NCBI GenBank assembly: GCA_029819875.1
Contig: JALGVG010000001.1
Location: 1 to 34,936, forward strand
Direction of reading: 5' to 3'
Source: Candidatus Zipacnadia bacterium
Lineage (GTDB): Bacteria; Armatimonadota; Zipacnadia; Zipacnadales; Zipacnadaceae
Length of the DNA stretch: 34,936 nucleotides
This document shows positions 1-34,936 of the stretch, one piece after another. Numbering within the stretch: position 1 is the first letter of the stretch; each line of letters opens with the position of its first letter. Under the pieces are notes generated by a model, which did not search any database, was not told where the DNA came from, and saw only the letters and a list, made by a program, of their open reading frames with translations. A program made the translations under genes and the position numbers.

Positions 1-1
1 A

Positions 2-2218
2 TCAGGTCATCGGCCGCATTCCGAAATCGCGCCATCCGCTGTCCAGCCGGATCCTGGGCATCTCGAACTCGAAGTACCAGCGGATGCTTATCGGCTCATG
101 TTCCGGCTCCACGTAGGCATAAAACAGCGCCGCCCGGCCCGCCACCTCGTCCACGATTTTCACCGGCGTGATCTGCGAGAAGCGGGCGGGGTCCTCCTCG
201 ACCTGCAGGTAGCGCAGCAGATCCGCCTCGTAGGCTTCAGCCTCGTTGGGGCGCAAGGCTGACAAATCCACCGGCTCGTGCTCATTCCACAGCGGCAAGG
301 AGGGGTCCGGGTGAGCGTCGCCGTCAGGGCAACTGACCCAGATAGGGGTATTCCAGGCATATTCGCCGTCCTGCTGGCGCAGGCGCACGTAGTAGGCATT
401 CTCATGCAAGGGGTGATCGTCGGTAAATTGCGCCTCGAAGTCGAGGGTGCCGGGGAACCAGGACTTCAAACAGCGGTCATTGCGGATGAGATCCACTCTT
501 TCAATGGGAGCACAGGCATGGGCCTTGACGGCGATTTCCACCGCGCCGTCGCACTGCACCCGGCTGCCGACACCCTGGCCGTCGGCGGTGACGAACAACA
601 ATATGCGGGCGCCGGTCGTGGCATAGGTGCGGCGTTGCCTGAGGGCCTGCCAGATGGCGTCGCGCTGGCAATGCTCGGCCCAAACTGCGGCCAGCGGTCC
701 GGTCCCGAAGGCGGTGTCCAGGACATTGAGGGTGGGCATCTGCCAGTGGTGATACCAGCCTGAGAAGAGGTGGGCCGAAACCGGTCCGCCGATGAGGGAG
801 AGATGGGTGTCGCCGGCACCGATTACGGCAGGGCGATAGCCGTAGGCGAGGGCGCGCTGCAGCAGCCATTCAAAGCACCCCCAGCCGCTGGCGATTTCGA
901 CGAGTGGCTCATGGGCGGGGCGCCACTGGTCCCAGCGAGGGAAGCCGCCGCCGACATGGCATTCCAGCAGCACGTCATCGCGGTCGCCGTAGGTTTCGAA
1001 CAGTTCCTCGATAGGTGACCAGGTGCCCAGGTAGCCGTCTGACCACTCGCGGAAGATGACGTTGCGGTCTCCCCCGCGGCCGGGGTGGGCTTCATAAGCC
1101 AGGAAGGGGACGTAGGTGCCCGGTTCGTCGTTATCCAGGTAGGCCTGCTGGTGGGTTTGCCAGACTTGCGGTTCGTCCGGCTGGTCGGGCGGCACCATCG
1201 GCCCGGGGGCCGCGAAATCGAGGCGTCCTATGCGGCGGGCTTGTTCGTGGCGCGCGGCGGGATGGACCTTGAAGCTCGGCTCATCCATGTAGGCAAGGTT
1301 GATGTCGCCCCAGGAATGGCAGTGCAAATCGCCCCACAGAAGCCGGAACTGCGGGGCCGTCTGGCAGAGCGTGGGGTTGCTGACAGCACGCAGGCGGCCG
1401 GTGGCGTCATGGGCGTGGACGCGGTACAGCCCCGGCTGGGTGACCTGCACGTTTTCAATTATCACAACTCCCCGGTCGTCAGGGCCGAACTGCACCGAGG
1501 AGGGAAGGTTGAGCATCCCCTCCGGCGCCTGGAGCGTGACCTCGCCGCTGTACTGCTCGCAGACATTGCGATTGAGGTCGAAGACGACCAGATGGACGGC
1601 GAACGGTTCGTAGGGGCACACGATCGAAGGCCCCAGCACCCACAGCATGTCAGCCTGAGGCTGCGAGACGATGGTAATGCGGGCCGGGCTGACGGCCAGA
1701 GACTTGTAAACGCCGCTGCCGTTGCGGTCGACGGCTGCACACAAGCGCGCCAGCGTAGTAGCGTCATAGACTTCGCTTCCTGCGCCGCCGGAGCGGCGGT
1801 CCCCTATTCGCACGGTGAACTCATCGCCCGGCTGCAGAGCGCCTTCCTCAACGAGCACCTGGGCGACGTTCGGCTTGTATTCCTGGTTGTAGGTGTTGAC
1901 GACCAGGCGCAATCGGGCGGCGGTAGCGGCTTCGAGGGTTACGTAGTCGCGGGCCGCGGGCGCGTAATCCTGCAGGTGGAAGGCTAACAGGAAGCCGCGT
2001 CGCTGGAAAAGGAAGCCGCCGCCGACCGCAACCGGCCGCGCGACCCTGACCCTCAGCTCCCAGGTGCCGACCCGGCCGGCGGTCAACTCGAATTCCGTGC
2101 CGCAGGAAATGGAGCCGTCAGCGCCTACAAAGGTGACCCAGAATTCGTCAGGTTCGGAGCCAGGTTGCGGCTCCACGGGGATAGCAACCGGCTGGCCCCG
2201 GTTCTTGGCCATGGTCAA
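2..2218 (-). CDS. DUF3604-family (PHP-like metal-dependent) protein
   Basis: 738-aa ORF with stop inside the window. Motifs LLWGDLHCHSWGD, FLAYEAHPGRGGDRNV, LLECHVGGG, VIGAGDTHLSLIGG and RRTYATTGARI are typical of DUF3604. Start is TTG 2218 (AAGGAG about 6 nt upstream) or ATG 2212. Confidence 0.85.
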   Translation of the reverse strand: MTMAKNRGQPVAIPVEPQPGSEPDEFWVTFVGADGSISCGTEFELTAGRVGTWELRVRVARPVAVGGGFLFQRRGFLLAFHLQDYAPAARDYVTLEAATAARLRLVVNTYNQEYKPNVAQVLVEEGALQPGDEFTVRIGDRRSGGAGSEVYDATTLARLCAAVDRNGSGVYKSLAVSPARITIVSQPQADMLWVLGPSIVCPYEPFAVHLVVFDLNRNVCEQYSGEVTLQAPEGMLNLPSSVQFGPDDRGVVIIENVQVTQPGLYRVHAHDATGRLRAVSNPTLCQTAPQFRLLWGDLHCHSWGDINLAYMDEPSFKVHPAARHEQARRIGRLDFAAPGPMVPPDQPDEPQVWQTHQQAYLDNDEPGTYVPFLAYEAHPGRGGDRNVIFREWSDGYLGTWSPIEELFETYGDRDDVLLECHVGGGFPRWDQWRPAHEPLVEIASGWGCFEWLLQRALAYGYRPAVIGAGDTHLSLIGGPVSAHLFSGWYHHWQMPTLNVLDTAFGTGPLAAVWAEHCQRDAIWQALRQRRTYATTGARILLFVTADGQGVGSRVQCDGAVEIAVKAHACAPIERVDLIRNDRCLKSWFPGTLDFEAQFTDDHPLHENAYYVRLRQQDGEYAWNTPIWVSCPDGDAHPDPSLPLWNEHEPVDLSALRPNEAEAYEADLLRYLQVEEDPARFSQITPVKIVDEVAGRAALFYAYVEPEHEPISIRWYFEFEMPRIRLDSGWRDFGMRPMT

Positions 2219-2304
2219 CTGTCACTCCTTGGCGGACAACTAATCCGGCAGTGCAATATGGGCCACAAGGCGAACGGCAAAGCCGCCGCTCCCGTAGGTG
2301 CTCC

Positions 2305-3234
2305 TTAGGTTCCGTCCAACAGCCGCAAGACCTCGTTCATGGTTGGGATACCGGCGCGGCCGCCCAGCTTGCGGCACTTGAGTGCGGCCACCGCCGCGGC
2401 AAAGCGCAGGTTGTACGGCAGATCATACCCCAGCGCCAGGCCGTAGGCGAAGGCCCCGTGGAAGACATCACCCGCCCCGGTAGTGTCCACCAGCGGCTGC
2501 ACCGGGAAAGCCGGCTGATAGATTACCTGGTCATCAACGAACGCCGTGCAGCCCCTTTCGCCCTGGGTCACCACAAGGGCACGGGGGTGCAGGTCGAGGA
2601 AACGGCGGGCGGCAAGCCCAAGGTCGTCGCTGCCGCCGTACCGGCAGGCGAAGCGCTCGGGCACCACGGGATAGTCGGCGAGGGCAAGAAGCTCATCCAC
2701 GTGCGGGCCCGGGCGCTCAATGTCCACCACCGTGGGGATGCCGGCCTGTTGCGCCCACCTGGCCGCCTGCAGCGCGGCGCGGGGATGGTGCAGGTCCAGC
2801 AGCAGCACCTTTCCGCTTACCACGAGCCGCCGCGGGACATCGCCTGCTTCCATCAGCGGCCACGAGCCATACTTGTACATTATGGTGCGCTGGCCGCCGG
2901 TACCGTGAGCTATGCAGATCGCCACCTGGGAGGTATGACCTTCCATGACCTGCAGGCCGGCGACACTGACACCCTCGGCGACCAGCGATTGGCGGGTCTT
3001 TGCGCCCCACTCGTCATCCCCCACGCGCCCGATGAAGCAGGCCTTGCCTCCGAGGCGGGTGACTGTCACGGTGGCGGTGGCGACCAGCCCGCCGCCTTGC
3101 TGGATAAGCTCCAGCAGCGGCTGCTTGTCATCAGGACCGGGGTAGTGTTCGACGATACCCACCAGGTCCCAGCAACAGCAGCCCAACCCGACGACATCGT
3201 ATTCGGGCGACGGACGCTCAGCCATGGCGGCCAT
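2305..3234 (-). CDS. PfkB-family carbohydrate kinase (ribokinase-like)
   Basis: Motifs DVVGLGCCCWDLVG, GGLVATATVTVTRLGGKACFIGRVGDDEWG and DTTGAGDVFHGAFAYGLALG (PfkB signature). The ORF could extend to TTG 3270; ATG 3234 or 3225 is more likely. Confidence 0.9.
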   Translation of the reverse strand: MAAMAERPSPEYDVVGLGCCCWDLVGIVEHYPGPDDKQPLLELIQQGGGLVATATVTVTRLGGKACFIGRVGDDEWGAKTRQSLVAEGVSVAGLQVMEGHTSQVAICIAHGTGGQRTIMYKYGSWPLMEAGDVPRRLVVSGKVLLLDLHHPRAALQAARWAQQAGIPTVVDIERPGPHVDELLALADYPVVPERFACRYGGSDDLGLAARRFLDLHPRALVVTQGERGCTAFVDDQVIYQPAFPVQPLVDTTGAGDVFHGAFAYGLALGYDLPYNLRFAAAVAALKCRKLGGRAGIPTMNEVLRLLDGT

Positions 3235-3244
3235 GTAATGGTCG

Positions 3245-4333
3245 TCAGTGTTCGATAACGGTGCGGTCAAACTCCACTCCGTCCGGCGTGATGGCCCGAA
3301 TCACCAGGCGTTGAGGAGAAACCTCGACCAGGCAGTAGTGCAGGGTGGTCTTGGCAAATTTCTGGTAGGGATTGGTTTTGACATTGACCGGATAAAGCGG
3401 GGCACCGCCACCACCGGTGATAATATAGGTCGTGTGATCGTGATAGCTGCGCTCGTAGACGTGGTCATGACCGCCGAAGACCACGTCCACGCCTCCTTCC
3501 TCCAGCACCGCGACGAACTTCTCCACCATCGTCTCGTTAATCCCGCGCGCGCTACCGAACGGTGGGTGATGGAAGAAAGCGATCCGCCACTTGATGTTGG
3601 CGGGGACGGCGGCCAGTTGCCGGCGGGCCCACTGCACTTGCTCGTCCAGCCTGTCATTGCTGTCCAGGGCCAGGAAGAAGCAGTTGCCGTAAGTGAAGCT
3701 GTACCAGCGCTTGTTGTAGTCTCCCCCACCTCGCGGCAGCGGCCACATCTGGTAGTAGATGATGGAATTGCGCTCGTGGTTGCCGAGGACAGTGTACATC
3801 GGCACACGGGCCAGCAGGATGCCGGCTACCCCAAAAAACTTGTGCCAGTCCTGGATGTTTTTGCCGTTGCTGACGATATCGCCGGTGTGAAGGATGAATT
3901 GCCGCGGAGTGCGGAATATGGCGGAAACAACCTTGCGATGGGCGTCTACGCGGGTGCGAGTATCACCATAGACAATGAAGTTGAAATGCTCCAGGTTCAG
4001 TGGCGGAGTGGTGAAGGCGAAGGGGCCCTTGGTGGTGCTGAGGCCAGCCGCTTGGGCGCGGACCTGGTAGTGGTATGTTTGGCCGGGCTCAAGCCCCACA
4101 AGCTGGGCTTCATGGTAGATGCCCTCGGCGGTGAGGGTTTGCTCCAGTCCCTCCATCACCACCTGCCCCCGGGTCGGAACGTTGGTCCGCCAACTGATGC
4201 GTATGGAAGTGGGTGTCAGGTCGCTGAGAACGGGGCCCCAGATTATTTGCGGGCCGGCGAAGGCAAGCTGTGTCGTGGCGAGCAACAGGATGAAAACTGC
4301 GAGAGTAAAGGAGGTAAGGCGGCGTGGTTTCAT
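3245..4333 (-). CDS. Secreted metallophosphoesterase with purple-acid-phosphatase-like N-terminal domain
   Basis: Signal peptide MKPRRLTSFTLAVFILLLATTQLAFA. Calcineurin-like motifs YGDTR, HTGDIVSNG, LGNHE, FFHHPPFG and GGHDHVYER. N-terminal Fn3-like region (IRISWRTNVPTRGQVVMEG). ATG 4333 is preceded by AAAGGAGAG. Confidence 0.88.
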   Translation of the reverse strand: MKPRRLTSFTLAVFILLLATTQLAFAGPQIIWGPVLSDLTPTSIRISWRTNVPTRGQVVMEGLEQTLTAEGIYHEAQLVGLEPGQTYHYQVRAQAAGLSTTKGPFAFTTPPLNLEHFNFIVYGDTRTRVDAHRKVVSAIFRTPRQFILHTGDIVSNGKNIQDWHKFFGVAGILLARVPMYTVLGNHERNSIIYYQMWPLPRGGGDYNKRWYSFTYGNCFFLALDSNDRLDEQVQWARRQLAAVPANIKWRIAFFHHPPFGSARGINETMVEKFVAVLEEGGVDVVFGGHDHVYERSYHDHTTYIITGGGGAPLYPVNVKTNPYQKFAKTTLHYCLVEVSPQRLVIRAITPDGVEFDRTVIEH

Positions 4334-4426
4334 GCGAGGCTCTCCTTTGCAAGTAAATTCCGGCCTAGCGGATTTGCAAGCCGGGCACACCTATGCCGCC
4401 GCAGTGCGGCTACAGGCCGATGCTAC

Positions 4427-4906
4427 CTACTTTCCCGTGTGGCCGAAGCCACCCGCGCCACGCTCCGTATCCGGCAGCCGGTCGACAGGCTGCCAGGCCG
4501 CCCTCGCCACCGGGCAGATAACCATCTGGGCGATGCGGTCACCGCGGTTGATTACGATCGGTTCCTCCCCCAGGTTGGCGACAATGACCTCAACAACGCC
4601 TCTGTAATCAGCATCAATGGTACCCGGTGAGTTGAGCAATGTCAGCCCCTGGCGCAGCGCCAGGCCGCTTCGCGGTCGAATCTGGGCTTCATACCCCGGC
4701 GGGATGGCGATACGCAGGCCCGTGCTTACCAGGGCCCGGTGGCCCGGCCGAAGCACCAGCGGCTCGCTGACAGCAGCCCGCAGGTCCATGCCGGCGGCGT
4801 GGGTAGTCTGATAAGCGGGCAACGGCAGGCCCTCGGCTTCAGGGGTGACCTGAACCTGAATTTGCACTGTAACCTGGTCGTCAGAGCCAGGAATAACCGG
4901 TAGCAT
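4427..4906 (-). CDS. dut: Deoxyuridine 5'-triphosphate nucleotidohydrolase (dUTPase)
   Basis: Trimeric dUTPase motifs [54 protein letters not shown] and [11 protein letters not shown]. Confidence 0.95.
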
Positions 4907-4915
4907 ACGGCCGCA

Positions 4916-4921
4916 ATTATA
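4916..4921 (-). promoter_or_regulatory. Candidate -10 element (TATAAT) for dut
   Basis: Minus-strand TATAAT about 10 nt upstream of ATG 4906. Weak TTGCAC -35-like hexamer 18 nt upstream. Confidence 0.45.
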
Positions 4922-5035
4922 TCACGCCACAAGCTGGGTGTGCAACATGGCCGGCTGGCAGGTAGAAGTGCTGCTGCAGGAGAAAAGACACCAAACAGCA
5001 AGAAGCGTAGCACCGCTTCAACGGAGGCAAGAGGG

Positions 5036-5905
5036 GTGCAAGATATCACCATCGCAGCCATACAAATGAACGCCCGCCTGGGGGAGGTGGAGCGCAACCT
5101 TGACAGCATAGAGCGGTGGGCACGCCAGGCGGCGGCCGCAGGTGCCGAGCTGGTGTGTTTCCCCGAGTTGTGCATATCAGGACACTGGTGCGCCGGCGAA
5201 GTATGGAGCGTTGCCGAGCCAGTGCCGGAAGGGCCCAGTTGCCGGAGACTGGGCAAACTGGCCCGGGAGCTGGGCATCTACCTGTCCGTGGGCCTTGCCG
5301 AACTGCAGGCAGGCATCGCCTACAACACGCAGGTCATCATCGGGCCGACGGGCGTGATAGGCAAGCAGCGCAAGCTGCACATGTCGGCGGACGAGTACTT
5401 CCACTTCCGCACGGGGACGCGGATTCCGGTACTCGATATCGGCAAGTGCCGGCTGGGCATCGGCATTTGCTACGACAACATCTTCCCCGAGGTGGCGCGG
5501 ATTGCGGCTGTCAAGGGGGCGGAAGTGTACCTGATGCCGCACGCGGCGCGCATTGGGGCATGGCCCCAGACAACAGGGGAGCAGCAACAGGTGGTGGCGA
5601 CCAACAAGAAGTTGTGGGCCAAGGTGTACGCCGCCAGGGCGTATGACAACGGCATGTACGTGGTGGTCTGCAACCAGGCCGGGCCGGCCGGCGAGGAACC
5701 GCCGACCAATCACGGGGGCGGGATCATGGTCTTCGACCCGACCGGGGAGTTGATAGCCGAGTCGCGCACCCGCGTCATCGAGGAGGAAATGGTTGTCTGC
5801 CGGCTGCAAGCAGAACTGTTCGCGCAGCGGCGCAAGGCCAGTTGCTTCAACCTGCAAACGCGGCGGCCGGAGATATACGGCGAGCTGACCAAGCCCACAG
5901 ACTAG
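5036..5905 (+). CDS. Carbon-nitrogen hydrolase (nitrilase superfamily)
   Basis: Glu-Lys-Cys triad contexts CFPELCISG, KQRKLHMSADEYFHF and GIGICYDNIFPE. GTG 5036 has GGAGG upstream (5022-5026). The ORF track starts further upstream at 4940. Confidence 0.88.
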   Translation: MQDITIAAIQMNARLGEVERNLDSIERWARQAAAAGAELVCFPELCISGHWCAGEVWSVAEPVPEGPSCRRLGKLARELGIYLSVGLAELQAGIAYNTQVIIGPTGVIGKQRKLHMSADEYFHFRTGTRIPVLDIGKCRLGIGICYDNIFPEVARIAAVKGAEVYLMPHAARIGAWPQTTGEQQQVVATNKKLWAKVYAARAYDNGMYVVVCNQAGPAGEEPPTNHGGGIMVFDPTGELIAESRTRVIEEEMVVCRLQAELFAQRRKASCFNLQTRRPEIYGELTKPTD

Positions 5906-5944
5906 GCATTTGGTAATCAACTTCTTGGGAAGGAACACAACACT

Positions 5945-7318
5945 GTGTCGAGTACGAAGATAGTGCTAATCGGGGCCGGAAGTGTCAAGTTCACCCAGGG
6001 CCTGCTGGCTGACATCATGCTTTCGGACTTTTGTGACGAATGGACTGTAGCGCTGGTGGACATCAATCCCGAGGCGCTGGAGGTCGCGCACGGATTGGCC
6101 AAGCGCATGCTGCAGGTGCGGCCGGCTCCGGTGCGGCTGGAGGCCAGTACCGACCGCAGGGACGTGCTGGAAGGGGCCGACGTGGTCGTCACCACCATCG
6201 GCGTCGGTGGCCGCCGCGCGTGGGAGACCGACGTGTTTGTGCCCCGCGAGCACGGCATCTACCAGCCGGTGGGCGATTCGGTGATGGCAGGGGGGCTGTC
6301 GCGCGCGCTGCGCCAGATTCCGCCGATGGTGGAGATTGCCCGCGATGTCTTGGCCCTGGCACCCGGGGCGCGGTTTTACAACTATGCCAACCCGATGACC
6401 GCCATCTGCCGCGCGGTGCAGTTAGCCACCGGCGCGGAACTGGTGGGCCTCTGCCACGGGGTCATGGGGTCGTTGCGCGACATCGCCGACCTCCTGGAGT
6501 TGAACGACGCGGACCTGGTGGGGCTGACCGTCGGCGTCAACCACCTGACATTCCTGCTGAACCTGCGCTGGCGCGGCCAGGATGCCTGGCCCCTGCTCAA
6601 GCAACTGGGCGGGGTGGAACTAACCGAGGCCGACAAGCGGCAACTGGCCGTACTTGCGCAGATGGGGGCAAGCTGCCAGGCGGTCGGCGCGATGCGCGAG
6701 CAGCACCCGTTCAGTTGGGAGCTGTTTGACCTCTACGGTGCCCTGCCGTTGGTGGGTGACTGCCATGTCTGCGAATTCTTCCCCGCTCTGTTCAGAAACG
6801 GCTCTTACTACGGCAAGACGTTAGGGGTGGACGTCCACTCGTTCGAGGCGATAATCGAGCGCGATGACCGCAACTACGAGCAGATGGTGCGGCGGGCGCG
6901 GGGCGAGGAGCCGATAGACGAAAGCCTGTTCGACCGCGCGCCGGGAGAACACGAGCAGTTGCTGGACATAATCAAGTCGGTGCTGGCCGACGAGGGTCGG
7001 ATCTTTTCAGCCAACGTTCCCAACAACGGGGCAGTGGCCAACGTGGCCGACGAGATGGTGTTGGAGGTGCCCTGCGTGTTCCAGGCGACGGGGGCCTATC
7101 CGTTGGCCATCGGCGAGGTGCCGGCGTGGCTGGCCGGCATCCTGGCCCAGCGCCACTGCGTGACGGAGCTGACGGTTCAGGCGGCCCTCAACGGCTGTGC
7201 CAAGACCTTTGCACAGGCGCTGCTGGCCGAAGGGATGGCGGACTCGATCGCGGCGGCCCAGCGGCTGGCTGATGATCTCATCAAGGCCCAGGCCGAGTAC
7301 CTTCCGCAATTTGCGTAG
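5945..7318 (+). CDS. Glycoside hydrolase family 4 protein (alpha-galactosidase/6-phospho-glycosidase-like, NAD-dependent)
   Basis: N-terminal NAD-binding IVLIGAGSVKFTQGLLADI, plus FYNYANPMTAICRA, LCHGVMGS, GVNHLTFLL and GDCHVCEFFP. GTG start with upstream GGAAGGA. Confidence 0.88.
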   Translation: MSSTKIVLIGAGSVKFTQGLLADIMLSDFCDEWTVALVDINPEALEVAHGLAKRMLQVRPAPVRLEASTDRRDVLEGADVVVTTIGVGGRRAWETDVFVPREHGIYQPVGDSVMAGGLSRALRQIPPMVEIARDVLALAPGARFYNYANPMTAICRAVQLATGAELVGLCHGVMGSLRDIADLLELNDADLVGLTVGVNHLTFLLNLRWRGQDAWPLLKQLGGVELTEADKRQLAVLAQMGASCQAVGAMREQHPFSWELFDLYGALPLVGDCHVCEFFPALFRNGSYYGKTLGVDVHSFEAIIERDDRNYEQMVRRARGEEPIDESLFDRAPGEHEQLLDIIKSVLADEGRIFSANVPNNGAVANVADEMVLEVPCVFQATGAYPLAIGEVPAWLAGILAQRHCVTELTVQAALNGCAKTFAQALLAEGMADSIAAAQRLADDLIKAQAEYLPQFA

Positions 7319-7330
7319 ATTACCGAGGCG

Positions 7331-8971
7331 ATGATCGGGATGAATCTGGACCTGTTTGATGCACATTGCTACGTGGGACGGTTCCAGCATTACGACAGCC
7401 AGTATTTCTATTCAGCGGAGGAGCTGCTGGCGGAGATGGACCACTACGGCATTGCCGAGGCGCTGGTGTGCGACACCCTGTCCCGGGAAATAGACCCGCG
7501 GGCGGGCAACCCGCGCATCGTGAAATTATGCCGCGAGCAGCCGCGCCTGTACCCTTCGTGGTCGCTGGCCCCTCCGCTGCAGTCGCTGCCATTCCCGTTG
7601 GACGAACTGCTGGACAGGATGGCCGAGGCCGGCGTGCGGGCGGTGCGCTTCTTCCCCGGTCATCTCAAGTTTCCCATTGAGGACTGGGCGCTGGGCCCTA
7701 TCCTGGAGGTGCTGGAGGAGGGGCGGGTGCCGGTTTTCTTCGACCCCACCCCGCAACTGCGTGCCACCGACCGGGACATGACGGACTGGGATGCACTGGT
7801 GCGCATCTGCAAGGCCCATCCCAAGCTGCCGGTCATCGCCACCGAGCAGCGGATGTACTGGTACGACCGCACCTGGTACCCGGCGCTGGAGGCGTGTGAC
7901 AACCTGCACATTGAATTAAGTCCGTTCTGGATGTACAAGGGCATAGAGTTCGTGTGCCGGGAGTACGGTGCCGACAGGTTGATTTTCGGCACGCGCCTGC
8001 CGGTGCGCGACGCGGGGACGACTATCGCCCAACTGCAGTATGCAGAAGTCAGCGAGCAGGAGAAGCAGGCCATTGCCGGGGGGAACCTGCGGCGGCTGCT
8101 TGCGGAGGCGCTGCCCGGCCGAGAGCCGGTGCCACAGGCCAAGAGGGAGCCGGTGAAGCTGCCACCGCCGGACCCGGCAAAGGGCAAGTGGTACCTGGCC
8201 ATGCGAGAGGCCCAGGAGCCGTTCGAGGGCGAGGTGCTGATAGACACGCACACGCACATCGGGCTGGGCGCCCCGTACTTTTTGCCGGATTCGGAGCCCG
8301 AGGAGCTGGTTCACCAGCTTGACCGTCACGGTTTTCAGAAGATGGTGACGTTTGCATTTGCCGGCCTGATGGGAGACTGGACGTGGGGGAATGATTTTGC
8401 GCACCAGGCAGCCCGCCAGTTCCCCGGGCGCATTCTGCCGCTTGCCGCCGTGAACCTGTGGAACGAGGCGGAGATGGTCAAGGAGATGACGCGCTGCTGC
8501 GATGAGCTGGGCTTTTGGGGGGTGAAGCTGCACCCGTGGTGGAACCAGTATCCCGAAGCGGGCGAGCACGTGCGGCGGTGCTGCGAATTCGTCCACGAGC
8601 GGGGACTGATCATCGTCAACCACTACTGGGGGCCGCCGCAGTTGCTGGACGAGCTGGCGAGCGAATTCCCCAATGCCTGGATGATAACCGGGCACCTGAC
8701 ACTGGACGACGGCTACTGCCGGGTGGTGAACAGGCACGAGAACGTGTACGTGGGTAGCTGCTTGCCCATCTTGCGCGGGGAAGTGGAGGCGGCGGTGTCG
8801 CGCCTGGACGTGGACAAGATATTGTTCGGCTCCGACGTCCCTGACTTGCCCATTCCCCTGGGATTCGGCTCGATACTGTATGCGCGGATAGATGACGAGG
8901 CCAAGCGCAAGATAATGGGCCTCAATGCCCAGCGGCTGCTGGAACTGGTAGCCAAGAACCGCAGTCAATAG
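7331..8971 (+). CDS. Fused double amidohydrolase-like (Amidohydro_2-type) protein; only the C-terminal domain keeps metal-ligand motifs
   Basis: Two repeated modules. Module 1: LFDAHCYVG...LIFGTRLPV. Module 2: LIDTHTHIG...LIIVNHYWG...MITGHLT...ILFGSDVPD. Confidence 0.82.
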   Translation: MIGMNLDLFDAHCYVGRFQHYDSQYFYSAEELLAEMDHYGIAEALVCDTLSREIDPRAGNPRIVKLCREQPRLYPSWSLAPPLQSLPFPLDELLDRMAEAGVRAVRFFPGHLKFPIEDWALGPILEVLEEGRVPVFFDPTPQLRATDRDMTDWDALVRICKAHPKLPVIATEQRMYWYDRTWYPALEACDNLHIELSPFWMYKGIEFVCREYGADRLIFGTRLPVRDAGTTIAQLQYAEVSEQEKQAIAGGNLRRLLAEALPGREPVPQAKREPVKLPPPDPAKGKWYLAMREAQEPFEGEVLIDTHTHIGLGAPYFLPDSEPEELVHQLDRHGFQKMVTFAFAGLMGDWTWGNDFAHQAARQFPGRILPLAAVNLWNEAEMVKEMTRCCDELGFWGVKLHPWWNQYPEAGEHVRRCCEFVHERGLIIVNHYWGPPQLLDELASEFPNAWMITGHLTLDDGYCRVVNRHENVYVGSCLPILRGEVEAAVSRLDVDKILFGSDVPDLPIPLGFGSILYARIDDEAKRKIMGLNAQRLLELVAKNRSQ

Positions 8972-9147
8972 AGGCCGCAGGCTGTGTTGTGCGCCGAACC
9001 ATGCACCCAGTTTCCGATGGCGGCCCACAGGCCGGCGGCAGCAATCGCGACGAGGACGCCAAGCAGGGCGTACTCGAGTGCAACTGCGCCCGCGCGGTCA
9101 GTTACCAGTTCGGCAAGCAGGCAGGCAAGCCTTGATCTCAGCTTCAT
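8965..9147 (-). CDS. Flp/Fap-type (type IVb) pilin-like small protein
   Basis: 60 aa: MKLRSRLACLLAELVTDRAG/AVALEYALLGVLVAIAAAGLWAAIG. Prepilin-like G/A site with conserved LEYALL and a hydrophobic helix. GGAG upstream. Confidence 0.75.
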   Translation of the reverse strand: MKLRSRLACLLAELVTDRAGAVALEYALLGVLVAIAAAGLWAAIGNWVHGSAHNTACGLY

Positions 9148-9209
9148 GGGCGTGTGCTCCGTAATAGCTAATCGGCAGCCACAAGGGTCATCTTGAAGGC
9201 AGGGAGGGT

Positions 9210-9243
9210 AAAAAAACCGCCGCCCGGACGGACCGGGCGGCGG
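9210..9243 (-). terminator. Rho-independent terminator for the DUF6807 gene
   Basis: Perfect 11-bp inverted repeat CCGCCGCCCGG-ACGGA-CCGGGCGGCGG (9217-9243). On the minus strand it is followed directly by T7 (A7 at 9210-9216 on +). It lies 28 nt past the stop at 9271. Confidence 0.9.
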
Positions 9244-9270
9244 TTGCGTGCCAGGCGGGGTGTGCCGGGC

Positions 9271-10419
9271 TTATTCGTTCGCCACCTGGGGCGGGAAGGC
9301 GAAGTCCAGCCACTTGGCAGCGACGGCAGCTTGCTGGCAGTCACCGGCATGGAAGTACATGCGGAAGTTGAACACCAGGGCATCGCCCTTGGGGAGGGCC
9401 AGGTCGCCGCGCACTGACCAGTCACCGGTGAAGTCGTGCTTGCCCCACTGGTTGACGGTGAACAGCCCGTAGCCTCGCACATGCCAGGTAGTGGGGTAGT
9501 CGTAGTTGTCGGGATGGTCGAAGATCGCCACGCCGCAGGGCTGCTGGCCGATCCTTCCATAGTAGTCCACCCACGGTGCGCGCTTACCCCAGGTTTCACC
9601 TTCCCCGATGCCGCCGTAGGCGTTGACAATAGTGCCGGTTCCTTTGCCGTCGGCGTTCAGTTCAGGATTGAGGCGGATGGTGAGGGTGCCGGCTTCCTTG
9701 GTGTCTCCAAAGAATACGCCGCCATACTCCGCCCGCCAAATGATGCGCCAATCCATAATGCGCGCGTCGTCAGGGGTGTTGTAGACACGGATGCAATACT
9801 CTTCCAACATGAGGGGTTTGCCGTCAGCGTCGGTCCAATCGTTGACAGCGCACAGTTGGCCGTAGACAGGGCCGCTGGTGACGGACTTTTCGCGGTTGCG
9901 GCTATAGCCGTGGCCGGGTTCTTCGCTCCAGCAGTCCACGCCATTGACATCGCCCTGCGCGGTATACAGGGACTTGTGGTGGATGTGGTCGCCCTTGGAG
10001 CGATCATCGAATATCTCGCGGGTCATGTGCACGCCGCCCGGCCCGATGACCGGGTAGCAGTAAGGGCGCACGACGTTGGGGCCGGCGTTCCAGGTGGTGA
10101 ACAGCTCGCCGTTGACCGTGAAGTCCACGGTGTCGCCGTTGTCCTGAACCGCCACGTTGTTTTCTTGCGTCGTCTCGGCAGTGACCTTGAAGCGCTTTGT
10201 CTCGCCGGCCGCGATCTGGGGGACGATGAAAACCATTTCCTTGTCCGTGCACTGGGCCACGAGCTTGCCGACTTCGTTGCCTGCCTCATCAAGCTCCACC
10301 AGGACATGGTTCCCGGCGCACTTGCACTCTGCCTCACAAGGCACAGAGACTATGACATTGTTCCTATCGTGGGGGCCGGCGCTTACTTGCAGGATCTTGG
10401 CATCATCACAACACGGCAT
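9271..10419 (-). CDS. DUF6807 (PmoA-like) family protein with a cysteine-rich N-terminus
   Basis: Core motifs RPYCYPVIGPGGVHMTREI, DHIHHKSLYTAQGDVNGVDCW and HVRGYGLFTVNQWG. ATG 10419 preceded by AAAGGAGGTT. N-terminus MPCCDDAK...VPCEAECKCAGN. Confidence 0.78.
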   Translation of the reverse strand: MPCCDDAKILQVSAGPHDRNNVIVSVPCEAECKCAGNHVLVELDEAGNEVGKLVAQCTDKEMVFIVPQIAAGETKRFKVTAETTQENNVAVQDNGDTVDFTVNGELFTTWNAGPNVVRPYCYPVIGPGGVHMTREIFDDRSKGDHIHHKSLYTAQGDVNGVDCWSEEPGHGYSRNREKSVTSGPVYGQLCAVNDWTDADGKPLMLEEYCIRVYNTPDDARIMDWRIIWRAEYGGVFFGDTKEAGTLTIRLNPELNADGKGTGTIVNAYGGIGEGETWGKRAPWVDYYGRIGQQPCGVAIFDHPDNYDYPTTWHVRGYGLFTVNQWGKHDFTGDWSVRGDLALPKGDALVFNFRMYFHAGDCQQAAVAAKWLDFAFPPQVANE

Positions 10420-10600
10420 TATCTGCGAACCTCCTTTGTTATTGGAAACAGGCTCAATTGTGTCGTAATCAAGGCTTGCACGCAACAGCTGGTAATTCGC
10501 CGCCTGCGGCTGCCGTTCCTGCCTGGCGGCTAAGAAGGCGAATTTGCCCGCTGTTTATAGTATTGCGCCTGCAGGCGGCCGAGCATCAACGAGCGGCCAA

Positions 10601-11944
10601 TCACCGGGCCTGGGCCGAGGAGTCGGACGTCGGGCCTAGGGTAGCAGGGATCTTGCAAGTAATACGCGTGCCCTGCCCTTCTTCAGACCAGACCTCGATG
10701 GTTCCGCCGTGGGCGTCCACGACATTCTTGACGATGCGGGTGCCAAGCCCGGTGCCCATCGGCTTGGTGGAGACGGCCTCGTCGGTGAACAGCTTGGCCT
10801 TGACATGTTCAGGCATGCCGCTGCCGTTGTCTTCGCACTCGATGGCGAAGTAGCTGCCCTCGGGGAACGGGGCATCGGACGGGCCCAGCTTGATACGGAT
10901 GGCAATATGGGAAGCACCCACCGCTTCATCCAGGGCATTGAACAGCAGGTTGTAGATTAGGTTATATACTTGCTTGCGGTCACAGACGACCCGGGGCATA
11001 TCCGGCGGGCTTTCGACGACCACGGTGGTGCCCTGCTTTTCGGCTTGTGCACTCAGCAACGAGACGACACGCTGGGCCACCGATACCACGTCGGTCACCT
11101 CGAACTGCGGTTCGGCCACAATGCCCTTGACTGCGGCGGAGATCTCGGCCATGCGCTGCTGAACCGCCTGGCAGCCCTCGAGGATGATGGCAATCATTTC
11201 CGGGTAGATGGAACGCAGATCGTCAATGGCAGCAGTGAGGCGTTCACGGGTCTGCTCGTCGCCGATTTCGGCGGCCACCTCGTCCAGTTGCGCGAAGCAA
11301 TCATCGGCCACAAACTGCAAGGTCTGGGCGCCGGTTTCGGTGGGTGTTATGAGGTTCTTGACGTCATGGCTGATGTTTCCGATAAAGCGCATGATGGCGG
11401 CGAGGCGTGCTTCCTCGTGCAGGCGCGCGGTCTCCAAGGCGGCGGCGACCTGGGCGCCGACGATTTCCAGCAGGGCCACGTCGTACTCGTCGAACTGCCC
11501 GTCCGCCTTGTTGAGCACTTGCATGACGCCGATAGGCTTGCTTTCCACGCCCTTGAGGGCCACGGTGACCATGTTCTGGGTCACGTATCCGACTCGCTCG
11601 CCCACCTCGCGGAGGTGTTCCTTGCGGGTGGTGACATCCTCGGAGATATCACTTTCGCCGCTTTGGAAGACTTTGCCCGCGATCCCCTGGTCGGGGTCAA
11701 TAGCCAGCCCGGTCAACTGGTCGGCCTTCTCCCCGACCACGTACTTGAAGACGAGCTTGTTCTTTTCGGGGTCGTAGAGCACTATTGACCCGGCGCCGGC
11801 ATCCACGACCTGGAGGCTGAGGTTAAGTGCTTCCTGGACTACTTCTTCGAACTTGGTGATGGAGCTAAGACCCATGGCGATGCGGCGCACCGCGTCCAGT
11901 TGGCGCCTGAGCTGGGTCACCTGTCGTTGTAGCTGGTCACTCAT
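10601..11944 (-). CDS. GAF-domain sensor histidine kinase
   Basis: GAF region (VVDAGAGSIVLYDPEKNKLVFKYVVG...MVTVALKGVESKPIGVMQVLNK). H-box FIGNISHDVKNL, N-box YNLLFNALDEA, G-boxes EDNGSGMPEHV and GTGLGTRIVKNVVDAHGG. Confidence 0.9.
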   Translation of the reverse strand: MSDQLQRQVTQLRRQLDAVRRIAMGLSSITKFEEVVQEALNLSLQVVDAGAGSIVLYDPEKNKLVFKYVVGEKADQLTGLAIDPDQGIAGKVFQSGESDISEDVTTRKEHLREVGERVGYVTQNMVTVALKGVESKPIGVMQVLNKADGQFDEYDVALLEIVGAQVAAALETARLHEEARLAAIMRFIGNISHDVKNLITPTETGAQTLQFVADDCFAQLDEVAAEIGDEQTRERLTAAIDDLRSIYPEMIAIILEGCQAVQQRMAEISAAVKGIVAEPQFEVTDVVSVAQRVVSLLSAQAEKQGTTVVVESPPDMPRVVCDRKQVYNLIYNLLFNALDEAVGASHIAIRIKLGPSDAPFPEGSYFAIECEDNGSGMPEHVKAKLFTDEAVSTKPMGTGLGTRIVKNVVDAHGGTIEVWSEEGQGTRITCKIPATLGPTSDSSAQAR

Positions 11945-12999
11945 TGGCGCTTCTTCCTGTCATCGGGTGATGATCGGGCAGTCCCAGAGAAGGGTGAGGA
12001 GCCGCCCGTAGCCATCGTCATCCGGCTGGGCCTGGCGAGCAGTGCGCGCTGGCGGCATTGCTTGGCCACCTCGGGATAGCCGGCCTCGGCCGCCACCGTG
12101 GCCGCCATTTTCCACAGCTCGGCATTGTACGGATGGCGGTTGGCCGCCCCCAGTATTTCGGTCAGGCCGTCGCGTTGATAACCCATCAGGTACAAGGCAT
12201 ACCCGGCGGTGGCGGCAGCCAGCCCGTCTGCAGGGTCAATCTCTTCGGCGCGCTTGGCCAGTTCACGCGCATAATCAAGGTCGCGCTTTTCGCGGGTCAG
12301 CAGCATGGCCAGTTGCAGGCTTGCGGGGCCGAACTCCAGGGCGCGGCGGTACTCCTTCTCGGCCCCTGCAGTATCATTCATGCGCTCGAGCACATTGCCG
12401 ACGGCGTAGTGAGCGGAAGGGTCGTCGGGCGCGAGCTTGACCGCCTCCCTGGCTGCCTCCAGGGCCTGCCGGTGGCGCCCTAGGCCCATCAAGGCGGTGA
12501 CGAGGTTGAGCCGTGCGGCCAGCAGTTGCGGGTCAAGCCGGCTCGCCTTCCTGAAGTCGCGGGCGGCTTGTTCGAAGCGGCCGGCCAGCAGGTACAACTC
12601 GCCGCGCAGGTGATAGGCCTCGGCGCTGTCTGGTTTCAACTTCAGGGCGCGCTCTATCCACTTCTGCCCGGCCTCGACATCCGCCAATTTCAGGCAGGCC
12701 TTGGCTGCCTGGAAGTTGGCTTCAAACGAAGAAGGGTCAGCAAGGGCGGCACGCGTGAACTGGTAGTAGGCGTCGTTGTACGATCCCGCATCAGCATACT
12801 TGCGGCCCATCTGGAGCAGTTGTGCCACCGAGGCGTGCGCAGCACCAGTTGCGGTGGCGCTGCGCCGGCAACCGCACACCACCAGCCCGGCAGCGGCCAG
12901 CACTATGAGGCCGGCGATCATGTAACGGTTATGGAGGCGGGCTTGAGCCATTCTCACACTCGCACGCGCGTCGCTTGCCGACTGTGACATATGCAGCAA
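11941..12999 (-). CDS. TPR-repeat protein, probable lipoprotein or membrane-anchored
   Basis: Tandem TPR-like repeats (AYHLRGELYLLAGRFEQAARDFRKASRLDP; ARLNLVTALMGLGRHRQALEAAREAVKLAP). Hydrophobic MIAGLIVLAAAGLVVCGC segment. Stop overlaps the histidine kinase ATG by 4 bp. Start uncertain. Confidence 0.82.
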   Translation of the reverse strand: MLHMSQSASDARASVRMAQARLHNRYMIAGLIVLAAAGLVVCGCRRSATATGAAHASVAQLLQMGRKYADAGSYNDAYYQFTRAALADPSSFEANFQAAKACLKLADVEAGQKWIERALKLKPDSAEAYHLRGELYLLAGRFEQAARDFRKASRLDPQLLAARLNLVTALMGLGRHRQALEAAREAVKLAPDDPSAHYAVGNVLERMNDTAGAEKEYRRALEFGPASLQLAMLLTREKRDLDYARELAKRAEEIDPADGLAAATAGYALYLMGYQRDGLTEILGAANRHPYNAELWKMAATVAAEAGYPEVAKQCRQRALLARPSRMTMATGGSSPFSGTARSSPDDRKKRQ

Positions 13000-13072
13000 T
13001 CATGCACACCATGATAACATGGAAGTTACATCTATCTTCGGCGGGTGAATTGAAAATCCTCTTGGCAATTGC

Positions 13073-13813
13073 CTAGCCGTTGAGCACTTCGATCAGGTCG
13101 TTGCCTTTGGCCACGTGGACGCGCGGCTGCTCGTCGCCCTCGGGCATCCATTCGATGCGCTTGACATAAGGCGGCTCTATCCAGAACTTGCCGATGGAGT
13201 GCCGCCGCTGGATGCCGCGGACAACCGCACTGTATATCAGCTCGCGTGCTTTCTCCGGGTGCAGGTGGATGGCGGCACCACGGTTAAGACCCTCCTTGAC
13301 GGCGGCCGTTTCAATGTCGGGCACCAACTGCCTGGCTTCCCTGCAGCAAGCCTCGTCACCGCTGACCATCACCACGGGCACATCATAGTAGGCACAAAAC
13401 AGCATGTTGCAGCCCAATTCGCCCAGCGAGATGTCGTTGATGGTCAGCTCGGCGACATTGATTGACCCGGTATGCCACAAGTGCCCGTCGAGGGTGCCGG
13501 CCTTGGCGTGCTGGCCGATTATGAGGGCGCAGTCGAACTCTGCGCTGCAGCCGAACGGATAGCGCAGCGGCCTTCCCATCAGCAGCCGGGCAGCGGGGTG
13601 AAGAAGCTCGGGGTTGATGGCCCCGCTGCCGTGGCCGTCCACCACCAAGATATCGTCAGCTCCCGCCTCCAGGCACCCGCGCACGGCGGCGTTGACTTCC
13701 TCGGTGCACAGGCGGCGGCCGGTTTCGTAGTAGCGCCCCTCGGGTCCTGTAAAGTCATCGAAGTTGGCTACTCCCGCCACCCCTTCCATGTCGGTCATGA
13801 TGTACACCTTCAT
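13073..13813 (-). CDS. M55-family peptidase (D-aminopeptidase, DppA-like)
   Basis: MKVYIMTDMEGVAGV, EVNAAVRGCLEAGADDILVVDGHGSG, ALIIGQHAKAGT and PVVMVSGDEACCREA. AAGGAGG upstream of ATG 13813; the longer ORF start (13990) is less likely. Confidence 0.9.
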   Translation of the reverse strand: MKVYIMTDMEGVAGVANFDDFTGPEGRYYETGRRLCTEEVNAAVRGCLEAGADDILVVDGHGSGAINPELLHPAARLLMGRPLRYPFGCSAEFDCALIIGQHAKAGTLDGHLWHTGSINVAELTINDISLGELGCNMLFCAYYDVPVVMVSGDEACCREARQLVPDIETAAVKEGLNRGAAIHLHPEKARELIYSAVVRGIQRRHSIGKFWIEPPYVKRIEWMPEGDEQPRVHVAKGNDLIEVLNG

Positions 13814-14044
13814 TGTGCTACCTCCTTGGACAAGGTGCAGATGCGTACAGCAAGTTTGTTTCCAATTGCACAAATTGTCAAGGCGAAGTCGGCAAAGTGC
13901 AGCGGTCAGCGTTCCAGTACTCAAGGGAGCCTGCAGGGGTGAAGGTTTGCAGCGGGTGAGGAGGAACAAAGTCCGAGCTGAAACGGTCAAATCAACGTCT
14001 CGAGCCGTCGAAGGCGCCCGGCGCTTCTCGCAGCACCGGGTTTG

Positions 14045-14053
14045 TGTTAGAAT
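14045..14053 (+). promoter_or_regulatory. Candidate extended -10 (TGTTAGAAT) upstream of the lipoprotein/lptC/lptA run
   Basis: TG-N-TAGAAT match about 60 nt before GTG 14115; no convincing -35. Confidence 0.3.
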
Positions 14054-14114
14054 ACTGCGTGCTGCAGCCTACCGGGGCCACATGGATCATGCTTTCAGAA
14101 CAGGAGGAATAAGT

Positions 14115-14735
14115 GTGGGCGGCACCTTGAAACAGGCATACTTCGCGCTGCTTGCAGGAGCCATCATAGGCATCTTGCTCCTTACCGGTGGATGCGGCGG
14201 AAGTAGTGGGGGCGCCGGGGGGGTCAGCATCACCGGCATTGTCGCGGACGACGGAACACTGGACCCGATCGGTGGTGCGATGGTGACCATCGGTAGCCTG
14301 ACGGCATTTACGCTTGACAATGGTTCATTTGCCATAAACGGGGCACCGGCCGGAGCCGTGACCGTTTACGTTACGAAGGATGGATACGAGGTGGGCGTCT
14401 TTCCGGTAATGCTGGGGAGCGGAACCAACAACATAGGGACACTGTACCTCAAGCCCACCTTGCAGCCCTCATGCGGCAATGTCAGCGGCACGGTCCAGGA
14501 AGGGAGTGCGCCGGTGGCGGGCGCCATACTGGACTGCGGAGGGGTGAACGCCCGCTCAAAGGCTGATGGGACGTTTACCGTGTATAATGTGCCCGAGGGA
14601 GAACAGCTCTTGTGGGCACAGAGTGCCGACGGGCTGAAGACAGGGTACCGGCTGGTGGACGTGCAGGCAGGGTCGACACTGACCGGCCAGGTCGTGTTCA
14701 TCAGCTCGGGGCCGCCGCCGCCGCCGTTCGGCTAG
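14115..14735 (+). CDS. Lipoprotein with carboxypeptidase-regulatory-like (beta-sandwich) repeats
   Basis: GTG 14115 with AGGAGG 7 nt upstream. Lipobox LLLTGGC. Two CarboxypepD_reg-like repeats (GGAMVTIGSLTAFTLDNGSFAINGAPAGAVTVYVTKDGYE; GAILDCGGVNARSKADGTFTVYNVPEGEQLLWAQSADGLK). Confidence 0.72.
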   Translation: MGGTLKQAYFALLAGAIIGILLLTGGCGGSSGGAGGVSITGIVADDGTLDPIGGAMVTIGSLTAFTLDNGSFAINGAPAGAVTVYVTKDGYEVGVFPVMLGSGTNNIGTLYLKPTLQPSCGNVSGTVQEGSAPVAGAILDCGGVNARSKADGTFTVYNVPEGEQLLWAQSADGLKTGYRLVDVQAGSTLTGQVVFISSGPPPPPFG

Positions 14736-14763
14736 CCGGTTGTCTACTCTCAAAGGGCAAGGA

Positions 14764-15444
14764 ATGGTGAATACCCGCAAACGCAGCAAGATGATAGTGG
14801 GGACGATAGCGGCAGTGGTGGTCGTGGCTGGGGTAGTGATGCTGGTGCGGCGGACGCCCTCCCCGTCCGTCCCTTCGGAGAGTCAACAACCCGGCGGCAC
14901 GGTGAAGGTCAGCCAGCCCGTCGTCAGCCACGCGGAAAAGGGGGCCCTGGCGTGGCAGCTTCAACTGCGGGAGATGAACATCTCGGCCGGCGGGCGAACC
15001 GTGGCCGCCCAAGGCCTGCGGGAGGGCCTTATCTACGACAGCGAGGGCAAGCCGATAGTGCGGGTGACGGCGGACCGCATCAGCGGAGACACCACGACGC
15101 GCAATTTCTCGGTGACCGGCAATGTAACAGTGACCACCCCCAAGGGGGTCGTGTTTTCCACCGACACCGTCAAGTGGATACAGGACGAGGGGAAGCTGGA
15201 ATGTCCGGGCCTGGTGACGATGCGCAGCAAGCAGATGACGGTCACCACGACGGGGCTGGAGTTTTACGTAAACCAGGACCTGGTTAAGTGTCCCAACTTC
15301 ATAAAGATGGTCAACGGCGAAAACACGCTGGTGGGGCGCAACCTGCGCTACAATATCAAGACCGCCAGCTTCGAGCTGGAGAGCGTGCAGGCGCTGTTCA
15401 ATGCCGAGCAAGTTCGAGCGCTGGCACAGGAGGCGCGCCGATGA
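14764..15444 (+). CDS. lptC: LptC-like LPS-export periplasmic protein
   Basis: Single N-terminal TM helix, then REGLIYDSEGKPIVRVTADRISGDTTTRNFSVTGNVTVTTPKGVVFSTDTVKW...VTMRSKQMTVTTTGLEF. ATGA overlap with the OstA-like gene. Confidence 0.72.
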   Translation: MVNTRKRSKMIVGTIAAVVVVAGVVMLVRRTPSPSVPSESQQPGGTVKVSQPVVSHAEKGALAWQLQLREMNISAGGRTVAAQGLREGLIYDSEGKPIVRVTADRISGDTTTRNFSVTGNVTVTTPKGVVFSTDTVKWIQDEGKLECPGLVTMRSKQMTVTTTGLEFYVNQDLVKCPNFIKMVNGENTLVGRNLRYNIKTASFELESVQALFNAEQVRALAQEARR

Positions 15445-16403
15445 GGTTGCTGCCGCGTAAAATAGCAGTCATTGCGCAGGCCGCCATGCTGGCCGCAGTG
15501 CTGGCAGCGGGGTTGCAGGTAGTGGTGGGCGAGCAGGGCCAGCCGGCCCAGGAGCAAGCAAAGAAAGAAGACCAAGAGGACAAGGTTCGCTTGCAGGCCG
15601 ACCATGTCCGCTACGATGCCGACGCCAAGAAATATATCCTCACCGACATACCCTCCGGCCAGCCGGGCGACGAGTACGAGCAGGTTATCTACAAGCACAA
15701 GGATGTCACCCTGTACTGCGACCGGTCGGAATACGACGAGGCCAAGGATACAGGTATTGCAATCGGGCACCTGAAGGTGACTGCCAAGGACGCGATCATC
15801 ACCGGCACGACCGTGACGGCGGATTTCGGCAAGAAGATCATCACTATCAGCGGCAACGTGGTTATCGTCGCCCAGAAGAAGCGCCCCCAGTCCCGGCAAC
15901 AAAGCAGCCACCAAGCCGGCACTGAGGCCGGTTCGGGCAACCAGGCACCCGCCGAGGGGCAAAAGACCCAGGCAAAGGGCAACCAAGAGGAGGGCCTGGA
16001 GAAGTACAAGTACAAGAAAACCACCATCTGGTGCGACCGCATCGAGTATCACTACGACGACAAGCAGAGGGTTGCCTACATCCGGGGTCCGCTGAAAGCC
16101 GTCCAGGAGGATAAGACAGCGTGGGCGGACAAGGCAATCTACCACGAGCGGGACGATATCCTGGAAGTGGAAGGCAACGTGCGGGTGGTAAGCAAGGAAG
16201 GGGATGAGTTCCGCTGCCCGCGCGCGGTAATCGCGCTGGACGACAACTGGATGGAAGTGGAAAGGGTGGAGGGGCTGATAGTCCGCAAGAAGAAAACGAG
16301 CGCCCAGGGCCAGGGGCAGGGCGGTCAAGCACAGGGAAGCAGTGCAACGTCCAGCGGTTCGCGTGCCGAAGAGAGCCAGCCTGCACCCAGCCCGCAGCAG
16401 TGA
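15441..16403 (+). CDS. LptA/OstA-like protein with two OstA-type segments separated by a Q/G-rich linker
   Basis: VRLQADHVRYDADAKKYILTDI...TVTADFGKKIITISGNVVIVAQKK and TTIWCDRIEYHYDDKQRVAYIRGPLKAVQEDKTAWADKAIYHERDDILEVEGNVRVVSKEGDEFRCPRAVI. Hydrophobic N-terminus. ATGA coupling with lptC. Confidence 0.72.
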   Translation: MRLLPRKIAVIAQAAMLAAVLAAGLQVVVGEQGQPAQEQAKKEDQEDKVRLQADHVRYDADAKKYILTDIPSGQPGDEYEQVIYKHKDVTLYCDRSEYDEAKDTGIAIGHLKVTAKDAIITGTTVTADFGKKIITISGNVVIVAQKKRPQSRQQSSHQAGTEAGSGNQAPAEGQKTQAKGNQEEGLEKYKYKKTTIWCDRIEYHYDDKQRVAYIRGPLKAVQEDKTAWADKAIYHERDDILEVEGNVRVVSKEGDEFRCPRAVIALDDNWMEVERVEGLIVRKKKTSAQGQGQGGQAQGSSATSSGSRAEESQPAPSPQQ

Positions 16404-16480
16404 GACAAGGCAGTTGCTTTGCAGTGGGGGCGGCTGTTGCCAAGCGGCGGCGGGATAGGCGGCAGGAGGCTGCTTGGGAA

Positions 16481-17635
16481 TTACTTTTCGTACAAGCCGG
16501 CGAGGAATTCCTTGCGCAAGGCCAGGCGGATGGCAGTGACGACGGCCTGGGCGGTATCAGCAACAGACTTGTTGGCCAACTTGGCGTCGAAGTCGTAGAC
16601 CGTCAGGATGGGGTGGCCGGCGGCGCTGACGGTGTAATGGTCACCGTCTTGGCGGGCGTGAAACTCGTAACTGTCTGCGCCGTCGGCAAGCACCTGCGTA
16701 AGTTCGGCAACCATCCGCTTGCCGCGGGCCTGAGGGTCGGTGTCGCCGGGGGCCTGGGCGAAGCGGAACAGCTCTACGCCCCACAGTTTCAGTACCCAAA
16801 TCTTGTCGCTGCCGGGATCCTGGTCATCGCTGAGGGCTTCGACAACCGGCGGGTCCCACTTGGTGACTGCGCGGCGGTTGATGAAGATACCGGCATCTTC
16901 CAGCGCCTGGGTGATGTATACACAGCGGTCAACCGAAGGGGGATGGTCTTCCAGAATGCCGCCGTCAATCCGGACGGTGGCTCGCTCCTTGGCGGCCAGG
17001 CGCTCCATGAAGGTGAGCAGTCCGACGGGGTTGTACTTCGTATGCAGCAGATACTGAATGGCGTGCAGGTCGGCCTGCTTCTCGATGTCCATGGAGTAAT
17101 GGGACAGCACGCCGCGCGTCGCCAGGCCGCCGGCTTGCCAGACAGCCCAGGGCATTTCCTCGTTGCCGCCTACCATCATGGCAGCCAGCACGGCCGCCGC
17201 AGTAGCGATGGTCAGGTGCTGGGCGCGGTCAAGTTGCTTGAGGGCGTCGAAGGTGCAGTTGTGCGCCATTTCGTGGGCAATAACCGCGGCCAGCTCGTGT
17301 TCGGACTGGACGGCCTTCACCAGCCCCTTGTACACGTAGATGTATCCGCCCGGTACGCTGAACGAGTTGACCTCGTCGCTGTCGAGCAGTTTTATCTTGT
17401 ACTTGACATCCGGCCGCGGCGTATGGGGCGCGATCGCCTTGACCATGGCCTGGACCTGGGCCAGGACGGCATCGGCCTCCTTGCCGGTCCATGCCTTGTA
17501 TTTTTTGTCTATCTCGGCGGCAACCTCGGCGCCGATCCTGGCCTCGTACTGGGGGTTATACTTCTTGGCCAGGCACAAGGACTGCACCAGCAACAGCGCC
17601 GATATTACAACCAGACCGCGAACGCCGGCTCTCAT
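16481..17635 (-). CDS. M48-family Zn metalloprotease, secreted or membrane-associated
   Basis: Zn motif VIAHEMAHN (HExxH), VNSFSVPGGYIYVYKGLV, and the third-ligand region LSHYSMDIEKQADLHAIQYL. N-terminal signal sequence. Confidence 0.87.
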   Translation of the reverse strand: MRAGVRGLVVISALLLVQSLCLAKKYNPQYEARIGAEVAAEIDKKYKAWTGKEADAVLAQVQAMVKAIAPHTPRPDVKYKIKLLDSDEVNSFSVPGGYIYVYKGLVKAVQSEHELAAVIAHEMAHNCTFDALKQLDRAQHLTIATAAAVLAAMMVGGNEEMPWAVWQAGGLATRGVLSHYSMDIEKQADLHAIQYLLHTKYNPVGLLTFMERLAAKERATVRIDGGILEDHPPSVDRCVYITQALEDAGIFINRRAVTKWDPPVVEALSDDQDPGSDKIWVLKLWGVELFRFAQAPGDTDPQARGKRMVAELTQVLADGADSYEFHARQDGDHYTVSAAGHPILTVYDFDAKLANKSVADTAQAVVTAIRLALRKEFLAGLYEK

Positions 17636-17726
17636 ATAGTATCAATCCTAAGTAGATGGTACTATTTATGACGCCCGGCAGGGCAAGAAGTTCCGCCGGA
17701 AGGGGGATTTGCGGGCGCCGGCAGGC

Positions 17727-17756
17727 TTGCCAGCAGCAGCGCGCTTGCGGTATGAT
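17727..17756 (+). promoter_or_regulatory. Candidate sigma70-type promoter for gltX
   Basis: TTGCCA (17727-17732), 18-nt spacer, TATGAT (17751-17756), followed by a short structured leader. Confidence 0.5.
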
Positions 17757-17839
17757 AGGTACCAGGGCCGGGGCAGCTCGGCCCTCGACTATTGTCAGGA
17801 CAACAGGTAAACGGGGCCTGTCACCCGGGAGTGAGAAAC

Positions 17840-19330
17840 ATGTCTGAGGTCCGAGTAAGATTTGCACCTGCGCCGACGGGATTCATGCACATCGGCAACC
17901 TGCACACGGCGCTGTTCAACTGGCTGTTTGCCCGCAACCAAGGCGGGAAGTTCGTCCTGCGTATTGAAGATACCGACGAGGTGCGCTTCACGCCCGAGGC
18001 GGTCAATGTCATTTACGAGGGCCTGCGATGGCTGGGGTTGGACTGGGACGAGGGGCCGGATATCGGCGGGCCGTACGGGCCGTACATTCAAAGTGAGCGC
18101 CTGGAGCTGTACCAGTCGAAGGTGCAGGAACTGCTGGCAGCGGGCAAGGCGTACGAATGCTTTTGCACCCCGCAGGAGCTGGAGGAGCGGCGCCAGATGA
18201 TGCGGGCGCGCGGGCTGCCGCCGCGCTATGACGGCCGCTGCGCGAACCTCACCGAGCAGGAGCGGGAACGGCTGCGGGCCGAGGGCAGGACAAGCTGCAT
18301 ACGGTTCAGGGTCAAGCAGACAGGCAAGACGGTCATCAAGGACATCATCCAGGGCGAGGTCGTGTATGACAACTCGCTGATCGCCGACAGCATTATCCAG
18401 AAGACGAGCGGGTTTCCCACCTACCATTTGGCCTGCGTGATAGACGACGCGGCAATGAAGATCACGCACGTCATCCGGGCGGTTGAGCACCTGCCCAACA
18501 CGCAGTTGCACCTGCAACTGCAGGAGGCGTTGGGGATCGAGCCTCCGCAGTATGCCCACCTGCCGCTGGTGCTGGGGCCGGATCGCACGAAGCTGAGCAA
18601 GCGGCACGGCGCCGTCAGCGTGGTGGAGTACGCCAAGATGGGCTACCTTCCCGAGGCGATGTTCAACTTCCTGGCGTTGCTGGGCTGGGCGCCGGGTGAT
18701 GAACAGGAGATACTGCCCCCGCAGGAGATTATCAAGCGCTTTTCCCTGCAGGCGTGCTCGGCCTCGCCGTCCGTGTTCGACATGCAGAAGGCCGAGTGGA
18801 TGAACGGAGAGTACATAAAGGCGATGGCGCCGGAGGAACTGGCGCGGCGGGTGCTGCCGTTCCTGGTAGAGGCCGGCCTGTTCGAGGCAGACCCTTCGCC
18901 GGAGCGGATGGCGTGGCTGGTGCGGGTATGCGAGTTGATGCGCGAGCGCGTCAAACGGCTCACCGTCTTCACCACGTGGGCACGGTATTTTTTCACGGAC
19001 GAGTACGAGTACGAGCAACGAGCGCGGCAAAAGTGGCTCAACCGCGAGGATACCCCGCAGAAGTTGGAGATGCTGGCCGAGCGGCTGCAGAAGCTGCAAA
19101 GGTGGGATGCGGAAAGCATCGAGGAGGCGGTGCGCGGGCTGGCGGCGGAGCTGGGAGTGGGCGCGGGGCAGGTGATTCACCCCTGCCGGGCGGCGGTGAC
19201 CGGAACAACCATCGGCCCCAGCCTGTTTCATCTCTTGGAATTGCTTGAACAGAGCGACGTGGTAAGCCGTCTACGCCGGACGGCAGCACTTGCTGCCGGC
19301 GGGCAACTACGGCCCGCACAGGAGGGCTGA
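17840..19330 (+). CDS. gltX: Glutamate--tRNA ligase
   Basis: RFAPAPTGFMHIGNLHTALFNWLFARNQGGKFVLRIEDTD, CFCTPQEL...RYDGRC, and the KLSKRHGAVSV (KMSKS-type) motif. Confidence 0.95.
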   Translation: MSEVRVRFAPAPTGFMHIGNLHTALFNWLFARNQGGKFVLRIEDTDEVRFTPEAVNVIYEGLRWLGLDWDEGPDIGGPYGPYIQSERLELYQSKVQELLAAGKAYECFCTPQELEERRQMMRARGLPPRYDGRCANLTEQERERLRAEGRTSCIRFRVKQTGKTVIKDIIQGEVVYDNSLIADSIIQKTSGFPTYHLACVIDDAAMKITHVIRAVEHLPNTQLHLQLQEALGIEPPQYAHLPLVLGPDRTKLSKRHGAVSVVEYAKMGYLPEAMFNFLALLGWAPGDEQEILPPQEIIKRFSLQACSASPSVFDMQKAEWMNGEYIKAMAPEELARRVLPFLVEAGLFEADPSPERMAWLVRVCELMRERVKRLTVFTTWARYFFTDEYEYEQRARQKWLNREDTPQKLEMLAERLQKLQRWDAESIEEAVRGLAAELGVGAGQVIHPCRAAVTGTTIGPSLFHLLELLEQSDVVSRLRRTAALAAGGQLRPAQEG

Positions 19331-19346
19331 GCAGCGGCCAGCCTGC

Positions 19347-19376
19347 TTGCTTACAGGGGAGAAGTTGGTCTATAAT
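19347..19376 (+). promoter_or_regulatory. Candidate promoter upstream of thiC
   Basis: Perfect TATAAT (19371-19376) with TTGCTT (19347-19352) at 18-nt spacing. Confidence 0.5.
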
Positions 19377-19381
19377 GCCAG

Positions 19382-19416
19382 CAGGCCAGGTGCCGGCCGC
19401 AAGGCCGGCAAGCCTG
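19382..19416 (+). promoter_or_regulatory. Structured 5' leader hairpin upstream of thiC
   Basis: Perfect 7-bp stem GCCGGCC-GCAA-GGCCGGC (19392-19409) with a GNRA-type loop, nested in a 5-bp outer stem CAGGC (19382-19386)/GCCTG (19412-19416). Confidence 0.5.
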
Positions 19417-19449
19417 ACCGGGGGGCTATTTACGAGAGAAGGCGTCACC

Positions 19450-20724
19450 ATGAAGTTGCAAACCATTTCAAAATTCGGTATTGAAGAGGAGACTTTGTCG
19501 GCGGTTGCGGCTGCCGAAAAAGTGCCGGTCGAGCAGTTGGCGGAGGCGGTCGAGGCGGGAAGCGTAGTAGTGTTAGGCAGCCCCAGCGGGCCGGCCAAGC
19601 CCCTGGGAATCGGCAAGGGTTTACGTACCAAAGTCAACGCCAATATCGGCACCTCGCCGGATTTTCCCGACCTGGAGGCGGAGCTGAAGAAGCTCAAGGC
19701 CGCGCTGATCAGCGGGGCCGACACCGTGATGGATCTGAGCACCGGCGGAGACCTGGACGAGATTCGACGGCGCATCCGCGAAGAATGCGACGTGGTCATG
19801 GGGACGGTGCCGATCTACCAAGCCATTATCGAGGCGGAAGAGCGCTACGGGAGCATAGACGAGCTGGACCCTGACCACCTGTTCGAGGTCATCGAGCGCC
19901 ACTGCGCCGACGGCATCGACTTTTTGACCCTGCACTGCGGGGTTACACGGGAGACGATAGCGGCGCTGCGCCGCGACGAGCGCATCGGCGGAATAGTCAG
20001 CCGCGGCGGCAGCTTCCTGGCACACTGGATGGAAGTCACGGGAAAGGAGAACCCGCTATACGAACGGTACGACGAATTGCTGGCGATCCTCAAGCGCTAT
20101 CACACGGCCATCAGCCTGGGGGATGGGTTGCGGCCGGGAGCGATAGCGGATGGCACCGATGCCGGGCAAGTGGCCGAGACCGTGGTGCTCGGTGACCTGG
20201 TGCTGCGGGCGCGCAAAGCGGGCGTGCAGGCGTTCGTGGAGGGTCCCGGGCACATGCCCATGGACCAGATAGCGGGCAACGTCATGCTGCAAAAGAGGCT
20301 GTGTCACGACGCCCCGTTTTACGTGCTGGGGCCGCTGGTGACCGACATAGCTCCCGGATATGACCACATTACCGCCGCCATCGGGGGAGCGATTTGTGCA
20401 GCCGCCGGTGCCGACTATCTGTGTTACGTCACGCCGGCTGAGCACCTGGGGCTGCCGGACATAGACGACGTCGTCCAGGGCGTGATGTCGGCGCGCATCG
20501 CCGCGCACGCGGCCGACATCGTCAAGGGTGTGCCCGGCGCGGCGGACTGGGACATGCGCATGTCGCAGGCCCGCCGGCAACTGGACTGGGACCAGATGAG
20601 AGAGCTGGCCATCGATCCGGGACGCGTGGTCGAGGTGCGAGGGGAACGCGGCACCCTCGACCCCAAGGCCTGCTCCATGTGCGGCAAGTTCTGCTCCATA
20701 AGGTTGTCCATGAGTTTGAAATAA
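19450..20724 (+). CDS. thiC: Phosphomethylpyrimidine synthase
   Basis: GTVPIYQAI, DGIDFLTLHCGVTRETI, SLGDGLRPG, VEGPGHMPMDQI, LGPLVTDIAPGYDHITAAIGGAICAAAGADYLCYVTPAEHLGLP, and C-terminal CSMCGKFCSIR. Confidence 0.96.
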   Translation: MKLQTISKFGIEEETLSAVAAAEKVPVEQLAEAVEAGSVVVLGSPSGPAKPLGIGKGLRTKVNANIGTSPDFPDLEAELKKLKAALISGADTVMDLSTGGDLDEIRRRIREECDVVMGTVPIYQAIIEAEERYGSIDELDPDHLFEVIERHCADGIDFLTLHCGVTRETIAALRRDERIGGIVSRGGSFLAHWMEVTGKENPLYERYDELLAILKRYHTAISLGDGLRPGAIADGTDAGQVAETVVLGDLVLRARKAGVQAFVEGPGHMPMDQIAGNVMLQKRLCHDAPFYVLGPLVTDIAPGYDHITAAIGGAICAAAGADYLCYVTPAEHLGLPDIDDVVQGVMSARIAAHAADIVKGVPGAADWDMRMSQARRQLDWDQMRELAIDPGRVVEVRGERGTLDPKACSMCGKFCSIRLSMSLK

Positions 20725-20768
20725 AACAGCAGGCATCCGGAAGAGGGCCTGCAGAGGTAGCCTAGGCA

Positions 20769-22382
20769 ATGTCAATAGTCAAACTACGCAAGATCTTCCG
20801 CAAGACGGCAAATATCGGCTATGGCAACAAGCGCATCCAGCTTCCCAGCCTGATGACCATCATCTTTGCCGCGATCGTCGTCATCTTCGTGCTCGGTGCC
20901 TACTACACGTTCGGGGGGCCGGCCGGCGGTGGAGGCCGAGGCCAGCGCTATGCGGCCAAGCTGACGAAGGTCGTGGCAGTGGTCAACGGGCACAAGATCG
21001 CCCGCCTCAACTTCGAGCAAGCCTTCCAGCGCGCCCTGGACTTGCAGCGGGGGTCGGTGAGGGTGGCGGATATCCGCCGGCTCCGCGAAGGCCTGCTTGA
21101 GAACACGATAATGTCAATACTGCTGAGGGACGCAGCCAAGGCCGCAGGCATCAGGGTCAGCTCGGCGGACCTGGCAGCCAAGCGCGACCAGATGGTGCAG
21201 GAGCGCATCAACCAGCAATATCCCACGAAGAAGGCCCTGGCCGAACACCTCAAGCGCCGGCGTATCTCCTACGAGCAACTGCTGGCACGGGAGCGTGAAC
21301 GGCTGCCGGGCGACGATGCACTACGCGAGACCATCATGCAGGAAAAGCTCAGGGAGCAGATAGAGAGCCAGGTGCAGGTAAGCGACCAGCAGGTGCGGGA
21401 CAACTTCGCCGAGTTGACCATCCAGCATATCCTGATATCGCCGGAGCGCATAAAGCAAAAGTACGCCGAAAAGTGGGCGGCAGAGCACAAGGGCAGCGAG
21501 CAGTCGGCTCCGCCCCAGATAGACGCCGACAGCAAGGCACGGGAAAAAATCGAGGAGCTGCTGGACAAGATCAAGAAGGGGGCCGATTTCGGGGAGCTAG
21601 CCAAGGAGTATTCGGACGACCCCGGCAGCGCAGCGCAAGGGGGCAAGATGGTGATAAGGGCGGGAGAGACGGTGCCGGAGTTCGAGAAGGCCGCCTTTGC
21701 CCTCAAGCCCGGCCAGGTCAGTGAGATAGTCAAGACGGATTACGGCTATCACCTCATCAAGCTTATCAGCCGCAAGGACAACCTTCCCGAGGATTTCGAG
21801 AGCAACAAGGAGCGGTACCGCAAGCAGGTGCTGGAAGACTACAAGCGGCGGGCATGGGCGGAATACCTCAACAGCTTGCGCACCGCGGCGGATGTGCAGA
21901 TATACGACACCGAGCTGCAAGCGTATCGCTTACTGGCCGAAGGCGACAAGGCGGGTGCCCAAGCCAAGCTGCGCGAGGCCGTGGATGATGACCCCAATAA
22001 CGTCAGTGCCCGGTATCAACTGGCCCTGCTTTACGAGCAAGCCGGCCAGACGCAAGAGGCCATCAAGCTGCTGGAAGAAGTTGCTTCCCACACGCTGGGG
22101 GCCAGCGATCCATACGTTCACCTCAAGCTGGCGGACCTGTACAAGAAGAGCAAGCGGGACGACGATGCCCTCGAGGAGTACATAAATGCCAGCGAACGGG
22201 CCAGCGCCCTGGACTGGAGCAACTACGGCGCACATATCCAGTTGCGCACGGTATTCGAGGAACTCGGCAAGCCGGAACTGGTCAAGCGCCAGGACGAATG
22301 GATAGCCGATTTCAACAAGCACATGCAAAGCACAGGCGGCATGGTGATACCTGGAGGAACTTTCACCATTCCAGGGGGTTAA
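20769..22382 (+). CDS. Membrane-anchored parvulin-type peptidylprolyl isomerase (SurA/PpiD-like) with C-terminal TPRs
   Basis: N-terminal TM helix (LMTIIFAAIVVIFVLGAYYTF), SurA_N-like region, rotamase core (IQHILIS...ADFGELAKEYSDDPGSAAQGGKM...FEKAAFALKPGQVSEIVKTDYGYHLIKL), then TPR-like repeats. Confidence 0.9.
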   Translation: MSIVKLRKIFRKTANIGYGNKRIQLPSLMTIIFAAIVVIFVLGAYYTFGGPAGGGGRGQRYAAKLTKVVAVVNGHKIARLNFEQAFQRALDLQRGSVRVADIRRLREGLLENTIMSILLRDAAKAAGIRVSSADLAAKRDQMVQERINQQYPTKKALAEHLKRRRISYEQLLARERERLPGDDALRETIMQEKLREQIESQVQVSDQQVRDNFAELTIQHILISPERIKQKYAEKWAAEHKGSEQSAPPQIDADSKAREKIEELLDKIKKGADFGELAKEYSDDPGSAAQGGKMVIRAGETVPEFEKAAFALKPGQVSEIVKTDYGYHLIKLISRKDNLPEDFESNKERYRKQVLEDYKRRAWAEYLNSLRTAADVQIYDTELQAYRLLAEGDKAGAQAKLREAVDDDPNNVSARYQLALLYEQAGQTQEAIKLLEEVASHTLGASDPYVHLKLADLYKKSKRDDDALEEYINASERASALDWSNYGAHIQLRTVFEELGKPELVKRQDEWIADFNKHMQSTGGMVIPGGTFTIPGG

Positions 22383-22391
22383 AACCAACCC

Positions 22392-23255
22392 ATGAGGCCG
22401 GCGAGCAAACTGAAGGTCAGGCTGGTGCAGCTCAATCCTCGGCTGGGCGACGTCGAAGCCAACGTCGATTTGCACATGGAGGCGATCAAGCAGGCGATCG
22501 CCGACGATGTCTCGCTGATTATATTCCCCGAGTTATCGCTTACCGGCTACTACCTGCGTGACCTGGCCCCGGAGGTGGCGATGCGCGTTGAGGGGCCGGT
22601 CATGAGCCAGCTGGCACGCCTCAGCAAAGAAATCGGCATCGTGGTCGGCTTCGTGGAGGAGGACGAGCAGTTCAGTTTCTTCATCGCGCAGGCGTACCTG
22701 GAGGGCGGCGCCGTGCGGCATGTCCACCGCAAGGTTTACCTGCCCACCTACGGGATGTTCGACGAGGGCCGCTATTTCACCGCCGGCCGGCGCCTGCGCA
22801 CCTTGCGCAGCAAATGGGGGCCGATGGGCATCCTCATATGCGAAGACCTCTGGCACCCCTCGGCGCCTTACGTGCTGTCGCAAAGCGGCATGTACTACTT
22901 GATTGCTTGTGCCTCAAGCCCCGGCCGGGGCATCCATGACCAACATATCGCCACCGCCGGCACCTACGCCAACATACTTACCACCTACGCACAACTTTTC
23001 CAGGTTTACGTGCTGTTTTGCAATCGCGTGGGGTACGAGGAAGGAGTGTGCTTCTGGGGCGGGAGCTGCGTCATCGGCCCGCAAGGCGTCAGCGTGGCAG
23101 CCGCTCCCCAACTTGAGCCGGCGGTGCTGGATGCGGAGCTTGACGTTGCCGCCATCCGCCGGGTGCGATTGCAAGCGCCGCTGACCGACGACGAGAACCT
23201 CGACCTGACCATCCGCGAGCTGGAGAGGGTGCGTCGTGAGCGAGCTGAAGATTGA
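22392..23255 (+). CDS. Nitrilase-superfamily protein, probable glutaminase partner of the adjacent NAD+ synthase
   Basis: IIFPELSLTGYYLRDL, HRKVYLPTYGMFDEGRYFTAG and GILICEDLWHPSAPYVL resemble the N-terminal amidase domain of glutamine-dependent NadE. Overlaps nadE by 20 bp. Confidence 0.87.
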   Translation: MRPASKLKVRLVQLNPRLGDVEANVDLHMEAIKQAIADDVSLIIFPELSLTGYYLRDLAPEVAMRVEGPVMSQLARLSKEIGIVVGFVEEDEQFSFFIAQAYLEGGAVRHVHRKVYLPTYGMFDEGRYFTAGRRLRTLRSKWGPMGILICEDLWHPSAPYVLSQSGMYYLIACASSPGRGIHDQHIATAGTYANILTTYAQLFQVYVLFCNRVGYEEGVCFWGGSCVIGPQGVSVAAAPQLEPAVLDAELDVAAIRRVRLQAPLTDDENLDLTIRELERVRRERAED

Positions 23256-24057
23256 CTGTGCGCTGGCCACCAGCATCATCACGGGATTTTTGCGCAACGA
23301 GATCACCAAGTTCGGCTTTGAGCGCGGCATTGTGGGGATGTCGGGAGGGGTGGATTCGACGCTATCGGCGTTCCTGACGGCGAAGGCACTGGGGCCTGAC
23401 AATGTAACGGGAGTGATAATGCCCTACAAGACCAGCAAACCCGACAGCCGCGAACACGCCGAGCTTGCCGCCGCCCAACTGGGCATCCGCACCGAGGTCA
23501 TCGACATCACCCCGCAGATTGACGCCTACTTTGCCCGCATGCCGGACGCCGACAAGCTGCGCCGCGCGAACAAGATGGCACGGGAACGGATGGCGGTGCT
23601 GTACGATCGCTCCCAGGCACTGCGGGCGCTGGTCATCGGCACGAGCAACAAGACCGAGGCACTGCTGGGATACACGACGCTGTGGGGGGACATGGCATGT
23701 GCCATCAATCCCCTGGGCGACCTGTACAAGACACAGGTGCGGCAACTGGCCCGCTACCTGGGGGTGCCGCAGGTCATCATTGACAAGCCGCCGTCAGCCG
23801 ACCTGTGGCAAGGACAGACCGACGAGGGGGAGCTGGGCTTTACCTACGAAGAGGTGGACAAGCTGTTGTTTCGCCTGGTTGACGAGCGCAAGTCGCGCGA
23901 TGAGCTGATAGAGGAGGGGTTCGCGCCGGAGTTCGTTGCGCGCGTCATCCAGATGGTGCAGGGTTCGCAGTACAAGCGCCGGATGCCGCTCATCGCCAAG
24001 GTCTCCACGCGCTCAATCAACCGCGATTTCCGATACCCCCGAGACTGGGGTCGGTAG
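23236..24057 (+). CDS. nadE: NAD+ synthase (synthetase domain only)
   Basis: PP-loop IVGMSGGVDSTLSAFL, VIGTSNKTEALLGYTTLWGDMACAINPLGDLYKTQVRQLARYLGVP, PPSADLWQGQTDEGELGFTYEEVD and FRYPRDWG. GTG start with GGAGAGGG upstream. Confidence 0.92.
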   Translation: MSELKIDCALATSIITGFLRNEITKFGFERGIVGMSGGVDSTLSAFLTAKALGPDNVTGVIMPYKTSKPDSREHAELAAAQLGIRTEVIDITPQIDAYFARMPDADKLRRANKMARERMAVLYDRSQALRALVIGTSNKTEALLGYTTLWGDMACAINPLGDLYKTQVRQLARYLGVPQVIIDKPPSADLWQGQTDEGELGFTYEEVDKLLFRLVDERKSRDELIEEGFAPEFVARVIQMVQGSQYKRRMPLIAKVSTRSINRDFRYPRDWGR

Positions 24058-24061
24058 GGGC

Positions 24062-24940
24062 ATGACAAGGGCGCCACAGCGGGCGGGCACCTTGTACCTG
24101 GTGGCCACGCCGATAGGGAACCTGGAGGACATCACCAGGCGCGCCGTGCGGATACTGGGGGAGGTGGACGTGGTAGCGGCCGAGGACACGCGGCGCACGC
24201 GCAAGCTGCTGGCAGCACTGGGTATCAGCAAGCCGCTGGAGAGCCTGCACGCAGACAGCGGCGCGCGCAAGGTGGAGCGGATAGTGGAACTTCTGCGCGG
24301 GGGCAAGGACGTGGCCCTCACCTCGGATGCAGGGACCCCGCTGATTGCAGACCCCGGCGCCGACCTCGTCCAGGCGTGCAACGAAGCGGGTATTGCGGTG
24401 GTGGCGGTGCCCGGCCCCAGCGCCGTGGCGGCAGCCATAGCGGTAGCCGGATTCGGTGGGGACAGGTTCCTCTTTGCCGGTTATCCACCGCGCAAAGCCG
24501 GCGAGCGCCGCCAGTTTCTTGAGCGCATCGCTGCTATGCCCTATCCCGTGGTGCTCTTCGAGGTCCCGCATCGCGTGGTGCAGACCCTGCAGCAGCTAAG
24601 CAGCATACTGGGCTGCGAACGGCAGGTAGTGGTCTGCCGGGAGTTGACCAAGCTTCACGAGGAGGTAGTGCGGGGGGCGGCGGTGCAGGTGGCAGCCGCA
24701 TTCGAACACAGAGAGCCGAAGGGTGAGTTTACCATCGTCATCGCTGCCGGGCGGCAAGCCTCCGGCCCGCCGGTCGCTGGTGATCCGCGGGCGGCCGCCG
24801 CACTGATGGCGCAGATGGGACTAAGCAGCAGGCAGATTACCGACGTGCTGGTCGCTGCTGCAGGGCTGGGTAGGAATGAAGCATACCGGCTGGCACTGCA
24901 GGCGCGCGAATCGAAAGATGAAGTTTCCGGCTCTGGCTAG
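24062..24940 (+). CDS. rsmI: 16S rRNA (cytidine(1402)-2'-O)-methyltransferase
   Basis: GTLYLVATPIGNLEDITRRAVRILGEVDVVAAEDTRRTRKLL, ALTSDAGTPLIADPGADLV, VVAVPGPSA and VLFEVPHRVVQTL. ATG 24062, 4 nt after the nadE stop. Confidence 0.94.
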   Translation: MTRAPQRAGTLYLVATPIGNLEDITRRAVRILGEVDVVAAEDTRRTRKLLAALGISKPLESLHADSGARKVERIVELLRGGKDVALTSDAGTPLIADPGADLVQACNEAGIAVVAVPGPSAVAAAIAVAGFGGDRFLFAGYPPRKAGERRQFLERIAAMPYPVVLFEVPHRVVQTLQQLSSILGCERQVVVCRELTKLHEEVVRGAAVQVAAAFEHREPKGEFTIVIAAGRQASGPPVAGDPRAAAALMAQMGLSSRQITDVLVAAAGLGRNEAYRLALQARESKDEVSGSG

Positions 24941-24942
24941 CT

Positions 24943-25404
24943 TCAGCTATCAACACCTCCTCCTGCGCTGGTCAAAACGCCGGATATGAGCAGTACGCCC
25001 ACCACCACCAAGACAATCCCCAGTCCCTTGGCCCAGGTCAGCTTTTCCCCGAGTATTACGACGGAAAGAAGTGCCAGTACCAGGGGGTAGGAAGAGGTGA
25101 CCGGCACCACGCGGGAGACCTCGTCGACGCGCAAGGCCATGTAGTAGGTCACTTGGCCGATAATGGGGCCGATCAAGGCCGCAACGACCGCCACCAGCAC
25201 AGCCCAACCGGGAGTGGCGGCCACCTCGGCGACGCGGCCGCTGAGCAAGCCGTAAACCAAGAAGATGCCGCCAATTATCACCGCGCGCAATGATACAAGG
25301 GAAAGGGCGGAAGGGAAAGCGCCTATTGCATATTTGTCCAAGACTGAACCTATTCCCCAGGCCACGATGGTGATGAAGCTAAGTATCAGTCCTTGAGTGC
25401 TCAT
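24943..25404 (-). CDS. Half-size EamA/DMT-family membrane transporter
   Basis: 153 aa with about 5 hydrophobic helices. EamA-like ending RVVPVTSSYPLVLALLSVVILGEKLTWAKGLGIVLVVVGVLLI. Confidence 0.85.
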   Translation of the reverse strand: MSTQGLILSFITIVAWGIGSVLDKYAIGAFPSALSLVSLRAVIIGGIFLVYGLLSGRVAEVAATPGWAVLVAVVAALIGPIIGQVTYYMALRVDEVSRVVPVTSSYPLVLALLSVVILGEKLTWAKGLGIVLVVVGVLLISGVLTSAGGGVDS

Positions 25405-25531
25405 AATTTGTTGTTACCTCCGTTGGCGGTACGCAATAGACGGCGTATCAGGCGATCATATCAATGCGCCGCAGGGAAAACACCATGCGGCGGCAATGCA
25501 GGTTGGCATCGCCGCTTGGACCCGTTGCCGG

Positions 25532-27040
25532 CTAGTGCATCCTGTGCACGATGCTCTCAAGCGTCGGCCACAAGTCCTTGTAGATTGCGAAGTGTTCGGC
25601 ATACTGTTCATGAGCGCGGCTGTCAGGCGTGTAGACGGTTTGCTCACGCACAACCTGCTCGACGGCTTGCTGCACCGACTCGTAGACGCCGGTCGCCACT
25701 CCGCCGAGGATGGCACCGGCCTGGCAGCCGCTTTCAGTCACGCTGAGAGTGACAACCTCCTTGCCGGTGATGTCGGCTTTCAACTGCAACCACAAGGGAC
25801 TCTTGGCTCCACCGCCGGTGGCGCGCAGGCGCTGGGTGCTCACTCCGGCGCTCCCAAGGTACTCGATGTTGAGGGCCAGTTCATAGCATAGCCCTTCGAG
25901 AAGGGCCTTGATGAATGTCTTGCGGTCGGTGTCCAGGGTCAGGCCCACCAGCGCCCCCTTGGCCAGGGGATCGAGATAGGGCGTGCCCGAGCCGGCCAGG
26001 TAAGGAACCAGGTACAGGCCCGTTGGGCCGGTGGGAAGGTCGCTGAGGATGAGGTCGTAGACGTCCGCGCCTTCAGCTTGCGCTCGTTGAAGCTCGAGCT
26101 GCCCGAACTGGTCGCGGAACCAGCGCAGCACCGAGCCGCTGGTGTAGTTGAAGGCGATGGTCACGTACATGTCGTCGTAGACATGCGGGTAGCAACAGTA
26201 GTTGTACTTGAGCATCCGGGGGGTGAGAACGGGCTCATCAAAGGCCACGGTGATGCACTCGACTGTTCCCATGCCGTCCACGGCCAGGCCTTGGCGTATT
26301 ACGCCCGCACCGAGGGCATTCATGGGCTGGTCGTGACCTCCGGCCACCACCAGGCAGCCGGCCGGCAAGCCCACCTCCTCTGCGGGGCCGGCCGCTAACT
26401 CCCCCACCACCTCGCCCGGGCGGATGGGCTCGGCAAACAGGTCGCTGTCGATACCGGCTACTTGGAGTAATTCGTCCGCCCACTTCTTGGCCACGACATC
26501 AAAGGCCATGGTGCGGCCGGCCAGCGACCAGTCAAGCCGGGGAGTCAGCCCCAGCTTTAGATGAACGATTTCGGGCCACAGCAGGTACTTGCTGGTGGCC
26601 TGGTGGACCTCGGGGGCATGTTCCTTCAGCCACATTATCTTGTTCAGCGTAAAGCTGGAGTGGGGCGGCATTCCGGTTATCGAGAAGACGCGTTGCGCCC
26701 CCGGAGTCTGCTGCCAGCGTTGCGCCTGCTGCACGGCGCGACTGTCAGGCGAGACGATGCAGTTGTACAGGAATCTGCCCTGGGCGTCGACGGGCGTGAA
26801 GGCCTCGCCAAGGGCCGAGATGCACAGGGCGCGGACAGGATCGTGACGGGCACCGGCCGCGGCCTGCGCGATGACCTGGCATATCGCCGACCACACCTCG
26901 TCGGGCCGCAACTCGATCATGCCCGGGCCGGGGTAGACCTCGGCATACTCGCGGTAGGCCTGCGACAGGAGGCGGCCTTCCTCGTCGAACACAACAGCCT
27001 TGGTGCCGGTTGAACCGATGTCAAGCCCCATCAATGACAC
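25532..27040 (-). CDS. FGGY-family carbohydrate kinase (xylulokinase-like)
   Basis: MGLDIGSTGTKAVVFDEEGRLL, VVAGGHDQPMNALGAGVIRQG and LRATGGGAKSPLWLQLKADITGKEV. GTG 27040 preceded by GGGAGGTGAT; the longer ORF start is less likely. Confidence 0.88.
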   Translation of the reverse strand: MSLMGLDIGSTGTKAVVFDEEGRLLSQAYREYAEVYPGPGMIELRPDEVWSAICQVIAQAAAGARHDPVRALCISALGEAFTPVDAQGRFLYNCIVSPDSRAVQQAQRWQQTPGAQRVFSITGMPPHSSFTLNKIMWLKEHAPEVHQATSKYLLWPEIVHLKLGLTPRLDWSLAGRTMAFDVVAKKWADELLQVAGIDSDLFAEPIRPGEVVGELAAGPAEEVGLPAGCLVVAGGHDQPMNALGAGVIRQGLAVDGMGTVECITVAFDEPVLTPRMLKYNYCCYPHVYDDMYVTIAFNYTSGSVLRWFRDQFGQLELQRAQAEGADVYDLILSDLPTGPTGLYLVPYLAGSGTPYLDPLAKGALVGLTLDTDRKTFIKALLEGLCYELALNIEYLGSAGVSTQRLRATGGGAKSPLWLQLKADITGKEVVTLSVTESGCQAGAILGGVATGVYESVQQAVEQVVREQTVYTPDSRAHEQYAEHFAIYKDLWPTLESIVHRMH

Positions 27041-27057
27041 GTCATCACCTCCCATTG

Positions 27058-28449
27058 TCAGAGCCCGAGACGCTCGCGCCACAGGGCACAGACGGTTTGC
27101 GTCTTGCGGGCGGCGATGCCCGTATATTTGCGCGGGTCTCGGAGCAGCTCTTGCTGGTGGTCAGTGAACTTGTCCAGGTAAGGGCGCAGTTCCTCGCTTT
27201 CCCGCAGCAGCTCCAGCAGGGGCCGGCCTGTGCTCTGCGCTTGCAGGGTCAGCTTGCGGACTGCTTCATGCGCATCCGGGTGGCCGTGGGCTGCCAACAA
27301 GATGTATGCCGGTTCGGCCGCCACCATGCCGCTTGTGAGGTCGAAATTGCGGGACATGCGCTCCTCGTCGGTGACCAGCTTGCCCATGATTCTCTGCATG
27401 CGGCGGACGGCGGATACCAATGCCACCACGATCTCGGGCAGGAAACGGCCGGAGGCGGAGTTCGTAAGGTCGCGCTGGTGCTCGGAGAGCTGGTCGGCAT
27501 AGACAGTGACCATTCGCGGCATGAACGCCTTCCACATGGACTTGACGTTTTCAAAGTTCCAAGGGTTGCGCTTGTGCGGCATCGTGGAGGAGCCGACCTG
27601 CTGGCTTTCGAAGCGTTCGCCGACTTCCGCTATCTCCGTGCGTTGCAGGTGGCGCATGTCATCGGCAAGGTCGGCCAGCACGCTGAATGTGGAAATCAGC
27701 GTGTGCACGAAATCGCACAGCGGCTCCGGTTCGACGATCTGCGTGGAGGTGATGGAGGGCTTAAGCCCCAGCCTCGCCAGCACCTCGGCCTCGAACTGCT
27801 CGGGGTCGGGAAAGAAGAGGCTGGAGGCATTGTACGCTCCCACGGCACCGCTGAGCTTGCCGCGGAGGTTGTCGGCGGCGGCACGTATGGCCTCAATGCG
27901 TCCCCCCAGGCGGCTCACGTAGCCGGCCAGGGCGAAGCCGAAGGTGATGGGCACGGCGTGCTGGCCATGGGTGCGGCCCATCTGGATAGTATCCTTTTCG
28001 CGCAGGGCGAGGTCGACGAGTATCTTTTCCAGTTCCAGGAGCTGGGGGATGATGACGGCGTGGGCGCATTGCTTGAAGCGCCAGGCAATGGCGGTATCAA
28101 TGACATCGAAGCTGGTCAACGACAGGTGAATAAAGGGGCGGGCGGCTGCAGAGACCTTGCTGCGCAGCACGTTGACGAGGGCGCGGATATTATGATGGAT
28201 ACGCGCCTCCTCGGCGGCAACCTCCTCGGGCTGCACCTCGGCGGCGGCGCGGGCCACCTCCTCGGCCACCTGCGGCGGGCAGATGCCGCGTGCCGCCAGC
28301 ACCTGCACGACCGCCACCTCCACCTTCAGCTCCGAGGCGACGCGGGCCCGCTCGGTGACATAAGGCCCCAGCAGTTCCTTGAGCTTTTCATCCTGCCCAT
28401 AATAGCGAAAATCCAGCGGTGAAACGCAGTCGAAGATGTTGATTTGCAT
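27058..28449 (-). CDS. purB: Adenylosuccinate lyase (fumarate lyase superfamily)
   Basis: Signature GSSTMPHKRNPWNFE, MGRTHGQHAVPITFGF and LTSFDVIDTA. ATG 28449 with upstream GAGGTGGG. Confidence 0.94.
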   Translation of the reverse strand: MQINIFDCVSPLDFRYYGQDEKLKELLGPYVTERARVASELKVEVAVVQVLAARGICPPQVAEEVARAAAEVQPEEVAAEEARIHHNIRALVNVLRSKVSAAARPFIHLSLTSFDVIDTAIAWRFKQCAHAVIIPQLLELEKILVDLALREKDTIQMGRTHGQHAVPITFGFALAGYVSRLGGRIEAIRAAADNLRGKLSGAVGAYNASSLFFPDPEQFEAEVLARLGLKPSITSTQIVEPEPLCDFVHTLISTFSVLADLADDMRHLQRTEIAEVGERFESQQVGSSTMPHKRNPWNFENVKSMWKAFMPRMVTVYADQLSEHQRDLTNSASGRFLPEIVVALVSAVRRMQRIMGKLVTDEERMSRNFDLTSGMVAAEPAYILLAAHGHPDAHEAVRKLTLQAQSTGRPLLELLRESEELRPYLDKFTDHQQELLRDPRKYTGIAARKTQTVCALWRERLGL

Positions 28450-28504
28450 TGAGCCCACCTCGTGCCGACAGTCATCCGACTGTTTGGCCAACTATGCGCG
28501 GTTA

Positions 28505-30886
28505 CTAGCCGGCAGGCGTAAACTCCAGCAGCAAGGCACCTGCGGGATAATCCAGCTCCGGGCGGCCGGGACAGCGCTCGCGGCCATCCTTGTTGTATGC
28601 CGTCACCACGACAGGGCCGCCCAGGCCGGGCAAGCGGATACGCGTGGCAGGTGTGTCGCAAAACAGCAGCCAACGATCGTTATCGCGAGCCAGTTCCACC
28701 ACGGCATCCCGCGCCCATACGCGGAGAATTTCGTTGCCGGCCAGCGATACTATCAGCGGATCTTCGGCAGCACCCGTGCAGGTGACGATGGGACCGCTGC
28801 CGGCTTGTCGCAGCAAGTAGATGTCCCCTTCATCGGCATGCTGATGAAGGGTGACCTGTTGGCCGGAATTGCCCGCGCCGCCTACCAGCTTCAACAGCCA
28901 GCGGCGGGATTCGGCGGGCGGCCGTCCGTCCAGGGCGAACCAGACGACCGCTCCTGGAGACGGCCCGTTACGCACCTGCAGACCACCCTCCACGGTCAGG
29001 TTATTGTTCGCCAGGTTACCGGCCAGGGCCTCCACCCCTGTCCCATGCAGGCGCAGCAATCCCTGCCGGGGGAGGCAGTCGAGTAGCCCTTCAGAAGGCC
29101 CCAAACGAGCGGTTTCGCCCACCTTCTCACGCACCAGCGCCGGCAGCGCGTCGGTGGATTGACCGCGCCAGCGCTGCGGACCAAGCGCGGGCGGGGGCGC
29201 CTGCGGCTCGGCAGCGAAATAGGCAGCACCGGCACCGGCGCCGGGCGAAACTTCCAGGAGCAGGTCAGGTCTGCGGGGATAGGCATGCAGGGGGAACAGG
29301 TTACCCATCCGGCACCATCCCCCCAGCTCGTAGATGCTGTCCAGCAACGCGTCATCGCGAGCCCGGTACATATCCTGGGGGCCGAAGGCAACAGCGACAC
29401 CAATCGGCGCCGGCCGTATCAGGCGCTGGAGGAATATGCGCCCTGCAAGGGGGGCGATGCCCCAGCGCGTGGGGTCGCGGGCGACGTTGAAGTAGTCCAG
29501 CCGCGTCTTGGCGGCGCGCGTATCGTAGGTGAACAGGATGAGAGCGTCCACGTCGTTAAGTGCGGCGTAGGCGGCGGCCTGGAGCAGCCCCGCAGCACGG
29601 TAGGGATTGGGCCAACAGATGTTGAACTCGCGCAGTACCAGAGGCTTGCCCAGCACGCGAGGACCGCACAGACGCCGCAACAAGCTGTCGGCCATGTGCG
29701 CGCCAAGGGGGTTGTTCATCGTAACGAAGGCGGGAGGTCGCCAGTTGCCGGCGGGAAACATCGGGTGGCTGAAGTAGTAGTTGCAGCCGATCGCGTCCAG
29801 CTCCGCGGCCACGGAGAACACGTCGGCAGGATCTGTGGTGTCGGTGACCGCCAACAGCGGTACCTTGACACCCAGGCGGCGGAGATTGTCGCGCATGGTG
29901 GCGAAGTACTCGCGGTGGACATCGGCCATGAACCGCCGGACGTCGGCCGTGCGGCCCGCCGAGGGCGGACAGGCATCAGAGATGCCCGGTAACATCACCG
30001 TCCCTGCTTCTATGCTTTCGCCTGCTGCCAGCACGCGCCGGCCGGCATGGCCGCCGCTCCAGGCCTTGCGCAGCGCCTCGGTCGTCGAGAACCGCCGGCG
30101 TAGCCAGAAGTTCCACCTGCGCACCAACTCTTGCCGATAGGCAGGTAGCAATTCACGCCACTTGTCCTTGGTGATGAACAGGCCGTTTTCGTCGCAAAGC
30201 TCGATCATGCAAACGGCCGGGTCGTCGCAATATGATAAGCCGGTATAAGGGTTGACGTGTTCGGAGAGCAACTGGCGCGCGTACTGTAGCTGCAGCTCTA
30301 TCAAGCGCTCGGAGAAGACCGCATACGGCTTTGCCCCGCGGCCTAGCTGCTCACCATTTACCACGCCCTCGCTCTGGTAAAATGTCCGGTAGCTGAGCAG
30401 GTCGATATACACATATATTCCACGCTGCTTGAGGGCGGCAATCCAGTAGTCGAGTGCATCCAGTTTACGAGGATCTACGCGGGGGTATTGTCCCGCCCGG
30501 TCAGGCGGGAGCAATCCCTGCGGACCGTCGAGGTGATGGAAGCGGACGAGGTTGAAGCCGGCCCGCGCCAAGCGGTCGCAGGCGGCGTCAATGACATCAT
30601 GGGGTTGAAAGACGGCGTCGTTTGCGATGTTGATGCCCCAGAATACGGCGCGCCGCCCATTCTCGAAGTAGAAGTGACCGTCGGTTCCGGCAAACAGGAA
30701 GCCCTCGCGGCCGGCCGGAGCGGAGAGCGTGGGAGCAAAGTCCACCAGGCATGCATCCGGCAGCCGCGAGCCGTTGACGTCAAGATGAGGCACGTAGCCG
30801 GAGACGTCCAGCGATGGCAGCCCCTGCCCCGACCCGGCCCGGCAGCAGGCGGCGGCCAGCAACACGATCCAGCCCCAAGCGCTCAT
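28505..30886 (-). CDS. Secreted glycoside-hydrolase-like protein (clan GH-A/GH5-like TIM barrel plus C-terminal beta domain)
   Basis: Signal peptide; FYFENGRRAVFWGINIANDAVF, RLARAGFNLVRFHHLDG; candidate acid/base CMIELCDENGLF and nucleophile VLREFNICWPNP. 4-bp overlap with the upstream deacetylase. Confidence 0.75.
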   Translation of the reverse strand: MSAWGWIVLLAAACCRAGSGQGLPSLDVSGYVPHLDVNGSRLPDACLVDFAPTLSAPAGREGFLFAGTDGHFYFENGRRAVFWGINIANDAVFQPHDVIDAACDRLARAGFNLVRFHHLDGPQGLLPPDRAGQYPRVDPRKLDALDYWIAALKQRGIYVYIDLLSYRTFYQSEGVVNGEQLGRGAKPYAVFSERLIELQLQYARQLLSEHVNPYTGLSYCDDPAVCMIELCDENGLFITKDKWRELLPAYRQELVRRWNFWLRRRFSTTEALRKAWSGGHAGRRVLAAGESIEAGTVMLPGISDACPPSAGRTADVRRFMADVHREYFATMRDNLRRLGVKVPLLAVTDTTDPADVFSVAAELDAIGCNYYFSHPMFPAGNWRPPAFVTMNNPLGAHMADSLLRRLCGPRVLGKPLVLREFNICWPNPYRAAGLLQAAAYAALNDVDALILFTYDTRAAKTRLDYFNVARDPTRWGIAPLAGRIFLQRLIRPAPIGVAVAFGPQDMYRARDDALLDSIYELGGWCRMGNLFPLHAYPRRPDLLLEVSPGAGAGAAYFAAEPQAPPPALGPQRWRGQSTDALPALVREKVGETARLGPSEGLLDCLPRQGLLRLHGTGVEALAGNLANNNLTVEGGLQVRNGPSPGAVVWFALDGRPPAESRRWLLKLVGGAGNSGQQVTLHQHADEGDIYLLRQAGSGPIVTCTGAAEDPLIVSLAGNEILRVWARDAVVELARDNDRWLLFCDTPATRIRLPGLGGPVVVTAYNKDGRERCPGRPELDYPAGALLLEFTPAG

Positions 30887-32736
30887 CGCCCCCCACCCTC
30901 CGCCTGCTTGAGGCTGACCATCGCCAGGCCCTCTTTCGCCAGCCCGGGAAGCAACAGCGGCAGCACCTTCGTGGTTATGTCCTCACCATTGTGCAACAGC
31001 ACGATGCTGCCGGAGGAGATGTCCTCCAACATTCCCCTTGCGACTGCCTGCGGATCATCGGTGGTGTAGTTACAGATATTGCAATTCCAAAACACCGTGG
31101 TAAAGCCCAAGGTGGCCGCGGCCCGGCGCACGATGTCGCTATAGTGGCCGCCCGGGGGGCGGAACTTGGTGACCCGGATGCCGCAGGCGCGGTGAATGGC
31201 GGCACGGGTGCGCACCAATTCCCGCTCCACCTCAAGCTCGTCGAGCCCTTGCAGGTCGCGGTGGGTGTACGAGTGGCAGGCCAGCTCATGCCCGCGGGAA
31301 GCAATCTGCGCCGCCAGCTCCGGGTACTGGTCAACCTGCTTGCCTACCAGGAAAAACGTCGCGTGGGCAGAGTAACGATCCAACAGGTTCAAAATCCAGG
31401 GCGTGACCTGGGGATGGGGGCCGTCATCGAAGGTGAGGGCGACATATTTCCCCGAAGGGGGCAGGCGATACAGCTCCGGCCGCGACAAGGGGATTGACAA
31501 TCCCGCGCGGCGATAGGCACGCAGCAGGTCGGCACGCAGCAGCGGCAGTGCAGGAGAATAGGAGAAGGCGTACTCATAGGCGGCAAGCGCCGCCTGTGGC
31601 TGGGAGAGCGCGTCCAGCAGTCGGCCCCGCAGATGGGCGTAAGCCGCCGGTGGCAGGCGCAAGGCCAGGGCACGCTGCAAGAAGCGGTCGGCCGCCCGGC
31701 GCGCAGCGCGTTCTGCAACAGCAAGCGTCCTGTGGCCGTTGTCCACGTGAATCTCAACGCTGGCAGAGCCGACCACCGTGCCGCTTGCCGAGTAGGCATT
31801 GACTGTCAATTGGTGGACACCGTCGGGAACCTGCAATGTATTGACAATGATAGCGTAGGGCTGGACATTGCTGATGCCACAGAAGCGGTCGGCGAGCAGC
31901 ACGGTCACGTAAGCCGGCTCCAGCGTGGGACTGACGCGGACGGTGACCCTGATTGTCCCACGGACCGTGGCACCGCCGGCAGGATTGAGAATGGTCACCG
32001 CCCCGGCAGACAGAGGCGACGGGGGCGGGGCTGTCACGGCCACTTCCGCCGCCTTGCCCAAGCCCTGCTGTACCCAGTAGCGCGCCGGTGGAGAAAAGAC
32101 GCAAGAAGGCACGACTACTCCCAGCTCCTCGGCAGCGGGAGAGGGGGCGGAATCAAGGGCGGACAGTCCCTGCAGCGGCTGCCCGCCGGCCAGTGAGGCG
32201 GCAGCCAGCACGTAGGCGGCTAATGCGTTATGTGGCTGCCGGCGCAACACGCTGCCGGCTTGCTGTTGCGCCGAGGTATACAGCCCGGCAGCGCACAAGG
32301 CGTAAGCGATAGCTGCTTGCACCGACTCCCTGTCCTCGAGGGGCAAGGCCATGACATAGCGGTAGGCCTGCAATGCACCGCTAAAATCGCCGGCCAGGCA
32401 GCGCGCAGCCCCGATACCCAGTTGCGCGGAGGGCAGGCGCGGTTGAAGGGCGGCGGCCATCTCGAAATCTTCAGCGGCCTCCCCTATCCGCCCGGCGAGC
32501 AGGCCGACGATGCCGCGTCCCACCAGCGCCTCGGCACACTCACTATCAGAGGCCAAGGCCGCCTGGAAGTGTTGCGCCGCTAACCCGGGGCGGCCGTCGC
32601 GCAGCCAGCGGCAGCCTTCGAGCAGGGCACTTGCACTCCAGGCGGGCGTCAGGCAGGCCAACGCCAGGCCCCACACAGCCAGGCCTGGCGCGTTGAACCT
32701 GGACTTGCCGGCTCTTAACACCGTAGTGTGATTCAC
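30883..32736 (-). CDS. TPR + Ig-like + polysaccharide deacetylase (NodB) protein
   Basis: NodB motifs VALTFDDGPHPQ, ELACHSYTHRDL, KFRPPGGHYSD, VFWNCNICNYTTDD and IVLLHNGED. N-terminal TPR-like repeats and a central beta-rich AGAVTILNPAGGATVRGTIRVTVRV region. GTG start overlaps the birA stop (GTGA). Confidence 0.88.
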   Translation of the reverse strand: MNHTTVLRAGKSRFNAPGLAVWGLALACLTPAWSASALLEGCRWLRDGRPGLAAQHFQAALASDSECAEALVGRGIVGLLAGRIGEAAEDFEMAAALQPRLPSAQLGIGAARCLAGDFSGALQAYRYVMALPLEDRESVQAAIAYALCAAGLYTSAQQQAGSVLRRQPHNALAAYVLAAASLAGGQPLQGLSALDSAPSPAAEELGVVVPSCVFSPPARYWVQQGLGKAAEVAVTAPPPSPLSAGAVTILNPAGGATVRGTIRVTVRVSPTLEPAYVTVLLADRFCGISNVQPYAIIVNTLQVPDGVHQLTVNAYSASGTVVGSASVEIHVDNGHRTLAVAERAARRAADRFLQRALALRLPPAAYAHLRGRLLDALSQPQAALAAYEYAFSYSPALPLLRADLLRAYRRAGLSIPLSRPELYRLPPSGKYVALTFDDGPHPQVTPWILNLLDRYSAHATFFLVGKQVDQYPELAAQIASRGHELACHSYTHRDLQGLDELEVERELVRTRAAIHRACGIRVTKFRPPGGHYSDIVRRAAATLGFTTVFWNCNICNYTTDDPQAVARGMLEDISSGSIVLLHNGEDITTKVLPLLLPGLAKEGLAMVSLKQAEGGGR

Positions 32737-33521
32737 TCCTCGATTGCGGCCAACGTAACCTCGGCGGCGGTCAATGAATGCTCCCGGCCGTAGTCATCCA
32801 CAACCACCAGGCGACCCAACTCGTCAATTCGCGTGGCGCGCCCGACCAATTGACCGGCAGCGCCGTAACCCTCAACGGTGACCTGTCTGCCCAATGTTAT
32901 TTCAAAGGGGCGGTACGCGTCAACAATCGGCGGCGGGCCTTCCTGCCTGAACGCAGCATACAACTGCTCCAGCGACTGCAGCAACTCGACCAGGATATCT
33001 TCCCGGGCCACCGGCCGGCCCGCGGCCTGCTCGACCGTGGTCAAGGGGCGGTCAACCCGCGCCTGAAGTTCTTCCACCGGCCCTGACACGTTGATGCCGA
33101 TACCCACTGCTACTGCATCGGAGGTGGCCTGCAGCAATACACCGCCGACCTTGACGTTGCCAAGGAGCAGGTCATTGGGCCACTTGGTGTGCGCCGCAAC
33201 GCCGGCCGCGCGCCTGATGGCAGTGGCTGCTGCTGCAGCGGCGGCCAACGATAACACGGGCTGCTGGTCGGCAGGGCGTGCGGGGCGCAACAACACCGAC
33301 AGCAGAAGGCAGCAGCCGGGCAGGTCCTGCCAGGTACGACCCCGGCGACCGCGGCCGGCCGTCTGCGTATCGGCGACCACGACGATGCCCTCCGCCACGC
33401 CGCGGTCGGCCAGGCGCAGGGCCTCAGCTTGCGTGGAACTGATGACCGGGTGCAGGTCGATCTCGCGCCCCACAACCGGGTTACCAAGGCGCATTCTCAC
33501 GCCCAACAGATCAAAGTCCAT
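32733..33521 (-). CDS. birA: Biotin--[acetyl-CoA-carboxylase] ligase
   Basis: ISSTQAEALRLADRGVAEGIVVVADTQTAGRGRRGRTW, KWPNDLLLGNVKVGGVLLQ and VGIGINV. No obvious N-terminal wHTH. Confidence 0.93.
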   Translation of the reverse strand: MDFDLLGVRMRLGNPVVGREIDLHPVISSTQAEALRLADRGVAEGIVVVADTQTAGRGRRGRTWQDLPGCCLLLSVLLRPARPADQQPVLSLAAAAAAATAIRRAAGVAAHTKWPNDLLLGNVKVGGVLLQATSDAVAVGIGINVSGPVEELQARVDRPLTTVEQAAGRPVAREDILVELLQSLEQLYAAFRQEGPPPIVDAYRPFEITLGRQVTVEGYGAAGQLVGRATRIDELGRLVVVDDYGREHSLTAAEVTLAAIEE

Positions 33522-33536
33522 GTCACAGCCTCCTGG

Positions 33537-34301
33537 TCATCGTCCGACCGCCACAGCCACGTCCTTGACGGTGATGATATCCGTGGCTGCGACTACGCGG
33601 CACTCAGCATGTCTGGGACCAACATTCTCAACCCGGATCAGGGCAACGGGTTCTCCGACCGGGTGTCCATCGGCGCCTGTTCGGTACACGAGCAGTCGTA
33701 GCCCCGGCACCAGCCGGCCGTTCGCATCGCTTTTCAGGAACACAACGTCGCGCCCTGAACGGCCCTGGACGCTGATGTACAGGGCCGCGAAGTCCAGCAA
33801 CTTCTCAGCGGCCTGGGCACCAGCTTGCGCCAGGGCATGGTCAACCGTGATATCAGCCGGCTGGCCGGCGCGGCGCCTCGCCCGGCCGGTTACGGCAAAC
33901 GAGGCGGCGGCCTCGCCGGAGACGATGTCTATCATCTCCGTGGACAGTGCGACGACAGCCCACCCCTCGGCGTCCAACCGGCAGTCCGTAACGGTTCCCG
34001 AAATCGCCAGGTGAGCGCCGACGAGGTGAGCAACCTGCTGGAGGTATCCCACGGCAAAAGGGGGTTTCAGTGACAGCTTGCGGCACTGCAGGCGGATATC
34101 GCGACGCGGCACCAGCCGCCAGCGCTGCGCATCGGCCAGCGCAACATGCAAGGCGTCAGCCGCACGACGGCCCAGCATGTGGCCGCGATATGTGCAGAGG
34201 TTATTAAAGTCAAAAACCGCGACCGGCACTTGCCAGGCACCGTCGTCTGCTCCCCAGCATGGGACCACGGCCAGCATAGCTGCCAGCGCAATTATTCTCA
34301 C
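33537..34301 (-). CDS. CsgG-like / FlgT-C-like secreted protein
   Basis: VRIIALAAMLAVVPCWG signal-like start (GTG 34301, GGAGG about 8 nt upstream). VAVFDFNNLCTYRGHMLGRRAADAL...GAHLAISGTVTDCRL resembles CsgG-type N-domains; C-terminal region resembles FlgT-C. Confidence 0.5.
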   Translation of the reverse strand: MRIIALAAMLAVVPCWGADDGAWQVPVAVFDFNNLCTYRGHMLGRRAADALHVALADAQRWRLVPRRDIRLQCRKLSLKPPFAVGYLQQVAHLVGAHLAISGTVTDCRLDAEGWAVVALSTEMIDIVSGEAAASFAVTGRARRRAGQPADITVDHALAQAGAQAAEKLLDFAALYISVQGRSGRDVVFLKSDANGRLVPGLRLLVYRTGADGHPVGEPVALIRVENVGPRHAECRVVAATDIITVKDVAVAVGR

Positions 34302-34365
34302 CTTGGCTGCCTCCGCTGAGTACGGCTGCCATTCGGTTCCCTGTGGCACTTCCCAATACCTCCCC

Positions 34366-34401
34366 CAGACAACAAAGAACCCCGCCTGCAGCAGCGAGGT
34401 T
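34366..34401 (-). terminator. Possible rho-independent terminator after the STN-domain gene
   Basis: Minus strand AACCTCGC-TGCTGCAG-GCGGGGTT (8-bp stem with one G-U; + coordinates 34378-34401) followed by CTTTGTTGTCT. Confidence 0.45.
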
Positions 34402-34426
34402 GCATCATGGCCACGATCGTGGTCGC

Positions 34427-34936
34427 CTATTTTGCCACGTAGCCCCCTGGTTTTTCCTCGAGCCGGCACTCCCCCATGCGGGCCACGGCTTTGAGGGCCT
34501 CCGCGGCCGATATTCCGTCGCTGAAATCCACCGTGACCGGCTGGTCGCCGACGCTGTCGGCAATTTCAATGTCCAAGTCGCCGGCAGCGGCTATCTGGCG
34601 AAGGGCCTGGCGCAAGGGCACGCTGTGCAGGACCAGGCGGATTTGTGCGTCTCCCCGGCGCCCTGTCGTCTCCACAAAGCCGGGCAGTACCACGTCAAGG
34701 GAACTGTTGAGACTGGGAACGTCGCTGCGCAATGAGACGGTCAAGTGCTGGTCACCGGGAGCCGAGGAGAGGACGGTGACAGCGAACTGCTTGCGCTGGC
34801 CGGCCCGCAGCGGCCCACGGTAGACAATCTCGTTCCCTATCACCTGCAGCGCGCCCCGGGGCTGAACCGTTAATACGATGTCGTTGTAGTCGGTTTCCGA
34901 GGTGATCGCGATACTGACGACCGCCTGCTCGTCCAC
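34427..34936 (-). CDS. STN-domain (secretin/TonB short N-terminal-like) protein, N-terminus beyond the window
   Basis: RLVLHSVPLRQALRQIAAAGDLDIEIADSVGDQPVTVDFSDGISAAEALKAVARMGECRLEEKPGGYVAK matches STN/secretin N-domain layout. The frame is open to the window edge. Confidence 0.6.
   Translation of the reverse strand: MDEQAVVSIAITSETDYNDIVLTVQPRGALQVIGNEIVYRGPLRAGQRKQFAVTVLSSAPGDQHLTVSLRSDVPSLNSSLDVVLPGFVETTGRRGDAQIRLVLHSVPLRQALRQIAAAGDLDIEIADSVGDQPVTVDFSDGISAAEALKAVARMGECRLEEKPGGYVAK

Follow-up and report, generated by a model that had tools for sequence, protein, structure and literature searches.

The gene under study lies in a window of 34,936 nt, the whole stretch of Candidatus Zipacnadia DNA that was analysed. 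The open reading frame (7331..8971, +, stop codon included) shows the codon-position pattern of a genuine gene and encodes a fused double amidohydrolase of 546 aa, P0001. The Pfam family PF04909 matches both halves of P0001 separately. Module 1 (residues 1-268; 7331..8134, +) scored 63.9 bits (E about 2.2e-17 to 2.6e-17), and module 2 (residues 296-546; 8216..8968, +) scored 69.6 bits (E 5.1e-19), which passes the curated cutoff of 26.4 bits. Between them is a linker (residues 269-295; 8135..8215, +) that is weakly conserved by JSD. BLASTP of one half against the other gave one 53-residue match only (E 3e-5); the module-1 and module-2 family profiles were aligned over their full length (hhalign probability 99.9, E 5e-34, 18% identity). 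The AlphaFold2 model, built from P0001 and 39 relatives, contains two complete barrels (mean pLDDT 92.9, pTM 0.93), and the mutual arrangement of both barrels is predicted confidently. The first-pass annotation had described the same barrel plan twice in one 546-aa ORF; the ORF and all of the motifs that it quoted were found. The top structural matches of the model are PF04909 decarboxylases and uncharacterised single-barrel relatives, and no dihydroorotase family was matched by either half. The NCBIfam scan gave no informative equivalog for P0001, which reached no equivalog cut-off; the matches among 30 module-2 relatives scanned were scattered and weak, and a decarboxylase model was absent from the scans of P0001 and of these relatives.

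Three genes follow each other on the + strand with short gaps: a carbon-nitrogen hydrolase similar to N-carbamoylputrescine amidase (4940..5905, start uncertain), a NAD-dependent glycosidase of the GH4 family (5945..7318), and P0001, which starts 12 nt after the GH4 gene, as had been reported. A DUF6807 protein is encoded directly downstream of P0001 on the opposite strand (9271-10485, -). Elsewhere in the window are a second carbon-nitrogen hydrolase (22392-23252) and two long ORFs (28508-30886 and 15288-16400), whose codon use is gene-like but which match no Pfam family at E 1e-4.

In the alignment of the two modules, the five canonical metal-ligand positions are occupied by H12, Y14, D138, E172 and R222 in module 1; whereas they are H307, H309, H431, H455 and D502 in module 2. 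Therefore one of the five ligands (H12) is kept in module 1 and all five are kept in module 2. All of the coordinates that follow are on the + strand. In module 1 the HxH motif of beta-1 has degenerated to H12-C13-Y14 (7364..7372), D138 (7742..7744) replaces the metal His of beta-5, E172 (7844..7846) replaces the active-site His of beta-6, and R222 (7994..7996) replaces the metal Asp of beta-8. Module 2 has H307-x-H309 on beta-1 (8249..8257), K399 on beta-4 (8525..8527), H431 on beta-5 (8621..8623), H455 on beta-6 (8693..8695), and D502 on beta-8 (8834..8836). K399 stands at the end of beta-4, where binuclear amidohydrolases have their metal-bridging lysine. The earlier description of a degenerate metal site in module 1, with the HxH motif and the beta-8 Asp gone, is thus borne out and extends to the beta-5 and beta-6 His. 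Its wording that HxH was lost is right for the second His, replaced by Y14, and not for the first (H12), which is retained. The metal-ligand set listed for module 2 was found intact, with K399 as an addition. Judged from its sequence, module 1 is a PF04909 member by descent and not a functional metal enzyme. The label 'amidohydrolase family protein' on each half credits activity to a chain without a metal site.

Conservation of the degenerate first half in orthologs, a check that the first-pass annotation had suggested, was observed across the 84 module-1 halves collected. The canonical ligands number zero in 72 of these halves, one in 11 and two in a single half (L109), which has the HxH motif and lacks the other ligands. 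In module 2 none of the six residues (H, H, K, H, H, D) varies in the 83 module-2 halves collected, including the beta-4 Lys of the binuclear amidohydrolase subtype (K399 in P0001). Orthologs with both halves intact, the outcome that had been named as contrary evidence, were absent among the 84 module-1 rows. The same dead-then-live order is found in seven further pairs (L171-L177) and in the Halomontanus and Subdoligranulum pairs.

These rows also bear on whether module 1 binds a metal via alternate ligands. D10 is near-invariant (83/84), and in many rows E172 together with D or C at position 138 could in principle coordinate a metal. However, the counterpart of D10 is conserved in module 2 (D305), so D10 is probably structural, and in 34/84 rows no more than one of the five positions holds a residue that could bind a metal (H, D, E or C). 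No consistent alternate ligand set was found among the 84 rows, and such metal binding is considered very improbable. Somewhat less remote, but still improbable, is that module 1 might be a metal-free enzyme of its own, which would make the protein bifunctional. Metal-independent members are known in the wider superfamily, such as LigI (2-pyrone-4,6-dicarboxylate lactonase), and the strong conservation of module 1 would fit such an activity. Against this, the ligand positions hold no conserved acid-base set (most combinations occur once or twice in the 84 rows), and the pocket rim of module 1 is not specially conserved.

The two modules are conserved to a similar degree. The mean pairwise identity, all against all, is 46.2% for module 1 and 45.5% for module 2, and the mean JSD conservation is 0.562 and 0.553, respectively; the value for residues 262-301 (the linker region) is 0.33. 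A higher conservation of module 1 (42.3% vs 36.5%) was seen in comparison with P0001 alone and was gone in the all-against-all comparison. As its conservation equals that of module 2, module 1 is under selection. Loss of the ligands by itself would look alike in a decaying, functionless duplicate in the source genome; but the equal conservation of the modules, their single ancient origin, and their retention in many phyla, also in split-gene form, leave almost no room for decay. Dead and live copies are paired again and again in several bacterial phyla and in one archaeon, which speaks for a dead copy that is kept as a working partner and not for a decayed leftover.

Homologues of P0001 were found in 57 of the 61 related genomes searched, and strong profile matches in 96 of 201 genomes drawn from the phylum. 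The contig scan recovered no relatives with the single sequence of P0001 and 46 loci with the alignment-based search. The loci span Armatimonadota (with Candidatus Zipacnadia and WS1), Planctomycetota, Poribacteria, Chloroflexota, Hydrogenedentota, Latescibacterota, Lentisphaerota, Omnitrophota, and Actinomycetota (Nonomuraea isolates); most named loci are metagenome bins, so that the taxon may be misnamed in some cases. The haloarchaeon Halomontanus rarus and Subdoligranulum variabile (Bacillota) come in addition from plasmid records.

In the tree of 67 halves, all module-1 halves lie on one side of a branch with a support of 99, and all module-2 halves on one side of another branch (support 91). 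The branching inside the two clades broadly matches. The halves were therefore already separate before most of the lineages diverged or exchanged genes. On this phylogenetic evidence, the pairing and the ligand loss are ancient. The 81 pairs comprise 54 fused proteins and 27 pairs of adjacent separate genes, although a few splits (e.g. L154) could be draft-assembly frameshifts. Nonomuraea endophytica DSM 45385 (L126) is one carrier of a split pair. The fused or split state changed at least five times on the tree with the pairing retained, as would be expected if the two chains work together. Together with the clustering by module and the adjacent-gene pairs, these changes imply that the duplication and the ligand loss predate the fusion. 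The proposal of an internal duplication within the P0001 gene is therefore not upheld, and a recent internal duplication is ruled out by the tree.

Several unusual arrangements were also observed. In Halomontanus rarus (NZ_CP119797.1), a second fused amidohydrolase of 562 aa (L178:8685-10373) adjoins the normal dead-live fusion. Its order is reversed: all of the ligands are present in the N-terminal barrel and lost from the C-terminal one. The genome of the window itself (L152; G000 contig C191, 46-983) also has a pair in reversed order, a partial live gene followed downstream by a dead module-1-like gene; within the tree set the dead gene is closest to the dead half of the reversed Halomontanus protein (28% identity). 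Another locus (L129; G000 contig C233:25166-26649) has two adjacent amidohydrolase genes, both with all metal ligands, and may show what such pairs were like before one of the two became inactive. In L171, L172, L173 and L174, a 2-kb gene lies between modules 1 and 2, in a single same-strand run headed by a DegT gene. A conserved gene between the separated modules was considered and rejected, as the intervening genes differ, such as GH42-like (L171) and Eco57I-type methylase-like (L174). A relative with 65% identity (L043:7989-9721, G045) has a stop or frame change in module 2, which is either an assembly error or a pseudogene.

The residues around the two pockets were compared for conservation. 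In module 2 the pocket rim exceeds the remainder of the barrel in conservation (a fraction of 0.011 of random draws reached the same level), and in module 1 it does not (0.20). The module 1 result points away from a conserved pocket in that barrel. It also counts against the possibility that module 1 is a ligand-sensing regulatory domain, in which the degenerate pocket would bind a substrate-like or product-like molecule without turnover and adjust module 2. The presence of Glu at the beta-6 ligand position in 49/84 rows, R174 in 50/84 and W200 in 50/84 is non-random and lies on the pocket side of the barrel; the conservation of E172 and R174 is a counterpoint to the reading of module 1 as a dead partner and could mean a repurposed pocket. 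However, the E-x-R pattern is absent in a large part of the family while the pairing persists. A regulatory domain is therefore thought unlikely, although it is the least unlikely of the other roles considered for module 1.

Only one residue is invariant in 84/84 module-1 halves, namely Arg180 (7868..7870, +), which is in the beta-6 to alpha-6 loop. The corresponding loop of module 2 has no conserved Arg. Arg180 is also present in module 1 of L171-L177 and of Subdoligranulum, and is absent from module 1 of Halomontanus. ACMSD requires an arginine of the adjacent subunit, Arg239, which follows His228 at a distance of 11 residues (PMC11650718). The His-to-Arg spacing in the gamma-resorcylate decarboxylase 3s4t is as in ACMSD (GHMGEGLPYSMWR); Arg180 is at +8 from the beta-6 position, compared with +11 in ACMSD. 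By analogy, and on account of its invariance, Arg180 is proposed as a candidate trans-acting arginine, which would be equivalent to the trans-subunit arginine of ACMSD. It could instead be purely structural.

The genes near the related loci were examined for functional clues. No GH4 homologue was found at any locus fetched, the nearest orthologs included, and GH4 is therefore ruled out as a family-wide clue. Of the 85 units, 12 have a gene for a DegT/DnrJ/EryC1 aminotransferase at a distance of no more than about 205 nt, and 11 of these 12 genes are upstream on the same strand. The association involves at least 10 separate changes on the tree, and the PLP lysine is retained in the aligned DegT neighbours. 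The genomes contain roughly 5-28 DegT genes each. With an expectation of about 1-2% per unit, an estimate that assumes a few thousand genes per genome, the binomial p is about 1e-7 to 1e-10, the units being not fully independent. Gfo/Idh/MocA oxidoreductases, a large and common family, are present at 17 loci. Other recurrent neighbours of the relatives include xylose-isomerase-like barrels, sugar-type ABC transporters, FAA hydrolases, and LacI. The Halomontanus pair is accompanied by an enzyme of the mandelate racemase family, a distant carbon-nitrogen hydrolase, and a DegT gene. Because of these combined neighbours of the relatives, the pathway is probably the catabolism of a sugar, a sugar acid or an amino sugar. 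The earlier suggestion of a sugar or lactone substrate, drawn from coupling to GH4, thus remains plausible through the sugar-catabolic neighbours of the relatives; whereas the GH4 linkage itself is, among the loci fetched, unique to the source genome. Since the neighbours in the window (GH4 and the carbon-nitrogen hydrolase) differ from those of the relatives, the substrate in the source genome may also differ.

Taken as a whole, we favour, with a probability of roughly 60%, the interpretation that module 1 is an obligate, catalytically dead partner that completes the active unit of module 2. The two barrels would form an intramolecular dimer of the kind that PF04909 relatives normally make as a homodimer. 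Module 2 would perform a metal-dependent hydrolysis or decarboxylation, and module 1 would stabilise it and shape its active site; judging from the neighbours in relatives, lactone hydrolysis would be the likeliest reaction. More speculatively, Arg180 of module 1 might enter the active site of module 2, as Arg239 of ACMSD enters the neighbouring subunit, so that the metal would remain with one copy and the arginine with the other. The first-pass annotation had proposed that the first barrel lost catalysis and became a scaffold or regulatory domain; the loss of the metal site is conserved across the family and fits a scaffold or partner role. The most far-reaching form of the interpretation is that these are ancient pseudoenzyme-enzyme amidohydrolase pairs, present in several bacterial phyla and an archaeon and repeatedly fused or split, in which an ancestral homodimer divided its active site, one barrel holding the metal and the other the crossing arginine. 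It is offered tentatively, at somewhat less than even odds. The arginine donation, if true, would be a clean case of a homodimer whose active site came to be shared out over two specialised copies. With the split pairs, a simple assay can be run with or without the dead subunit.

Eukaryotic signalling offers well-studied cases of pseudoenzymes paired with active relatives of their own. No published description of a dead-live amidohydrolase pairing was found in the open-access literature, nor of a metal-hydrolase pseudoenzyme pair that is kept, fused as well as split, over such a number of bacterial phyla. Among proteins of known structure, BB4693 (3irs) ranks first in the profile comparison for both modules, and CAC3332 (3cjp) ranks second for module 1; 3cjp also has the highest target-normalised TM-score (0.73) among the structural hits listed. 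Both are uncharacterised single-barrel proteins of PF04909. The COG3618-type sugar lactonases (L-fuconolactonase type) are also PF04909 members; they act in oxidative sugar pathways and are encoded beside dehydrogenases, enolase-superfamily dehydratases and FAA hydrolases. Similar neighbour genes occur near some relatives of P0001; however, P0001 itself reaches no NCBIfam equivalog cut-off.

The ACMSD/gamma-resorcylate decarboxylase group shares its fold and family (PF04909) with both modules, and ACMSD functions as a dimer (PMC11650718). The members of this group are homodimers or homo-oligomers of identical, active single-barrel chains; whereas in the P0001 family one partner has lost its metal site, and the partners are either fused or encoded by paired genes. 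The pseudo-dihydroorotase (pDHO) of the Pseudomonas aeruginosa ATCase is likewise an inactive chain of the amidohydrolase superfamily beside an enzyme partner, whose activity requires it (PMC7053772). However, pDHO belongs to the dihydroorotase branch and serves an unrelated aspartate transcarbamoylase in a dodecamer, whereas here the dead chain partners the live chain of its own family; no ATCase was present among the neighbours scanned. The nearest precedents are thus the trans-subunit catalysis of ACMSD and pDHO, and the dead-live pair differs from both.
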